DNA from: Nocardia sp. NBC_01730
GTDB taxonomy: Bacteria; Actinomycetota; Actinomycetes; Mycobacteriales; Mycobacteriaceae
Length of the DNA stretch: 64,000 nucleotides
Direction of reading: 5' to 3'
Assembly (NCBI RefSeq): GCF_035920445.1
Contig: NZ_CP109162.1
Location: 6,262,001-6,326,000 of the forward strand
Under the pieces are notes generated by a model. The model did no database searches and was not told where the DNA came from. It saw only the letters and a program-made list of their open reading frames with translations. Within the stretch, counting starts at the first letter, position 1, and each line of letters begins with the position of its first letter. Position numbers and translations under genes: made by a program. Positions 1 through 64,000 of this stretch are shown here, in pieces.

Positions 1-900
1 GCGTCCGATGCGCAGGCCGCAGATGCGAATACCGCAGCGGCGGCTCGGGCCACGCCGTCGACGGCCGCGCATACCGCACCCGCGGAAGCCCACTCGGCGC
101 ACGAACCAGGGCAACCGGAACCCGTCACGCAGAGCGATGACCTGCTGCGCGAGGTGGAAGCCGCCTGGGCGGAGATCCGCACCAAGGTGCGCGAGTTCGG
201 CGCGGCCGTGCAGGCGATGCTGGCCGGCGCGTCGGTGTCGCGCGTCGAGGGCAATGTCATCGTGTTCGCGCATCAGCACGCCCCACTGGCGCAGCGATTG
301 TCTGATCCGCGGAATCTGGAAGCGGTGCGGTCGGCGGTGCGCGCTGTGCTCGGTCGCGACCATGAGGTGCGCTGGGAAGCGGGTGGTGCGGCACCGCGGC
401 CTGCCGCGGCGCCGCGGTCCGGCGGCGGGGGGAACCGATCGCGCGGATCGGCGGGCAGTCAAGCCGCAGGACGTGAATCGGGCAACGCGGCCGGACGTGG
501 TTCGGATGCCGCTGCGCCGCCGCGCTTTTCGCGCCCGAGTCAGGCCAGGAATGCAGGCGCGGACCAGCAGACCGGTGCAGGCCGGTCGCGCCAAGGCCGC
601 TCCGACTCACGTCCGTTCGGCGGCGATGACGATATTCCACCGCCCGACTATCCCGATCTGCCGGACGATCCCGGCCCCGCGGACTCCGCGACGTTCGATG
701 CCGCTGCGAGCGGAAACGACGCCGCGACCAGCAGGGGATGGGACAACGACGGGGTCGTTCCCGCCTCGACGCCGGAGGAGGAGCAAGAGATGCTGGCCGC
801 CGCGGCGGATCCGGTGGCTCCTGGCGACCGGCGAGACCCAGACGAGGTCGCTCTCGAATTGCTGAAGAGTGAGCTCGGTGCCACACGGATGGACGGTTGA
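1..900 (+). CDS. dnaX: DNA polymerase III subunit gamma/tau, C-terminal part (5' end outside window)
   Basis: The frame is open from base 1 and ends with TGA at 898-900, so 299 codons of the 3' end are visible. The family is the clamp-loader ATPase of the replicative polymerase; its ATPase and zinc domains lie upstream of the window. Visible here are an Ala/Pro-rich linker (first ~45 codons), a compact domain with AWAEIRTKVREFGAAV and VIVFAHQHAPLAQRL, typical of the tau C-terminal domain in Corynebacteriales, and a long Gly/Ala/Pro/Asp-rich low-complexity tail. A second open frame over the same bases is a composition shadow. The stop codon overlaps TTGACA, a possible -35 element facing the next gene. 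Position next to a fadA-fadB pair and, further on, ybaB-recR supports the call. Confidence 0.85.
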   Translation, partial: ASDAQAADANTAAAARATPSTAAHTAPAEAHSAHEPGQPEPVTQSDDLLREVEAAWAEIRTKVREFGAAVQAMLAGASVSRVEGNVIVFAHQHAPLAQRLSDPRNLEAVRSAVRAVLGRDHEVRWEAGGAAPRPAAAPRSGGGGNRSRGSAGSQAAGRESGNAAGRGSDAAAPPRFSRPSQARNAGADQQTGAGRSRQGRSDSRPFGGDDDIPPPDYPDLPDDPGPADSATFDAAASGNDAATSRGWDNDGVVPASTPEEEQEMLAAAADPVAPGDRRDPDEVALELLKSELGATRMDG

Positions 901-1194
901 CAACCACTGCTCCGACGACGTTAAGTTAACCAGAGTTCGCACACCGCCGGTAGTATGAATGGGCGGCCGTGAGCTCAGGTACGACGAGGTTCTATGGTAG
1001 GCCCAGACGTACGGGCGACCGGGAATATGCGTCCGCTGTCGCTTGCCCTGTTTTGTACAGCGTCAGGACGGTCGGTCGCAGGGCCGGTCGATGAGGTCAG
1101 CCGCAGCCATGCCGCAGCACGCGGTGTTGCCGCACAGAGCGCCCGGACGGACGAGGGTCCGGCCGCCGCACCTTTAAGGAAGGAACACTCCGAT

Positions 1195-2409
1195 ATGACC
1201 ACAGAGGCCTACATTTACGAGGCCATCCGCACTCCGCGCGGCCGCGGCAAGAAGAATGGCTCGCTGCACTCGGTCAAGCCGATCGACTTGACTGTTGGTC
1301 TGATCCAGGAGCTGCGCGGCCGTTTCCCGAACCTCGACGAGGACCGCATCTCCGACTTGATCCTCGGCGTGGTCGCGCCGGTCGGCGACCAGGGCGCCGA
1401 CATCGCTCGCACGGCGGTGACCGTGGCCGGACTGCCCGACACCGTCGGCGGCTTCCAGCTCAACCGCTTCTGCGCCTCCGGCCTGGAGGCCGTCAACCTG
1501 GCCGCGCAGAAGGTCCGCTCCGGCTTCGACGACCTGGTTCTCGCCGGTGGCGTCGAGTCCATGTCCCGCGTGCCCATGGGTTCGGATGGCGGCGCGTGGG
1601 CGCTCGACCCGGCCACCAACTACGACACCTACTTCGTTCCGCAGGGTGTGTCCGCCGACCTGATCGCCACCATAGAGGGCTTCGGCCGCGACGACGTCGA
1701 CGCTTACGCGGTGCGCTCGCAGGAGCTGGCCGCCAAGGCCACCACCGGCGGCTACTTCGCCAAGTCGATCGTTCCGGTCAAGGACCAGAACGGCATCATC
1801 GTGCTGGACAAGGACGAGCACATGCGTCCCGGCACCACCGCAGAGGACCTGGCGAAGCTGCAGCCGTCCTTCGCCGTGATCGGTGAGATGGGTGGCTTCG
1901 ACGCGGTGGCGCTGCAGAAGTACTACTTCGTCGAGAAGATCAACCACGTCCACCACGGCGGTAACAGCTCCGGCATCGTCGACGGTGCCGCGCTCGTGCT
2001 CGTCGGTAGCAAGGAAGCGGGAGAGGCGTCGGGTCTCACCCCGCGTGCGCGCGTTGTCGCGACCGCCACCAGCGGCGCCGACTCGACCATCATGCTGACC
2101 GGTCCGACCCCGGCCGCCAAGAAGGCGCTGGCCAAGGCCGGACTGACGCTCGATGACATCGACCTGGTCGAGATCAACGAGGCGTTCGCCTCCGTGGTGC
2201 TGAAGTTCCAGAAGGACCTGAACGTCCCGGACGAGAAGCTGAACGTGAACGGCGGCGCGATCGCAATGGGCCACCCGCTGGGTGCGACCGGCGCGATGAT
2301 CACCGGCACCATGGTCGACGAGCTGGAGCGCCGCAATGGCCGCTACGCGCTGATCACCCTGTGCATCGGCGGCGGCATGGGTGTGGCCACCATCATCGAG
2401 CGGGTCTGA
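1195..2409 (+). CDS. fadA: acetyl-CoA C-acyltransferase (thiolase)
   Basis: A 404-aa thiolase catalysing the last, CoA-dependent cleavage of 3-ketoacyl-CoA in beta-oxidation. Visible are the N-terminal [17 protein letters not shown], the acyl-accepting Cys in [12 protein letters not shown] (about residue 92), [18 protein letters not shown], the catalytic His in [15 protein letters not shown] and the second catalytic Cys in LCIGGGMG. Length is normal for the family. ATG 1195 is chosen because AAGGAAGG lies 9 bases upstream; a longer in-frame extension back to 994 has no conserved residues. The 294 bases between dnaX and this start hold no gene, only possible promoter elements near 897 and 950. 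Its partner fadB follows after a 265-bp gap filled by repeats, so the two probably form the alpha/beta subunits of one fatty-acid oxidation complex. Confidence 0.93.
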
Positions 2410-2432
2410 ATCCCAACCGACAGATGAGAATT

Positions 2433-2650
2433 CACAGCGGCGTGAGCGTCGGGCCCGGAGGCGGCAGCCTGCGTGACCACGGAGGGCCTGCGAACGCCGC
2501 TCATAAACACAGCGGCGTGAGCGTCAGGCCCGGAGGCGGCAGCCTGCGTGACCACGGAGGGCCTGCGAACGCCGCTCATAAACACAGCGGCGTGAGCGTC
2601 AGGCCCGGAGGCGGCAGCCTGCGTAACCGCGGAGGGCCTGCGAACGCCGC
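2433..2650. repeat. three tandem copies of a 75-bp palindromic repeat
   Basis: Units start at 2433, 2508 and 2583; the period is exactly 75 bp and the last unit is cut to about 68 bp. Copies differ at only a few positions. Each copy carries outer inverted arms AGCGGCGT / ACGCCGCT and inner arms AGGCCC / GGGCCT, so each can fold into a long hairpin in DNA or mRNA. The array fills most of the gap between fadA and fadB, ending just before the fadB Shine-Dalgarno. Both strands stay open across it because 75 is a multiple of three, but neither translation resembles a protein. It looks like a REP/BIME-type element rather than a CRISPR, since there are no spacers. Confidence 0.85.
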
Positions 2651-2674
2651 GAATCGACAAGGAGACATAGAGCT

Positions 2675-4825
2675 GTGAGCGACACCAACATGATCGGTTG
2701 GGAGCAGGATTCGGACGGCATCGTCACGCTGACGATGGACGACCCGAACCAGAGCGCCAACACAATGAACGAGCTGTACAAGAAGTCGATGACCGCCACT
2801 GTCGACCGGCTCGAGGCGGAGAAGGACACCATCGCCGGTGTCGTCGTGACCTCCGCGAAGAAGACCTTCTTCGCAGGCGGCGACCTGAAGAACATGATGA
2901 AGGTCGGCCCGGACGACGCGCAGGCACTGATGGAGGAGCTCGGCGAGATCAAGGGCGCGCTGCGCCGACTGGAGCAGCTGGGCAAGCCGGTCGTCGCCGC
3001 CATCAACGGCGCCGCGCTCGGCGGTGGCCTGGAGATCGCGCTGGCCACGCACTACCGCATCGCGGCCGACGTGCCGGGTTCGCAGATCGGTCTGCCGGAG
3101 GCCACCCTCGGCCTGCTGCCCGCCGGTGGCGGCGTCATCCGTACCGTGCGCATGCTGGGTCTGCAGAACGCCCTGATGCAGGTGCTGCTGCAGGGCCAGC
3201 GCAACAAGCCGGCAAAGGCCAAGGAGATCGGCCTGGTCAACGAGCTCGTCGGTGCCACAGAGGAGCTGGTGCCCGCCGCCAAGGCGTGGATCAAGGCCAA
3301 CCCGGACAAGGGTGTGCAGCCCTGGGACGTCAAGGGCTTCAAGATCCCGGGCGGCACCCCGTCCTCGCCCGCGTTCGCGGCGAACCTGCCCGCCTTCCCG
3401 GCCAACCTGCGCAAGCAGATCAAGGGCGCGAACATGCCCGCTCCGCGCGCCATCATGTCTGCCGCGGTCGAGGGCGCGCAGGTCGACATCGACAACGCGT
3501 CGCTGATCGAGTCCCGCTACTTCGTGCACCTGCTCACCGGCCCGGTCGCGAAGAACATGATCCAGGCGTTCTTCTTCGACCTGCAGACCATCAACAACGG
3601 TGGTTCGCGGCCGAAGGACGTGCCGAAGAAGGAGATCAAGAAGGTCGGCGTGCTCGGCGCGGGCATGATGGGCGCAGGCATCGCGTACGTCTCCGCCAAG
3701 GCGGGCTACCAGGTCGTGCTGAAGGACGTCACGATCGAGGCGGCCGAGCGCGGCAAGAACTACTCCGAGAAGATCGAGGCCAAGGCACTCTCCCGCGGCA
3801 AGACCACCGAGGAGAAGTCCAAGGCGCTGCTGGACCGGATCAAGCCGACCGCGGACGCGGCCGACTTCGCCGGTGTCGACTTCGTCGTCGAGGCCGTCTT
3901 CGAGAACACCGAGCTGAAGCACAAAGTGTTCCAGGAGATCGAGGACGTCGTCACCCCCGACGCGCTGCTCGGCTCGAACACCTCCACCTTGCCGATCACC
4001 GGCCTCGCGGCCGGCGTGAAGCGCCAGGAGGACTTCATCGGTATCCACTTCTTCTCGCCGGTCGACAAGATGCCGCTTGTGGAGATCATCAAGGGTGAGA
4101 AGACCTCGGACGAGGCGCTGGCCAGGGTGTTCGACTACACACTCGCTATCCGCAAGACGCCGATCGTCGTCAACGACAGCCGCGGCTTCTTCACCTCGCG
4201 CGTGATCGGCACCTTCGTCAACGAGGCGATCGCCATGCTCGACGAGGGCATCGAGCCCGCGACCATCGAGCAGGCCGGTCTGCAGGCGGGGTACCCGGCT
4301 GCGCCGCTGCAGCTGTCGGACGAGCTGAACATGAAGCTCATGCAGAAGATCGCCAAGGAGACCAAGGAGGCCGCCGAGTCGGGCGACACCACCATGGGCG
4401 CCAAGCGTCACCCGGCGCAGGACGTCATCGACTACATGGTGTCCGAGGGGCGGCCGGGCCGTCTGGAGAAGGCGGGCTTCTACGAGTACGACGAGAACGG
4501 CAAGCGCACTGGTCTGTGGCCGGGGCTGCGTGAGCACTTCAAGACCACGGCGGACTTCAGCGTTCCGCTGCAGGATCTGGTCGACCGCATGTTGTTCGCG
4601 GAGGCGATCGAGACCCAGAACTGCTTCGACGAGGGTGTGCTGACCTCGACCGCCGACGCCAACATCGGCTCGATCTTCGGCATCGGCTTCCCGGCCTGGA
4701 CCGGCGGTGTGCACCAGTACATCGTTGGCTACCCAGGCGGGCACGAGGCCTTCGTGGCCCGCGCCGACTACCTCGCCAAGACCTATGGCGCGCGCTTCGA
4801 GGTCCCTGCCTCGCTGCGCAAGTAG
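2675..4825 (+). CDS. fadB: 3-hydroxyacyl-CoA dehydrogenase / enoyl-CoA hydratase fusion
   Basis: A 716-aa bifunctional beta-oxidation alpha subunit. Residues ~1-190 are a crotonase domain (KKTFFAGGDLKN, NGAALGGGLEIALATHYRIA, PEATLGLLPAGGG with the catalytic Glu); residues ~320 onward are an NAD-binding 3-hydroxyacyl-CoA dehydrogenase (VGVLGAGMMGAGIA; NTSTLPIT; HFFSPVDKMPLVEI, whose His is catalytic), followed by the two C-terminal dehydrogenase repeats. GTG 2675 is the start, with AAGGAG 11 bases upstream. It lies downstream of fadA in the same orientation, so the pair should be cotranscribed, with the 75-bp repeats in the intercistronic mRNA. A strong hairpin terminator follows the stop. Confidence 0.95.
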   Translation: MSDTNMIGWEQDSDGIVTLTMDDPNQSANTMNELYKKSMTATVDRLEAEKDTIAGVVVTSAKKTFFAGGDLKNMMKVGPDDAQALMEELGEIKGALRRLEQLGKPVVAAINGAALGGGLEIALATHYRIAADVPGSQIGLPEATLGLLPAGGGVIRTVRMLGLQNALMQVLLQGQRNKPAKAKEIGLVNELVGATEELVPAAKAWIKANPDKGVQPWDVKGFKIPGGTPSSPAFAANLPAFPANLRKQIKGANMPAPRAIMSAAVEGAQVDIDNASLIESRYFVHLLTGPVAKNMIQAFFFDLQTINNGGSRPKDVPKKEIKKVGVLGAGMMGAGIAYVSAKAGYQVVLKDVTIEAAERGKNYSEKIEAKALSRGKTTEEKSKALLDRIKPTADAADFAGVDFVVEAVFENTELKHKVFQEIEDVVTPDALLGSNTSTLPITGLAAGVKRQEDFIGIHFFSPVDKMPLVEIIKGEKTSDEALARVFDYTLAIRKTPIVVNDSRGFFTSRVIGTFVNEAIAMLDEGIEPATIEQAGLQAGYPAAPLQLSDELNMKLMQKIAKETKEAAESGDTTMGAKRHPAQDVIDYMVSEGRPGRLEKAGFYEYDENGKRTGLWPGLREHFKTTADFSVPLQDLVDRMLFAEAIETQNCFDEGVLTSTADANIGSIFGIGFPAWTGGVHQYIVGYPGGHEAFVARADYLAKTYGARFEVPASLRK

Positions 4826-4846
4826 TCATCGCTCGAACCCGACGTC

Positions 4847-4881
4847 AAAGCCCGCCATCGCTTTTCGCGGTGGCGGGCTTT
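4847..4881 (+). terminator. Rho-independent-type hairpin after fadB
   Basis: Arms AAAGCCCGCCA (4847-4857) and TGGCGGGCTTT (4871-4881) pair perfectly, and the loop side can extend the stem (CCATCGC against GCGGTGG). It ends 56 bases past the fadB stop. A GTG inside the 3' arm could open the next reading frame, but the hairpin makes that start unlikely. Confidence 0.85.
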
Positions 4882-4959
4882 CGCCGTTTCCGGGTGGGTG
4901 ATCGGCGGATTTCAGTTCCGTTCGCTGTGGCGCGCGCCCTTGCGGATACGTTGGGAGCC

Positions 4960-6072
4960 GTGCCGAGACGTAGCCGCCGCATCCTGGTCGCCAGTTGTGC
5001 CCTCGCGTTCGTGTCAGCCCCCGCTGTGACGGTGCCGGAGGCTGCCGCCGATCCGGCGGCGGGCCCGTTGGTGCGGCTGCTCGGCGAGCAGGTGATCGAG
5101 CACGACCTGAACTTCGCGGGAACCACCGTGGGGGGCCTGTCCGGGATCGACTACCAGGAGCGCACCGGCGAGTATGTGCTGATCAGCGACGACCAGTCCG
5201 ACAGGAACCCTGCCCGGTACTACACCGCGCGCTTCGAGGTCGGCGAGAAGGGGGTGGGTCCGGTGACGTTCACCGGCACGCGTCCGCTCTTGACGTCGAC
5301 GGGGACCCCCTACGCCCCGAAGTCGGTGGACCCGGAGGAGATCCGGGTCGATCCGTGGACCGGCGACTACTACTGGACGCAGGAGGGCGAACGGACCGAC
5401 ACTGTCCGTGCGGACCCCTCGGTGCGGATCGCTCGGCCCGACGGCACGTTCGCGGGTGACCTGCCGATCCCTGGCGACGAACGGATGCTGCCGAATGCGG
5501 GGCCGCGGCAGAACCTGGCGCTGGAGGGCGCGACCTTCGCCGCCGGGGGTGCACTGTTCCTGACGTCGGTGGAGGGACCGCTGCTGCAGGACGGACCGGA
5601 GGCAACCACGACCAGTGGCGCGCCCGCCCGGATCACCGTCCAGGCGCGCTTCGGACCGCCGCTTGCCCAATACGTGTATCCGATGGAGCCGGTGTTCGCC
5701 GAGTCGCGTCCCGAAGCTGGCCTCGGCATGAATGGGATCTCGTCCATCTTGGCCGCCGACCCGCTGGACCCGACGAAACTCCTTGTGCTGGAAAGGTCCT
5801 ATGTCAAGGGCGTCGGCAACGCGGTCCGTATCTACGAGGCGGATCTGGGCGCGGCGAGCAACGTCCTCGACGCGCCGATCGGCGCCGCACGTCCGGTCGC
5901 CAAGCGGCTGCTCGTCGACCTCGCCGACGTCGGGCCCGCCGCGATCGACAACATCGAGGCCATGACCTGGGGTCCGCGCCTGCCCTCCGGCGAACGCACC
6001 CTCGTGCTGGTGAGCGACAACAACTTCCTCGCCAACCAGATCACTCAGGTCATCGCACTCGCCGTCGGTTAG
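4960..6072 (+). CDS. secreted esterase-like activity of phytase family protein
   Basis: A 370-aa exported protein. The N terminus MPRRSRRILVASCALAF... through PEAAADPAAG is a signal peptide with a probable cleavage after AAA/ADP. The body matches the phytase-like beta-propeller family: FAGTTVGGLSGIDY, YVLISDDQSDRNPARYY, PEEIRVDPWTGDYYW, NLALEGATFAAGG, GMNGISSILA and NIEAMTWGP. The biochemical substrate of this family is not settled. GTG 4960 is preferred because it begins a clean signal peptide with a nearby GGGAG; the upstream GTG at 4870 lies in the terminator stem. It is monocistronic, with the fadB terminator before it and a 325-bp gap after. Confidence 0.75.
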   Translation: MPRRSRRILVASCALAFVSAPAVTVPEAAADPAAGPLVRLLGEQVIEHDLNFAGTTVGGLSGIDYQERTGEYVLISDDQSDRNPARYYTARFEVGEKGVGPVTFTGTRPLLTSTGTPYAPKSVDPEEIRVDPWTGDYYWTQEGERTDTVRADPSVRIARPDGTFAGDLPIPGDERMLPNAGPRQNLALEGATFAAGGALFLTSVEGPLLQDGPEATTTSGAPARITVQARFGPPLAQYVYPMEPVFAESRPEAGLGMNGISSILAADPLDPTKLLVLERSYVKGVGNAVRIYEADLGAASNVLDAPIGAARPVAKRLLVDLADVGPAAIDNIEAMTWGPRLPSGERTLVLVSDNNFLANQITQVIALAVG

Positions 6073-6397
6073 CCGGTGCGGCGTCTTCGGCCGGTGGCCT
6101 GGTAGGCGGCTGTCGCGCGAGTGAAGCAGTCGTAGAAGCACCTCGCGCTGTTCGGGGCATAGCCTGCTTCGTGTCGCGCCGGAAACTGAGCCCTCCGCAG
6201 AGCGCTGACCAGCTCGAACATCCTGGTCAGGCAACACGAACCTGTCCTGTTTCGAAACATCTCCCACGAAATCTCGCGCCGCGCTACGTTGGAGTATGCG
6301 CAGACATATCGGACACCAAGAGGTTGCCCGGCTGTCCGACGTCGGCGCGAAGCTGGTCGCCGGCGACACCGATTCGATGTGAGTTCGAGGTGATCGC
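6073..6397. other. intergenic region before the PknK-type kinase
   Basis: No gene is supported over these 325 bases. The only structure noticed is a perfect 10-bp palindrome GTTTCGAAAC at 6249-6258. The kinase promoter should lie here. A short open frame (6171-6401) has no Shine-Dalgarno and no recognisable content. Confidence 0.5.
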
Positions 6398-9300
6398 ATG
6401 AATCCAGAGATGCAGTCGGGCGGGGCGGGCACCGGATCGACTGCGGCCGAAGCGAATACGCAGCGTCAGGCGCCCATCGATATCGGCGACGAGCTCGAAG
6501 CGATGGGTCTGTCCGGTGCGGTGGAGATCGGCCACGGCGGGTTCGGCGTGGTGTATCGCTGTATCCAGACCGCGCTCGACCGCGTCGTCGCGGTGAAGGT
6601 GCTCTCCTCGGAGATCGACCAGGAGAGCAGGGAGCGCTTTCTCCGCGAGGAGCAAGCCATGGGCAGGCTGTCCGGTCATCCGAACATAGTCGACATCCTC
6701 CAGGTGGACGTCACCGCCACCGGAATGCCGCTGATCGTGATGCCGTACTGCAACCGCGGGTCGTTGGAACAGCTCATCCGGGATCAGGGCCCGCTCACCT
6801 GGGCCGACTCCCTGCGGGCCGGGGTGAAGCTGTCGGGTGCGATCGAGAGCGCGCATCGAGCCGAAATCCTGCACCGGGACGTGAAACCGGCCAACGTCCT
6901 GCTCAGCGGCTACGGCGAGCCACAGCTAACGGATTTCGGCATCGCCCGCATTCCCGGCGGGTTCCGCACGTCCAGCAGTCTGATCACCGGCTCGCCCGCG
7001 TTCACCGCGCCGGAGGTGCTCAAGGGCGACGAACCGACCGTGCGCTCCGACATCTACGGCCTCGGCTCGACATTGTTCGCGCTGCTCACCGGGCATGCGG
7101 CCTTCGAGAGGCAGGCGGGGGAGAGGGTGGTCGCGCAGTTTCTGCGGATCACCACCCAGCCGGTGCCCGACCTGCGCGCCCAGGACATTCCCTCGGACGT
7201 GGCTGCCGTCATCGAGCAGGCCATGTCCCCGAATCCGCGCGACCGCCCGTCCACCGCCTACGAGTTCGGCGAAATGCTGCGGGCCGTGCAGCGTGACCAC
7301 GACCAGCTGCCCGACGAGATGGCGCTGCTCGACACCAAGCCCGAATCCGAGTCGACCACCGTCGGCGAGCCAACGGCAACGGTGACCAGGTCCCGTCCTG
7401 GCGTCACGGCGCGACGCAGCTGGCCACTGACGCTGCGGCCCGCGGTATCGCAGCATTCCGGCGCCACGGGCACGTCCGCGATCACGATGCCCCCGAAACC
7501 GGAAACCAAATTCCGTCCGCCGACACCCGCCCGCGAGCCGGTGCCGCGACCGCGCCTGCTCGACATCCTGCGTGCGGGAGGCAGTCGCAGGCTCGCGATG
7601 ATCCACGCCCCCGCGGGATTCGGCAAGAGCACGGTGGCCGCGCAATGGCGGGCCGCGCTCGCCGAGCAGGACGTGGCGGTCGCCTGGATCGGCGTGGACC
7701 ACGACGACGACAACGAGATCTGGTTTCTCGCTCACCTCGTCGAATCGATCCGCCGTGTCCGCCCCGACATCGGCAACGGCCTGGTCCAAGTGCTGGAGGA
7801 GTGCCCTGCCGACGCCTCCGCGTTCGTGATCTCCACACTGATCGATGAGATCCACGCGAGTGGCAAGACGATCGTGGTGATCGTCGACGACTGGCATCGG
7901 GTCGGTGACGCGGGCGTGCACCGCGCGATGAACGCCATGCTGGAGAACGGCTGCCATCATCTGCGCTTTGTCGTGACCAGCCGGGAGCAGTCCGGGCTGC
8001 CGACGAGCCGGATGCGCGTGCACGACGAGCTAGTCGAGATCGGCTCGGCCGCGCTGCGCCTGACCGTGGACGAGACGCGGCAGATCCTGGTGGAGCGCAA
8101 CGGGTTCGCGCTCACCGCCGAGCAGGTGGCCGAGATCCACACGGCCACCGACGGCTGGCCGGCGGCCATCCAGCTGGTGAGCCTGTCGCTGCGCGGCAAC
8201 GCCGATCCAGCGCAACTGATCGCCACCCTCTCCGGGGGCGACCACGGCATTCGCGAGTACCTCGCCGAGAACGTGCTCGACGCCCTGGAACCGAAGATGC
8301 TCGAGTTCCTGATGTCGATCGCGGTGACCGAGCGGATATCCGCTTCGCTTGCCGCGGCGCTGTCCGGTGCGGCGGACGCCGAACAGCTGTTGGAGCAGGC
8401 CGAACAGCGTGAGTTGTTCTTGCGGCGCATCGAGCACGACCCCGAGTGGTTCCGGATGCAGCCGCTGTTCGCCGAGCACCTGCGGACCCGGCTGGACCGC
8501 GTCCACCCGGGAAGGCTGAAGTCACTGCACCGCAAGGCTTCCCTCTGGTACGCCGAGCACCAGTCGCTGCGCAAGTCGGTCGATCACGCGCTGGCCGCGG
8601 CCGATCTGAAGATGGCGCTCGACCTGCTCGAGAGCGGCGGCATGGACCTGATCGACGGATCCCGCCTCGCCACGCTGCTCGGCAGCGTGTCGAAATTGCC
8701 GATGCAGCAGGTGGCTTCGCGCTCCAAACTGCTGATGGCGGTGGCGAGGGCCAATGTGAACCTGCAGCAGTCCGGCGCGGCGCGCAACGCGCTCGGCAGG
8801 CTGTCGAACATCCTGGCTCGCGGTTCGTCCACCGACGCCGATGTGTATGTGCAGCGCTGCCAGGCCATGGTGCTCGCCGCGACGGACCAGATCGCCCGCG
8901 ACCACACCGAGGGCGTGCTGGATCGGGTCGCCGACTGCCTGCAACGACCGGAGGAGCTGCCCGCCTGGACGGTATCGACCGCGGCGAACGTGTCCGCGTT
9001 CGTACGGCTGTGCGAGTTCGACTTCGAGGGCGCGCGGCAGATACAGGTATGGGCCGAGGAATACCACGCGCGCTCGAAAGACCCGCTCAACATGGTCTTC
9101 GGTCTCTGTTGTCAGGGCGATGCCGCCTACGAGCAGCTCGACATCCAGACGGCCACTCGGTGCTTTCAGCAGGCGTGGGAGACCGCGCGGGCGCGTTCGG
9201 GCCCGCACTCGCACGCGGCGCGTGTCGCCGCTGCTCTGCTCGGCGAAGTGAACTACCGGCGCGGTGATCTCGACGCCGCCGATCGGCTGCTCGACGAGAG

Positions 9301-9985
9301 CCACGAGCTGGTCACCAGGGTGGGCACGGTGGACTTTCTGATCTCCACCTTCGTCGTCGGCGCCAGGGTCAAGGCGGTGCGTGGCGATCTGTACACGGCG
9401 GCCATTCGGCTGGACGAGGGTGCCCGCATAGCCACCGACAACCGGCTGGTCCGGCTCGGCGCGCACATTCGCGCCGAACGGCTGCGGCTCGGTCTGCCGC
9501 TGGACGCCGTGGACCGGCAGTACACGGACCTCACCGAGTCGACGCCGCTGCAGGCGATCCACCGGATGACCGGCGCGGCAGTGCTCGCCGCCGAGTCGGA
9601 GGAGATCGCCGCGATCCGCGCGCTGCTCGCCGAACGCCGGGAAGGCTCCGACGACCGGGCAGTGCGCAGGGCCCGCGCGCTGCGCGGCCACATGCTCGAG
9701 AAACACCGGCCGCGCGCACAATTGGATGCCGCGCTACTCCTCGCCGAATGCTTGGCCGCCTCCGGCTGGGTCGGCGAGGCCACCAACCTGCTGCTTCCCG
9801 CTGTGGCGACCTGCGCCGACCTCGGATGGACCAGGCCGCTGCTGGACGCGGGGCCCGGTGTGGTGGGCATCCTGCGTGTGCTGCGCGGCGATCTGCCCGC
9901 GGCGGCGACCCACGTCGGTGACACCGAACTGCCCGCCCTGTTCCTGGATGAGGTCCTGAACGGGGCGGGCAGCGGGGCCTACTGA
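6398..9985 (+). CDS. pknK: PknK-type serine/threonine kinase with STAND ATPase and helical-repeat regulator domains
   Basis: A 1195-aa protein. The kinase domain spans residues ~30-300: Gly loop IGHGGFG (44-50), Lys67 in VAVKVL, HRDVKPAN (159-166), DFG (179-181), GSPAFTAPEVL and an APE-like segment. After a ~70-residue linker comes a MalT-like P-loop ATPase with Walker A APAGFGKST (405-412) and VIVDDWHR as Walker B, then ~600 residues of helical TPR-like repeats. This matches M. tuberculosis PknK, a kinase linked there to growth-phase control and regulation of virulence-type operons. No C-terminal LuxR helix-turn-helix is seen, unlike typical MalT/LAL regulators. There is no membrane segment, so it is cytosolic. 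ATG 6398 has GAGG 8 bases upstream. It ends tail-to-tail with the next operon, only 1 bp apart. Confidence 0.88.
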   Translation: MNPEMQSGGAGTGSTAAEANTQRQAPIDIGDELEAMGLSGAVEIGHGGFGVVYRCIQTALDRVVAVKVLSSEIDQESRERFLREEQAMGRLSGHPNIVDILQVDVTATGMPLIVMPYCNRGSLEQLIRDQGPLTWADSLRAGVKLSGAIESAHRAEILHRDVKPANVLLSGYGEPQLTDFGIARIPGGFRTSSSLITGSPAFTAPEVLKGDEPTVRSDIYGLGSTLFALLTGHAAFERQAGERVVAQFLRITTQPVPDLRAQDIPSDVAAVIEQAMSPNPRDRPSTAYEFGEMLRAVQRDHDQLPDEMALLDTKPESESTTVGEPTATVTRSRPGVTARRSWPLTLRPAVSQHSGATGTSAITMPPKPETKFRPPTPAREPVPRPRLLDILRAGGSRRLAMIHAPAGFGKSTVAAQWRAALAEQDVAVAWIGVDHDDDNEIWFLAHLVESIRRVRPDIGNGLVQVLEECPADASAFVISTLIDEIHASGKTIVVIVDDWHRVGDAGVHRAMNAMLENGCHHLRFVVTSREQSGLPTSRMRVHDELVEIGSAALRLTVDETRQILVERNGFALTAEQVAEIHTATDGWPAAIQLVSLSLRGNADPAQLIATLSGGDHGIREYLAENVLDALEPKMLEFLMSIAVTERISASLAAALSGAADAEQLLEQAEQRELFLRRIEHDPEWFRMQPLFAEHLRTRLDRVHPGRLKSLHRKASLWYAEHQSLRKSVDHALAAADLKMALDLLESGGMDLIDGSRLATLLGSVSKLPMQQVASRSKLLMAVARANVNLQQSGAARNALGRLSNILARGSSTDADVYVQRCQAMVLAATDQIARDHTEGVLDRVADCLQRPEELPAWTVSTAANVSAFVRLCEFDFEGARQIQVWAEEYHARSKDPLNMVFGLCCQGDAAYEQLDIQTATRCFQQAWETARARSGPHSHAARVAAALLGEVNYRRGDLDAADRLLDESHELVTRVGTVDFLISTFVVGARVKAVRGDLYTAAIRLDEGARIATDNRLVRLGAHIRAERLRLGLPLDAVDRQYTDLTESTPLQAIHRMTGAAVLAAESEEIAAIRALLAERREGSDDRAVRRARALRGHMLEKHRPRAQLDAALLLAECLAASGWVGEATNLLLPAVATCADLGWTRPLLDAGPGVVGILRVLRGDLPAAATHVGDTELPALFLDEVLNGAGSGAY

Positions 9986-9986
9986 A

Positions 9987-11303
9987 TTACGACTGCCACC
10001 ACGGGCGCAACGGCACGGTCCAGTCGCCGTCCTCGGGCAGCTTCACGCCGAGCACCTGGTGCAGCTGAACTACGTTGCGCTGGAAACCGAGTCGACAACC
10101 GGCCATGTACAAACCCCAGACCTTCGCGGTGCCCTCGCCGACCTCGGCGACGCAGGCGTCCCAGTTGGCGACCAGGTTCTTGCACCATTCGTGCAGGGTC
10201 AGCGCGTAGTGCTCGCGCAGGTTCTCCTCGTGCAGCACCTCGAGCCCGGTGTTCTGGATCTCGGAGATGATCCGGCCGGAACCGATCAGCTCACCGTCCG
10301 GGAACACGTAGCGGTCGATGAAGTCACCGGCCTTGGTGGTGCGGGTGTTGTCCGGGCGGGTGATGCAGTGGTTCAGGAATAGGCCGCCGTCCCGCAGCTT
10401 GCTCTTGATGTAGTCGAAGTAGAACGGGTAGTTGTGCACGCCGATGTGCTCGGTGAGCCCGATCGAGGACACCGCGTCGAAATTGCCCTCCGGCACGTCG
10501 CGGTAGTCGGAGTGGCGCACCTCGGCGAGGTCGGACAGGCCGTCCTCGGCGATCTTCTGCCGCGCCCAGTCCGCCTGCTCGGCCGACAGCGTCGCGCCGA
10601 TGACCCGGACGCCGCGTTTGGCCGCGTAGCGCACCATGCCGCCCCAGCCACAGCCGATGTCGAGCAGTCGGTCGCCTTCCTTCAGCCGCAGCTTCTCGAA
10701 GACCAAGCGGTACTTGTTCTCCTGCGCCTCCTCCAATGACCGGCTCTCGTCGCCGTAGACCGCGCAGGTGTAGGTCATGGACGGGCCGAGCACGTGCTCG
10801 TAGAAGGCGTTCGATACGTCGTAGTGGTGGTGGATGGCCTCGGCGTCACGGGTCTTGGAGTGACGCAGGCCTTCCATGGCGATGCGGCGCCAGCGTGGCA
10901 GGGTCTCCTGCGGGGGCGGCGCTATCGGTTTCAGCCGCTCCCAGCCGAGCGAGCGCGCGATGGCTACGAGCGCCAACGCGGACGGGCGGCGGAACTTCAG
11001 CTCGTCCAACGCCTTCAGGATCTCGTACGGGTCGCCAGGATGCGTGCCGCCTGCGGTCATGTCGCCCGAGATGTAGGCGCGGGCCATGCCGAGATCGCCA
11101 GGAGCGGTCGCCAGGTAGTTGATGCCGCGGGGCGTCTTGATGTCCAGCGCGAACTTCGAATCCTCCGGTCCGGTCGCGCTGCCGTCGTAGGCCGTCAGCC
11201 GGATCGGGATCGTGCCCTCGATCAGGGTCGCGAAGATCTCGGCAATGCTGAGCTTGGCTCCGAGGTCCGCGAAGACGTCGGAACGGTCCTTGAATGTCGT
11301 CAT
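9987..11303 (-). CDS. cyclopropane-fatty-acid synthase family SAM methyltransferase
   Basis: A 438-aa protein of the CfaS/UfaA/TmsB family, which transfers carbon from S-adenosylmethionine to the double bond of phospholipid acyl chains. Seen: AEAIHHHYDVSNAFYEHVLG, SMTYTCAVY, SAM motif LLDIGCGWGG, VIGATLSAEQ, SSIGLTEHIG and the C-terminal EHYALTLHEWC. Its ATG overlaps the stop of the upstream FAD oxidase by 4 bp (ATGA), showing translational coupling. That pairing is the one known for 10-methyl fatty acid (tuberculostearic acid) synthesis (bfaB/tmsB with bfaA/tmsA); the position near dnaX and recR matches instead the mycobacterial paralogues Rv3720/Rv3719. The exact product (10-methylene/10-methyl or cyclopropane) is therefore inference. 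Confidence 0.85.
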   Translation of the reverse strand: MTTFKDRSDVFADLGAKLSIAEIFATLIEGTIPIRLTAYDGSATGPEDSKFALDIKTPRGINYLATAPGDLGMARAYISGDMTAGGTHPGDPYEILKALDELKFRRPSALALVAIARSLGWERLKPIAPPPQETLPRWRRIAMEGLRHSKTRDAEAIHHHYDVSNAFYEHVLGPSMTYTCAVYGDESRSLEEAQENKYRLVFEKLRLKEGDRLLDIGCGWGGMVRYAAKRGVRVIGATLSAEQADWARQKIAEDGLSDLAEVRHSDYRDVPEGNFDAVSSIGLTEHIGVHNYPFYFDYIKSKLRDGGLFLNHCITRPDNTRTTKAGDFIDRYVFPDGELIGSGRIISEIQNTGLEVLHEENLREHYALTLHEWCKNLVANWDACVAEVGEGTAKVWGLYMAGCRLGFQRNVVQLHQVLGVKLPEDGDWTVPLRPWWQS

Positions 11304-12811
11304 TTGCGTTGCACCGCCTTCGAATACAAATCCAGCAAACGTTGGTCTGGGTCGTAGCGTTTCTTCAGTTCGGTGTAGGTGTTTCCGCCGTACAGCGCCG
11401 CGAACTCATCCTCGTCGTAGAAGGAATCCGAGTACAGCGACTTATGCCCGTCGAAATCGGTCACCGTGCGCTCGATCGCGCGGTTGGCCGCTCCTTCTCG
11501 CTGCCCGGGGACGGTGGGGACGGCCGACCAGAACCCGACGTTCACGTAGGTCCGGTTCGGCTCCAAGGGATATAGCGGCCACGTCCGCGAAGCGGCCGCA
11601 TCGAGCCACGTCCGCGAAGCGGCCGCATCGAGCACAGCGTGGGCGTCCGTTGGCCTTCCGGTGTCGCGCAACCGCAGCGGGCACAGCCAGATCGGCTCGA
11701 TCGGAATCTCGCGAAGGAACCATTCGACGAAGTCGGCAGTGCGCTCCACCGGCACTTCGATGTCCTGTACCACACGCTCACGCGGTGGATTGCCCTTCCG
11801 GGCCTCCAGCCTGTCGCCGATGTCGTACTTGCGGTCCAGTGCCACGAGCTTCCAGTAGAAGCTGCTGCGCCGGTAGCGCTTCGGCCAGAATCGGCGGATC
11901 TTCGGGTGCTGCGTGCCGAAGGCGCGCGAGCACCAGAACCAGTCGGTGTCCCAGCGCCACAGGTAATCGTGGATGGTCAGCCGGTCGCGCTCGATGCCTG
12001 CGGAGCGGCCGGAAGACGCAGCGGCGTCGTGCCGTATCGATCGGTAGAAGATCTCCATTCCGGTGTAATCGCTGACCGGGCCGGGCTCGTCGGTCCGACG
12101 ACCGAGCGTCAGGTAGCTCTCGTCGGCGGTGAACACGACGCCGTCCAGGTAATCGACCTGTTCGCCGTCGTAGGACCGGTCCGTGACGATCGCCGCGAGG
12201 GTCGCCTCCAGCTCGCGCAGATCGTGAAAGCGCACGTGCCGCAGGGCGACGTAGGGCGGCACCTGCTCCAGTTCGATCTTCAGCCGGACGGTGTAGCCCA
12301 GCGTGCCGTAGGAGTTCGGGAAACCGCGGAACAGAGGGGCGTGTTCGTTGTCCGGTGTGGCGGTGAGGATCTCGCCCGCACCGGTCAGCACGTCCATTTC
12401 CAGCACCGACTCGTGCGGTAGGCCGCTGCGGAACGACGTGGACTCGATGCCTAGCCCGGTGACCGCACCGCCTAGTGTGATCGTCTTGAGTTGCGGAACG
12501 ACCAGCGGCGCCAGCCCGTACGGGAGCGTGGCCGCCACCAGTTCCTCGTAGGTGGTCATGCCCGCCACGTCGGCGGTCTTCGCGATCGGGTCCACCGCGA
12601 TGACCTTGGTCAGGCCCGACACATCAAGTCCGGGTGCGGTGTTCTTTGTTCTGGCCCGAAAAAGATTTGAAGTCTTTTTCGCCAGTCGGACGTCGGCGTG
12701 CTCGGGTATGGCGCGGTAACTCGCCAAGAGGCGGTCCACGCCCGCTCGATACGCGGCAAATCCTGATTCGCGTGCGGCCGGTGCGTGTCCGGCCTTCCCC
12801 AACAGACTCAC
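11300..12811 (-). CDS. FAD-binding oxidase/reductase of the BfaA/TmsA (Rv3719-like) type
   Basis: About 503 aa. The N-terminal FAD-binding (PCMH/GlcD-like) half shows NLFRARTKNTAPGLDVSGL, VIAVDPIAKTADVAGMTTYE, TLGGAVTGLGIESTSFR and GEILTATPDN; the C-terminal half carries the oxidase cap, with YVNVGFWS and LYGGNTYTELKKRYDP near the end. In the characterised pair the FAD enzyme reduces the 10-methylene acyl intermediate made by the methyltransferase to 10-methyl. GTG 12811 is preferred to GTG 12817 because GAGGGG then sits at a normal 5-base distance. Residues near 400 contain an exact 27-bp in-frame duplication (DAAASRTWL repeated), absent from what the fold would need. It is the first gene of the two-gene operon and is divergent from the SRPBCC gene. 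Confidence 0.82.
   Translation of the reverse strand: MSLLGKAGHAPAARESGFAAYRAGVDRLLASYRAIPEHADVRLAKKTSNLFRARTKNTAPGLDVSGLTKVIAVDPIAKTADVAGMTTYEELVAATLPYGLAPLVVPQLKTITLGGAVTGLGIESTSFRSGLPHESVLEMDVLTGAGEILTATPDNEHAPLFRGFPNSYGTLGYTVRLKIELEQVPPYVALRHVRFHDLRELEATLAAIVTDRSYDGEQVDYLDGVVFTADESYLTLGRRTDEPGPVSDYTGMEIFYRSIRHDAAASSGRSAGIERDRLTIHDYLWRWDTDWFWCSRAFGTQHPKIRRFWPKRYRRSSFYWKLVALDRKYDIGDRLEARKGNPPRERVVQDIEVPVERTADFVEWFLREIPIEPIWLCPLRLRDTGRPTDAHAVLDAAASRTWLDAAASRTWPLYPLEPNRTYVNVGFWSAVPTVPGQREGAANRAIERTVTDFDGHKSLYSDSFYDEDEFAALYGGNTYTELKKRYDPDQRLLDLYSKAVQRK
11579..11632. repeat. perfect 27-bp tandem duplication inside the FAD oxidase gene
   Basis: Bases 11579-11605 and 11606-11632 are identical. 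On the coding strand each unit encodes nine residues containing DAAASRTW, so the frame is kept. The zero divergence points to recent slippage duplication; the unit itself contains the GC-rich palindrome-like GCGGCCGC. Confidence 0.9.
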
Positions 12812-13018
12812 TGCCACCCCTCGACGCTAGTACGGACGATTTGGCGGGGCTACCGCGAGGGCACGGTCACGGGAGAAATGTCACGCATATGTTGCGAAAT
12901 GGAATACCGAATTGTCTGGAGAAGTTCGCCACACGGCGCGCCCTGCGTGCTTTCCTTTGGCGTGGACAGGGCAGGATGGAGGCCGGTCGAGACACCGCAT
13001 CCGGACAAGGAGCTCATT

Positions 13019-13453
13019 GTGGGACAGGTCAGCGCCAGTAGTTCGATCGTCGTCGCGGCGGAGCCGCAGCGCGTACTCGAGGCCATCGCCGACTACGACT
13101 CGGTGCGTCCGCGCATTCTCTCCGCGCACTACCGCGACTACAAGGTTGTCGAGGGCGGCAAGGGTGCCGGTACCGTCGCGGAGTGGACGTTGCAGGCCAC
13201 CGAGAAGCGTTCGCGCAACGTGCGCGCGGTGGTTTCGGTGTCGGATTCCATTGTCACCGAGAGTGATTCGAACTCGACGCTGGTGAATACCTGGACCGTC
13301 ACCTCGGACGGCCCCGGAGCGCAGGTCACGTTGCGCACCACCTGGAAGGGCGCGGGCGGCGTCGCGGGCATCTTCGAGGGGATCTTCGCGCCGCTGGGTC
13401 TGAAGAAGATCCAGGCCGAGGTGCTCGCGAACCTGCAACGCGAACTGGCCTGA
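13019..13453 (+). CDS. SRPBCC (START/Bet v1-like) family protein
   Basis: A 144-aa protein. It begins MGQVSASSSIVVAAEPQRV, continues with VLEAIADYDSVRPRIL and GAGTVAEWTLQATEKRS, and ends with a helix IFAPLGLKKIQAEVLANL: the beta-sheet plus long C-terminal helix arrangement of the SRPBCC hydrophobic-ligand fold (polyketide cyclase-like). The ligand is unknown. GTG 13019 is selected because AAGGAG lies 7 bases upstream; longer in-frame extensions run into the divergent gene's promoter. Its position, divergent from the FAD oxidase/methyltransferase operon, is the same as that of mycobacterial Rv3718c relative to Rv3719/Rv3720, which hints at a lipid-related role but does not prove it. A hairpin terminator follows. 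Confidence 0.8.
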   Translation: MGQVSASSSIVVAAEPQRVLEAIADYDSVRPRILSAHYRDYKVVEGGKGAGTVAEWTLQATEKRSRNVRAVVSVSDSIVTESDSNSTLVNTWTVTSDGPGAQVTLRTTWKGAGGVAGIFEGIFAPLGLKKIQAEVLANLQRELA

Positions 13454-13469
13454 TCCGCCGAGTACGCCG

Positions 13470-13500
13470 ACAGCCCGGCGCCGCGATGGCGCCGGGCTGT
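13470..13500. terminator. bidirectional hairpin terminator
   Basis: Arms ACAGCCCGGCGCC (13470-13482) and GGCGCCGGGCTGT (13488-13500) form a perfect 13-bp stem with a 5-base loop. It lies between the SRPBCC gene (+) and the MerR gene (-), which converge, so it can serve both. Confidence 0.9.
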
Positions 13501-13523
13501 CTTGCGTCAGGGGGTTTCGTGGT

Positions 13524-14336
13524 TCACCGCAGGCCGATCGGCCAGCAGACTTCGGTCCGGTAGGTGGTCGGATCGTCGGAATGGTCCGGGCCGTGCGGAT
13601 AGAGCTCCCTGATCGGCTCCGGCAGCGCGATGTCGTGTTCGGCAACATGACTGCCCAGCGCCCCGTAGGTGCGGTCGAAATCGACGAACGGCCCGTCGTG
13701 CACGGCGACGGCGAAACGGCGAGTGGGCAAGTTGACAACCGAAAGTCCTTGTGGCAGGGCAATATTCGCGTCGGCGATCGGAATGAATGCGACGACCTCG
13801 CCTTCGTCCTCTTCGAAGAACTCGGTGGAATACGTCGCGCCCGCGACACCGACGGGCGCGATATCCGCCGCGGCCAGCCCCTGATACAGCATCGGGAACG
13901 TCGAGGCACACCAGTCGCCGATCTGTGCCTGTGGCACCACCGCGCCGACGGCGGCGGCCCGGAACGCCGGGATCGTGCGGTACGTCACGGCGACCGGCGG
14001 CGCCGGCGTCAGCAGCGCACGCAACGACGCCACCACCACGCGGGTGCGGGTGAGTTCGGCCTCCATCCGCGCCAGATGCGCACGCAGCGCTTCGTCGCGG
14101 ACGCCCTCGTCCGGCGCGGCGAGCACCGCTCGGATCTCCGGGAGCGGCATGTCCAATCCCCGTAGCCGCCGGATCAGCTGCGCCTGCGCCACCTGCGCCG
14201 TCGAGTACCGCCGGTAGCCCGAACTCGCGTCGACGTCGATCGGCGTGAGCAAGTCGATCTCGTGGTAGTACCGCAACGTCTTCACTGTGAGCTGACTCAG
14301 CCTGGAGAACTCCCCGATCGGGACGGTCGCTGTCAT
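13524..14336 (-). CDS. MerR family transcriptional regulator with GyrI-like effector domain
   Basis: A 270-aa regulator. Residues 1-~75 are the MerR winged helix (IGEFSRLSQLTVKTLRYYHE, GYRRYSTAQVAQAQLIRRLR), followed by a coiled-coil dimerisation helix (ALRAHLARMEAELTRTR) and a ~150-residue GyrI/BmrR-like effector-binding domain (VTYRTIPAFRAAAVG, ending DPTTYRTEVCWPIGLR). Such proteins activate by untwisting a promoter with a 19-bp spacer. ATG 14336 is used: an ATG five codons upstream would put the start inside the operator palindrome. No Shine-Dalgarno is present and the ATG falls 6 bases after the -10, so the mRNA is probably leaderless. Effector unknown. Confidence 0.88.
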   Translation of the reverse strand: MTATVPIGEFSRLSQLTVKTLRYYHEIDLLTPIDVDASSGYRRYSTAQVAQAQLIRRLRGLDMPLPEIRAVLAAPDEGVRDEALRAHLARMEAELTRTRVVVASLRALLTPAPPVAVTYRTIPAFRAAAVGAVVPQAQIGDWCASTFPMLYQGLAAADIAPVGVAGATYSTEFFEEDEGEVVAFIPIADANIALPQGLSVVNLPTRRFAVAVHDGPFVDFDRTYGALGSHVAEHDIALPEPIRELYPHGPDHSDDPTTYRTEVCWPIGLR

Positions 14337-14342
14337 GGCCCC

Positions 14343-14373
14343 AGCCAACACCCTCCCGTACCGGGAGGGTCGA
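14343..14373 (-). promoter_or_regulatory. MerR-type promoter with perfect palindromic operator
   Basis: Perfect inverted repeat ACCCTCCCG-N3-CGGGAGGGT at 14350-14370. On the minus strand -35 TCGACC (14373-14368) and -10 TTGGCT (14348-14343) are separated by exactly 19 bp, the long spacer characteristic of MerR-controlled promoters, and the palindrome sits inside it. The regulator's ATG begins 6 bases after the -10 hexamer. This predicts autoregulation. Confidence 0.85.
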
Positions 14374-14385
14374 GAACGGCGGTTG

Positions 14386-14967
14386 CTAGGCGAGCATGAA
14401 GGTCAACAACAGGGTGGTCTGGAACGCGCCGCGCCACCACGAGTACCCGAACCAGACGCCGGGTGTGATCTCGCGGATCTCGTCGTAGACCTGCGGTGTC
14501 GGCGAGGGAGCGTAGTCGAGCGCCCAGGTCGGTCGGCCGTCGGTCAGGGCGGGCGCGCTGTAGACGTCGGCCTGCCAGGCCTCGATGCCCGCGCCCGTGA
14601 CGCGGTTGGTCAGGTAACCACCGTCGGGGCCGGTGTAGAAGATCTTGCCGAGCCACAGGTTGGGCGCGATGTCCTCCATGACCGGCGGGCTGGTTACCCA
14701 GCCGTCCTTTACGCCCACCGGGACCGCGCCGAGGGGCGCATCGCGGAAGATGGAAACCTGCTGGTCGGCCGAGCATCGGAAGCGCAGCGAATCAATGGTC
14801 ATAGCCTTGTCGTCCGGGTAGAGCACGCAGCCGTCGCCGTAGTCCATGACGGCCTGGGTGATATCCGAGTCGGCGGAGGCCGTGGGGCCGCTGACGCCGA
14901 GGAAGATGGTGGGCGCGCCCAGCATGAGCACCAGGGTGCTCAGCCGACGTGCTCGGTATGTGCTCAT
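14386..14967 (-). CDS. secreted hypothetical protein
   Basis: A 193-aa protein I do not recognise. MSTYRARRLSTLVLMLGAP followed by an ASA/DSD site is a signal peptide; the mature chain has two Cys (DGCVLYP and FRCSAD), likely a disulfide, and a Trp/Tyr-rich C terminus (WALDYAPSP, GVWFGYSWWRGAF). The last ~15 residues are hydrophobic (TTLLLTFMLA), which could be a short membrane or beta-barrel-like end. ATG 14967 follows GGAGAAAAAGCG, a good Shine-Dalgarno; an in-frame extension upstream has none. It precedes merR in the same direction, but the MerR promoter between them makes them separate units. Confidence 0.65.
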   Translation of the reverse strand: MSTYRARRLSTLVLMLGAPTIFLGVSGPTASADSDITQAVMDYGDGCVLYPDDKAMTIDSLRFRCSADQQVSIFRDAPLGAVPVGVKDGWVTSPPVMEDIAPNLWLGKIFYTGPDGGYLTNRVTGAGIEAWQADVYSAPALTDGRPTWALDYAPSPTPQVYDEIREITPGVWFGYSWWRGAFQTTLLLTFMLA

Positions 14968-15197
14968 CGCTTTTTCTCCACAATCGCCAAACTGGTCTCC
15001 CGACCCACCTTTCGATGGTAGGGACGATCTTGGTCGGGCATAACCCGAACTACCCAACCTGTTACCAGGCGTTGCCCCGAAGAAACCAGGACTGTTCGGG
15101 CCTTCGACCGGTGGGCCGGCACAGCCGATGCCGCGCTGGGTACCCGGTGCGGCAGGACTAGGCTGGCCGATAACCCTTCCGCAGAGAGGAACATCCC

Positions 15198-15530
15198 GTG
15201 CAGCCCGGTGGTCAGTTCGATATGCAGCAGTTACTCGCCCAGGCGCAGCAGATGCAGCAGGCGGTGATGGAAGCGCAGGCCGATATCGCGGCGACCGAGG
15301 TGGAGGGCGCGTCGGGCGGCGGCCTGGTGCAGGTCACCATCAAGGCGACGGGTGAGGTGGTGTCGCTGACTATCGACCCGAAGGCGGTCGATCCCGACGA
15401 CGTGGAGACCCTGCAGGATCTGGTGATCGGCGCGATCAACGACGCGATGGCCAACGCGCAGGAGCTCGCCTCCGAACGGCTCGGGCCGCTCTCGGGCGGC
15501 CTTGGCGGCGGTTCGCTGCCCGGTTTCTGA
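15198..15530 (+). CDS. YbaB/EbfC family nucleoid-associated protein
   Basis: A 110-aa protein of the small dimeric DNA-binding YbaB family. Features are an N-terminal Gln-rich helix ([19 protein letters not shown]), the central strand region [20 protein letters not shown] and [19 protein letters not shown], then a Gly/Leu-rich tail. GTG 15198 has GAGAGGA at good distance. recR starts 15 bp after the stop, the usual ybaB-recR operon, whose products act around recombination intermediates. In many bacteria dnaX precedes them directly; here about 14 kb of other genes intervene. Confidence 0.93.
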
Positions 15531-15545
15531 GCGAGGACGCGGCAG

Positions 15546-16154
15546 TTGTACGAGGGTCCGGTGCAGGATCTGATCGACGAGTTGGGCAAACTGCCCGGCG
15601 TCGGTCCGAAGAGCGCGCAGCGCATCGCCTTTCATCTCCTTCAAGTGGAGTCGCCGGAGATCGATCGGCTGCAGGCCGCACTGCAGAAGGTGCGCGACGG
15701 CGTGCAGTTCTGCGTGGTGTGCGGCACGGTCTCCGACGGCGAGCTGTGCCGTATCTGTGCCGACCCGCGCCGTGACCGCACCATGATCTGCGTGGTCGAG
15801 GAGCCCAAGGACGTGCAGGCGATCGAGCGCACCCGGGAGTTTCGTGGTCGCTACCATGTGCTCGGCGGCGCGCTCGATCCGCTCAGCGGCGTCGGCCCCG
15901 ACCAGCTGCGTATCCGGGAACTGTTGGCGCGCATCGGAAATCAGGAGGATGGCGTCGACGTCTCCGAAGTGATCATCGCGACCGACCCGAACACCGAGGG
16001 CGAGGCCACCGCCACCTACTTGGTCCGGATGTTGCGCGATTTCCCCGGCCTGAGCGTGACCAGGCTGGCCTCCGGCCTGCCGATGGGCGGCGACCTGGAG
16101 TTCGCCGACGAGCTGACGCTCGGCCGTGCGCTGTCCGGGCGTCGCGCGCTGTAA
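15546..16154 (+). CDS. recR: recombination mediator protein RecR
   Basis: A 202-aa protein that with RecF/RecO loads RecA at gaps. It has the N-terminal helix-hairpin-helix [19 protein letters not shown], a C4 zinc finger ([16 protein letters not shown]), a Toprim domain ([40 protein letters not shown]) and the C-terminal [18 protein letters not shown]. Length is normal. The start is TTG 15546, giving the conserved MYEGPVQ N terminus. It is cotranscribed with ybaB. Confidence 0.97.
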
Positions 16155-16235
16155 CCCGCCGGAACCGGCGCGCGAGCCCACCGCCATGCCTTCGTCGGCC
16201 GCCTGGCCGTCCAGAACCCGATGAGCGACCGCGGT

Positions 16236-16264
16236 CTCGCACCGGTCCGGTTCCCCGGTGCGAG
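16236..16264. terminator. bidirectional hairpin terminator after recR
   Basis: Arms CTCGCACCGG (16236-16245) and CCGGTGCGAG (16255-16264), a perfect 10-bp stem with a 9-base loop, lie between recR (+) and the convergent unknown gene ending at 16268. Confidence 0.75.
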
Positions 16265-16267
16265 GGG

Positions 16268-16912
16268 TTACAGGTCGAGGCGGGACCAGGGGAGGGTTTG
16301 CAGGCAGGTGCGGTCGTCGTTGGCCCAGCCCCAGATGAGGCTGGCTACGGTGGTCGGGTCGGGGACGGTGGTGCCGAAATGCCGGTCGGGGGACCCGTCG
16401 CGGTATTCGAGGGTGTACGCGCCCGACCTCTCCCGGTAGGTCTGGATGTAGAACTGCTCGCCGCGTTCGACGACCAGGTACGGGTTCGGTAGTTCGAGTT
16501 CGGAAACCCACTGGTCGACGAGCGCTTTGGTGAGATAGGGAAACTCGCCCGCGCCCCCGTGGGTGACGGTGGCGGGCACGTGACCCGCGGGATCCATCAG
16601 CCAGGCCAGTTGCGGGTCGTAGACGGCATAACCATGTGGCGTCGCGAGTTCGAACAGGAGGTGGCGAACAAAACCGATGGCGTCGTATGGGCATGGCACG
16701 TGCAGCACTGTCCCCGTCGGGGCGCCGCCCACCGGAACAGTGCTGAGGAAACTGTCCTCATCCGGTAGTTCCGCGTCGCGTCTGTTCAGCTCGGCCGCGA
16801 TCTGGGCGACCACTCCCGACTCGGGGACCCCCTGCTGGGTGCTCAGGTAGGCGTCGACCTCGGCGATCGACGACGCGACACCGGACGGCAGCAACACGTG
16901 GTCATAACTCAC
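16268..16912 (-). CDS. conserved hypothetical protein
   Basis: A 214-aa protein not recognised. There is no signal peptide or membrane segment, and composition is that of a soluble mixed alpha/beta protein. Visible segments are SYDHVLLPSGVASSIAEVD, VLHVPCPYDAIGFVRHLLFE, YAVYDPQLAWLMDP and a C-terminal IWGWANDDRTCLQTLPWSRL. GTG 16912 begins the coherent part; an extension to 16987 overlaps the upstream small gene. The gap to that gene is 22 bp, so the two form an operon. Confidence 0.6.
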   Translation of the reverse strand: MSYDHVLLPSGVASSIAEVDAYLSTQQGVPESGVVAQIAAELNRRDAELPDEDSFLSTVPVGGAPTGTVLHVPCPYDAIGFVRHLLFELATPHGYAVYDPQLAWLMDPAGHVPATVTHGGAGEFPYLTKALVDQWVSELELPNPYLVVERGEQFYIQTYRERSGAYTLEYRDGSPDRHFGTTVPDPTTVASLIWGWANDDRTCLQTLPWSRLDL

Positions 16913-16934
16913 TCGGCACAGGGTACGGAACTGC

Positions 16935-17141
16935 TCAGCTGGGTCGGCTGGCCACGTCGGCACTGATGCACCGGCAGCTGCCCGCAAGGGCCCCGCAATC
17001 GACGACGAAGGTGTGCCGGGCGTGGTTCAGATCGATGCACTCCTCGTCGGTGCATTCGGCGATCCGGTTGACGTGCACGATCAGAGTGCCGTGGCAGTGG
17101 TCGATGGTGGATTCACAGGACAAGCAACTTGATATTCGCAT
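16935..17141 (-). CDS. small Cys/His-rich protein, probably metal-binding
   Basis: A 68-aa protein beginning MRISSCLSCESTIDHCHG. It has eight Cys (6, 9, 16, 30, 35, 49, 56, 58) and five His, spaced in CxxC-like pairs, suggesting one or two zinc sites. ATG 17141 is preceded by a near-perfect GGAGGTGAT, which decides the start and rejects a longer frame. It heads a two-gene operon with the unknown gene at 16268-16912 and is divergent from the ATP-grasp operon. No function is claimed. Confidence 0.75.
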   Translation of the reverse strand: MRISSCLSCESTIDHCHGTLIVHVNRIAECTDEECIDLNHARHTFVVDCGALAGSCRCISADVASRPS

Positions 17142-17392
17142 ATCACCTCCCGGATGAGATCGGTTCGTTATCCGGTCATACCACCCTCGCTGTACAGGTG
17201 GTGTGACCTGCGCCCGTGTGTCGAGGCAAATGTTTGGCGAATCGGTGCCGAATGGACCTTTCTGGCTACGTGCGAAAATGGCGGCACGGTACACCGACGC
17301 GGGTGTGCCTGGCATTCCCGATTCGCGCCGGGCTTGTATCGCCTGGTCAACAACCTAGAGATACGTCTGGCAGCGGAAGTGAGGTCGGCACG

Positions 17393-20383
17393 GTGACAAT
17401 GCGCGAGGATGCGCCGCGGGAGAAGGAAACCCGTCAGAGTGTGCGCGAGCAAGTGGTCGAGCAATTCGCGCGCTACCGCACGGAGGGCGACGACACCGCC
17501 GCCTACGACGAATGCGGTCTCCCCACCGACGGCTACCACGACGAACTGGTCGATCCAGGTGGCCAGGTGCGGACCATGTGGTCGGAGCTGTCCGCCGATT
17601 TCGTCGAACTGGGCATCAGCGGTCTCGGCAGGCTGGACAACAGGGTGCGCAGACTGATCGAGGACGACGGCATCACCTACACCGAGGTCGGGGCGGTGGA
17701 GAACTCCACTCCGACGCCGTGGCGGCTCGATCCGATCCCGCTGCTGGTCTCCGCGGACGATTGGGCCCGGTTGGAAGCCGGGCTGGTGCAGCGTTCCCGG
17801 GTGCTCGACGAGGTGCTCACCGATATCTACGGCCCGCGCAGGACACTCGTCTCGGGGCTGCTTCCACCGGAGGTGGTGTTCGGCAACACCGGTTACGTGC
17901 GAGCCGCGCACGGCATCACGGTGCCGGGACGGCATCAGCTGTTCCTGCACGCCTGCGATGTCAGCCGTTGGAGCGACGGGCAGTTCCGTGCGATCGCGGA
18001 CTGGGCGCAGGCGCCGTCCGGCGTCGGTTACGCATTGGCCGATCGCCACGTCGTGTCGACGGCGGTCCCGGAGGCGTTCGAGCATTCCAATCCACGCCCC
18101 CTGACACCCTTCGCAAGGGCCATGCGATCGATGCTGATCGAGTCGGCACAGACCGACGACGACCCGGTGGTAGTGGTGCTCAGTCCCGGTGCGCATTCCG
18201 AGACCGCGTTCGATCAGGCCTATCTGGCGTCGAAGTTGGGTTTTCCGCTGGTGGAGAGCGTGGATCTGGTGGTGCGGGACGGTGCGTTGTGGATGCGATC
18301 GCTCGGTACGCTCGAGCGGGTCGACGTGGTACTGCGGCGGGTGGACGCCGAGTTCTCCGATCCGCTCGACCTGCGGTCGGATTCGCGGCTCGGCGTGGCG
18401 GGACTCGTCGAGGTGCTGCGTCGTGGGGCGGCGACCGTAGTGAACACGCTCGGCAGCGGACTGCTGGAGAATCCGGCGCTGGCCTGCTTCCTGCCAAGGC
18501 TGTCGCGCGCGCTGCTCGGCGAGGATCTGTTGCTGGAGAGCGCGGCGTCGTACTGGGGCGGTGAGGACAGCGAGCGCACCCATCTGATAGCGAACATGGA
18601 CAAGCTGATCATCCGCTCGGCGGTCGACGGCACCACGGTCTTCGGACCGGGGCTGACCCGGGATCAGCGCGACGAACTGAAGGCCAGGATCGACGAGCGC
18701 GGGTGGCAATGGGTCGGCCAGGAACCGGCGCAGTTCTCCGTCGCTCCCGCGGTGCGGGGCTACGGTGGACTCGCCGCGGCGCCGGTCGCCATGCGGTTGT
18801 TCTCGCTGGCCCGCCGTGCCGGCTACACGGCGATGTCCGGCGGTCTCGGCCAGTTGCGCCGGCGCGCGATTCCCGACCGTGCGGTGCTCCAGATCGCCGC
18901 CAAGGACATCTGGGTTCGGGCCGCGCCCACGCCTGCCGCCGCGATCGGCACCGAGCCACCGCACGAGGAACGCGAACGGCGCGGCGTCCCGGTCGTGGAG
19001 GCGGTTCGCTCCCCGCGCGTCCTCAACGACCTGTTCTGGATGGGCCGCTACAGCGAACGCGCCGAGGCCGCCGCCCGCCTCCTGATCGCCACTCACGGCT
19101 GCTACCAGGATTTTCATTACCGGCCCTGGCTGGAGGGCGCGGACGCGCTGCCGATTCTCTTTGCCGCCGTGGCTCACACCACCGCCACCGTCGCGCCGAC
19201 CAAGGTCCTGTTCGTCTCGGAGTCGAAAACTCTTGCAGTGCAACAGAATTCCGCGCGACATGACGCCGATGCTGTTACGGGCGATGCGGCCTCGAATGCT
19301 GCGGCAGCCAACCAGTCGCATTCGTCGGAACGAGCGGGTTCTGGCGCTGCCGATGCACCGTCGTCACAGGGTCGGGCGCAGTCCACTGCGGAAGGTCATG
19401 CCGGCGATGTCGGTTCGGTTGCGAAGCCGACAGGGCCTCGGCAGGAGGATGCGCGCGAGCGGGAACCGGGTATCCGCGCATCGAATGCCGACGAAGAGGC
19501 GAAACCGTCGAAAGTCTCCGGAGCCGAGCCGGCCGTGGCCAGGGTCGAAGCCGTGGCCGATCGGCCCGCGGTCGAGGAAGCCTCGCGGGCGGGACATGAC
19601 TACCTTGTGGCGCTGACGATCGATCGGGAGTCGCCCGGATCGCTGGCTTTCGCGATCGATCGGTACGGCAGTGCGGCGCGCGCCGTGCGCGACCAGCTGT
19701 CGGCGGACACCTGGATGATCCTCAGCGCCGTCGATCGGGCACTGGCCGAGTACCGCGGAGCGACGGGGGACCAGGAGGCCGAGCTGTCGGAGGTGCATTC
19801 GCTGACCCTCGCCGCGCTGCTCGCGCTGTCCGGAATCGGCGCGGAGTCGCTGGTGCGCGATACCGGGTGGTACGTCATGGACATCGGCAAGCGGATCGAG
19901 CGCGGGCTGGCCCTGACCTCGGTGCTGTCGGCCGCGCTCACCCGCAAGTATTCGGAGGAGATCGAGCGGGTGGTCACCGAATGGGTGCTGCGCGCCACCG
20001 AGTCGTCAGTGAGTTATCGTCGGCGACATCGGGATTCGGTGCGTATCTCGGCGGTGGCCGGACTGCTGCTTTTCGACACTGGCAACCCGCGGTCGCTGGC
20101 CTACCAGCTGGACCGGCTCGATGCCGACTTCCACGCGCTGCCCGGCACATCGGCATCGTCGCGCCCGCAGCGGTTGCTCGCGGACGCGCAACGCATGCTG
20201 CGCCGCCTCGATCCCGACGACCTCGAGGTCACCGACGAGGACGGAAGGCGAACCGAACTGGCCGAACTCCTGGAGGGGGTGCACTTTCGGTTGCGCAAGG
20301 TAGCCGAATCATTCGAGACCACGAAACTGTCGCTACCGGTTGGCATCCAGCCGCTGTGGGGTAGTACGCGGGTTGTCGGATGA
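17393..20383 (+). CDS. circularly permuted ATP-grasp / alpha-E domain fusion protein
   Basis: A 996-aa protein. Residues ~1-530 are a circularly permuted ATP-grasp domain (DPGGQVRTMWSELSADF, VFGNTGYVRAAHG, VVVLSPGAHSETAFDQAYLA, SYWGGEDSERT, MDKLIIRSAVDG); from ~545 the alpha-E domain starts (SPRVLNDLFWMGRYSERAEA). The alpha-E region is interrupted at ~620-780 by a low-complexity Ala/Ser/Glu/Arg insert before it resumes at DRYGSAARAVRDQLS. The family, like mycobacterial Rv2567, accompanies transglutaminase genes in a presumed peptide-ligation/tagging system whose chemistry is unproven. GTG 17393 has GAGG 8 bases upstream. It overlaps the transglutaminase start by 4 bp. Confidence 0.85.
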   Translation: MTMREDAPREKETRQSVREQVVEQFARYRTEGDDTAAYDECGLPTDGYHDELVDPGGQVRTMWSELSADFVELGISGLGRLDNRVRRLIEDDGITYTEVGAVENSTPTPWRLDPIPLLVSADDWARLEAGLVQRSRVLDEVLTDIYGPRRTLVSGLLPPEVVFGNTGYVRAAHGITVPGRHQLFLHACDVSRWSDGQFRAIADWAQAPSGVGYALADRHVVSTAVPEAFEHSNPRPLTPFARAMRSMLIESAQTDDDPVVVVLSPGAHSETAFDQAYLASKLGFPLVESVDLVVRDGALWMRSLGTLERVDVVLRRVDAEFSDPLDLRSDSRLGVAGLVEVLRRGAATVVNTLGSGLLENPALACFLPRLSRALLGEDLLLESAASYWGGEDSERTHLIANMDKLIIRSAVDGTTVFGPGLTRDQRDELKARIDERGWQWVGQEPAQFSVAPAVRGYGGLAAAPVAMRLFSLARRAGYTAMSGGLGQLRRRAIPDRAVLQIAAKDIWVRAAPTPAAAIGTEPPHEERERRGVPVVEAVRSPRVLNDLFWMGRYSERAEAAARLLIATHGCYQDFHYRPWLEGADALPILFAAVAHTTATVAPTKVLFVSESKTLAVQQNSARHDADAVTGDAASNAAAANQSHSSERAGSGAADAPSSQGRAQSTAEGHAGDVGSVAKPTGPRQEDAREREPGIRASNADEEAKPSKVSGAEPAVARVEAVADRPAVEEASRAGHDYLVALTIDRESPGSLAFAIDRYGSAARAVRDQLSADTWMILSAVDRALAEYRGATGDQEAELSEVHSLTLAALLALSGIGAESLVRDTGWYVMDIGKRIERGLALTSVLSAALTRKYSEEIERVVTEWVLRATESSVSYRRRHRDSVRISAVAGLLLFDTGNPRSLAYQLDRLDADFHALPGTSASSRPQRLLADAQRMLRRLDPDDLEVTDEDGRRTELAELLEGVHFRLRKVAESFETTKLSLPVGIQPLWGSTRVVG

Positions 20384-21294
20384 TCGGCCGCGACAGTCCC
20401 ACCCGGCGCTACCTCGTGCGGCACCGCACCGCGTACTCGTATTCCGACGAGGTCACCAGCTCCTACGGGCGTGCGTACCTGACGCCGCGTGACTTCCCCG
20501 GCCAGCGGCTGCTCGCGCATGACATCCACATCGACCCGGCGCCGTCGGATCGGTCGATCGGTGCGGACGTGTACAGCAACACCACCTCCTATTTCCACGT
20601 GACCGCGGAACATCGCAACCTCGTCATCATCGGCGAGTCCCTCGTCGAGGTGGACGCGCCCGACCGCGACCCGACCGGACCTGCCGTCGAGCCGTGGGAG
20701 CAGGCCCGCCCGACCAGCGCGAACGGACCGCTCGCCGTGGAATTCACCCTTGACCTGCACCCGCCGGAGGTCACGCAGGAGGTCGTCGCGTACGCGGCCG
20801 AATCCCTCACTCCCGGTCGGCCGCTGCTAGCGGCGGTGGCCGAGCTGAACAGCCGCATCTACACCGATTTCACCTACCGGTCCGGAGCTACCACGGTGTC
20901 CACCAAGGTGACCGACGTGCTCGCGGCACGCTCGGGCGTCTGCCAGGACTTCGCGCGGATCGGCGTCGCCTGCCTGCGGTCGCATGGTCTCGCCGCCAGG
21001 TACGTCTCGGGCTATCTGGCCACCGACCCGCCGCCGGGCAAGGAACGCATGATCGGCGCCGACGCCACGCATGCCTGGTCGTCCGTGTGGGTGCCCGGCG
21101 ACGACGAGCGCGACCGTGCGGGCCGCTGGATCGACTTCGACCCCACCAACGACCAGTTCGGCGACGAGCGGTACATCGTCGTCGCATGGGGTCGTGATTA
21201 CGCCGATGTGCCTCCGCTGCGCGGGATTATCTATACCCACGCGAAAGACAGCGCGATTACGGTTTCGGTCGATGTCTCTCCGGTGGCGGTGTAG
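20380..21294 (+). CDS. transglutaminase-like (papain-fold) protein
   Basis: A 304-aa protein. The N-terminal beta domain begins RRYLVRHRTAYSYSDEV, and the transglutaminase core carries the catalytic triad in SGVCQDFARI (Cys), DATHAWSSVWVP (His) and WIDFDPTND (Asp). There is no signal peptide, so it is cytosolic. Its ATG overlaps the stop of the ATP-grasp/alpha-E gene (ATGA), so translation is coupled. The pair is a widely conserved bacterial cassette; a protease, amidase or transpeptidase role is possible. Confidence 0.88.
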   Translation: MIGRDSPTRRYLVRHRTAYSYSDEVTSSYGRAYLTPRDFPGQRLLAHDIHIDPAPSDRSIGADVYSNTTSYFHVTAEHRNLVIIGESLVEVDAPDRDPTGPAVEPWEQARPTSANGPLAVEFTLDLHPPEVTQEVVAYAAESLTPGRPLLAAVAELNSRIYTDFTYRSGATTVSTKVTDVLAARSGVCQDFARIGVACLRSHGLAARYVSGYLATDPPPGKERMIGADATHAWSSVWVPGDDERDRAGRWIDFDPTNDQFGDERYIVVAWGRDYADVPPLRGIIYTHAKDSAITVSVDVSPVAV

Positions 21295-21340
21295 CAGGCA
21301 CGGTGAACTGATTCGGCCTTACCGGTCCGGACGCCGCGGC

Positions 21341-22051
21341 TCAGGCGCGCAGGCGTTCGCGGCGCAGCTGGTCGACTTCGGGAAGCTCCAGCGGCGCCAG
21401 CTCGGTGACCTCGAGCGCGCGCATCAGCAGCAGGTCGGCCAGTTCGGGGTTGCGGGCCAGCGCGGGGCCGTGCATGTAGGTGCCGATCACCGATCCCTGC
21501 ACGACGCCCTCCAGCCCATCACCGACCCCGTTGCCGACGCCACGGGTGACCCGGGCGAGAGCGGTCGCATCGCCGCCGAGCTTGGTTCCGCCACGGTGGT
21601 TTTCGAAGCCGGTGAGCGAAGTGGCGAGCCCGGGCAGCAGCGGAGTCGTGGTCACCTCGCCGATGGCGCGATTGTGCTGCGGCGAGGTGGTGACGTCGAT
21701 CAGTCCGACGCCGTCCACCCGCTCACCCCCCGAGGTCTCGTACCACTGGCCGAGCACCTGGATGGCCGCGCAGATCGCCAGCACCGGAGCACCTTTCGCG
21801 GCCGCCTGCTGCAAGCCGGGGTAGCGGCGCAGGTGCCGGGTGGCCAGACGCTGCGCGGAATCCTCCGCGCCGCCGAGGGTGTAGATGTCCAGCGACTCCG
21901 GAACCGGTTCGGGCAGTGTGATTTCGACGATCTCGGCGTCGTAGCCGCGCATGCGCAGGCGCTGGCGCAGGACGAGCGCGTTGCCGCCGTCGCCGTAGGT
22001 ACCCATTACGTCCGGCAGCACCAGACCGATGCGAATTGTCGACTGGCTCAT
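21341..22051 (-). CDS. gatD: lipid II isoglutaminyl synthase, glutaminase subunit GatD
   Basis: A 236-aa class I glutamine amidotransferase. Catalytic Cys sits in VLAICAAIQVLGQ and the His in GTYMHGPALARNPELAD; the N terminus has LVLPDVMGTYGDGGNA. It supplies ammonia to MurT, which amidates the alpha-carboxyl of D-iso-Glu in lipid II, a modification needed for efficient peptidoglycan cross-linking. Its ATG overlaps the murT stop by 4 bp, so it is the second gene of the operon. Older annotation as cobyric acid synthase (CobQ2) is explained by family similarity. Confidence 0.93.
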   Translation of the reverse strand: MSQSTIRIGLVLPDVMGTYGDGGNALVLRQRLRMRGYDAEIVEITLPEPVPESLDIYTLGGAEDSAQRLATRHLRRYPGLQQAAAKGAPVLAICAAIQVLGQWYETSGGERVDGVGLIDVTTSPQHNRAIGEVTTTPLLPGLATSLTGFENHRGGTKLGGDATALARVTRGVGNGVGDGLEGVVQGSVIGTYMHGPALARNPELADLLLMRALEVTELAPLELPEVDQLRRERLRA

Positions 22052-23286
22052 GCCGTCCGCTCCTCGAGGTCACGGTTGAGATCACGGAACGCGGTGTAGT
22101 TCGCCAGCACCTCGACATGGCCCGCGGGACAGGAGGTGATGGCATGCAACGGATCTGGCACCGTGGTGTGCTCGACGCCCGCGTAGGTGAGTCGGACCGC
22201 GAGGTCGGTGGCCCGCTCGCCCGCTGCCACCACCTGAACGCCTTCGAAGTGTTCGAACCGCACGTCCCACAGCCAGGACAGATCCTCGCCGTCGGGTACC
22301 TGGCCGTTCACCGCGATCACCAGGCCCGCCGAGGTCGGCTCGATCATCGACAGCGCCTCCTGCCAGCCCGCCGGGTTCTTCGCCAGCAGCAGACGGGCGT
22401 CGTGCTCGCCGACCTGCACCGTCCGGTAGCGGCCCGCGATCTCGCGCACCGTGCCCGCGGCCGCCACGGCCTGCCCCGCATCGGCGCCGAGCGCGACCGC
22501 CGCTGCCACCGCCTGCGCCGCGTTGCCGCGGTTGGCCCGGCCGGGCAGGGCCAGGTGCAACGGGAACCGCAGGCCCGCCGGGCCGACCAGATCGTCACCG
22601 TCGAGCCACCAATCCGGTTCCGGCCGTTCGAAATCCGTTCCGGTGCTGCGCCAGTGCGCGCCCTCCCAGATGATCGGCTCACCGCTGCGCGGACAGCTGG
22701 TCGCGTCCATCGCCCATCCGCTGCCCGCGGCGACCCATACCACGTTGGGATGGTCATAGGCGATAGAGGTGATCAGAACGTCGTCGCAGTTCGCGATCAC
22801 CACGGTGGCGGGGTGCTTCGCCAGGCCCGCGCGCAGCCTGCGCTCGATCATGTTGATCTCGCCGACCCGGTCGAGCTGGTCGCGGCTGAGATTCAGCAGC
22901 ACCACCGCCGAGGGGTTCAGCGAGTCGGTGACGTGCGGCAGGTGCAGTTCGTCCACCTCGATCGCGGCCAGCGGCGCGCGCCGGTGCGCGTTGAGCGCGG
23001 CGACGATGCCCGCGTCCATATTGGCGCCGTCGGCCTGGGTCGCGACCTCGCCGAGCGTGCTTAGCGCCGCGGTGGTCATCCTGGTGGTGGTGGACTTGCC
23101 GTTCGTGCCGGTCACGAGCACCGTGCGACGCTGACGTCCGAGCTGGTCCAGCACCGTCGGGTCGATCTTCAACGCGATCAGGCCGCCGATCATCGAACCC
23201 TTGCCGCGACCCGCCTTCTGCGACGCCCACGACGCCGCGGCCGCTGCCGTCAGCGCGAGCCGGCCGCGCACCGATATATCTGCCAC
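22048..23286 (-). CDS. murT: lipid II isoglutaminyl synthase, Mur-ligase-like subunit MurT
   Basis: A 412-aa Mur ligase-type ATPase with P-loop GTNGKSTTTR (about residue 59), AIEVDELHLPHV, LLNLSRDQLDRVGE and the C-terminal DUF1727 region (RYRTVQVGEHDARLLLAKNP, LSWLWDVRFEHF). The family usually has a four-Cys zinc ribbon in the middle domain; here that stretch reads SCPRSGEPIIW...HWRSTGTDF, with only one Cys left. GTG 23286 gives the usual N terminus. It is first in the operon with gatD. The nearest upstream gene also runs on the minus strand, after a 199-bp gap that contains a gene relic. Confidence 0.92.
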   Translation of the reverse strand: MADISVRGRLALTAAAAASWASQKAGRGKGSMIGGLIALKIDPTVLDQLGRQRRTVLVTGTNGKSTTTRMTTAALSTLGEVATQADGANMDAGIVAALNAHRRAPLAAIEVDELHLPHVTDSLNPSAVVLLNLSRDQLDRVGEINMIERRLRAGLAKHPATVVIANCDDVLITSIAYDHPNVVWVAAGSGWAMDATSCPRSGEPIIWEGAHWRSTGTDFERPEPDWWLDGDDLVGPAGLRFPLHLALPGRANRGNAAQAVAAAVALGADAGQAVAAAGTVREIAGRYRTVQVGEHDARLLLAKNPAGWQEALSMIEPTSAGLVIAVNGQVPDGEDLSWLWDVRFEHFEGVQVVAAGERATDLAVRLTYAGVEHTTVPDPLHAITSCPAGHVEVLANYTAFRDLNRDLEERTA

Positions 23287-23352
23287 GTCGCGAGTCTATG
23301 TTCGCCCCGAGATCCGGGCGCGTCGCGGTCCAGTGGTCTGGCCCACGCCGGC

Positions 23353-23484
23353 TCAGTCGCGGGAGAGCGCGGCTTCGTAATCCTCCGGCGCGTAGTAGCG
23401 CTCCAACTCGTCGACCGTCTCGGTGATGTTCGTCTACGCCTCTTCGACCAAGCAGGTGTGGTGCGGCCAGAGGTCGTCGGCGGA
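23353..23484 (-). pseudogene. unidentified gene remnant, C-terminal fragment with in-frame TAG
   Basis: Directly after the stop of the FAD enzyme a minus-strand frame reads DSADDLWPHHTCLVEEA, then TAG, then TNITETVDELERYYAPEDY and ends SRD with TGA at 23353. Composition and the charged C terminus look like genuine protein rather than noise. I cannot name the family. It could be the end of a gene displaced when the FAD gene arrived. Confidence 0.35.
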
Positions 23485-23485
23485 A

Positions 23486-25261
23486 TCAGATCGGCAGGTC
23501 GAACAGGTTCGGCTGTCCCGCCGCGTACCGGTCGGCGTCGATTCTGCGCAGCGCTTCCAGTTCGGGCGCGCGGTAGAGCGTGAACATCCGACAGCGTTCC
23601 GCGTTCGAGCCTGCCGCGTCGAGCAGCGCGTTCACCGCGGCGCGTGCGGATTCGTTGGCGCCCTCCATGGTGGCCAGATCGACGTTCGTGCGCACGTAAT
23701 CGCCTGCCAGGAACAGGTTTTCCAGCGTGCCGTGCGGTTCCGGCCGGTGCTCCCACGAACCGGCCGTGTTGATCAGCAGGGGGTCGGCGTTGGCGTTGCG
23801 CCGCTGCCCCTCCTGCCACGTGATGCCCGGGTCGAGGAACCAGGAGTGCAGGTCGGTGTCGCGTAGCACCTCGCCGCGATCGTCGAGATGGGCCGTCATC
23901 TGGGCCCAGGCCTCACGGGCGACCTCCTCGTGCGTGCACTCCTTGGCCGTCTTGCCGAACAGCATGCCGGGGGAGTTCCAGTCGGAGATGTCCACCGACA
24001 GGCAGTCCTGCACGGTGCCGTCGCCGAACTCGGTGAGTTTCCGGCTCCACATCTGGTTCTGGGCGATCGAAGTGAGCGACCACGGCGCGTCGATGTAGGC
24101 GGTATGGCCGCGGGAGATGTCGGCCGGTCGGCGCAGATAGAACTGGATGCCGTTCATCCAGTCGGTGAAAAGACCATCCATCGCGGCCAATTCCGGCCAC
24201 ACAGCCAGTACTTGCGGTGACCACAGCGTGCGAGCCTGCTCGGCGGACAGCGCGACGACGAAGTAGTCGGCGTCGACGGTGCGATGGACGCCTGTCTCGT
24301 CCACGATATGTGCCGCGGTGATCCTGCGGTCACGCACCTCCAGCCCGCGGACCTCGGCGCCGAGTGCGAATCGCCCGCCGAGATCGCGGATCCGCGCGAC
24401 CCATGGATCGATCCAGACCGCATTGGTCGGGCCGTTCAGCACCCGGTCCAGCGCGCCGTCGTTGCCTATCTCGAACGGATTGCCGAGGAACTGCTCACCC
24501 ATGGTGCCGATGGTGCGGACGCTCGCCACGTCCTCCTTCGCGGCGACCATGATGCTGGTGAGGGTGCGCGAGAGCAATGCGCGGAACTCGTGCGAGCGCG
24601 CGTGGCCGCCGACGAAGTCGCGCCAGGACGTGTGCTCCCACTGGCCGTGGCGGCGGGCATCACAGCTGGTGTTGAAGACCAGCAGCCGGTCGGCGAAGTA
24701 GAGCCCCTCGTTGGCAGGCATTTTCAGCGCGGTGGCCAATGCCGCGCCGAGTGTTTCGCGGAAGCTTTCCGGGCTGAACCCGGCGCGGGCGTGCGGACCG
24801 ATCGGGACGCGGAAGTCATCGCCGTCGCGCCGGGCGAACCGCGCCTCGGGTGCCGGGACAAGATTGTTCCAGACGCCGTTCGGGTTGTCCTGGAACGGGA
24901 TTCGGCGCATGGTGTCCGGCACGTGTTGATAGAAGCCGGGGAAGAAGCGAAAACCGTGCTCGCCGGGTAGGTCCGGTCTTCCTCCCGACCCGGTGCCGGG
25001 CACCGGAACGCTGCGCGCTTTGCCGCCCCACGCGCGTCTGTCGTAGATCGTGACCTGGAATCCGCGCTCGACCAGCTCGTGTGCCGCGGTCAGTCCGGCG
25101 ACACCGCCACCGAGTACCGCGACCTGCCTGCCGCCTGGACTCGCCGTGGCCTGCGTCGGTCTCAGCCCGCTTGCCGTCAGCGCCCCCGTTGTTGCTACCC
25201 CCGCTGCAACCGTTCCACGAAGCAGTGCCCTCCGCGATACGGTCCATCGATTTTCTGCCAC
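23486..25261 (-). CDS. Tat-exported FAD-dependent amine-oxidase/desaturase-like protein
   Basis: A 591-aa protein. The N terminus SRRALLRGTVAAGVATTGAL is a twin-arginine signal. The FAD-binding Rossmann motif is VAVLGGGVAGLTAAHELVER, followed by VTIYDRRAWGGKA, and the C-terminal FAD signature is NLFLAGDYVRTNVDLATMEG. The architecture resembles hydroxysqualene dehydroxylase and phytoene desaturase-type oxidoreductases; the substrate is unknown. GTG 25261 precedes the signal closely. It stands alone between the murT region and the EamA gene. Confidence 0.78.
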   Translation of the reverse strand: MAENRWTVSRRALLRGTVAAGVATTGALTASGLRPTQATASPGGRQVAVLGGGVAGLTAAHELVERGFQVTIYDRRAWGGKARSVPVPGTGSGGRPDLPGEHGFRFFPGFYQHVPDTMRRIPFQDNPNGVWNNLVPAPEARFARRDGDDFRVPIGPHARAGFSPESFRETLGAALATALKMPANEGLYFADRLLVFNTSCDARRHGQWEHTSWRDFVGGHARSHEFRALLSRTLTSIMVAAKEDVASVRTIGTMGEQFLGNPFEIGNDGALDRVLNGPTNAVWIDPWVARIRDLGGRFALGAEVRGLEVRDRRITAAHIVDETGVHRTVDADYFVVALSAEQARTLWSPQVLAVWPELAAMDGLFTDWMNGIQFYLRRPADISRGHTAYIDAPWSLTSIAQNQMWSRKLTEFGDGTVQDCLSVDISDWNSPGMLFGKTAKECTHEEVAREAWAQMTAHLDDRGEVLRDTDLHSWFLDPGITWQEGQRRNANADPLLINTAGSWEHRPEPHGTLENLFLAGDYVRTNVDLATMEGANESARAAVNALLDAAGSNAERCRMFTLYRAPELEALRRIDADRYAAGQPNLFDLPI

Positions 25262-25434
25262 GCTGATCTGCTGCCTAGCCTCTGGACCAAATTCTCACGC
25301 CGAGCAATACTGTAAGGCGGCAGGCCCTTCGGTCCACATCGACCCCGCAAACCGATAGGTGGACATGCGGAATAGGTGACGTGGACCACAGCATCGGGAT
25401 TCCGAGGGCGCCTGCGCGGTACGAGTGCGCCTAC

Positions 25435-26397
25435 TCAGCCCGCTGCCGGTCGGCCCGAAGCGACGAGTGTTTTCGTCGTCGGCGGGGCGGTGCCCACCGC
25501 GGCGTGCGCCTCGGCCGTGCGCGGCTTGTTCGAGGTGGCGGCGAAGGCGCCCGCGATGACGACGCCGCCGCCGACCAGCGACAGCAGGGTCGGGGTCTCG
25601 CCGAGGAAGACCCAGGCGGCGGCGATCCCGATGACCGGAACGAGCAGGGAGAAGGGCGCGACCATCCCGGCCGGGTAGCGGCCCATCAGGTAGGTCCACA
25701 GCCCGGTGCCGACGACCGTGGCCAGGATGGCGATATAGCTCAACGCCACCAGGGCAGGCAGGCCCGCGAGCGAGAACGAGTCGGCCACTGCGCGCAGGCC
25801 GGTGGTCGGCCCTTCGGCGAACGCGGAAAGGGCGAACATGGGCAACGGCGGAACGGCGGTGGTCCACAGCATCAGGTGCAGCGGGTTGACGCTGGGAGAT
25901 TCGGTGCCTGCCAGGCGCGCGCCGATATTGCCGAATGCCCAGCCGAGCCCGCCCGCCAGGGTCAGCAGCACCGGCAGCAGGGTGGCGTGTTCCAGCCGGT
26001 CCCAGCCGATCACCGCCATGCCCGCGACCGCGACGGCGATGCCTGCGGTCTGCGCCGGCCGGATCCGCTCACGCAGGAATAGCGCGCCGAGCAGCACGGT
26101 GAACGGCGCGGAGGATTGCAGTACAAGCGAGGCGAGCCCGGTCGGCATCCCCACCCGCATCGCGGTGAACAGGAACGCGAACTGCAGGATGCCGAAACCG
26201 GTGCCGTACAACAGGATCCAGCGCACCGGGACGCGCGGGCGCGGGATGAACAGCAGCGCGGGGACCGCGAGTACAGCGAAGCGCAGTGCGGCGAAGAAGA
26301 ATGGCGGGAAGTGGTCGAGCCCTACTCGGATGGCGAGGAAATTGAGCCCCCAGAGCAGGACGACGGTGAGGCCGAGCAGGCGGTCGCGATTGGTCAC
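25435..26397 (-). CDS. EamA/DMT family transporter
   Basis: A 320-aa membrane protein with about ten hydrophobic helices in two repeated halves (LLGLTVVLLWGLNFLAIRVG starts the first; LLTLAGGLGWAFGNIGARLA the second), typical of drug/metabolite exporters, some of which export amino acids. The tail after ~290 is hydrophilic. GTG 26397 is the start. It is divergent from a LysR regulator 72 bp away, the usual layout for a regulator controlling its exporter. Confidence 0.88.
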   Translation of the reverse strand: MTNRDRLLGLTVVLLWGLNFLAIRVGLDHFPPFFFAALRFAVLAVPALLFIPRPRVPVRWILLYGTGFGILQFAFLFTAMRVGMPTGLASLVLQSSAPFTVLLGALFLRERIRPAQTAGIAVAVAGMAVIGWDRLEHATLLPVLLTLAGGLGWAFGNIGARLAGTESPSVNPLHLMLWTTAVPPLPMFALSAFAEGPTTGLRAVADSFSLAGLPALVALSYIAILATVVGTGLWTYLMGRYPAGMVAPFSLLVPVIGIAAAWVFLGETPTLLSLVGGGVVIAGAFAATSNKPRTAEAHAAVGTAPPTTKTLVASGRPAAG

Positions 26398-26469
26398 ATC
26401 CGCTATCGTGGGTCCGATGAATCATCAGAACAATCGAATAAATATGGATCATCGATGTAGCATTACTTA
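26398..26469. promoter_or_regulatory. AT-rich divergent promoter between EamA and LysR genes
   Basis: The 72-bp gap is strikingly AT-rich for this genome and holds GATGAATCATC and GGATCATCGATG as partly repeated blocks. On the plus strand TAGCAT (26458-26463) stands 6 bases before the LysR ATG, consistent with a -10 and a leaderless transcript. It is a probable LysR binding region. Confidence 0.5.
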
Positions 26470-27408
26470 ATGGTTTTGTCAGCCGAGCCGGCCACGCCCG
26501 GGCCGCCGATGGCACTGGAGCGACTGCGCGTGCTGCGTGAGCTTGCCGATCGTGGAACCGTCGCGGCTGTCGCCGCCGCGCTGTCGATGACTCCGTCGGC
26601 GGTGTCGCAGCAGCTCAAGGTACTGGCCAGGGAGGCGGGCGTCGCCCTGCTCGAACCCGACGGAAGGCGGGTCCGGCTCACCGATGCGGGCCGCGCGCTG
26701 GTGATGCGCGCCGACGAGGTGTTCGCGGCTATGGATCGCGCGGTCGCCGAAATGGCGCACTATCGCGGCTCGCCGCGTGGCCGGGTGCGCGTCGCGGTGT
26801 TCCCCTCGGGCGGCGCGTTGCTGCTGCCGCACGTGCTGCCCGGCCTGGCGGACAGCGGTGTCGACGTAGTCGCACGGGACGAGGATGTGCCCCCGTCCGA
26901 TGTGGCGCGGCTACTCGCCGACTACGACGTGGTGCTGACCCATCGCGACGAACGCGCCGCGCCGATCGCCGACCCGCGCGTCGCGACCCGGGTGCTCATG
27001 CGCGAACCGATCGATGTCGTCGCGGCGCCCACGCATCGGCTTGCCGGTCGCACGGCCGTCACGCCGGAGGAACTGGCCGACGAGACGTGGCTGAGCGTAC
27101 GTGGCGGTTTCCCGGTCGACGACGTGCTCCGCTCGATCGCCACCATAACCGGAGTTCAACCGCGAATTGCACAGCGACTCAACGATTTCCGCGTCATCGA
27201 AGCCCTGGTGGCCACGGGCTACGGTGTGGCGCTGATGCCGCGCTACGCGGTGGGAGATCCGGATCTGTCGGTGCTGCGCCTCTCGGATGTCCGCGCCGCC
27301 CGCAGGTACGAACTGGCGACCAGGCCGCGTGCCGACAACCGTCCGGCCATTGCCGCCGTGCTCGCGGCCTTCGAGTCGGCCGCTGCGATCGTGACGGCGG
27401 ATGCTTGA
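26470..27408 (+). CDS. LysR family transcriptional regulator
   Basis: A 312-aa regulator. The helix-turn-helix is LRVLRELADRGTVAAVAAAL plus SMTPSAVSQQLKVLAREAG; the effector domain runs from ~95 (GRVRVAVFPSGGALLLP) and ends before ~310. ATG 26470 lacks a Shine-Dalgarno but has a -10-like TAGCAT 6 bases upstream; ATG 26509 (MALERLRV) is the alternative and corresponds to the conserved domain start. It is divergent from the EamA exporter and likely controls it. Confidence 0.85.
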   Translation: MVLSAEPATPGPPMALERLRVLRELADRGTVAAVAAALSMTPSAVSQQLKVLAREAGVALLEPDGRRVRLTDAGRALVMRADEVFAAMDRAVAEMAHYRGSPRGRVRVAVFPSGGALLLPHVLPGLADSGVDVVARDEDVPPSDVARLLADYDVVLTHRDERAAPIADPRVATRVLMREPIDVVAAPTHRLAGRTAVTPEELADETWLSVRGGFPVDDVLRSIATITGVQPRIAQRLNDFRVIEALVATGYGVALMPRYAVGDPDLSVLRLSDVRAARRYELATRPRADNRPAIAAVLAAFESAAAIVTADA

Positions 27409-27414
27409 TGGACC

Positions 27415-27545
27415 CAGCCGGACTGTGTCCGCCGGCTGCCTGCCGCCCGGGCCGAGCGAAGGCAGCCGCAGATCAGACGCAGCCGGACTGTGTCCGCCAT
27501 CAGCCTGCGTCAGGCGGGGTGAAGGCGAGGCAGCCGCCTGGCCAG
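27415..27545. repeat. imperfect 65-bp tandem repeat with hairpins between convergent genes
   Basis: CAGCCGGACTGTGTCCGCC occurs at 27415-27433 and again at 27480-27498, 65 bp apart; the rest of the unit is similar but diverged. The first unit has a perfect 9-bp stem CGGCTGCCT (27433-27441) / AGGCAGCCG (27460-27468); the second has GCCTG-CGT-CAGGC. It lies between the stops of the LysR gene (+) and the MinD-like gene (-), so it may terminate both. It shares the theme CAGCCTGCGT with the fadA-fadB repeat. Confidence 0.65.
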
Positions 27546-27632
27546 CCGACGTCGACGACACGCTGCTGTGCAGCGGAACTCGCGACCTGCGACTGGGTCC
27601 GCTTGCGGGGCGTCGGACCGGTCGAACCGGGA

Positions 27633-29354
27633 TCACATCCCGGGCGGCCCCTGGTACCGGTAGGGATGCTGCGGCTGCGAGCCGATGTACTCGAAGTCGT
27701 CGGCCACCATCGCAGCCAGCTCCAGCAGCGCCCGCTGCGTCGGCTTGCTCACCAGCTCGAGGTCGATCTCCGCGCCCTCGGCGAGGTGGTCGTCGAACGG
27801 CACCACCTGTACCGCGCGGGTGCGGTCGAGGAACAGCTTGCGCAGCTGGTCGAGGTCAACGGTGGACGCGCCGCGCCGTGAGGCGTTCACCACCACTACG
27901 GTGCGCTCGACCAAGTTGCGGTACCCGTGGTGGTCGAGCCAGTCCAGCGTGGCCGATGCGCTACGCGCGCCGTCGATCGCGGGCGAGGTGACCAGCACGA
28001 GCGAGCTGGCCATGTCCAGCACGCCCGCCATCGCCGAGTGCATCAGGCCGGTGCCGCAGTCGGTCAGGATGATGTTGTAGAACGACTGCAGTACGCCGAT
28101 CGCCTTGCGGTAGTCCGCCTCGCTGAACGCCTCGGAGACCGCCGGATCCTGTTCGCTGGCAAGCACTTCCAGTCGGCTCGGTGCCTGCGAGGTGTGCGCC
28201 CGCACGTCCGAGTACCTGGTGATGTGGTCGTCCTCGAGCAGGTTGCGCACGGTGGAGCGGGTCTGCCGCGGCACCCGGTGCGCGAGCGTGCCCAGGTCGG
28301 GGTTGGCGTCGATCGCGATGACCCGGTCACCGCGCAGCGACGCGAATGTAGAGCCGAGGCCGACTGTGGTGGTGGTCTTGCCGACGCCGCCCTTCAGCGA
28401 GAGGATCGCGATCCGGTAGTCACCGCGGACCGGCTGGTTCACCCGCTCTACGAGGTCGCGGTAGACGAGGTCGGCCGCCGACTCACCCGGGTTGATCATG
28501 CCGCCGGAGGCCTTGTGTACCGCACGGCGCCACCCGCTGCGCGGCGACCTGCGGGCCCGTTTGAGCAGGTTCAGATCATTCACCGAGTGTCCCGGCTGGC
28601 CGGGCTGCGGCACATGCTGCGGCTGGAACGGCTGCGCGGACTGGTGCGGATTCGGTCCGCCTTGCCCGCCTTGCCAACTCAGCCCCGGAGGCTGTCCGAT
28701 CGGAGGCGGCGGCTGATACGAGGGTGGCGGTTGAAGCGAGGGCGGCGGCTGATGCGAGGGCGGCGGCTGATGCGTCACCGGCGGAGGAGGCGGCGCCCAG
28801 CTGTAGATCGGGCCGCTCGGCTGATCGGACTGTGGCGCACCGGCTTCCGGAGGTGGGGCGTCCTGGGGCGCTCGCCGCACCAAGCCGTCATTGCCGATCT
28901 CCTGCTGGAAGTACTCGTTGTAACCGGAGTTCGGCCCCTGCGGCTCCGTCGGCGGGGGACTGGGCTGGCTACCGCTCGGGCCGGATGACGGCTGGAACGC
29001 GCCGGCCGCGTACGGCTCCGCTGGAAACGTCGGCTGCGCGTACGGTCCGGAGTTCGGCTGGGCGTACGGGTCATACGATTCGGGTCCGAGCAATGGGCCG
29101 TAGCCCTGTGCGGGACCTGCGGTCTGCGGGTAGGCCGTGGTCTGGTCGATCGAACCCTGCGGCTCGGGCGGTCCCTGATCGGCGTCCGGCTGGTCGGGCG
29201 CATCCGCCACGTCGGTTTCCTTCGCTTCCGCGCCGCCGGTTTGCTCGGTCGACGGGTCGGCGGCCGATGACTCCGCCCCGGTGACGTCGGCCGTGTCCAC
29301 GGAATGACTCTGCAGCCAGGGCGGAGAGGTCGGGTTCTGGTCGTCTGGTGTCAC
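27633..29354 (-). CDS. MinD/ParA-like P-loop ATPase with Pro-rich N terminus (EspI-like)
   Basis: A 573-aa protein. Residues 1-~270 are disordered, acidic and then Pro/Gln-rich, with repeats of the type QPPPS. Residues ~310-560 are a deviant-Walker MinD-type ATPase: ILSLKGGVGKTTTTVGLGS, VIAIDANPDLGTLAHR, NIILTDCGTGL. This arrangement matches the EspI-like and similar ATPases associated with type VII secretion in mycolata, although no ESX core gene is adjacent here. GTG 29354 has GGGGGAACC upstream. It converges with lysR and lies downstream of leuA on the same strand, with a 212-bp gap. Confidence 0.78.
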   Translation of the reverse strand: MTPDDQNPTSPPWLQSHSVDTADVTGAESSAADPSTEQTGGAEAKETDVADAPDQPDADQGPPEPQGSIDQTTAYPQTAGPAQGYGPLLGPESYDPYAQPNSGPYAQPTFPAEPYAAGAFQPSSGPSGSQPSPPPTEPQGPNSGYNEYFQQEIGNDGLVRRAPQDAPPPEAGAPQSDQPSGPIYSWAPPPPPVTHQPPPSHQPPPSLQPPPSYQPPPPIGQPPGLSWQGGQGGPNPHQSAQPFQPQHVPQPGQPGHSVNDLNLLKRARRSPRSGWRRAVHKASGGMINPGESAADLVYRDLVERVNQPVRGDYRIAILSLKGGVGKTTTTVGLGSTFASLRGDRVIAIDANPDLGTLAHRVPRQTRSTVRNLLEDDHITRYSDVRAHTSQAPSRLEVLASEQDPAVSEAFSEADYRKAIGVLQSFYNIILTDCGTGLMHSAMAGVLDMASSLVLVTSPAIDGARSASATLDWLDHHGYRNLVERTVVVVNASRRGASTVDLDQLRKLFLDRTRAVQVVPFDDHLAEGAEIDLELVSKPTQRALLELAAMVADDFEYIGSQPQHPYRYQGPPGM

Positions 29355-29566
29355 GGTTCCCCCATCTGCTCGGGAATTCGAGCAGAGAGCTCGGCGCTTG
29401 AGTGCGGATCCACGCTAGCACGGGGTTCGATGCCTCGTGTCGCGGTATCCGCGGCGGACGGGCCGAGCGACACACGGCCCACATGTGCCCTCCGCCAGCA
29501 AGATCGAGAGTCGGGCGCCGGGCAGTCGACCTGCCGCGGCACCCGGCTCTCACGCCGTCCCCGGAA

Positions 29567-31447
<1,881 letters not shown>

Positions 31448-31463
<16 letters not shown>

Positions 31464-31489
31464 CGGCCGAGAAGAAGTGCCCGCTGCAT
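31448..31489 (-). CDS. leucine leader peptide upstream of leuA
   Basis: A 13-codon frame encoding MQRALLLGRRDGV, with three consecutive Leu codons (CTT CTT CTC, 31477-31469), ends with TGA 88 bases before leuA. A -10-like TAAACT (31505-31500) is 10 bases upstream of its ATG, so the transcript would begin almost at the start codon. Leu-rich leader peptides ahead of leuA are an established actinobacterial control device. The peptide's position relative to the hairpin is what attenuation requires. Confidence 0.75.
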
Positions 31490-31604
31490 GATGTCGGCGA
31501 GTTTACCGTGCCGCCATACCGCCGGGAAGGGCGGTCCGGTCGTCGGGGCATCCGACAACACCGCTAGCGTTCGGTCCGATAGTGGGACGTCGGAGGATTT
31601 TGCT

Positions 31605-32372
31605 ATGACCTGGCTGGAGCAACTGGCCGTCTTCGGTGCGGGCATCGCGGCGGGCGGTATCAACACGATCGTCGGCTCAGGCACCTTGATCACCTTTCCC
31701 GTTCTGCTCGCGTTCGGCGTGCCGCCGGTCACCGCGAACGTCTCGAACACCATAGGCCTGGTCCCCGGCTCGCTCAGCGGTGTGCACGGCTACCGTCGCG
31801 AACTCGTCGGCCAGCAGGCCAGGCTGCTGCGGCTGGGTACCGCGTCCTTGCTCGGCGGCATCACCGGGGCTGTGCTGCTGCTCGTGCTGCCCGCGGATGC
31901 GTTCAAGGCTATCGTGCCGATTCTGATCATCGCGGCACTTGTGCTGGTTGTGGTGCAGCCGCGGCTGGCGCGCTGGGTCAAGCGACAGCGGGAGAACGAC
32001 GGCACTCCGGCCCCGGCACACGGCGGTCCGATCCTCTTCGCCGCGATTTACGCGACGGGTGTCTACGGCGGGTACTTCGGCGCCGCCCAGGGCGTGCTGC
32101 TGATCGGGTTGCTCGGCGTCTTCGTGCACGAGGACATCCAGCGCCTCAATGGAGTGAAGAACGCGCTCGCGCTGATCGTGAACGGGGTTTCCGCCCTGAT
32201 CTTCATCGTGGTGGCGGACGTGAACTGGCGGGCGGCTGTGCTGATCGCGCTCGGTTCGATCATCGGTGGTCAGCTCGGTGCGCGGATGGGCAGGCGGATG
32301 CCGCCGACCGTGCTGCGCGCGGTCATCGTCGTGGTCGGCGTCATCGCGGTGGTCCGGTTGTTGTCGTCCTAG
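31605..32372 (+). CDS. sulfite exporter TauE/SafE family permease
   Basis: A 255-aa membrane protein with about eight hydrophobic helices. TauE/SafE signatures are GAGIAAGGINTIVGSGTLIT, FPVLLAFGVPPVTANVSNT and, in the second half, GVYGGYFGAAQGVLLI. Family members move sulfite, sulfoacetate or other small anions; substrate unknown here. ATG 31605 has GGAGG 8 bases upstream. It is divergent from leuA, and its stop codon TAG overlaps on the other strand the stop of a decayed tnpA, showing that an IS inserted or decayed exactly at its 3' end. Confidence 0.85.
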   Translation: MTWLEQLAVFGAGIAAGGINTIVGSGTLITFPVLLAFGVPPVTANVSNTIGLVPGSLSGVHGYRRELVGQQARLLRLGTASLLGGITGAVLLLVLPADAFKAIVPILIIAALVLVVVQPRLARWVKRQRENDGTPAPAHGGPILFAAIYATGVYGGYFGAAQGVLLIGLLGVFVHEDIQRLNGVKNALALIVNGVSALIFIVVADVNWRAAVLIALGSIIGGQLGARMGRRMPPTVLRAVIVVVGVIAVVRLLSS

Positions 32373-32590
32373 ACGGGCTGGTCCTGCAGCTGGATAGTGC
32401 CGCAATACCGAAATCGGGCCGCTGTCAGCCGATCCGGCGAAGTAGGAGCCCGACCACAACCGCTGAGTGCGCCAGTAGTGACGCACCACGTCTGGGAATT
32501 CCTGCTGAAGCCTTCGGGAAACACGCCTTTGACGGAGTTCACCAGATTCGAGGGCCCACCACCGGTGGGAAGTTCACCGGCAACTTCCCG
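32369..32590 (-). pseudogene. IS200/IS605-family tnpA relic, multiply frameshifted
   Basis: Minus-strand fragments in shifting frames match the end of an IS200-type Y1 transposase: LPVNFPP, LVNSVKG, then LQQEFPDVVRHYWRTQRLW and SGSYFAGS, then ISVLRHY containing the catalytic-helix Tyr region, then QLQDQPV and TAG. At least three frameshifts separate these pieces (for example near 32501 and near 32388). No start or upstream half was found. The remaining bases to the next gene (32591-32718) hold nothing recognised apart from its ribosome site. Confidence 0.7.
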
Positions 32591-32718
32591 CCCCCGGCGC
32601 GACCTGCCGGGCCGACGAGCCGCCGTTCGGCGCCTAGGTTCCGCGCGAATAATTGTTCACCGAACGGGAATGCCGGTAATCTGCGCACCGCTAGAACCTG
32701 ATGACGGAGGTACCTGGG

Positions 32719-34338
32719 TTGCGTAGACGCGCCTTCTTCAAGGCGGCGGGCAGCGCCGCGCTGCTCGGTGTTGCTGGATCGTCCTTCGGCACGAGCGTCG
32801 CATCCGCTGATCCCATGTGGGAGGGGCTGTTTCGCACCTGGGTGCCGGAGATATTCGCGCCGCTTCCCGACCCGCCCGAGCACTCGCCCGCGATCGTGAT
32901 CGGCTCCGGCTTCGGTGCCGCGGTGACGGCGCTGCGCCTTGCCCAGGCCGGGATCGCCAACACCGTGCTGGAACGCGGTTCGCGCTGGCCCAACGATCCG
33001 TGGCGGGAGATCTTCACCGGCGACGACCTGCCCGACGGCCGCGGTTTCTGGCATCGCACGCACTTCACCGGCGTCACCAAGATGCCGATCGGGTGCGCCG
33101 ACTTCGGCGGCGTGCTGGATTGCACCGAGTACCCGGGTATCGATGTGTGGCGGGCGGCTGCCGTCGGGGGCGGCTCGGTGATCTTCACCGGAGCCATGGT
33201 CGCCCCGGAACGTCGCTTCTTCGACCACGTCTTCGGCGGCACCGTCGACTACGGCGAAATGGACCGCGTGTACTACCCGCGGGTGCGGGACATGTTGCGG
33301 CTGAGCCCGATGCCCGCGGACATTTACAATTCCTCGCCGTTCGCGCATTCCCGGGCCTGGGACGACCAGGTCCGCAGGGCAGGCTACGAGCCGCAGGCGA
33401 ACGACTCGATCTTCACCTGGGACATCCTGCGCGCCGAGCTCGCCGGAGCCAGCAGGGCCTCGGCCACGGCGGCGCGGAGCAATCTGGGTAACTCCAACGG
33501 CGCCAAGTTCGACCTGAACCAGAACTACCTGAAGTATGCGCAGGACACCGGGCGCAGCCTGGTTTACCCAGGCCATCGGGTCGACGCCATCGCGCAGGAG
33601 GCCGGCGGCCGCTATTCGGTCACCGTGCGGAAACTGGCGCCCAGCGGCGACGTGCTCGCAATACGCACGCTCACCTGCGATCGGCTCTTTCTCGGCGCGG
33701 GCTCGGTCGGCACCTCGGAGCTGCTGGTCCGCGCTCAGGCCATCGGTGCGCTGCCGCATCTCAACGAACACATCGGCGACGGGTGGGGCACCAACGGCGA
33801 CGTGGTGCTCGCCCGTGGCGCGAGTGCGCTGGCCGGCCATGGCCAAGGCGTGCCGAGTGCGAGTCGCATCTTCGACGAATCAGGCGCGCCGCTGACCCTG
33901 GAGAGCTGGTACATCCCCGGCATCCCGTTCGAGACCGGCGCGCTGGCCTCGCTCGGCATGGTTCTCGACCCGACCCGCACCAGGTTCGGCTACGACAGGG
34001 CCACGAACGGCGTAGGGCTCAGCTGGTCCGCGAAGAACCGGGACGACATCGTGGCCGCGGCGAAGGCGGTCGACCACCGGATCGCCGAACGAGCCGGCGC
34101 GCTCCTCGAGTACAGCGCGCTCGGTTACGACGCGAACGCGCTGTTCACCGCGCACCCGCTCGGGGGAGCAGTGCTCGGAAGGGCCACCGACAACTACGGG
34201 CGCGTGCACGGCCATCCCGGCCTGTATGTGATGGATGGCGCCGCGGTGCCCGGCAGCACCGGAACGGTCAACCCGTCGCTCACCATCACCGCATTGGCCG
34301 AGCGCAATATCGAGGCGATCATCCGCGCGGGCCGCTGA
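32719..34338 (+). CDS. cholesterol-oxidase-like GMC oxidoreductase, Tat-exported
   Basis: A 539-aa flavoenzyme. The start is TTG 32719 because GGAGG sits 8 bases upstream and the protein then begins with a clean Tat signal (MRRRAFFKAAGSAALLG, cleavage near ASA/DPM); ATG 32701 is the alternative. FAD motif: AIVIGSGFGAAVTALRLAQA; FAD contact AAAVGGGSVIFTG. C-terminal catalytic motifs are TAHPLGGAVLG (His) and TVNPSLTITALAERN (Asn), as in class I cholesterol oxidases of actinomycetes. A 3-beta-hydroxysteroid substrate is likely but not proven. It is monocistronic and followed 110 bp later by the channel-like gene. Confidence 0.82.
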   Translation: MRRRAFFKAAGSAALLGVAGSSFGTSVASADPMWEGLFRTWVPEIFAPLPDPPEHSPAIVIGSGFGAAVTALRLAQAGIANTVLERGSRWPNDPWREIFTGDDLPDGRGFWHRTHFTGVTKMPIGCADFGGVLDCTEYPGIDVWRAAAVGGGSVIFTGAMVAPERRFFDHVFGGTVDYGEMDRVYYPRVRDMLRLSPMPADIYNSSPFAHSRAWDDQVRRAGYEPQANDSIFTWDILRAELAGASRASATAARSNLGNSNGAKFDLNQNYLKYAQDTGRSLVYPGHRVDAIAQEAGGRYSVTVRKLAPSGDVLAIRTLTCDRLFLGAGSVGTSELLVRAQAIGALPHLNEHIGDGWGTNGDVVLARGASALAGHGQGVPSASRIFDESGAPLTLESWYIPGIPFETGALASLGMVLDPTRTRFGYDRATNGVGLSWSAKNRDDIVAAAKAVDHRIAERAGALLEYSALGYDANALFTAHPLGGAVLGRATDNYGRVHGHPGLYVMDGAAVPGSTGTVNPSLTITALAERNIEAIIRAGR

Positions 34339-34448
34339 GTCCGGAGCGGCGGCGCAACCACACCTACCGGCCCGAATTGCCAGCAGTGCCGAGCGGGTTG
34401 TCGGCGTACTACTGTCGGCGACACCGTTCGGCGTCGAAGGGATCCTCA

Positions 34449-35309
34449 GTGTCCGCTCCCACCACCAGCTCGCGCATAGACAGCTACGGTCTCCGGGAAG
34501 TGTCGGAGCCACAGGACTTTCCACGTAAGCCGCCTACGCTGTGGACCGATTTCCTGATGCTGACGCTGGCCGTGGTTTCCGTGGTGTTGGTCGCCTGGAT
34601 CACCTTCTTCCCGGTCTCCGGCCACACTTATCACACGATCGTGATTGTCGACTGGTCGGTGTGCGCGGTGTTCGCCGCGGAGTTCCTGTGGCGCTGGCGG
34701 CGCGCGGGCTGGCCGTGGACCTTCCCGTTCATCTACTGGTACGAGGTCCTCGGCATGATCCCGGTGACCAGCCCGTTCTTCCGCGGTTTCCGCCTGTTGC
34801 GGATCGTGGTGATCGTCGTCCGGCTCGGCCGGGTGGCCGACCGCGTCTTCGGCGACCGGGTGACCGCCGCGGTGGTGAACCGGTTCGTGGTGACCATCGT
34901 GGACACCATCCGCCGTCCGATGACGATCGCGGTGATGGACGAGGTGGTGCAGGTCCTGCGCACCGGCCACTACACCCGCAATATCGCGGCCGCGCTGGCG
35001 GAGAACCGTGCCGAGCTGGACGAGATGATCGTCGACCTGATCAAGAAGGACCCGCAGGCAGGCCGGGTGCGCTACATCCCGTTCCACGACGAGATCATCC
35101 GGCTGATCGCCGACACGACGTTCCGCATCGTGTTCCAGGTTCTGGAGGATCCGCGCACCGACGAACTCGTCTCGGATATGTTGCGCGAGAACATCGATCA
35201 GATCCGTGACGCGGTCCGCGACGGAGTTCGGGTGCCGCCATCCGCGTATGGTCCGACGCCCGCCGAGAACGGCGTCCGGCACCAGCTCAGTCGTGTGTCG
35301 CGTGCCTGA
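34449..35309 (+). CDS. voltage-gated-channel-like membrane protein
   Basis: A 286-aa protein with an N-terminal hydrophilic stretch and then about four membrane helices (DFLMLTLAVVSVVLVAWITF; IVDWSVCAVFAAEFLWRWRR; PFIYWYEVLGMIPVT). An S4-like helix has regularly spaced Arg (FRLLRIVVIVVRLGRVADR). No pore filter motif is present, so it resembles a voltage-sensor domain with a soluble helical C terminus (~residues 150-286). GTG 34449 has AAGGGA 7 bases upstream. Its 3' end overlaps the convergent LtrA gene by 23 bp. Confidence 0.65.
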   Translation: MSAPTTSSRIDSYGLREVSEPQDFPRKPPTLWTDFLMLTLAVVSVVLVAWITFFPVSGHTYHTIVIVDWSVCAVFAAEFLWRWRRAGWPWTFPFIYWYEVLGMIPVTSPFFRGFRLLRIVVIVVRLGRVADRVFGDRVTAAVVNRFVVTIVDTIRRPMTIAVMDEVVQVLRTGHYTRNIAAALAENRAELDEMIVDLIKKDPQAGRVRYIPFHDEIIRLIADTTFRIVFQVLEDPRTDELVSDMLRENIDQIRDAVRDGVRVPPSAYGPTPAENGVRHQLSRVSRA

Positions 35310-36507
35310 TCTCGTCCCTCGGCTGCGCGAATCGGACGGTCTCCCAAGCGATCAGCGCGATCAGCACCACGCAGAGCAGCGCAAGTGATGCCAGTGCGGG
35401 CAGCGCACAGGCCAGCGGGAGGAGTGCGAGCAGCACCACGACGGTGACCACTCGGGACACTGTGACGGTGCCCGTCGCGTAGTGCTTGAAACCGACCAAC
35501 GCGATCAGATACACCACCACACCGCCGTAGAGCGCGTACAGCGGAATTCCATACAGCGCGTCCGTCAGGGTGTGGTGCGACGAGTCGCCGACGTAGTAGA
35601 GCACTTTCTTCAGTCCGAGTGACAACCCGATGATCCCGACGATCATCGGGAAATGCCAAAAGGTATAGGAACCCCGCGCGATCTTGATCTGTCGCGCACC
35701 CTCGGCGCGCACGAGTTCGTGTTCCACCGACAGGGCGGCCACGTCGAAATACGCCCACCACAGCAGCCCGGAAATAGCGAGACCCAGCATCGAGCCGACC
35801 GCGATCGGCCAGGAGATCGGCAGCCCGGCCACTCCGATGCCGATCGAAACGATCGATTCACCGAGCGCGACAATGACGATCAACCCGTATCGCTCGGCGA
35901 AATGGGTGGCCGAGTTCAACCGCCAGTCGGTGCCGGCGAACAGCGTCCACAGATAGTCACCCGCGATGGCGGCGATCCACAAGACGATCTGCACGACACC
36001 CGATGTCATCGCCGCGATGACCAGCAGCGTGGTGCCGATGGTGATCGAGCCGAGCGCCCAGCGCAGCACCTGGTTGCGCAGTTGCGAGTCCTCGGAACTG
36101 GCCAGCCAGTACATACCGACGTGTACCAGTCGCACGATCAGGTAGGCGATCGCGAAAACCAACGGACCGAACCAGCCGCCGGGCAGGTCGCGGAATGCCT
36201 CGGGAATGGTGAGCGCGGCGATGAACCCGCCGCCCATCGCGGCGAACATCGCGACCCGTGCGATGCCCTCGTCCGCGCGGACCGTGTTGCCGAGCCAGGA
36301 ATAGGCGATCCACAGCCACCACATCAGGGCAAGCACGAGCAGCGCACGCAGCATGTTCTTCGCGCTGGTCTCCTCCGCGGCCAGGTCGGTGACCATGGTG
36401 AACGCGAAGACGAGCACCAGGTCGAAAAACAGCTCGAGCTGGGTTACCGAGGCGCCTTCGGCCACCGGCTGGAACCGAACCCGTTTGGAACCGATCATGG
36501 TGCACAT
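35287..36507 (-). CDS. low temperature requirement protein A (LtrA) family
   Basis: A 406-aa polytopic membrane protein with about ten to twelve helices. The family hallmark VTQLELFFDLVLVFAFTMV is near the N terminus, followed by WWLWIAYSWLGN and, later, AERYGLIVIVALGESIVSIG and TFWHFPMIVGIIGLSLGLK. The function of LtrA is unknown; in Listeria it affects cold growth. ATG 36507 (or 36498) starts it, with GGGGTG upstream. The 204-bp gap to the next gene is a divergent promoter region. Confidence 0.9.
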   Translation of the reverse strand: MCTMIGSKRVRFQPVAEGASVTQLELFFDLVLVFAFTMVTDLAAEETSAKNMLRALLVLALMWWLWIAYSWLGNTVRADEGIARVAMFAAMGGGFIAALTIPEAFRDLPGGWFGPLVFAIAYLIVRLVHVGMYWLASSEDSQLRNQVLRWALGSITIGTTLLVIAAMTSGVVQIVLWIAAIAGDYLWTLFAGTDWRLNSATHFAERYGLIVIVALGESIVSIGIGVAGLPISWPIAVGSMLGLAISGLLWWAYFDVAALSVEHELVRAEGARQIKIARGSYTFWHFPMIVGIIGLSLGLKKVLYYVGDSSHHTLTDALYGIPLYALYGGVVVYLIALVGFKHYATGTVTVSRVVTVVVLLALLPLACALPALASLALLCVVLIALIAWETVRFAQPRDEIRHATHD

Positions 36508-36711
36508 CGTCGCACCCCGGTCGATTCGACGTCGGTTCGATTCGCCGCTCGATGCTCGATTTCACGCGAGGCGCGCGCTCACCTTTTGTTATGCGCTATC
36601 GACCTGGAAGGTTCAACCGAAGCGGATCCGACGCTGGGACCATCCGCCTACTATCGGAAACGAATCGGTGCACGGACGGTGTGAGGCCGTCCGTCGGGGC
36701 GGGAGGTTGTC

Positions 36712-37059
36712 ATGAAATATGCCGAACTACTGGGGCAAGCGCGAGACGCGATCACCGTGCGCCGGGTTTTCGGGGAGCCGTACGAATCCGACGGGGCCCT
36801 GGTAATTCCCGCCGCCTCGGTCGGTGGCGGCGGTGGCGGGGGTGGTGGCACCGGCAACGGCGCCGACGGTCAAGGCGAGGGCGAAGGCCTGGCCTTCGGC
36901 ATGGGTGCCAAGCCCGTCGGCGCGTTTGCTCTGCGTGACGGACAGCTCACCTGGCACCCGGCCGTGGACGTCAACGCGATCATCGCGACGGTCGGCAATG
37001 TGCTGATCGCCGGGATCGTTGCCTTCGCGGTGGTGCGCCTCGGCAGGCGACGCGCCTAG
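36712..37059 (+). CDS. GerW/YtfJ family protein
   Basis: A 115-aa protein. RRVFGEPYESDGALVIPAA is followed by a run of nine Gly and further Gly pairs, then GAKPVGAFALRDGQLTWHP and a C-terminal membrane helix (IIATVGNVLIAGIVAFAVV). This is the layout of the spore-germination GerW (YtfJ) family, which is also widespread in non-sporulating actinobacteria where its role is unknown. ATG 36712 has GGGAGG upstream. Convergent with the DUF1918 gene, 1 bp apart. Confidence 0.85.
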   Translation: MKYAELLGQARDAITVRRVFGEPYESDGALVIPAASVGGGGGGGGGTGNGADGQGEGEGLAFGMGAKPVGAFALRDGQLTWHPAVDVNAIIATVGNVLIAGIVAFAVVRLGRRRA

Positions 37060-37060
37060 C

Positions 37061-37252
37061 TCAGTTCGCTACGTCGTGCTCGACGATCGCGTCGGGTCCG
37101 GGATACACCAGCGATTCGTGGCCGTCGGTGAAGCGCACCACGTAGGGTGGCGTCCCGTCCGGCCCGCGGACCTCGATGATCTCGCCCTGGCGGTCCCCTT
37201 CTCCCACAACGTGGCCGTGCACGCAGAGTCGGTCTCCGACATTCGCCATCAT
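37061..37252 (-). CDS. DUF1918 domain protein
   Basis: A 63-aa protein: MMANVGDRLCVHGHVVGEG, IIEVRGPDGTPPYVVRFTD, SLVYPGPDAIVEH. This is the complete small DUF1918 (SH3-like) domain common in actinobacteria; function unknown. ATG 37252 or 37249 starts the domain; the open frame reaches 37324 but the added residues are not domain-like. It lies 64 bp downstream of the tetR gene on the same strand. Confidence 0.85.
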   Translation of the reverse strand: MMANVGDRLCVHGHVVGEGDRQGEIIEVRGPDGTPPYVVRFTDGHESLVYPGPDAIVEHDVAN

Positions 37253-37316
37253 CGCCCCATTATCGAACGGAGTGCGGCGAGTCACAACCACCCCGGGGCA
37301 GGCGGCGTGGCGCGCC

Positions 37317-37910
37317 TCAGGCATCCGTGCTGATCAGGCGCTCGACGGCGGCCTCGATCAGATCCTGACTCTGTTCCTCGGTGAACACTTCCGGCAGGGT
37401 GAGCCGGTCGACGATCAGCCAGTTCAGCGCTAGGTAGAGCAGCAGCACCGACTTCTCGTCGCCAGGCAGGCCCGCCTCCAAGTGGTTGCGCACATTGAAC
37501 TCGATGTCCTTGCGCACCCGCTCGGTCAGCACCGCGCGTAGTTCCGGACGTCGCGTCGCTTCCAGGCGTAGTTCGAGCAGTGCCAGATAGCCGGTGCGGA
37601 ACGCCTCGATGCGCCCGGCCGTCTCCTTTATCAGTTCGGTGATGTTCGCGCGGTTCTTCGGTCCTCCGGTCAGCTTGGCCATGGTGGCCGCGCTCGGCTG
37701 CAACCGCTCGTAGAACCGGCCGCCCGCCTGGGTCAGCAGGTCGTCGCGGTTGGCGAAGTAGTTCGACGCCGTGCCCGCGGGCACGGCCGCCTCCTTGTCC
37801 ACCGCGCGAAAGGTCAGGCCCCGCGCGCCGTCGCGCGCGAGGACTTCGATCGCCGCGTCGACGAGCGCCTGCCGCCGCTCCGGATTGGTCCGCACTTGAC
37901 ACCACTCCAT
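37317..37910 (-). CDS. TetR/AcrR family transcriptional regulator
   Basis: A 197-aa repressor-type protein with N-terminal helix-turn-helix (RRQALVDAAIEVLARDGARG, FRAVDKEAAVPAGTASNYF) and an all-helical ligand domain. ATG 37910 is followed by GTG 37895 as an alternative; the former lies 7 bases after GATAGT on its strand, compatible with a near-leaderless transcript. It is divergent from the dihydrofolate-reductase-family gene, whose promoter overlaps its own, so that gene is the probable target. Confidence 0.85.
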   Translation of the reverse strand: MEWCQVRTNPERRQALVDAAIEVLARDGARGLTFRAVDKEAAVPAGTASNYFANRDDLLTQAGGRFYERLQPSAATMAKLTGGPKNRANITELIKETAGRIEAFRTGYLALLELRLEATRRPELRAVLTERVRKDIEFNVRNHLEAGLPGDEKSVLLLYLALNWLIVDRLTLPEVFTEEQSQDLIEAAVERLISTDA

Positions 37911-37925
37911 TCGTAGTACTATCTT
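37896..37925 (+). promoter_or_regulatory. promoter of the dihydrofolate-reductase-family gene
   Basis: TTGACA (37896-37901) and TATCTT (37920-37925) with an 18-bp spacer face the gene at 37969. GTACT and AGTAC half-sites flank the element in the tetR intergenic region. The position overlaps the first codons of tetR, which fits repression by TetR. Confidence 0.6.
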
Positions 37926-37968
37926 CAAATCACTACAGTCAGAGTACAACGGTTTAGGCGGTACTGGT

Positions 37969-38544
37969 ATGCGAAAGCTTGTCTACTACGTCGGTATGTC
38001 CCTCGACGGCTATATCGCGGGCCCGGCAGGGGAGTGGGACTTCTATCCGTTCGACGCCGAGATGGTGGCTTGGGGCAAGTCCGAATATCCGGAATTCGTC
38101 CCCACCCATGTGCGTTCGGATGCCGGAATGGCGGTGGACGAGCCGAATAAACGGTGTGACACCGTGGTGATGGGCCGCGGGACGTACGAGCCCGCGCTGT
38201 CGATCGACGTGACCAGTCCGTACGCCCACATGAAGCAGTACGTGGTGTCGAGGACGCTGGGCCGGATCGACGACCCGGCTGTCGAACTTATCGAGCGGAA
38301 CCCGGTCGAGCTCGTACAACGGCTCAAGCGGGAAGCCGGCGGCGATATCTGGCTCGCGGGTGGAGGCAAGCTCGCCGCCGAACTGCTCGGCGAACTCGAC
38401 GAGATGATCATCAAGAGCTACCCGGTCGTAGCAGGTGGGGGCGTCCCCGCCTTCTCGGGTGCGTTCCGACCGACATTGTTCACCCCGGCCCAGCGTAGGG
38501 AGTTCGGCAACGGCGCACAGGTCACGTGGTTCACCAGGGCCTGA
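37969..38544 (+). CDS. dihydrofolate reductase family (RibD C-terminal-like) protein
   Basis: A 191-aa protein: MRKLVYYVGMSLDGYIAGP, CDTVVMGRGTYEP, GDIWLAGGGKLAAELL and DEMIIKSYPVVAGGG, the pattern of the RibD-C/DHFR-like nucleotide-binding fold. Such stand-alone members are usually of unknown substrate. ATG 37969 follows the promoter above; there is only a weak ribosome site. A truncated close paralogue begins 37 bp downstream of its stop, evidence of a tandem duplication. Confidence 0.85.
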   Translation: MRKLVYYVGMSLDGYIAGPAGEWDFYPFDAEMVAWGKSEYPEFVPTHVRSDAGMAVDEPNKRCDTVVMGRGTYEPALSIDVTSPYAHMKQYVVSRTLGRIDDPAVELIERNPVELVQRLKREAGGDIWLAGGGKLAAELLGELDEMIIKSYPVVAGGGVPAFSGAFRPTLFTPAQRREFGNGAQVTWFTRA

Positions 38545-38581
38545 CCCTCTGCCACACGACGTCCATCGAAAGAGGTATCCC

Positions 38582-38705
38582 ATGCGAAAACTCGTCTACT
38601 ACGTCGGCCTCTCGCTCGACGGTTATATCGCTGGCCCGAACGGTGAGATCGACTTCTTACCGATCGCGGACGACATGTGGGAATGGTTCCGCGCATGTCG
38701 GCCAG
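38582..38705 (+). pseudogene. truncated tandem paralogue of the dihydrofolate-reductase-family gene
   Basis: From ATG 38582, with AAGAGG upstream, the first ~38 codons read MRKLVYYVGLSLDGYIAGP and GEIDFLPIADDMWEWF, nearly matching the intact upstream gene. After that the frame runs into unrelated sequence antisense to the YjbQ gene. The 3' four-fifths of the gene are missing; the truncated frame has no natural end before 38914. Confidence 0.75.
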
Positions 38706-38716
38706 GGCGCCGTCCG

Positions 38717-38736
38717 GCACCCCGACGACGGGGTGC
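38717..38736 (-). terminator. hairpin at the 3' end of the YjbQ gene
   Basis: GCACCCC (38717-38723) and GGGGTGC (38730-38736) pair perfectly with a 6-base loop, immediately after the YjbQ stop at 38738. Confidence 0.6.
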
Positions 38737-38737
38737 G

Positions 38738-39169
38738 TCAGCCCGCGTCGGCGAGGAACGACAGCCGCACCTGTCGGTCCGGATTGTCGATATTGAGATC
38801 GACCAGCGCGATGGACTGCCAGGTGCCCAGCGCAAGCGTGCCGTCGAGCACCGGAATCGTCGCGTAGGGCGCGATCACCGCGGGCATCACATGCGAGCGG
38901 CCGTGCCCGCGTGAGCCGTGGGCGTGCCGCCACCGGTCGTCGGCGGGCAACAGATCCCGCAGCGCGGCAAGCAGGTCGTCGTCGCTGTGCGCGCCCAACT
39001 CCAGTACCGCGATCCCGGCAGTGGCATGCGGCACGAAGATGTGCAACAGCCCGTCGCCACCGGCCTCGCGGACGAATGTCGCGCACTGCGGAGTGATGTC
39101 CCGCACCACCTCGCTGTGGCCCGTTCGCACGTCGAGCAGCATGCTCATCATCTGCACATCGTCCCTCAT
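38738..39169 (-). CDS. YjbQ family protein (UPF0047)
   Basis: A 143-aa protein: LLHIFVPHATAGIAVLELG, ADDRWRHAHGSRGHGRSHV, GTWQSIALVDLN and a C-terminal RQVRLSFLAD, the conserved YjbQ fold with its His-rich site. Some members show weak thiamine-phosphate synthase activity; the physiological role is uncertain. ATG 39169 is taken; ATG 39151 is an in-frame alternative with AGGGAC upstream. Divergent from lysC. Confidence 0.88.
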   Translation of the reverse strand: MRDDVQMMSMLLDVRTGHSEVVRDITPQCATFVREAGGDGLLHIFVPHATAGIAVLELGAHSDDDLLAALRDLLPADDRWRHAHGSRGHGRSHVMPAVIAPYATIPVLDGTLALGTWQSIALVDLNIDNPDRQVRLSFLADAG

Positions 39170-39315
39170 TTTCGGTGGCGTGGGCGGCGTCGTCGGGATC
39201 CGATACGACTGTGGTCTTTTGCACAGGCCGGGCAGGTAGTAATAAAACCGCTGGGCCCCGGCCGGTAGTCTGGGTGACTGTTACCTGCTGATCGTCGATC
39301 GGGGAGGACCCTGTC

Positions 39316-40581
39316 GTGGCTCTCGTTGTTCAGAAGTACGGAGGATCCTCGGTGGCGACCGCCGAGCGCATCCGGCGCGTCGCTGAACGGATCGTGGAGA
39401 CGAGAAAGCAGGGCCACGAGGTGGTGGTCGTCTGCTCGGCCATGGGCGACACCACTGACGAGCTGCTCGATCTCGCGCAGCAGGTTGCGCCATCGCCGCC
39501 CGCCCGCGAGATGGACATGCTGCTCACCTCCGGTGAGCGGATCTCCAATGCGCTGGTCGCCATGGCGATCCACTCCCTCGGCGCCGAGGCCCGCTCGTTC
39601 ACCGGCTCGCAGGCGGGCGTGATCACCACGGGCGCGCACGGCAACGCCAAGATCATCGACGTGACCCCGGGCCGCGTCCGTGACGCGCTCGACGAGGGCC
39701 TCGTCGTGCTGGTCGCGGGCTTCCAAGGGGTGAGTCAGGACAGCAGGGACGTCACCACGCTTGGCCGCGGCGGCTCGGACACCACCGCGGTCGCGCTGGC
39801 CGCGGCGCTGCACGCGGACGTCTGCGAGATCTACACCGATGTGGACGGCGTCTTCACCGCCGACCCGAGGATCGTGCCCGACGCACAGCGGCTCGAGCAG
39901 GTCTCCTACGAAGAGATGCTGGAACTCGCGGCCTGCGGCGCCAAAGTGCTGATGCTGCGCTGCGTCGAATACGCCCGCCGCTACAACGTGCCCGTGCATG
40001 TGCGCTCGTCCTACACCGACAAGCAGGGCACCTACGTTTACGGATCGATGGAGGACATCCCCTTGGAGCAAGCACTCCTCACCGGCGTCGCGCACGACCG
40101 CAGCGAGGCCAAGGTGACCGTCGTCGGGCTGCCGGACGAACCGGGCTTCGCCGCCAAGGTGTTCCGCGCCGTCGCCGACGCCGAGATCAACATCGACATG
40201 GTCCTGCAGAACATCTCGAAGGTCGAGACCGGCAAGACCGACATCACCTTCACGCTGCCGAAGAGCGAGGGTGCCCGCGCGGTCGAGATGCTGACCGAGC
40301 GCCAGGACGAGATCGGCTTCTACCAGGTGCTCTACGACGACCACATCGGCAAGGTTTCCCTGGTCGGCGCCGGTATGAAGAGCCACCCCGGCGTCACGGC
40401 CACCTTCTGTGAGGCGCTCGCCAAGGCGGGTGTGAACATCGACCTCATCTCCACGTCGGAGATCCGGATCTCCGTTCTGGTCAAGGACACCGAACTGGAC
40501 GAGGCGGTCAAGGTGCTGCACAAGGCCTTCGATCTGGGCGGCGACGAGGTGGCCGTGGTCCACGCGGGAACAGGACGGTAA
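39316..40581 (+). CDS. lysC: aspartate kinase (with probable internal beta-subunit start)
   Basis: A 421-aa aspartokinase, the first step to lysine, threonine, methionine and diaminopimelate. Kinase domain: [61 protein letters not shown]. Two C-terminal ACT domains follow ([37 protein letters not shown]), the site of Lys/Thr feedback in actinobacteria. GTG 39316 has GGGGAGG 8 bases upstream. An in-frame ATG at 40048, just before the ACT region, is placed where other actinobacteria start a separate beta subunit. asd follows after 3 bp. Confidence 0.96.
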
Positions 40582-41619
<1,038 letters not shown>

Positions 41620-41695
41620 GAAATGGGTATCGGGGCGCACTCATGTCGTCGGCTTGTGCGTAGACCTGGATCGCCGACGGCCGGAGACGCTGTGT

Positions 41696-41905
41696 TCAGC
41701 GGGCGCGCAGCCCGTCGAAGACGACCGCGAATGTGCGGTTGCGCTGGGCAGGGGTGGCGCTGGTGCTGTGGGTGGCGAGGAAAGCGCCTTTGAGGATTCG
41801 CATCAGGTCGTCGGTTTCGATGTCGGTGCGGACGGCGCCCGCTTGCTGGGCGCGAGTCAGCAGCGTGCCGATTGCCGTACGAATGGTGGCGACAGAGTCG
41901 GTGGA
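41696..41905 (-). pseudogene. TetR regulator, C-terminal fragment
   Basis: About 70 codons at the 3' end of a frame read TIRTAIGTLLTRAQQAGAVR, TDDLMRILKGAFLAT and NRTFAVVFDGLRAR with TGA at 41696, the C-terminal ligand domain of a TetR/AcrR repressor. Upstream of 41905 the frame becomes antisense to the SnoaL-like fragment, and no helix-turn-helix exists. The gene was cut by a rearrangement whose junction lies at about 41900. Confidence 0.65.
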
Positions 41906-42106
41906 AAGTTCGCGTGAGCTGGTCGAGAAGTTGTTCGGTCGGCTCCGGCATCGTGATGCGGATGCGTTCGTCGAGCTGTTCGCGCCCGACGGGGTGTTCG
42001 AGATCCCCTTCGTAGTTCCGGGCATCCCAGCTCGGCTGGACGGGCGTGACGCGATTCGCGAGCACCTGGCGCAGCGGTGGTCGGGGCTGTCCGGCAGTGC
42101 ACGGCA
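41901..42106 (+). pseudogene. SnoaL-like (NTF2 fold) gene, N-terminal half, split by a tnpB element
   Basis: The frame from GTG 41901 reads ELVEKLFGRLRHRDADAFVE, FAPDGVFEIPFVVPG, RLDGRDAIREHLAQRWSGL, a typical N-terminal half of a nuclear-transport-factor-2-like protein. A one-base shift near 42095 moves the frame so that it continues VHG. Homology then stops at the element boundary near 42106. The C-terminal half resumes at 43570. Confidence 0.7.
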
Positions 42107-42260
42107 TCCATCCGTTGCGTGAGTTTCAGCGCTTGTCGGCGCTGAGGCTCTTCCTGCGTCGTCGACTGCTGCCCGGCCCGGAAAAGGCCGTGGTCTTACG
42201 CGGTCTCGGCGAGGCGTTTCACCTCTCCGGGGAACTTCCCGGCGAGGACCACATGTTCGG
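42107..42260 (-). ncRNA. candidate omega-RNA (TnpB guide RNA) region
   Basis: TnpB nucleases use an RNA that covers the 3' end of tnpB and the right end of the element, the guide being the flanking host sequence. Here that interval contains the stem TCAGCGC-N6-GCGCTGA. The predicted guide would begin at 42106 on the minus strand (TGCCGTGCACTGCC...). Placement is by analogy; the 5' limit is arbitrary. Confidence 0.4.
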
Positions 42261-43476
42261 GTTCGGTGTCGGCGAGCATCGCGGCCAGCAGGTTCCCGGC
42301 CGCGTTGTGGTCACGGTCATGCACCACACCGCAGCCGCGACATTCCCAGGTCCGGTCGGCCAGGGTTAAGCCGTGTTCGACTCGCCGGCAGGCACCGCAG
42401 GTCTTCGACGAGGCGAACCAGCGGTCGGCCTTCCACACCCTGGACCCGTACCAGCGGGCCTTGTACTCCAGTAGACGCACGAACTCGGCGAACCCGGCAT
42501 CGCAAATCGCGCGCGCCAGTCTCCGGTTGGCGGCCATACCTTTGACATTCAATGTCTCCACCGCGATGGCCGTCTTGGTTCTCGCCAACCTCGTAGTGGT
42601 TTTGTGCAGAAAATCCTTCCGCTGGTCGGCGACCCGCAGATGCCGCCGCGCCACCCGTACCCGGGTCTTGTTCCAGTTGTTCGACTTCGGTCGGCAGCGT
42701 GCGAGTTTCCGGTTCGCGCGGCGTAACGCCCGCTGCGCTCGGGCCAGGGGTTTGGGCGCGTGGATCTCCTCGCGGCCTCCGTCGTCGTCGGCAATCACCG
42801 CGAAGGTCTTCAACCCCAGATCGATCCCGGATTTCGGGGCGCCGCCGGGCACCCGGCGGCGGGTGTTGAGCTTGTCGCGGTCGACCTCGATCTGGAACGA
42901 GATCCACCACCGCCCGGTCTGTTCACGCACCGTGGCCCCGAGAATCCGGGCACGCCCGTCGGTCACTCTGTGCGTGAGCCAGGACATGTCCTCCCGGGTG
43001 GCCACCTGTCCGATCCCGGGCAGCCACACACTGCGGGGGCTGAGGGGTTTGGCGCGGTCGGCATCGTAGCGAAATCGGCTGCTGTCCTTGCGTTTACGCC
43101 AGGTCGGGAACCCGACTCGCGGACCCTTGCGTTTGCCGGTCTTGGATTGCAGGTAGTTGGCGAACCCGGCCGCCCGCACCCGACACGCCTCCTTGGGCAC
43201 CCGCGACGACAGCATATTCTCGGTGAACCACGGGAACCGGGACCGATGCGTCGCGCGCCATTCCTTCTCCAGCGCGGGCGCGGTCCACGGCATCCTGGTC
43301 AACTGCTCACCGGTGAAACCGTAGGACTCCTCGGCCTTGCGCTGCGCCCACTTCTTGACCACCGTCTCCAAACAGAAGTTCTCCACCACCCGCGACAACC
43401 CCGCATGCCGACCCATCAACACCGCATGCTCCGGATCGGGAGCGAGCTCGAAACGCACCCCCTGCTTGTGACTCAC
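42196..43476 (-). CDS. tnpB: RNA-guided endonuclease TnpB
   Basis: A 426-aa protein. The N terminus SHKQGVRFELAPDPEHAVL starts the wedge-like domain. RuvC residues are all present: Asp in SGIDLGLKTFAVIADD, Glu in AIAVETLNVKGM, Asp in VVHDRDHNAAGNLL. The four-Cys zinc finger is KTCGACRRVEHGL plus WECRGCG. It should therefore be catalytically competent. GTG 43476 is preferred since it yields the usual N terminus and has GGGG-rich sequence upstream; ATG 43539 is the alternative. It lies antisense inside a split SnoaL-like gene. Confidence 0.88.
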   Translation of the reverse strand: MSHKQGVRFELAPDPEHAVLMGRHAGLSRVVENFCLETVVKKWAQRKAEESYGFTGEQLTRMPWTAPALEKEWRATHRSRFPWFTENMLSSRVPKEACRVRAAGFANYLQSKTGKRKGPRVGFPTWRKRKDSSRFRYDADRAKPLSPRSVWLPGIGQVATREDMSWLTHRVTDGRARILGATVREQTGRWWISFQIEVDRDKLNTRRRVPGGAPKSGIDLGLKTFAVIADDDGGREEIHAPKPLARAQRALRRANRKLARCRPKSNNWNKTRVRVARRHLRVADQRKDFLHKTTTRLARTKTAIAVETLNVKGMAANRRLARAICDAGFAEFVRLLEYKARWYGSRVWKADRWFASSKTCGACRRVEHGLTLADRTWECRGCGVVHDRDHNAAGNLLAAMLADTEPEHVVLAGKFPGEVKRLAETA

Positions 43477-43569
43477 CCACACCCCGCGATCCCCCAGGCC
43501 CGCACCGAATCGAACATACAGACGATAGCCGAGAAACATAGACAAACACAGAAGAACAAGCGAGCAGCT

Positions 43570-43763
43570 TTGAACCCCAGGTCTACGAGACCACCGACCC
43601 CGGGGTCTTTCTGGTGGAGAACGAGGTCGACATGACGCACCCCGGCGCCGAGCGAGCCCGCGTTCGCACATCGGTCAACGTGATTCGGGTCAGAGACGGC
43701 AAGGTGGTGCTGTTCCGCGATTACATGAACACCGCGCGGTTCGCAGGTCTCGCCGCCCGCTGA
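43570..43763 (+). pseudogene. SnoaL-like gene, C-terminal half
   Basis: The frame ending with TGA at 43761 reads EPQVYETTDPGVFLVENEVD, ARVRTSVNVIRVRDGKVVLF, RDYMNTARFAGLAAR: the end of the NTF2-like fold begun at 41901-42106. It has no start of its own. The two halves are separated by the tnpB element. The 150 bases after it hold nothing recognisable. Confidence 0.75.
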
Positions 43764-43912
43764 GCGGGCCGGAAGGCACGCGTCCGGGCTCGGTCGTGCT
43801 GTCGGCCTGCGCCGATAACGAACCAGATCAGTAGGAACGGGCTCCCTGACGCGCAGGGCCGGGCCAGGCGAAACCGTCATGGTCTGCGTCCGGCCGCATG
43901 TGGTGACGTGAC

Positions 43913-45262
43913 TCAGCGGATGCCGGGGGTCCACGGTTCGGGTCCGAGGCAGGCGAGGATGGCGCAGCCTGGTGCGGTGTCGGCGAACGGCGGCGCCAGC
44001 GGGTAGCTCAGGCAGGCGAAGACGTTGCAGCTCGGGTAGGCGGACGGACCGATGCCGAACACCGCGAGCAGGATGTTCACGTCGACGAAGCGGCGAGGGT
44101 CCAGCCGGACCGGCGGTTCGATGTAGGGGCCTGGATCCGGCACCGGTCGGTCGTAGAACGCGGCGAACAGTCTGCGGAAGAACTCGTAGGGCAGTTCCTG
44201 GGTGTTCTGTACGACCCCGCTGACGCCGTGGCCGCTGACGTTTCCAAAGACGCCCGTCCACACCACGGTGAGATCGAGGCTCGGAATGATGAATACGTCC
44301 TGCAGGCCGAGTCCCGACATCGCATATATGTCGGTGGGCAGGAAGTCGGCAATCTCGATACAGCCAGGCCCGAGCCAGAACAGGTACCCGTAGCACGGGT
44401 TCGTGGGCGAGGGCTCGCGGGCCTTTCGCAGGTAGTCGGTGGATACGATCTGCTGCGCGCCCCACTGCCCGTTGTTGCTCACCAGAAGACCGAGCTTGGC
44501 GAAATCGTTCGGCGGGATCATCAGATGCGCGTAGCCGTAGGTGTGTCCGGCGCGGTCGCGGGCCCAGTAGTAGTCGCTGCGAGGAATGCCCAGCGGCTCG
44601 AATAGCTCACGTTGTGCGAACTGTTGCAATGGTTCCCCGACGGCCAGCTCGATCACGTACGAGAGCAGGTCGACATTGCGCTGGCTGTATGTGAAGACGG
44701 TGCCAGGCGGATTGTCCAGCAACACGCCCAGTGCCTGCACCGCACTGTTCGGGTCGATCGGAATCACGCCGGTGATGCCTTCCGTCAGCACCCCGACCCG
44801 CATGCCCGACGTCTCGGTGAGCAGGTTCTCCACGGTGATGGAGCGGTGTTCCGCGTCGCCGAGTCCTGCGGGCAGATAGCGATCGATCGGCGCCTGAAGA
44901 TCGAGTTTTCCTTGGTCCCAGGCGATTCCGGCGATAACGGAGACAACGCTCTTGGTCGCGCTCCAGATGTTCCACGCGACGTCGCCGGTCTGATCGTTCG
45001 TCGGCCCCTCGCCGATCAGGCAGTTGTGCCGGAACACCTGCACATTGAAACGGTTTCGCTCGCTCGCGAACGTCAGCGCATCCTGAAGCCTCGCGGCGTC
45101 CAACCCGACCTGCTCCGGCGCGGCCCGTTCCGGGTCGCGTCCCGAGGTGACCGCGCACCGCACCTGGTCGTCGGTCGCGGCGTGCGCGGTCGCGGTGAAC
45201 ACGTTGCCCGCCACCAGCGAAAACGTCGCGATCCCCACTAGGAGTCCACCGAAACGCCACAT
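43913..45262 (-). CDS. secreted serine hydrolase (class C beta-lactamase/penicillin-binding fold)
   Basis: A 449-aa protein with signal peptide (MWRFGGLLVGIATFSLVAG, cleavage near AHA/ATD). The nucleophile motif is WSATKSV (SxxK) and the second motif FTYSQRNVD (YSQ in place of YxN); GHGVSG may stand for the third. The C terminus from ~385 is Cys-containing (SCNVFACLSYPL, GCAILACLGPEP), suggesting disulfides. It is likely an esterase or D,D-peptidase-like enzyme rather than a resistance enzyme. ATG 45262 begins the signal peptide; an upstream extension to 45352 lacks support. Confidence 0.78.
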   Translation of the reverse strand: MWRFGGLLVGIATFSLVAGNVFTATAHAATDDQVRCAVTSGRDPERAAPEQVGLDAARLQDALTFASERNRFNVQVFRHNCLIGEGPTNDQTGDVAWNIWSATKSVVSVIAGIAWDQGKLDLQAPIDRYLPAGLGDAEHRSITVENLLTETSGMRVGVLTEGITGVIPIDPNSAVQALGVLLDNPPGTVFTYSQRNVDLLSYVIELAVGEPLQQFAQRELFEPLGIPRSDYYWARDRAGHTYGYAHLMIPPNDFAKLGLLVSNNGQWGAQQIVSTDYLRKAREPSPTNPCYGYLFWLGPGCIEIADFLPTDIYAMSGLGLQDVFIIPSLDLTVVWTGVFGNVSGHGVSGVVQNTQELPYEFFRRLFAAFYDRPVPDPGPYIEPPVRLDPRRFVDVNILLAVFGIGPSAYPSCNVFACLSYPLAPPFADTAPGCAILACLGPEPWTPGIR

Positions 45263-45391
45263 GCTGATGAGGCTAGCGCCCCGGGCCCTGCGGCAGTGGG
45301 CAACAGGCGGGGCGATTCGGGCGAACTTGTTCTTCGAAGCAGGTGGTCTCATGCTTGCGGCGATCAGGTCGGCGCGCCGTCTCGGCCGGCA

Positions 45392-45526
45392 CTAGCGAAG
45401 GACGTCCGCACCTGGATCGCCAACTGGAACAATGACCGGAAACCATTCACCTGGCACAAGACCGCCGAGGAAATCCTCGACTCTCTCGCCAAATATATGG
45501 CGAAGATTTCAGGACCACGACACTAG
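45392..45526 (+). pseudogene. IS630-family transposase, C-terminal remnant
   Basis: A 45-codon piece reading KDVRTWIANWNNDRKPFTWH and KTAEEILDSLAKY, ending KISGPRH and TAG at 45524, matches the C terminus of IS630-type DDE transposases. The catalytic domain is missing. It marks the left edge of the lower-GC block that follows. Confidence 0.75.
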
Positions 45527-45566
45527 AAGCGTGGCGGGGACGATAAATCGTGGCTGGCCCCAAACC

Positions 45567-47858
45567 TTAGATCTTCGGTGGCGTAATGGGTGATGGACCG
45601 GCGGGCTGTGCTCGGCTCACGGTCGGCGGCGGTGGTGCCGCGGATCCAGGGTTGGTATTGGTGCCGACATCCATACCGGTTGGGTGGAAGTAGCCCGCGA
45701 AATTCCGGTACTTCTCGATCAGAGGGGGATTGTTGGGATCCAATGGAACGAGTTGACCGTTGTCCAGGATTTGTAGACCGTTCTGGTTGTTGACGATCAG
45801 CGCGCTGTGGTTCTCCCACTGCGCGACATCGCCCGTCTTCAGCTGGGCGACATCGTTTATCGTCGACCACGGATGGTTCGGTGTCGACTCACCCGGGGTT
45901 CCCGAATACGCGGCTGCCGCATCGATGGCGACATTTTGCTGCTGCCGTTGCAAAGCCTCCGCGACGGTCGACGATACCTGCACGGTCGACGTGTCCGGCA
46001 ATGCGTAATCCACCATCGCACCCGGCGACGTTACCGCCGGCGGGGCACCCGCGTAGGTCGGCGCCGTCACCGCGGGAGCAGTAGGCGCCTGAGCGGCGGG
46101 ATAGGTGGGCGCGGTCGCGGCGCGGTGCTGGTCGCGGCTCCGGTCCCCGGACGAATCCATGTGATCGGAGCCTTTGTCGTCGCTGGGTTGGGGACGCATT
46201 TGATTCCCCATCTGCCCCAGAGTGGACGCCATCAGCAGCGGCGTCAGATCGGGGGCGCTACCGCCATGAGGTGGGGCCGCGGCAGTATTGGCGGGCGGGA
46301 TCGCGCCGATCCCCGACCCGTTTCCGGAACCAGGCTGCAGCTCCGCCTGCACAAGAGAACCAAGGTCCGCGCTCGACGATGTATCACCACTACCGTTGCC
46401 CCCCAGAATATCCGAGGGCTCTTCCGCGGAGCCCGAAAGAAGGTCGTCGAAGTTCGACGAGAGATCCTCGTTCTGGGCACCGACTGATTGTGTGGAATTG
46501 GTCGGTGCAACGTAAGGGTCACTCGTTGGCGTTGGCGTTGGCGTTGGCGTTGGCGTTGGCGTTGGCGTTGGCGTTGGTGTTGGTGTTGGTGGCGTTGCAC
46601 CGCTGTCGCTGTCTTTGCCGTCGCCGCCGCTGTCGCTGTCTTTGCTGTCGTCGCTGTCTTTGCCGTCCCCGCCCTGGCCTTCCTTTTCGGTGGGGTACCC
46701 CGGGAAGTCCCCGAACCGTTTCGCGTATTCCTCGGACCGGTTGGCGTAGTCGACGACTTTGTCTACGCAGTCCTGGACAGCTAGTTTGACGATGTGGTAA
46801 ACCTGCGTTTCCTCGGCAACATTTTGGATACCGAACTCGGTGTAAGCCGGCTGTTTTTCATCGACGTCGACGCCATCTTTAAGTGTGGCCCAGACATCTT
46901 CATGGGCTTGTTGAATCGTGTCGTACATACTCTTGTATGTACGGTAATTTTCTAGCTCGAGTTTCTCGTCCGCTAGTTTGAATTCCTCGTCCATGTCGTG
47001 CCACCGACCTGCCAGATCGCTGAGAAAATCTCCGGCTGATTGGTATGCCTCTACGGCTGCGCCCTTTGCGCTGGATTCGGAGTTCCTGAGTTCGAGCTCT
47101 GCCGCTGTTTGCGGATCGACGAAATCGCCTAGGTTGTCATCCCAGGGATTATTGTCCTCGCCCTCGTCTGGAGACTGCAAGGCCTCCGGCTTCTTGCCCG
47201 CACCCATTTGGAACATCAAATAGCTGAGCTGAGAGTTCGCCAAATCGATGAACGTCTTCAGCTCGTCCGACGCCTTGCCGGGGGGGACTTTGATCTTTAG
47301 CGGGAAGTCTTTGAGTTTGCTGCCTTTCTTTGGATCACGAGACATGCTTCTCGCGTAATCTTCGTAGGCGATTTTTTCGGAACTTGCGTCTCGGTCGAAC
47401 CAGAGAACGTTTTTATCGTCTTTGCTGATATTGCCGGACCAATTGTCGCCTAGATCGTGTTTGACCCCAACGATGTGGCCGTCGTTTGTAAGAGCGAACT
47501 GTGAAACGTGCTGGTCGTCACTGTTATCATCGTCCCAGTCATCATATTTATCGTCATCGTCGTAGCCGCCCCCTCGGTTTTCCTTGTCGCCAGGATCCGC
47601 TGCCCAGATCTCGTTGTCATCCTTATTGTGGAGCTCGAGCCGATACTCGCCGTGACCCGTCCAGCTTTCGGTTTCGAATACGATTTCGGTGGCGTCGCCT
47701 GCGTCCACTGTCGAGACAATATCTCCACTCGGGACGTGCTCGGTGACCATCTTTCCGTCCCGGAGCCCCAGCCTGTACTGACCGTTCGGCGAGTACAGCC
47801 AGTCCCCCTCCTTGAGGGTATCGTCCGGTTTGAGGATGCCGCTCTTATTGTCAGTCAT
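45567..47858 (-). CDS. large lectin-like, repeat-rich protein of unknown function
   Basis: A 763-aa protein. Residues ~8-150 look like a bulb-type (B-lectin) beta-prism: LKEGDWLYSPNGQYRLGLRD, GEYRLELHNKDDNEIWAAD and VSQFALTNDGHIVG are its repeated strands, split by a poly-Asp loop. Residues ~210-420 are predicted helical. Then a Ser/Asp/Gly spacer, a (Pro-Thr)n tract and a disordered Pro/Ala region precede a C-terminal ~80-residue domain, HPWSTINDVAQLKTGDVAQW, ENHSALIVNNQNG, YFHPTGMD, which resembles NlpC/CHAP-type folds with a conserved His. No signal peptide, so export by a type VII-like route is possible but unshown. ATG 47858 has AGGGAAG upstream. The block is clearly lower in GC than its surroundings, a sign of transfer. 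Confidence 0.6.
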   Translation of the reverse strand: MTDNKSGILKPDDTLKEGDWLYSPNGQYRLGLRDGKMVTEHVPSGDIVSTVDAGDATEIVFETESWTGHGEYRLELHNKDDNEIWAADPGDKENRGGGYDDDDKYDDWDDDNSDDQHVSQFALTNDGHIVGVKHDLGDNWSGNISKDDKNVLWFDRDASSEKIAYEDYARSMSRDPKKGSKLKDFPLKIKVPPGKASDELKTFIDLANSQLSYLMFQMGAGKKPEALQSPDEGEDNNPWDDNLGDFVDPQTAAELELRNSESSAKGAAVEAYQSAGDFLSDLAGRWHDMDEEFKLADEKLELENYRTYKSMYDTIQQAHEDVWATLKDGVDVDEKQPAYTEFGIQNVAEETQVYHIVKLAVQDCVDKVVDYANRSEEYAKRFGDFPGYPTEKEGQGGDGKDSDDSKDSDSGGDGKDSDSGATPPTPTPTPTPTPTPTPTPTPTPTSDPYVAPTNSTQSVGAQNEDLSSNFDDLLSGSAEEPSDILGGNGSGDTSSSADLGSLVQAELQPGSGNGSGIGAIPPANTAAAPPHGGSAPDLTPLLMASTLGQMGNQMRPQPSDDKGSDHMDSSGDRSRDQHRAATAPTYPAAQAPTAPAVTAPTYAGAPPAVTSPGAMVDYALPDTSTVQVSSTVAEALQRQQQNVAIDAAAAYSGTPGESTPNHPWSTINDVAQLKTGDVAQWENHSALIVNNQNGLQILDNGQLVPLDPNNPPLIEKYRNFAGYFHPTGMDVGTNTNPGSAAPPPPTVSRAQPAGPSPITPPKI
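46525..46590. repeat. hexanucleotide microsatellite, 8 x GTTGGC plus 3 x GTTGGT
   Basis: Eleven perfect-period 6-bp units encode the (Pro-Thr)n linker on the minus strand. Because the unit is a multiple of three, copy-number change would alter linker length without shifting the frame. Confidence 0.92.
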
Positions 47859-47957
47859 CAGAACTTCCCTTATCGCACGCGCCATGCCGAACTGATTGCG
47901 AGTCGGCAACAGTCATTTCGAATCCCCCTACCCAGATGCCCGTCGGACGCTACGGCC

Positions 47958-48314
47958 TTACGCCTCCGGCGCCGTCCGCCGAACCGACGCGCCACCCTCG
48001 CTATCGATGTTCTCGATGGCATCTGCGGTCGTGTGTGAGTTGTCGCCCGCATTTCGACGGCCATCCGCGACCGAGGTCCAACCGAGTTCACGAGCACGCC
48101 GGTACGGCCGGGCTAAAATCTCCAAAAATGCGTAGGCCGCGTAACCCTTTTCCGCATAGAAGTCGGCCTCATAGTCGGGATCGTTTTTTGCCCGCTCGAG
48201 GAAGGTGTGAGCCGTATCATGATTGACGTCGCGCAGTCTGCGCCAATCCTGTGGATCTTGATTGAATGTATTGTCCATATCGACGAACGCTCTCATTTCG
48301 ACCGGTATTCCCAT
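47958..48314 (-). CDS. hypothetical protein upstream of the lectin-like gene
   Basis: A 118-aa soluble, helical, acidic protein I do not recognise: MGIPVEMRAFVDMDNTFNQD, HDTAHTFLERAKNDPDYEAD, AYAFLEILARPYRRARELGW, then a polar tail. ATG 48314 is used; GTG-AGA just before it and ATG 48296 are alternatives. It is followed after 99 bp by the large lectin-like gene on the same strand, so the two are probably cotranscribed; a partner, chaperone or immunity role is conceivable but there is no evidence. Confidence 0.55.
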   Translation of the reverse strand: MGIPVEMRAFVDMDNTFNQDPQDWRRLRDVNHDTAHTFLERAKNDPDYEADFYAEKGYAAYAFLEILARPYRRARELGWTSVADGRRNAGDNSHTTADAIENIDSEGGASVRRTAPEA

Positions 48315-48419
48315 TCTCACGCTTCTCCCGCCGGGGAGGTTCGCTGCTGGTGTCTGTGCGGGCCGGGGAAACGTGTTCACGGGGTGTTGATAATGCTAGG
48401 TGTGTGACGCCGGGGTGGC

Positions 48420-48547
48420 TATCGAATGGGCGAGACGCCGGTATCGGATAAGCGCAGATCGATGTCTGTCCTGTGCTGATCTGCACGATGCCGAGTCCGG
48501 TTCATGGTTGTTATCGGATAAGCGCGGACGCGCTATCGGAAAGGCGC
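48420..48547 (+). promoter_or_regulatory. two pairs of AraC-type direct repeats (upstream copy)
   Basis: Consensus TATCGGAWARGCGC occurs as pairs spaced 22 bp start to start: TATCGAATGGGCGA (48420) with TATCGGATAAGCGC (48442), and TATCGGATAAGCGC (48512) with TATCGGAAAGGCGC (48534). Same-orientation repeats two helical turns apart are how AraC-family dimers bind. The conserved GAGCGG(T/C)TACACGTTGCA follows, as in the copy before the AraC gene. The rest of the 48315-48606 gap has no gene. Confidence 0.65.
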
Positions 48548-48606
48548 ATCTGCGTAGCGCGCGAGCGGTTACACGTTGCATCCTTCTTGTATGAAGGAGT
48601 GAGACG

Positions 48607-48741
48607 GTGACCAGAAGGTGCCTACCGCTGGCCAATCAAACCGTTTCCTGCCTTCGTTTCGGCAGGCGAGACCTAGGACTGAGCGGCACCGCTATAGGTG
48701 GTGCACTCGAAAGAAAGGGACAAGTATCAACGGCAAGATAA
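48607..48741 (+). pseudogene. duplicated 5' end of the AraC gene (44-codon remnant)
   Basis: GTG 48607 has an excellent AAGGAG 7 bases upstream. The frame starts MTRRCLPLANQTV, matching the AraC protein's ALPLANHSV segment, then diverges and stops with TAA at 48741. With the preceding operator it forms a ~140-bp duplication of 49547-49690. It could still be translated as a short upstream peptide. Confidence 0.6.
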
Positions 48742-48776
48742 CAGGTGCAACGTGGCCTGGCAAAATTAGAAATGTA

Positions 48777-49181
48777 ATGACAACACTGATACCGGAACCA
48801 ATCACCTCCAAACCGGTTCGTAAACCCGAAAGCGGGAAAATGATCAACACTGGTGCAATCTTGGCTGGTCTGGCGATCGGCGCCGCTGCCACCTTCGGTA
48901 TGTCTGCGACCGCGTCCGCCGCGCCGCCGGTGTATGAATTCGAGCAGCGTCAAGCCCAGGTGGACAACGGCAATACGTGGCTGTGGGTCTGGGCCTCGGA
49001 CGGCACCGACGGCGCTACGGTGTTCTACACCCACGCGGGGGACAACGAAGAGGCTAGGAATCGCCAGAGGATCTCGGTGACGCCCGGGCAGTCGCAGGTC
49101 ATCACTACCGCCAGGCCCATCGTCAGTATCCGGATCTGTAGCGCTGATTCTGCCCGATGCGGCGCGTCGATCGGTCTGTGA
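48777..49181 (+). CDS. small secreted hypothetical protein
   Basis: A 134-aa protein: a 22-residue basic N region, then GAILAGLAIGAAATFGMSAT and ASA/APP, a signal peptide. The mature ~85 residues (VYEFEQRQAQVDNGNTWLWV, TDGATVFYTHAGDNEEARN, SIRICSADSARCGASIGL) end with two Cys. Not recognised. ATG 48777 is used; ATG 48840 right before the hydrophobic stretch is an alternative with GCGGGAAA. It sits directly under the duplicated AraC-type promoter, so it may be a target of the AraC regulator. Confidence 0.6.
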   Translation: MTTLIPEPITSKPVRKPESGKMINTGAILAGLAIGAAATFGMSATASAAPPVYEFEQRQAQVDNGNTWLWVWASDGTDGATVFYTHAGDNEEARNRQRISVTPGQSQVITTARPIVSIRICSADSARCGASIGL

Positions 49182-49552
49182 GGGCAAATTCGTCATGTCT
49201 GATCGTTTGAATGCCGAAGTCGATGGCGTGCTTACCGTTACCGGTGCCGAGAAGAACGACCCGGCGTTGGAGCACCGGGTGCGGGCCATGTGCACCACCC
49301 TGTCGTCGGAAAACCCACGACAGGGTGGCACATGTGCTCCGGAAGAAGCTGATGCCAGCTGGCATGGGGTCGGGGTCGTCGAGTTCGTGATAGCTCGACA
49401 TCGAGTCGTGGTCGGAATTGATGTGGTTGATTGGGCCGGGAGCGCCAGTGGTGGTGGGCGGTTCCGCCGGTGGTGGCCAAGGGGGACGACATGGTGCGCT
49501 GGTCCGATGGCGTGTCGCGGTGGCTGATCTGTTCGACGCCACGGGCTGTTGT
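49182..49552. other. intergenic region between secreted protein and AraC gene
   Basis: About 370 bases with no supported gene. It holds the long hairpin at 49287-49334 and ends in the AraC operator. A frame from ATG 49195 runs through the hairpin and has no recognisable protein content. Confidence 0.5.
49287..49334. terminator. long hairpin after the secreted-protein gene
   Basis: CCACCCTGTCGT (49295-49306) and ACGACAGGGTGG (49317-49328) pair perfectly with a 10-base loop; CATGTG and CACATG extend the stem beyond a 2-base bulge to 18 bp. It is most simply a terminator, about 105 bases past the stop, but has no T-run. Confidence 0.65.
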
Positions 49553-49589
49553 TATCGGATAGGCGCGGACCGCGCTATCGGAATGGCGC
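49553..49589 (+). promoter_or_regulatory. AraC-type direct repeats before the AraC gene
   Basis: TATCGGATAGGCGC (49553-49566) and TATCGGAATGGCGC (49576-49589) are spaced 23 bp. The arrangement and the following TACACGTTGCATCC are conserved with the copy 1.04 kb upstream. It is probably the regulator's own operator. Confidence 0.6.
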
Positions 49590-50668
49590 AGTTGCGTGGC
49601 GTGCGAGCGGCTACACGTTGCATCCTTTTCGAATGGGGAGGGCGACGTGAACAGAACGCGCTACCGCTGGCCAACCACAGCGTGCTGCGGACCCGTGATG
49701 TGGACGAGGCCCGTGAAGTCATCGGCAGGGTCCTCCGCGCTCCCCATGATGCGAAGATCATCGGTGCGGCAGGCAGGTTCGAGGCCCGCAAGAACGCAGT
49801 GTCGCTAGGGCCGGTCGCGCTCGCCGCGCTCGACTACGGGGCTGGCGCGCAGGTGCTGGTTACCCCGCGCCACACCGACAATTTTTACTTGGTCCACATC
49901 CCGTTGGCCGGAGCTATTGACACATTCAGCGGCAGGGAGCGGGAGACCGCGACGCGGTGGACGGCAACGATGGCCCAGCCGCATGAGCAGTTCATGCTGG
50001 ATTGGCCCGCTGACAGTCCGATGCTGTTGGTGTGGTTCGACGCGTCGGGCATGGAGTCGACGCTGCAACGGATGATCGGTCAGGAGATGAAAACCAGGCT
50101 GCGGTTCGAGTTGGGTCAAGACCTCACGACCCCCGCGATGCGGGCCTGGTTGGATCAGGTAAGGCTCGCGGTCCGCGAAATCGACCAGGGCCAGCAGGTC
50201 GCCACGCACCCCCTGGCAGTGCCCCATCTGCAAGACCTGATGACCACGGGGTTTCTCCTCAGCACGCGTCACTCTTACTCAGAGCAGCTGCACAACGGCA
50301 GCGCCACGCCAGCGGGCTCGACAACGGTCAAGCAGGCCGTGGCTTTCATCCATGCACACGCGGCGGAGCATGTGACCGTCACGCAGCTGGCCGCCGAGGC
50401 AGGCGTCGGTGTACGGGCCTTGCAGGAAGGATTCCGCAGGCACCTCGATACGACTCCCATGGCCTACCTGCGGCGGGTGCGGCTGGAACACGCCAGGACC
50501 GAGTTGGAACAGGCCGACCCACATCAGGCGACCGTGTCCGCGATCGCGCTCAGGTGGGGCTTCACGCACTTCGGCGATTTCGCGGGGACCTACCGAATGG
50601 CGTACGGCGAGCGGCCTAGCGAAACTTTGAAGAAACCGCACCAGCGACCACATCCGCCGCCCGCATGA
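49583..50668 (+). CDS. AraC family transcriptional regulator
   Basis: About 361 aa. The N-terminal sensor (AraC-binding-2-like) has VLRTRDVDEAREVIGRVLR and NFYLVHIPLAGAIDTFSG; the C-terminal double helix-turn-helix spans VKQAVAFIHAHAAEHVTVTQ, AAEAGVGVRALQEGFRRHL, MAYLRRVRLEHARTELEQA and AIALRWGFTHFGDFAGTYR. ATG 49583 is the first supported in-frame start, but the GTG with a strong GGGGAGGG site (49647) is in another frame; compared with the duplicate copy one base is missing near 49657. Either the gene is frameshifted at its fifth codon or it starts elsewhere, for example GTG 49682. Confidence 0.78.
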   Translation: MAQLRGVRAATRCILFEWGGRREQNALPLANHSVLRTRDVDEAREVIGRVLRAPHDAKIIGAAGRFEARKNAVSLGPVALAALDYGAGAQVLVTPRHTDNFYLVHIPLAGAIDTFSGRERETATRWTATMAQPHEQFMLDWPADSPMLLVWFDASGMESTLQRMIGQEMKTRLRFELGQDLTTPAMRAWLDQVRLAVREIDQGQQVATHPLAVPHLQDLMTTGFLLSTRHSYSEQLHNGSATPAGSTTVKQAVAFIHAHAAEHVTVTQLAAEAGVGVRALQEGFRRHLDTTPMAYLRRVRLEHARTELEQADPHQATVSAIALRWGFTHFGDFAGTYRMAYGERPSETLKKPHQRPHPPPA

Positions 50669-50797
50669 CTGTCGGGGATCACCAGCTCACGCCGGCCTGC
50701 TTCGCTGCATCACCGGGCACGTCGAGCGGACACGCCCAACCCACTGACCAGCGAGGGAGCGCGGCAAAGTCATGTTCGATGTATTGGAGGTTGCATT

Positions 50798-51331
50798 ATG
50801 TCCGTTAGGCGCCAGACTCGGGTAATCCTGGCCCTACCGGGGACGGTCGTCATCGTCATACCGACGGTGATGTCGATCCTCGGCGGAGTTCGACCTGGCT
50901 GGAACCTGCCGAGCCCGTTCGATGTGATCTTGGTAGTCGTCGGGATCGGCCTTGCACTGGTCGGAATCGTCACTGTGACCGTGACGATCGGACTGTTCTC
51001 TCGGGCTCGCGGCACACTCGCTCCCTGGGACCCGCCCAAGGATCTGGTCATCGGCGGCCCGTACCGATACGTCCGAAACCCCATGATCAGTGGCATTTTC
51101 GCGATTCTCGCCGGTGCGGCGGCCGTCCTCGGGTCGTGGTGGATTCTGGGCTGGTTTCTGCTGTTCGTGCTCGCCCAGAACATCTATATCCGACTCGATG
51201 AGGAGCCGAAGCTGGTGACCAGGTTCGGCCGGCCCTACGAGGAGTATCGGCGCGCCGTGCCACGCTGGATCCCCCGGCTTCCCGGTGCGCTGGGCGTCGC
51301 GATCGACACACGGAATCCGGCACCTCAATGA
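50798..51331 (+). CDS. isoprenylcysteine carboxyl methyltransferase (ICMT/PEMT-like) family membrane protein
   Basis: A 177-aa protein with four to five membrane helices. The C-terminal family signature is IGGPYRYVRNPMISGIFAIL, YIRLDEEPKLVTRFGRPYE and EYRRAVPRWIPR, where SAM binding is expected. Bacterial members methylate unknown small molecules or lipids. ATG 50798 has GGAGG upstream. Its stop overlaps a short downstream frame by 4 bp (ATGA). Confidence 0.85.
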   Translation: MSVRRQTRVILALPGTVVIVIPTVMSILGGVRPGWNLPSPFDVILVVVGIGLALVGIVTVTVTIGLFSRARGTLAPWDPPKDLVIGGPYRYVRNPMISGIFAILAGAAAVLGSWWILGWFLLFVLAQNIYIRLDEEPKLVTRFGRPYEEYRRAVPRWIPRLPGALGVAIDTRNPAPQ

Positions 51332-51546
51332 CGACGCATCCGCATGTGACACGGCGCCGCCTGGTCCGCCCGATCCGTGGCGAGTTGGCTGCGATGGTGT
51401 TCTTTGACCAGTCGCCTTCGCAAGCATTCGCGCATCCCTGCGACTCGCACCACGCTTTTCGGCTGCTCGCCGATCGGCAAAAGGGCGGCGAATCGCGGGC
51501 GTGCCCGGTGTGCCGTGCCACTCGGTCGGTGTCATGCGACGGGTGA
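51328..51546 (+). CDS. possible small protein coupled to the methyltransferase-like gene
   Basis: A 72-codon frame whose ATG overlaps the preceding stop as ATGA, the arrangement of translational coupling. The sequence (VTRRRLVRPIRGELAAMVFF; a CPVC near the C terminus) is not recognised. The overlap is the only support. Confidence 0.3.
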   Translation: MTTHPHVTRRRLVRPIRGELAAMVFFDQSPSQAFAHPCDSHHAFRLLADRQKGGESRACPVCRATRSVSCDG

Positions 51547-51587
51547 AATAGATTGGGGCAGCGCGGCGGCCGTGGGTTGTCCGGTGG

Positions 51588-51608
51588 GCTCGGACGGATC
51601 GTCCGAGC
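51588..51608. promoter_or_regulatory. perfect palindrome abutting a -10 element
   Basis: GCTCGGACG-GAT-CGTCCGAGC, two perfect 9-bp arms with a 3-bp centre, is directly followed by TACCAT (51609-51614), and the pentapeptide gene's ATG begins 7 bases later. It is a probable repressor or activator site; no regulator is identified. Confidence 0.6.
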
Positions 51609-51621
51609 TACCATGCACCTC

Positions 51622-53001
51622 ATGCGATGGGGGTGGTTGGGCGACCGGCTACACCGCGCGGCGCTGTTGCTGTCGGTGCTGACAATCGTGGTGTGCGGGC
51701 TCGGGATCGCGGCGCTGACCTGGTGGCTGCTGTGGTCCGTGCTGGGGGCGAAGACCGAGACGCCGAATCAGGTGGAACTCGCCAAGATTGCGCTGTCGGT
51801 GGCGGCGGGCGTCGGCGGCGCGGTCGGACTGGTGGTGGCCTATCGTCGGCAGCGCGATCTGGAACGCGGCAGGTTCGCCGACCTGTTCGGGGCGGCGGCG
51901 CGGCAGTTGGGTGATACCGACGTGGCTGTGCGGATCGCCGGTGTATACGCGATGGCCGGGGTGGCTGACGAGTTCTCGGCACCAGGTCACCGACAGCAGT
52001 GCGTCGATGTGCTGTGCGGCTACATTCGGCTGCCCTATGATCCCGATGCCGGGACGAATCATCTTGTGTCGCGGGCCGAATCGTCGGAAGAGTTCGGAAC
52101 CAAGGTCGAGCGGGTCTACCAATTCCGCCAGAACGATCATGAGGTGCGCCGGACGATTCTGGAGGTGATCACGGCACGCTTGCGCCGTCCCGCCGAGGTG
52201 TCCTGGTCGGACTGCGATTTCGATTTCACCGGAGCGCTGTTCGTCAACGCCTACTTCAAGAACGTCGAATTCGGTGGTCGGCGCACGACGTTCCACAGGG
52301 CGCGGTTCGTCGGCGATGGGCACACCACCTTCGAAAACGCTCGCTTCACCGGCGAGCACGTCACTTTCCGGGATGCCACGTTCACCAGCCGCTTCGTCGA
52401 CTTCGACCGTGCGGAGTTCCGCGGCGACCGCACAACATTCGACGGGATGACCGTCGACTGCCCACACAGCTCATTCACCGACACCCGCTACTCGGGAGGT
52501 CGCACCACCTTCCTCGGCGCTCGATTGGTCGGTGCCCGAACATCGTTCCGCGGGGCCACATTCCGTGCCGCGCTCACCACCTTCGAGAATGCGATCTTCG
52601 ACGGTGAGCACACCTCGTTCCACGGCACCGAGTTCATCAGCCCGCGAATAACCTTCAGCGACGCCAAACTCTACGCCACCACGACCGAATTCGACCGCGC
52701 TCGAATCGGCGCGCAGCAACGCTGGCGCGCAACCGGAACCCGCGGATCGGATTTCACGCGTGCCGAATTCCATGGCACGGTGACCTTTGCCGCCACCATA
52801 TTCGGCGGTCGCACCGTCGACTTCTCCGAAGCCGACTTCTTCGGTGACATCTCCTTCGCCACCACCCGTTTCGCGGCCGGCGAAATCCGCTTCGACAACC
52901 CGACGGCATGGGTCGGCACCCACTTCGACTGGGACGACAACCCCGCGCGCAAGCCCGCCAACATCAAACCCGACCCCTGGCCCCCAGCTCCAGTGCGCTG
53001 A
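51622..53001 (+). CDS. membrane-anchored pentapeptide-repeat protein
   Basis: A 459-aa protein. Two N-terminal membrane helices (RAALLLSVLTIVVCGLGIAA; LAKIALSVAAGVGGAVGLVV) are followed by a soluble helical stretch (FADLFGAAARQLGDTDVAVR) and, from ~residue 200 to the end, a right-handed beta-helix of pentapeptide-like repeats (FTGALFVNAYF, FHRARFVGDGHTTFENARF, FRGATFRAALTTFENAIF). The order of two membrane helices, helical spacer and repeats is common in actinobacteria; role unknown. ATG 51622 is chosen because TACCAT overlaps ATG 51613, making a leaderless start at 51622 more likely. Confidence 0.8.
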   Translation: MRWGWLGDRLHRAALLLSVLTIVVCGLGIAALTWWLLWSVLGAKTETPNQVELAKIALSVAAGVGGAVGLVVAYRRQRDLERGRFADLFGAAARQLGDTDVAVRIAGVYAMAGVADEFSAPGHRQQCVDVLCGYIRLPYDPDAGTNHLVSRAESSEEFGTKVERVYQFRQNDHEVRRTILEVITARLRRPAEVSWSDCDFDFTGALFVNAYFKNVEFGGRRTTFHRARFVGDGHTTFENARFTGEHVTFRDATFTSRFVDFDRAEFRGDRTTFDGMTVDCPHSSFTDTRYSGGRTTFLGARLVGARTSFRGATFRAALTTFENAIFDGEHTSFHGTEFISPRITFSDAKLYATTTEFDRARIGAQQRWRATGTRGSDFTRAEFHGTVTFAATIFGGRTVDFSEADFFGDISFATTRFAAGEIRFDNPTAWVGTHFDWDDNPARKPANIKPDPWPPAPVR

Positions 53002-53178
53002 GGGGATGGAGCCGGGATGCTGCAGGTGGGGATCGGCCCCCACTGCTCACAACAGCCCGCCACCGCAGCCATGACAACTTCGGCGCAGCTCTGCGGTATC
53101 GCCGTGCTCGGCACGGCGACCATGGCCATCGCCGGGTTGCGGAACAGCCTCCACCCGCGCAGACGTCCTGTCGCCCGT

Positions 53179-53206
53179 GGTGTCTCGCGAACGTTGACGA
53201 GACACC
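53179..53206. terminator. bidirectional hairpin between pentapeptide gene and arsC
   Basis: GGTGTCTCG (53179-53187) and CGAGACACC (53198-53206), a perfect 9-bp stem with a 10-base loop, lie between the convergent pentapeptide gene and arsC. The 230-bp gap around it has no gene. Confidence 0.8.
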
Positions 53207-53231
53207 GCGTCCGGGTGGGGTCGCCCGGTTC

Positions 53232-53640
53232 CTAGCCGGTGGGCAGGAATTCGGCGACGAGGTTTTCGACGAGTGTGCGGATTTCGTCACGGATCGGTCG
53301 CACCGCATCGATTCCTTGTCCGGCGGGGTCGTCGAGTTTTCCAGTCGCGGTAGTCGGTGCCGGGGAAGTAGGGGCAGGCGTCGCCGCAGCCCATGGTGAT
53401 CACGACGTCGGAGGTTTGCACGGCCTCGGCGGTGAGTACTTTGGGCAGTTCGGTGGACATGTCGATACCGACCTCGGCCATGGCGTCGACGGCGACCGGG
53501 TTGATCTGGTCGGCGGGTGTGGATCCGGCGGAGCGGACCTGGATGCGGTCGCCGGCGAGGTGGGTGAGGAACGCTGCGGCCATTTGGGAGCGTCCGGCGT
53601 TGTGAAGGCAGACGAACAGCACACTCGGTGCGGAAGCCAT
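53232..53640 (-). pseudogene. arsC: arsenate reductase ArsC (LMW-PTP type), frameshifted near the 3' end
   Basis: From ATG 53640, with AAAGGTG upstream, the frame gives VLFVCLHNAGRSQMAAAFL (CX5R phosphate loop), VRSAGSTPADQINPVAVDAM, VVITMGCGDACPYFPGTDYR with the redox Cys pair. At 53337-53340 the coding strand has AAAA after TGG; with AAA the frame would continue DWKLDDPAGQGIDAVRPIRD and ENLVAEFLPTG to TAG at 53232. As written it runs out of frame. It could be a real single-base lesion or a homopolymer read error. It forms a two-gene operon with the aquaporin 20 bp upstream. Confidence 0.8.
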
Positions 53641-53660
53641 GAGCGCGGGCACCTTTCGGG

Positions 53661-54236
53661 TCATCGGGCGGGATTGTCGGTGGTGTGGGGCACGACGATG
53701 TCGTCGGCGACCGCTACCGCGGCAGTGGGGTAGAGCAGCGCGACCAGGCCCAGACCGAGCCCGGCTCCGGCGATCTGGGCGGCGACGAACCCGGGCACCG
53801 AGGCGGGGGAGATTCCGGCGAAGGTGTCGGAGAACATGCGCCCGATGGTGACGGCGGGGTTGGCGAAGGAGGTCGAGCTGGTGAACCAGTAGGCCGCGCC
53901 GATCCACGCCGCGACCGCGGCCGCCGACAACGCGGCGCGACCGGTGCGGGCCAAGCAGAAGACGACGGTGATCAGTCCCGCGGTGGCTACGCTCGCACCG
54001 AGCAGGTGCCCACCGGTGATCCGATGGTGCGTCGCGAGCTGGATCGCGGCCTGGTCGAACATAGCGTTGGCCAAGATGGCCCCGGCGACCGCGCCGACGG
54101 TCTGCGCGCCGATATACCCGCCGACGGCGCCGCCGGACAGGCCGGTGCCGTGGCGGCGCCCAGCCAACCAGTCCACCACGGACACGACCGGATTGAAATG
54201 TGCGCCGGAGACCGGCCCGAACACCAGGATCAACAC
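53661..54236 (-). pseudogene. aquaporin/MIP family channel, N-terminally truncated (ars-linked)
   Basis: 191 aa from GTG 54236. Both pore motifs are present: SGAHFNPVVSV (NPV for NPA) and TSFANPAVTIG (NPA), with four to five helices between and after. The normal first helix and start are missing: upstream the frame reads only ALGLACAGAVSVLI back to a stop at about 54290. Together with arsC it matches the arsR-aquaporin-arsC arsenic operon, where the channel lets arsenite out; arsR is absent. The cut lies ~50 bp from the beta-lactamase gene. Confidence 0.7.
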
Positions 54237-54341
54237 CGATACCGCTCCCGCGCAAGCCAGTCCCAGCGCCGATCCGCCACCACGCCGTGATCATCACGAT
54301 CTACGACTGGACTGGGTGCGACGGCCTGGCAGAGTGATGGG

Positions 54342-55259
54342 ATGACTCACCTGTGGCGTGATTACCGAATGGCTGTGGCAGTCGCTCTCGTGGTGCCGTC
54401 GCTCGCGGCGTGTGGCACTGATTCCGATGCGGCTCGCGCGACTTCGACCACCGGTGTGCAGGCGGTGGATGCCGCCGCGGCGCGGGTGGTCGACTTGGAG
54501 AAGCAGTACGACGCACAGGTGGGACTGTTCGCTGTCGATACCGGCACCGGCAGGACGCTCGGCAACCGTACCGACGAACGATTCCCCTTGCTATCCACCT
54601 TCAAGACGCTTGCGGCTGCCGCTCTGCTGAAGGCGCACCCACTCGACACCGGATACTTCGACCAGGTTATCCGTTTCACCGAGGCGGACCTCGTCGCCAA
54701 CTCACCAGTCACCAGCACCCGGGTGGCAGACGGCATGACGGTCTCCGAAATCGCCGAGGCCGCGATCACCCGCAGCGACAACACCGCGGGCAACCTTCTG
54801 CTCCGCGAACTCGGTGGCCCCCAAAAACTTACGGTCTTCCTGCGCACGCTTGGCGACCAGGTGAGCAGGTTGGACCGCTGGGAGACCGAGCTCAACACCG
54901 CCATTCCCGGTGACGAGCGGGACACGACCACCCCCGCCGCGCTCGGGGCCGACTACCGCGCGCTGGTGCTCGGCGATACGCTCGGCGCGCCGGAGCGCGA
55001 CCGGCTCATCGCCTGGCTGAAAGCGAACACCACGGGAGACAAGCGAATTCGTGCTGCGCTGCCCGCCGGCTGGACCACCGGTGACAAAACCGGCACCGGC
55101 GACTACGGAACCGCCAATGACGTCGCCATCACCTGGCCGGACGGCGGGCACGCGCCGATCGTGATCGCCATCCAAACCCGCAAGTCCGCGCCGAACGCGG
55201 AGGCGGACAACGCCCTTCTTGCCGACACCGCCAAGGTGGTCGTCGACATCTTGCGCTGA
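54342..55259 (+). CDS. bla: class A beta-lactamase, lipoprotein
   Basis: A 305-aa serine beta-lactamase. All class A motifs are intact: STFK (Ser85-Lys88), SDN (145-147), WETELN with the general-base Glu181, and KTG (249-251) in [11 protein letters not shown]. The N terminus carries a lipobox LAAC with Cys24, so the enzyme should be membrane-tethered. It resembles the chromosomal Nocardia enzymes of the FAR/AST type, which hydrolyse penicillins. ATG 54342 or 54369 starts it. It has its own short upstream region next to the truncated ars operon; no bla regulator is adjacent. Confidence 0.93.
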
Positions 55260-55559
55260 TTCAACCAACACAGAAGGCCATGCGCTTCGGTGTCGGTCGT
55301 GACTCGAGCTGCGGCGGTGGCTGCACCGAACGAACACGTTGCGCGTCAAGCATTGTGCGTGGAGCTGGGCCGAAATTCGTTGTCGCGCAGGGGTACGCCT
55401 CTGTCGCGGAGGGAGGGTGTGGAGACTGGTGGGATGGTGCATAGCCGAGCACGGCAAGGTGCCTCGACTGCTAGGGTCATGTGGCCTGCCGGTGGCACAC
55501 GTAGGCTGGTACAAGGTCATTCATCGGGAATCTGATAAATCTGTATCGAAAGGTCTCAT
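55260..55559. other. intergenic region after beta-lactamase
   Basis: 300 bases with no supported gene. It begins with GATTCAACCAACACAG..., which is nearly repeated at 58484-58505. An AT-rich stretch TGATAAATCTGTAT just before 55560 is a possible promoter for the following secreted protein. Confidence 0.5.
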
Positions 55560-56027
55560 ATGCCCATCGGTTCGTTATCACGTGTCCTGTCTTGCGTTTT
55601 GGCCAGTGCAGCACCACTGCTCTTGATCGCACCCGCCGCTCTCGCAGCTCCGGATAGCCCTTACAGCTGCTCGGGCTCATTTCTGTCGAGTGATGGCTCC
55701 GCGGAAGTAGAGTCATGTATTTACGCCGAGAATGGGGTACCCAGGGCATTTGGCGGCCTCACCATCAAAGATGGGGCCATCACGCTCGAAACTGATTGCA
55801 CCATGGTTGTGAAGGTTGTGGATTACAACGCGTATGAGACCGGGGCGAACGAAGAGGTCGCGATCAGTGGCCCATTTCGTTGCATGAACGGGAGGTATCC
55901 CTCCCCGCCGTTGACTGTGGACGAGGCACTGGCCAAGCCTGGGCATCGCTATCGCAGCTTCACCGAAATCACCAAAGACGGCCAAGGGATTGCTCGTATC
56001 TACAGCCCGGACCTGATTCTGCCGTAG
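55560..56027 (+). CDS. secreted hypothetical protein
   Basis: A 155-aa protein. Signal peptide MPIGSLSRVLSCVLASAAP with cleavage at ALA/APD; the mature part has four Cys (YSCSGSF, ESCIYAE, TDCTMVV, FRCMNGR), likely two disulfides, and no recognised domain. ATG 55560 has GAAAGG upstream. It stands alone between the beta-lactamase and a convergent serine hydrolase. Confidence 0.65.
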   Translation: MPIGSLSRVLSCVLASAAPLLLIAPAALAAPDSPYSCSGSFLSSDGSAEVESCIYAENGVPRAFGGLTIKDGAITLETDCTMVVKVVDYNAYETGANEEVAISGPFRCMNGRYPSPPLTVDEALAKPGHRYRSFTEITKDGQGIARIYSPDLILP

Positions 56028-56208
56028 CATCCGGAAACGGCCGGACCTCCTCAGCGCCGTCACGAACCGCGGGACTCGATGCGTTGCCCGACAGTCGAGC
56101 CGGCGGGCCCGATGAGTGGTGTCGTGTCCGGTGCCGAGGAGTCGTTTGCTCGGCACAGCATGCATCGTGATGCTACTGGCTGGGTGAGGGAGAGGCAGAC
56201 TGGGTTGT

Positions 56209-57339
56209 TCACCCACATAGTGCGTGCGTGAGCAAGTTGCGGACATCCACGGTGGAGGGTGTACCGGTGTAGGAGAAGGTGACCGCGAGCCCGGCCGTGG
56301 TGCCACCGGAGATGGCGGAGAAGCCGTGGACACTACCGAGATGGCCGACATATCGTGCGCCGCAAGATAGTTGGGTGTACGCAATGCCGAGCCCGTAGGA
56401 CATGCCGTCACCGTGGCCCATGTCGATCCCTTCGAGCATCTGCTGCAGTTGGGTCTGCGGCACCACCTGACCGGCCAGCAGCGCGAGGAAGAACCGGTTC
56501 AGGTCGGCGCCGGTGCTGACCAGCCCGCCAGCCGCCCACGGCAGCGACGGCTCCACCCGCGTCTCGTCGGTAATCGTGCCGTCGACGGTGGCGTAGCCGG
56601 TCGGATGCGGGTCGCGCAGACCGGTTTCGCCGGTGGCCGGCAGGTAGGTGTCCGACAGGGCCAGCGGAGTGAGAATGCGGTCGCGCAGCTCATCGGTGTA
56701 GCGATGTCCGGTCACCGCCTCGATCAGCATGCCGGTGACGATGTAGTTGGTGTTGGTGTATTTGAATTGGGTGCCGGGGGCGAACTGCGCGGGATGCCGC
56801 AAGGCGACTGCGATCTCCTGTGCTGGGGTGTAGGTGCGGCCTTCCTGTGCCGCCTCGTACTCGTTCGTCTCCGGGGATTCGGTCAGTTCGGGCAGTCCGC
56901 TTCGATGGCCAAGGATCTGGCGGACGGTGATGGCGTGCCCGTCCACCCCGTCACCGGTGAGCAGACCGGGCAGATACGTGTCGATCGACTGGTCGAGGTC
57001 GATCCGGTGTTCCGCCACCAGCTGCAGCACAATCGCGGCGGTGAAAGCCTTGGTGATGCTACCGACCCGGACATGCTGGGGAGGATCGGTAGGGATCGAG
57101 GTCCCTGCGGCGATATCGGCGAGGCCGGAGGTCACGACGGTGGTGGCGCCGTTTTCGGTGAGCGTGGCAATGGCCCCGACAGCACCCGCGCGGACCACCG
57201 CGTCGAGGTCGCCTTGCACCCTGTCCACGCGGGCGGGGGCAACTGAAGGTACGGGGGCGGGCTCGACCGAGCTCGTCGTGCAGGCAGACAGGACCATCGC
57301 GGCTGTGCAGATCGGGAGAACGAAGGCTCGTATACCCAT
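56209..57339 (-). CDS. lipoprotein serine hydrolase (beta-lactamase/D-alanyl-D-alanine carboxypeptidase family)
   Basis: A 376-aa protein. Lipobox LSAC follows a hydrophobic N terminus (MGIRAFVLPICTAAMV). Motifs are VGSITKAFTAA (SxxK), FKYTNTNYIVTG (YxN) and near the end YVGHLGSVHGFSA (HxG). This is the class C beta-lactamase-like fold found in D,D-peptidases and esterases. ATG 57339 follows TATTGT by 6 bases and lacks a Shine-Dalgarno, suggesting a leaderless mRNA; the in-frame region upstream is a DUF397 relic, not part of this protein. Confidence 0.82.
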   Translation of the reverse strand: MGIRAFVLPICTAAMVLSACTTSSVEPAPVPSVAPARVDRVQGDLDAVVRAGAVGAIATLTENGATTVVTSGLADIAAGTSIPTDPPQHVRVGSITKAFTAAIVLQLVAEHRIDLDQSIDTYLPGLLTGDGVDGHAITVRQILGHRSGLPELTESPETNEYEAAQEGRTYTPAQEIAVALRHPAQFAPGTQFKYTNTNYIVTGMLIEAVTGHRYTDELRDRILTPLALSDTYLPATGETGLRDPHPTGYATVDGTITDETRVEPSLPWAAGGLVSTGADLNRFFLALLAGQVVPQTQLQQMLEGIDMGHGDGMSYGLGIAYTQLSCGARYVGHLGSVHGFSAISGGTTAGLAVTFSYTGTPSTVDVRNLLTHALCG

Positions 57340-57524
57340 GATCCGACAATAGGGACTGAACCTCGGCAAACACATCGGATTGCAGTATTGCAGCACATCA
57401 GACCGGAGTACCAGGCTCGGATCAGCCTGCGGGTTATCGAGCATCGGAAACTGCTCGCTCATCGGTATTACGGGGCTGTCGAACCGCCACGTCCTCGCCA
57501 AACGTTCTGAGATTCCGCCAAGAC

Positions 57525-57640
57525 TTTTGAGACCTCGCAACGCAACACCGGTGAATGCATTCCACTCACCGGCGGTGAAGACCAGGCCGACCCAGCTGGG
57601 TTCTTCGAACTGTTTCGCGAACCTTGCGGAGCGAGGGGCG
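57525..57640 (-). pseudogene. DUF397 protein relic, frameshifted
   Basis: SSKNPAG in one frame and GLVFTAGEWNAFTGVALRG in the next reproduce the C-terminal half of DUF397 proteins; compare SKNPTGPALVFTPDEWAAF in the intact copy at 58552-58758. At least one frameshift and no start are seen. Confidence 0.65.
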
Positions 57641-57696
57641 GCTGACCTGCGGCCCGCAAGGCAGGTGCGGACGAAGGACATGCGGATTGTTCGGCC

Positions 57697-58368
57697 CTAG
57701 TTTGCGGAATCGGCGCCACGTCCGGAGGGTGCGTCGTAGACCAGGGTGTATCGCCAGAACAGGCGACGCCGGATTCGGGCGCCCGGCAGTGCCAGCGCGG
57801 CAGCGGCCCGGATATCTGCCAGTGTCTCCTCTGGATCGGCGGTGGGTGCCGTCATGTGCTGGGGCGGCACATCAGCGCGGGCTGGGTGCTTGACCAGTCC
57901 CATGACAGGGTTGACGAGCATGGCAGTCAAGCCGGTGAGCAGGTCGATGGGTCCGGCCCCGCGGTAGCAGCCGACGACCACCAGTCGCCCGCCCGGGGCG
58001 AGACAGTGGCGCAGCTCGCGCAAGGTCGGCATCAAGGGGAGGTGATGCAGGACGGCGACGAGGGTTACAGCATCCCAGCGCCGCTGAGGGTCGCGCCCGG
58101 CGAAGTCGGCTTGCGCTATGGTCACCGCAGGGTCGTCGGCGAAGCGCTGCGCCGCCACGCGGACGGTCGCGGAGTCGGGTTCGAGCGCGGTGACGGTAAT
58201 GGCTCGGCGGCGGAGCCGGGCGATGAGATTGCCTGTGCCGCATCCGACATCAAGGACATGACGAGCCCCCGACGCTGCCACCTGGCCGACGACCCACGGG
58301 CCGTAGTGGTCGTTGTGGCTCCACGGATGTCGCTGGTTGAACCGGTTGAGTCGAGACAGCGTCACCAC
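57697..58368 (-). CDS. class I SAM-dependent methyltransferase
   Basis: A 223-aa protein. SAM-binding motif HVLDVGCGTGNLIARL, followed by VTALEPDSATVRVA, VTIAQADFAGRD and VTLVAVLHHLPLMPTLRELR, the order of Rossmann methyltransferases. Substrate unknown; the C terminus is basic (GARIRRRLFWRYTLVY). GTG 58368 is chosen because GGGGAG is 6 bases upstream; a longer frame to 58500 runs into the terminator of the DUF397 gene. Confidence 0.82.
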   Translation of the reverse strand: MVTLSRLNRFNQRHPWSHNDHYGPWVVGQVAASGARHVLDVGCGTGNLIARLRRRAITVTALEPDSATVRVAAQRFADDPAVTIAQADFAGRDPQRRWDAVTLVAVLHHLPLMPTLRELRHCLAPGGRLVVVGCYRGAGPIDLLTGLTAMLVNPVMGLVKHPARADVPPQHMTAPTADPEETLADIRAAAALALPGARIRRRLFWRYTLVYDAPSGRGADSAN

Positions 58369-58499
58369 CGCATTCTCCCCGACATGGCCCACGTCCTGAG
58401 AACCGGCAAGGTACGTCCGAACTCCGCAACCTATCCCCGAACACCGCAAACCAACTCCGAACAGGACAGTGCATGCCGTCTGCTGATTCAACCAACGCA

Positions 58500-58539
58500 A
58501 AGGCCCTGCACCTCGAAAGCTTGATAAGGGCAGGGCCTT
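58500..58539 (-). terminator. hairpin terminator after the XRE-DUF397 pair
   Basis: AAGGCCCTGC (58500-58509) and GCAGGGCCTT (58530-58539) pair perfectly, 12 bases beyond the DUF397 stop on the minus strand. Confidence 0.8.
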
Positions 58540-58551
58540 CCGCTATCTCTT

Positions 58552-58758
58552 TTACTTCTGGTCGAACTCGCCATCGACAACGCCAGTGGTGAAGGCTGCC
58601 CATTCGTCGGGGGTGAAGACCAGCGCTGGGCCTGTCGGGTTCTTCGAGTCGCGAACTCCGACCATGTCTTCATCGAGGAAGGCGACTTCAACACACTCTT
58701 TCGCGCCCCCGCTGCGGGTGCTCTTGAACCACTGGGCACCGGATAGGTCAACGTTCAC
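58552..58758 (-). CDS. DUF397 domain protein
   Basis: A 68-aa protein: LSGAQWFKSTRSGGAKECVE, DSKNPTGPALVFTPDEWAAF, ending DGEFDQK, a complete DUF397 domain. These small proteins are nearly always encoded right after an XRE regulator with a DUF5753 C terminus and act as its partner, with roles in actinomycete development reported for some. GTG 58758 overlaps the XRE gene's 3' end by 11 bp, so the pair is translationally coupled. Confidence 0.92.
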   Translation of the reverse strand: MNVDLSGAQWFKSTRSGGAKECVEVAFLDEDMVGVRDSKNPTGPALVFTPDEWAAFTTGVVDGEFDQK

Positions 58759-59635
58759 GCTCGTACTCCCTTGCTGCTTGCCTCAGCAGGTTCCTGCTGT
58801 TCACCTCGTCCAGCGAGGCTCGTTCGATGCGTTCGTACGCCTCTGTATACCGCTGAACGATACCCACCTTTTCGGAGTACATGTCCCCGGCGAACCCTTC
58901 GGCGTACACCACTGTCGGCTCCACCGGCTTGCCTTGGCTGTCCAGCCCGAAGTCCAGGATCACGACTGGTCCGATCTGGTCGCCTGTCGGCATCCCGGCA
59001 TAAAACGGTAGTACCCGGAGGGAGACGTTCGAACGGGTGCTCGCGTCAGCCAAATACCGCAGCTGTGCTGCCATGACGTTAGGACCACCGATCACTCGGC
59101 GCAACACGTTTTCATGGAGGATGATGCGCATCGTCGCTGGCTTGATGCTGCGGGTGATCAGCAGTTGCCGCCGTATTCGCGGTTGGACTCGATTGTCGAT
59201 CTCCGTGTCGGACTCATCTGGGAAGGCGCTGCGGACGAGTACACGCGCGTAATCCTCGGTCTGAAGCAGGCCAGGCGTGAGATCGGGCTGGTATGTGATC
59301 AGCTTGCGAGCTGCGGACTCCAAACCCATGTATACGCTGAAGTTCGAGGGGATTACGTCGCCGAACTCGTGCCACCAGGATTTCTCCGCTGCCTGCTGCG
59401 CCAGCCCTTTCAGCCCAGCAGCGCGGTCCTCGTTGATGCCGTAGATCTCGATCAGTCCATCGAGATCGCGGAGCCGAATCTTTTGGTTCTGGCCTTTCTC
59501 GATCCGTTGCAGGCTGCTCTTGCCCCACTCCATCAGAGCAGCCGCCTCCTCTAACGTCATACCGGCCCCCTCGCGCGCCTCTCGCAAGTATCGACCCAAC
59601 TGGCGGCGCGGAAGAGTGCTGTCTCCCTCTGGCAT
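58748..59635 (-). CDS. XRE family regulator with DUF5753 domain
   Basis: A 295-aa protein. N-terminal helix-turn-helix LGRYLREAREGAGMTLEEAA, MEWGKSSLQRIEKGQNQKIR; C-terminal DUF5753 begins WWHEFGDVIPSNFSVYMGLE, with YQPDLTPGLLQTEDYARVL and DGRPNVMAAQL-like motifs. ATG 59635 has AAGGGGGAACGC upstream. It forms the classic pair with the DUF397 gene and is divergent from three small overlapping genes, which may be its targets. The 264-bp gap contains the two promoters. Confidence 0.92.
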   Translation of the reverse strand: MPEGDSTLPRRQLGRYLREAREGAGMTLEEAAALMEWGKSSLQRIEKGQNQKIRLRDLDGLIEIYGINEDRAAGLKGLAQQAAEKSWWHEFGDVIPSNFSVYMGLESAARKLITYQPDLTPGLLQTEDYARVLVRSAFPDESDTEIDNRVQPRIRRQLLITRSIKPATMRIILHENVLRRVIGGPNVMAAQLRYLADASTRSNVSLRVLPFYAGMPTGDQIGPVVILDFGLDSQGKPVEPTVVYAEGFAGDMYSEKVGIVQRYTEAYERIERASLDEVNSRNLLRQAAREYERER

Positions 59636-59899
59636 TGCGTTCCCCCTTCGGACGGGTGCGTGATTCCGGATCGGGAAAACTCTCGCACGCGGTTCGGTCG
59701 CTTCGCTGCGGATTTGGACCAATTTTTCGGGTTCCCGATTCCAACTTCCGATCCGGCCGAAAGTGGAGTGTCCTTGATCTGCGTCCGGTAGGGAGCTCGC
59801 CCGATTCCCTTCTCAGCTCGCGTCCCTGGTCCTTGCGGATACGTCTAGGGGCCGGACGTGCATCCTCGAGCCCGCCGACGTGATCAGAGGTCTAACCCG

Positions 59900-60379
59900 A
59901 TGGAGCACATACCCTTTGGTGACACACCCATGACCCGGTGCCACTTCTACCGACGCGTGTGCGACCTGCCCGCCGTCATCGAACCACCACACCTGGGCCG
60001 CATCATCATGCCCGCCACCCACGTGTGGGCGCTGATGATGCCCGCCCATCTGGGGCAAGCGGTGAAGATTGAAATCCATTCCAGGAACACAGATCTCGGT
60101 CCGATCCTGTCACATCCCCGTTCCCGCCGATGGACCTATCTGGTACGGCCCGACCTGCCCGACGAGGACAGGCTTTTCGCAGAACTATTTCGCCTGAACA
60201 TCTCGGTCGTCCGCGAGGGCGGCACCATCGCGTTGCCGTCCCCTGGCGACCAATGCGCGGAGTTCCGGTGTTGGGTGGAGCCACCACGATGCATATACCG
60301 GCCATCGGGACTTGCCGTGATAGACGCGATCCGCGCGTGCATCGATCCGGGACGGTGGCAGGCGGTGACCCGTGGATGA
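59900..60379 (+). CDS. actinobacterial conserved hypothetical protein
   Basis: A 159-aa protein: RCHFYRRVCDLPAVIEPPHL, THVWALMMPAHLGQAVKIEI, TDLGPILSHPRSRRWTYLVR, SGLAVIDAIRACIDPGRWQ. It belongs to a family often found beside XRE-DUF397 loci in Nocardia-type genomes; function unknown. ATG 59900 is the start; ATG 59930 is an alternative. It overlaps the next gene by 8 bp and heads a three-gene unit. Confidence 0.65.
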   Translation: MEHIPFGDTPMTRCHFYRRVCDLPAVIEPPHLGRIIMPATHVWALMMPAHLGQAVKIEIHSRNTDLGPILSHPRSRRWTYLVRPDLPDEDRLFAELFRLNISVVREGGTIALPSPGDQCAEFRCWVEPPRCIYRPSGLAVIDAIRACIDPGRWQAVTRG

Positions 60380-60647
60380 CTGCGAGCGGGGGCCGTGGAT
60401 CCTGTGGTCGCACTGCGGATTCGGGAAGTTCGACCCCCACACCAACGCGTTGGTCGAGGTTGCTTGCCCCTCCCGGTTTTGCGCGGTATGGGTGCGGTTG
60501 GTCGACGGCAAACTCGCCGACCACGAGCGAACTGACGGCGGCCCCTGCCCATGGATCGGTGTCCGCGTAGTCGACGACCGCACCGACCCGAGCAAACCGA
60601 ACGAACTCATCTATACCGAGGCGCTCGAATGGGTCCGCGACCAGTGA
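60372..60647 (+). CDS. small hypothetical protein, second of three overlapping genes
   Basis: A 91-aa protein: MDDCERGPWILWSHCGFGKF, CAVWVRLVDGKLADHERTDG, ELIYTEALEWVRDQ. It has three to four Cys and is rich in Trp. GTG 60372 overlaps the preceding stop region, implying coupling. Not recognised. Confidence 0.55.
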   Translation: MDDCERGPWILWSHCGFGKFDPHTNALVEVACPSRFCAVWVRLVDGKLADHERTDGGPCPWIGVRVVDDRTDPSKPNELIYTEALEWVRDQ

Positions 60648-60865
60648 AGGGCGCCAACACTTCCCCGCGCCCTGAAGAACCGGACGTGCACCTGAGCGTC
60701 TTCCTACACGGCGCACGATTCGACTTCGCCGCTTGTCTGACCGCCGCCTTGCTGTTCATCCAAGATCACCAGACACGTCACCACGCCGACGCCGTCACCG
60801 TACTACCCGGCGACACAGCCGAACTACCGCGCCTGCCATGCGAGCGCCTATTCCTCGAACCCTGA
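60629..60865 (+). CDS. small hypothetical protein, third of three overlapping genes
   Basis: A 78-aa protein: PRPEEPDVHLSVFLHGARFD, CLTAALLFIQDHQTRHHADA, LPCERLFLEP. ATG 60629 has GAGG 7 bases upstream and overlaps the previous gene by 19 bp. Not recognised. The following 234-bp gap contains the promoter of the DUF3558 gene. Confidence 0.5.
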   Translation: MGPRPVKGANTSPRPEEPDVHLSVFLHGARFDFAACLTAALLFIQDHQTRHHADAVTVLPGDTAELPRLPCERLFLEP

Positions 60866-61099
60866 ACGCGAGACCATACTCGTACCGATCCGAACCGATA
60901 TCGCGAGCACCCTTCGGCCACGCCGATTCTGCGGTTCTGCCACCAGGTGCGCCTACCAGTGATCGGCGCCAGCTCGGCCTCGACGCGGTCCGCGCCCCTG
61001 CCCAACCACAACGCCAATGAAATCGGATGGAACCGGGGCGGGATCTGGCGCGTCATATAGTAGCGACGGGGAATTACTGACGCCGACGCCAGGAGAAGT

Positions 61100-61648
61100 A
61101 TGCGCACCGCCGACGTCCTACGCACCGCACTCGGCGGTGTCGCTGTACTGGCACTAGCCACTGGTTGCGGGTCGAACGTGGATGGGGCCGCGCCTACGAC
61201 CGGTGCGACCGAATCCAGGGGTGACGTCCAAGTCTTCAACCCGTGTAGCCAACTCAGCGACGAGGCGTTGCGCGCAATCGGACTGGACCCGCTCGCCAAG
61301 AGCGTCACAACTGATCCACCCCAAGGGCCCTCAGCGTGGCGCATCTGCGGCTGGTACCCACCTGAGCACAAGTACAAAGTCGATGTTATGTCCTCGAGTC
61401 ATACCCTCGCCGAGACCCGGGCGAACAACAAGATAGCCATCCTCCGGGAGATCACTATCGGCGCCCGCAATGGAGTTGTCAGCCGAGACAAGTCCGACAC
61501 TCAGGGCGACAGCTGCTATGCGAGTTTCCCGGCGGAGCAGGGCATGTTCGAGATTGCCGTTGGTTGGGAGAGCGAGGCCAGAAAACCCGACCTGTGCGAG
61601 TTGGCCGTAAAGCACGCCCAGGCTCTTGAGCCCATCCTGCCGAAGTAG
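61100..61648 (+). CDS. DUF3558 family lipoprotein
   Basis: A 182-aa protein. Lipobox LATGC near residue 23; the body shows NPCSQLSDEALRAIGLDP, RICGWYPP and YASFPAEQGMFEIAVG, with the Cys pattern of DUF3558, a mycolata-specific lipoprotein family often encoded beside ESX-type genes. ATG 61100 has AGGAGAAGT upstream. It is followed 48 bp later by the small helical protein, so they may form one operon. Confidence 0.82.
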   Translation: MRTADVLRTALGGVAVLALATGCGSNVDGAAPTTGATESRGDVQVFNPCSQLSDEALRAIGLDPLAKSVTTDPPQGPSAWRICGWYPPEHKYKVDVMSSSHTLAETRANNKIAILREITIGARNGVVSRDKSDTQGDSCYASFPAEQGMFEIAVGWESEARKPDLCELAVKHAQALEPILPK

Positions 61649-61696
61649 GCGACGCAATTCGGCAGCAATCGTCAGATCTGCGTGAGGGAGGACGTA

Positions 61697-62101
61697 ATGG
61701 CGGACAACATGCAGGGCGAGATACGGCGTTGGCAACAGCTGAAGCAGCAGGCTGAATCCGGCGAGTTTCGCATGGAAGAAGGAATCGGCGAGGCATTACG
61801 CGCACGCTGCGAAACATTTCTCGGAGAACTCAGATCCATGAAGACCATGGCCCAGCGTCTCGACCGTCTGTCCGGCTACGGCGGCCTCCCATCGGCGCAA
61901 ACCCTGCAAGCCAAGTTCGAAGGGAAAGCCGCTGGCGGTGATTCACATGATCCGAACGACTCAGCCGTCACCCGAGTGCAGCAACACATCGAGATCGTCA
62001 CCTTGATGCGTGACACCTACGCTGTCGCGATCGGCAAGCTGAAAGCTACCGACGAAGCCGCAGGAAGCCAGATGGGCAACCTGACCGAGGAAGTGCGCTG
62101 A
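61697..62101 (+). CDS. small helical ESX-associated protein
   Basis: A 134-aa all-helical, Gln/Glu/Lys-rich protein (IRRWQQLKQQAESGEFRME, ALRARCETFLGELRSMKT, VQQHIEIVTLMRDTYAVAI). Length and position before a PPE-like gene resemble the PE/WXG100-type partners of type VII substrates, though no WXG motif is seen. ATG 61697 has GGGAGG 6 bases upstream. Its stop overlaps the next ATG by one base. Confidence 0.6.
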   Translation: MADNMQGEIRRWQQLKQQAESGEFRMEEGIGEALRARCETFLGELRSMKTMAQRLDRLSGYGGLPSAQTLQAKFEGKAAGGDSHDPNDSAVTRVQQHIEIVTLMRDTYAVAIGKLKATDEAAGSQMGNLTEEVR

Positions 62102-63447
62102 TGGTCAACCCACTGGACGTCGCCAAGGCTGTTGTCACTGCGGTCGCCGGCCCCGTACCCGTCGCGATCATCGACGCGCACACCCAGTCGAATCAGAACA
62201 ACGACCGGGATTCGAATCGCCGCAAAGATGCCGAGGACTATTGGAATGCCGATCGGCAGATCATCGACAACGAGTGGGGTCGGCTCGACCCGCAGTACCA
62301 TCAACCCGCGCCGAACAAGATCCTTTCCCCCGAAGCGTTCGAAACCTGGTCGCATCAACAGATTTGGGAAGCGCTCAATGGTCATGGTGGGGTCATGGGT
62401 GTCGAGCAGTCCGATATCAATGCCGGTGCCGACGGCTGGCGGCGCTTGACCGAACAGGCCGCGAACGCGGTCGATGCGTTCCGGAGGGGCATCGACCAGG
62501 ACATTTCGACGTTATGGGCCGGTCGCGCCGCGAACGCTGCCATGGAGGCCACCCGCAGCTATTCGGAGGAATTCAAGAAGCTCACGGTGAGCTTCCAAAT
62601 GGTTTCGAACGGGATCGACCTCATGCAGGGCTATCTCGATCAGGCCAAGCGGTCCGTGCCACCACCGGAGAATGTGGACGGCTTCGGCGAGTTCATGGGG
62701 CATATTCCTGGCAATGGCGTGTTGAAGCTGTCCAAGCATCGCGCCAACGAAGCGGCCGCGCACGCGCAGGAGGTAATGACCACGGTCTATCAGCCCGGTG
62801 TGCTGAAGGTCGACGGGCGCACCCCGCTGCTACCGGAGCCGTTCAATCCGGTCGACCAGCCTGGCGATCAACCCACGCCGGCGCCCGGCCTGGGCGCCAA
62901 TGGTCCCAACCCCGGTGCCGTTCCGCCCGGTAACACGCCGAACGCGTCCAGCCCCAACGGCGAGCAATTGGGCGACCCGAACAACAGCGATCCGCAGAAC
63001 ACCAACTCTCAGAACACGGGCCCGCAGAACAACACTCGAGCCGACACCACTCCAGCGAGCACCACGCCGCAGAATGCGTCTCCCACCGCGAACCCGCCGA
63101 AGAACTACCTGGAGGACCCGCTCGGCCGCCCCGGAGCGCCGAGCCCTGGTACGCCCGGTACTCCGGTCGTTTCCGGTATGCCGAACAGCACCCCGAGTCC
63201 GGGTAAAAGCGTCCCCGGTGGCAAGCCGTCCGGTCAGCCCGGTCCAGGTGCGCCCGGGTCGAGGGCGGGCAACCCGCAGGCCGGTCGCCCCGGCATGCCC
63301 GGCATGGGTGTGCCCGCCGGCGCCCGCGGAAAGGGCGACGACGAGCAAGAGCACAAGACCCCGGACTACCTGGTCCAGGACCGCACTACTGAGCTTCTCG
63401 GCGTGCAGCCGGGTGTGCTACCGCCGGGCGGGGTCATCGGCGGATGA
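62101..63447 (+). CDS. PPE-like type VII secretion substrate
   Basis: A 448-aa protein. The N-terminal half is helical with SHQQIWEALNG, GVEQSDINAGADGWRRLTEQ and STLWAGRAANAAMEATRSYS (a WxG-like turn between helices). Residues ~245-420 are a Pro/Gly/Asn/Ser-rich tail with runs such as PQNTNSQNTGPQNN, and the protein ends HKTPDYLVQDRTTELLG. This is the layout of PPE/ESX substrates in Nocardia. The adjacent EspG gene, the dedicated chaperone of PPE proteins, supports it. Confidence 0.72.
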   Translation: MVNPLDVAKAVVTAVAGPVPVAIIDAHTQSNQNNDRDSNRRKDAEDYWNADRQIIDNEWGRLDPQYHQPAPNKILSPEAFETWSHQQIWEALNGHGGVMGVEQSDINAGADGWRRLTEQAANAVDAFRRGIDQDISTLWAGRAANAAMEATRSYSEEFKKLTVSFQMVSNGIDLMQGYLDQAKRSVPPPENVDGFGEFMGHIPGNGVLKLSKHRANEAAAHAQEVMTTVYQPGVLKVDGRTPLLPEPFNPVDQPGDQPTPAPGLGANGPNPGAVPPGNTPNASSPNGEQLGDPNNSDPQNTNSQNTGPQNNTRADTTPASTTPQNASPTANPPKNYLEDPLGRPGAPSPGTPGTPVVSGMPNSTPSPGKSVPGGKPSGQPGPGAPGSRAGNPQAGRPGMPGMGVPAGARGKGDDEQEHKTPDYLVQDRTTELLGVQPGVLPPGGVIGG

Positions 63448-63511
63448 GCAAGCGAATCATGCCGCAGTGCGCGTCGCGCATGCTGGAACCGAGCGCCCGC
63501 GAGGCGCAGGT

Positions 63512-64000
63512 ATGAGGGAAACCCCCTGGCGGCTGGATGGTTTCGCGTTCACTCTCGCGATGTCGGCGATGGGGCGCGACCGCCTGCCATACCCCTTGAG
63601 CTACCAGCCGGAGTTCATAGAGCGCCGCGACGATTACGAACGGCTGCGTGCACGCGCGGCGCAGCAATTGCAACCCTTGTTCGACGAACGGTTCCATCGG
63701 GCGCTGACCACACTGCTGGAACCGCAGGTGCGGATCGAGGTCCACGGTTTTCACGGTCCTGGGCTGACGCAAGTGGTGCGCGTCCACGCGAGTCTGGCGG
63801 GTCGGTTCGCCACGGTGGCTCAGCAACTGCCCGGCCCCGACCGAGAACACGGCCGCGACGTGATCATCACCCAGTGCGGCGCGGGCGAACTTGTCGCAGA
63901 GATCGCGGCGATGTTGCCGAATTGTCAAGGTGGAAGCCATTATTCGTTCTCAGCGCGGCGGTCCGACCTGAACCAGCCGGTGTACGCGCGCCACCCGACC
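63512..64000 (+). CDS. ESX secretion-associated protein EspG, N-terminal part (3' end outside window)
   Basis: The frame from ATG 63512 is open for 163 codons to the last base. It reads WRLDGFAFTLAMSAMGRDRL, PYPLSYQPEFIERRDDYERL and RIEVHGFHGPGLTQVVRVH, the pattern of EspG, a cytosolic chaperone that binds PPE proteins and keeps them export-ready. It follows the PPE-like gene by 64 bp. The C-terminal part lies beyond the window. Confidence 0.82.
   Translation, partial: MRETPWRLDGFAFTLAMSAMGRDRLPYPLSYQPEFIERRDDYERLRARAAQQLQPLFDERFHRALTTLLEPQVRIEVHGFHGPGLTQVVRVHASLAGRFATVAQQLPGPDREHGRDVIITQCGAGELVAEIAAMLPNCQGGSHYSFSARRSDLNQPVYARHPT

Follow-up and report, generated by a model that had tools for sequence, protein, structure and literature searches.

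The question raised by this locus is what kind of element splits a SnoaL-like gene with a nuclease gene, where this element begins and ends, and which target-adjacent motif (TAM) and guide its nuclease would use. The window, that is, the whole 64,000-nt stretch analysed, corresponds to positions 6262001-6326000 of the single-contig 8.68-Mb genome of Nocardia sp. NBC_01730. The left part of the SnoaL-like gene (41901-42111, plus strand) matches PF12680, and the right part (43577-43763, plus strand) is joined to it in relatives. Between them lies a minus-strand tnpB gene (42196-43476), which starts with a GTG at 43476 conserved in relatives, ends at 42196 and encodes 426 amino acids. Both PF01385 and PF07282 exceed their cut-offs in this frame, and three hallmarks of a TnpB nuclease are present: the RuvC residues D219, E307 and D389, a zinc finger with two CxxC pairs (CGAC and CRGC) and the OrfB_IS605 domain. 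The guided_TnpB model (NF040570) gives 232.7 bits against a cut-off of 100. No transposase gene was found within the element. An earlier note on this DNA had described an intact tnpB with these residues, a SnoaL-like gene split by it and an element without a transposase gene, and all of this holds. A minus-strand frame at 41696-41900, abutting the SnoaL-like gene, resembles by eye the end of a TetR-type regulator.

As an empty-site query, 401 nt of the joined SnoaL flanks were run against 148 genomes of the genus. Matches were obtained in 70 of them (own genome and weak partial hits counted), and the SnoaL-like gene is uninterrupted at the junction in all 29 loci examined. On the element strand, the flanks rejoin at GG, giving GACCTGG-GG-ATGGATGCC. 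The empty site of relatives reads CTGGGGATGGATG or close to it, the filled site reads CTGG-GG-TTCAAAGC ... CGCAAC-GG-ATGGATG, and only one of the two GGs remains after rejoining. Compared loci carry L numbers here. Rejoining at GG was found in all five copies with both flanks alignable, namely the window copy, L010 and L013 from the same genome and L066 and L068 from other genomes (the last two by eye). The L010 site and the L013 site are each uninterrupted in 12 of 12 loci; at the L013 junction, three homologues are base-for-base equal to the joined sequence and the other nine are off by a base or two. Judged by eye, GGGG precedes the guide in 17 of 17 homologues of L066 and in 7 of the 10 homologues listed for L068, the other three having GGAG. 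For L063, where only the right side was aligned, GGGG is found in 3 of 7 homologues. The homologues of L067 have one additional T, and its left side was not found. Thus, GG stands at both ends and is exchanged with a target GG, and there is no target duplication. IS607 is described in a passage of PMC6188088 as inserting at GG without duplication. The junction found here is of the kind described there.

The ends of the element were bounded by the other copies. A search of the own genome with the element gave 10 matches. L009, which matches over 1468 bp at 98.6% identity, is a second copy with a tnpB that is also open (426 amino acids). L010 (8131133-8132160 of the genome) is internally deleted, L011 is without the left end, L013 (6163567-6163767) is a derivative of about 200 bp that has lost tnpB and kept both ends, L014 is a left-end piece, and L012 is a more distant fragment. 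Because L009, L010, L011, L013 and L014 share them, the ends can be placed. The right end, ...CGCAACGG, is identical in five own-genome copies (window, L009, L010, L011 and L013), and the flanks beyond it are unrelated. Ten matches in other genomes of the genus extend to the right end; eight of them stop exactly at base 42112, and two run 1 and 5 bases further. At the left, the window copy, L009, L010, L013 and L014 have at least one flanking G and then share GG-TYSRAA, and the more distant L066 and L068 have a different sequence after the left GG. Therefore, the element spans 42112-43576 (minus strand) with GG counted at both ends, and is 1463 bp long when GG is counted once. The right-end GG of the crossover dinucleotide is at 42112-42113, and the left-end GG, from which the element begins GGTTCAAAGCTGC, is at 43575-43576; both were placed from other copies and empty sites. 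The pentamer TTCAA, which the earlier note took for the TAM, is missing from the SnoaL empty sites and the L013 empty site, and is therefore sequence of the element itself. Because the empty sites do not rejoin at 42106/43570 and the other copies have different ends, the ends at 42107 and 43569 proposed previously are refuted.

The peptide thought to be restored by removal of 42107-43569 fails likewise. In the relatives, the translation by eye at the SnoaL junction is ...GTGCACGSNATYCATCCCCAG... or similar, and the junction codon encodes H, Y or once R in the 29 relatives, never E. On this comparison, VHGIEPQV is not the ancestral SnoaL peptide. Against the 29 aligned relatives, 5 nt are deleted in the left half of the window gene, between 42096 and 42097 (between GGCA and GTGCAC). 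This deletion frameshifts the left part, and VHGI is therefore not in the reading frame of the upstream SnoaL part.

Which family the element belongs to was considered from its protein and its relatives. In the NCBIfam ranking, IS607_TnpB (NF038280) comes first with 317.5 bits, yet below its curated cut-off of 350, and is followed by guided_TnpB and IS200_TnpB (229.6 bits). Plasmid records with a match number 2298; 15 of them were listed, and 14 of these carry the annotation IS607-family TnpB. From a contig scan, the best 80 of 117 relatives were kept; the nearest among these are five copies in Kribbella sp. VKM Ac-2527 (74-76% protein identity to the window TnpB) and one in Actinokineospora xionganensis (64%). 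The elements of both hosts have recognisably the same right-end RNA as the window element. In contrast to the window element, two of the Kribbella copies keep pieces of an IS607 tnpA. In L126, an IS607 transposase frame (151.6 bits against a cut-off of 110) lies upstream of tnpB and overlaps its start; it is a fragment without the first 54 positions of the model. L130 holds a 40-bit remnant. The five Kribbella copies are L125-L128 and L130, and the tnpA pieces of L126 and L130 differ in length.

In the window element, the left end is about 100 nt from the tnpB start, and there is therefore no room for tnpA. The best own-genome score of the IS607 transposase model (NF033518) is 22.3 bits, below the cut-off of 110, and a local supply of this transposase was rejected on this result. 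One of the four weak own-genome matches, L091, resembles by eye a general resolvase. Across the genus, the model gives weak matches in 148 of 148 genomes and exceeds the cut-off in 2. No IS607 transposase turned up in a motif scan of 18 loci, from the own genome and the genus, that contain copies or fragments of the element; the motif used was narrow and also missed the L130 remnant. The IS607 family (IS607, IS1535, ISXfa1) combines a serine TnpA with TnpB. The window element shares with it the GG at ends and target, the lack of duplication and an IS607-like TnpB, and has a relative in which an IS607 TnpA fragment overlaps tnpB, but it has no tnpA. Because the serine recombinase TnpA is absent, the element is placed only as a tnpA-less derivative of this family. 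The GG rejoining and the Kribbella transposase fragment lead to the same assignment, a tnpA-less IS607-type element and not an IS605-type one. Thus, the locus is very probably occupied by a non-autonomous tnpA-less IS607-type insertion element that has kept tnpB and its right-end RNA. To this reading, comparison among copies and genomes contributes the ends, the GG target, the empty sites, the intact catalytic residues and a genome with no IS607 transposase above cut-off. As a tnpB-only relative of IS607, the element is nothing unusual. We found no literature on TnpB in Nocardia together with IS607.

The earlier note had read a TAM and a guide off the scar, and the GG junction does allow both to be predicted, by analogy with ISXfa1. 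In a passage of PMC10711439, wild-type ISXfa1 TnpB depletes GGG, and the right-flank nucleotide is part of the scaffold. By the same rule, the TAM of the window element is predicted to be GGG(G), directly before the guide in the empty site; it would be formed by the core GG together with the flanking GG of the GGGG target (43577-43578, minus strand), and the right-flank G would count as scaffold. The predicted guide, ATGGATGCCGTGCACTGCCG, starts after the right-end GG and occupies 42092-42111 of the minus strand (read 42111-42092). An IS607-type exchange at GG thus gives GGG(G) in place of TTCAA as the predicted TAM, and moves the predicted start of the guide to 42111 (ATGGATGCC...) from the 42106 (TGCCGTGC...) read before. 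This corrects the TAM and guide to be used for testing; TTCAA is expected to fail. At the right end, CGG and not GGG precedes the guide in all 18 aligned right ends, which probably limits self-cutting. A figure legend in PMC10711439 contrasts D-P-G with D-hydrophobic-G RuvC motifs; set beside this contrast, the motif of the window TnpB is D-L-G. Among solved structures, the best match of the protein is an AI-designed nuclease (9yyg, 201.6 bits), and 8bf8 and 8h1j (RNA-guided DNA endonuclease TnpB), which we take to be ISDra2 TnpB, match over most of the protein with 162.6 bits. The TAM of ISDra2 TnpB is A/T-rich according to a part of PMC11061315, whereas a G-rich TAM is predicted for the window element.

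The right end was then considered as an RNA. The predicted reRNA (omega RNA) scaffold occupies 42112-42247 of the minus strand and overlaps the 3' end of tnpB. Eighteen sequences of 115-138 nt were aligned, and to the RNAalifold structure the terminal hairpin was added by hand. Of the cells, 93.2% are paired; sliding the structure lowers this to 35-44%. Changes on both sides of a pair occur in 19 cells, against 8.1 in shuffles, and none of 500 shuffles reaches 19. The number of pairs with such a change is five, which is not unusual, since 167 of the 500 shuffles reach it. Judged from this alignment, the right end forms an RNA whose structure is conserved. Up to E = 1, Rfam has no hit on the element strand; a plus-strand microRNA match was rejected as below its gathering score. 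In L009, the terminal hairpin is weakened by changes (CCTCAACTCTG), and its RNA is therefore possibly less fit than that of the window copy. L013, although without tnpB, retains a complete right-end RNA with its own guide, and could be served in trans by the TnpB of other copies.

From these features the following course can be proposed. A serine transposase acting in trans, since lost or never resident, would have moved the element by exchange at GG. A reRNA with its end in the flank may be processed from the tnpB transcript, and the TnpB-reRNA complex would then cut any site with GGG(G) followed by ATGGATGCCGTGCACTGCCG, that is, the element-free allele. Because the element-free allele would be cut, repair from an element-bearing copy would keep the insertion. 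At about even odds, some cuts in this Ku-encoding genome would be closed by end joining and leave indels near guide nt 15-16 beside three copies. Such indels might arise from weak cutting of the element's own right flank, or from an element-free sister that is cut and then repaired half by recombination and half by joining.

The observations behind this last step are as follows. The 5-nt deletion of the window copy (minus strand), a candidate TnpB cut scar, removes guide nt 16-20 of the empty-site sequence. Beside L010, 51 nt are missing, with a breakpoint at guide nt 11-16, a spread caused by a GGTGT repeat; beside L013, there are 12 additional nt, with a breakpoint at nt 12-16. Thus, all three own-genome copies with readable empty sites have an indel (5, 51 and 12 nt) that includes or touches nt 15/16. 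No indel at the guide site was found in L063, L066, L067 and L068, which are copies in four other genomes. These seven filled sites were counted. L009, L011 and L062 were left out as unreadable (the right flank of L009 has no homologue among the hits listed, the single homologue of L011 aligns from nt 20, and those of L062 from nt 35 and 44), and L064 and L065 are outside the count. Indels of at least 5 nt at guide nt 11-22 are present in 3 of 7 filled sites and in 0 of 101 homologue rows, numbers that are small, come from related rows and serve an idea formed post hoc. Indels specific to a filled copy number 8 over the seven sites, 3 of them at nt 11-22; those specific to a single homologue number 46, with 1 in this interval (a 3-nt insertion at nt 15, L288). 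For the position of indels in filled copies against homologues, Fisher's test gives p = 0.008, with the same reservations on related rows, small numbers and a post hoc idea.

ISFba1 TnpB, an IS607 TnpB with a G-rich TAM, cuts mostly at 16 nt on the non-target strand and 22 nt on the target strand, according to a passage of PMC11061315, and these positions bracket the 5-nt scar of the window copy. ISFba1 uses the TAM AGGAG and a RAGATH-18-derived RNA (same source), whereas the window element lacks an element-strand Rfam match. Ku is encoded in the own genome (173.9 bits), and end joining is therefore possible. Cautiously and post hoc, we read the indels beside the three copies as end-joined TnpB cuts. 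In this case the chromosome would record TnpB activity: the insertion site would have been cut, either in an element-free allele or weakly in the copy's own right flank via CGG, and Ku-type end joining would have left the indels near guide nt 15-16. We regard this as evenly balanced. A limited search of open-licence papers, judged by title and the start of the abstract, found none on such scars.

The indels may instead reflect neutral decay of disrupted DNA or slippage at the right-end hairpin, with no part played by TnpB, and we give this somewhat less than an even chance. Genes are disrupted at two of the three sites, GGTGT repeats flank the 51-nt deletion, the cases are only three and were noticed post hoc, and the sites in four other genomes have none. 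Against this, the only three indels of at least 5 nt at the seven filled sites all have breakpoints at nt 11-16, and the homologue rows have none of this size at nt 11-22 though 9 occur elsewhere in them. L010 interrupts a gene that by eye resembles O-acetylhomoserine sulfhydrylase, and the 51-nt deletion lies in the same gene. If the indels are indeed TnpB scars, the cut position and activity of a TnpB could be read from genome comparison alone, and retention driven by TnpB would be imprecise in hosts with end joining. If the pattern holds, genome surveys could reveal, with no experiment, whether a TnpB is active, where it cuts and how the cut is repaired.

Whether TnpB is still made and active bears on all of this. 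A dead relic, frozen for want of tnpA, would agree with the lack of an IS607 transposase above cut-off and with the several other copies that are deleted or fragmentary. We consider it unlikely, because the 426-codon frame is open with its catalytic and zinc residues in place, L009 is a second open copy, and dN/dS is low across the family. This ratio is 0.16-0.23 in seven comparisons with relatives from other genomes; between the two own-genome copies it is 0.39, a value resting on 13 coding differences. By these comparisons, TnpB is under purifying selection.

An IS200/IS605-type element with a TTCAA TAM and a Y1 transposase was also considered, since the three closest copies have TTCAA or TTCGA at their left end and three Y1 matches exceed the cut-off in the own genome. 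This is very improbable: the SnoaL and L013 empty sites, which have no TTCAA, rule out such a TAM, the HMM ranking and the relatives listed are IS607-type, and there is no Y1 match in the element. Of the three Y1 matches, the two examined as a source of mobility, L015 and L016, are fragments distant from the element and were rejected. Least probable of all is a TldR-like role, in which a TnpB without catalytic activity would have been domesticated as an RNA-guided repressor. A resident, tnpA-less element might suggest this; against it, D219, E307 and D389 are all present, the would-be guide flank differs copy by copy as in mobile elements, and a locus and guide conserved across species were not seen among the copies compared.

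Three minor observations were made in the searches. In L290-L293, no right end was detected by a motif scan. A C-terminal remnant of a Y1-type (IS200/IS605) transposase (25 bits against a cut-off of 23) lies at 32394-32525 of the minus strand, about 9.6 kb away from the element. PF07282 (Cas12f1-like_TNB) has 13 matches in the own genome (L018-L030), three of which (L020, L021 and L024) are copies of the element.
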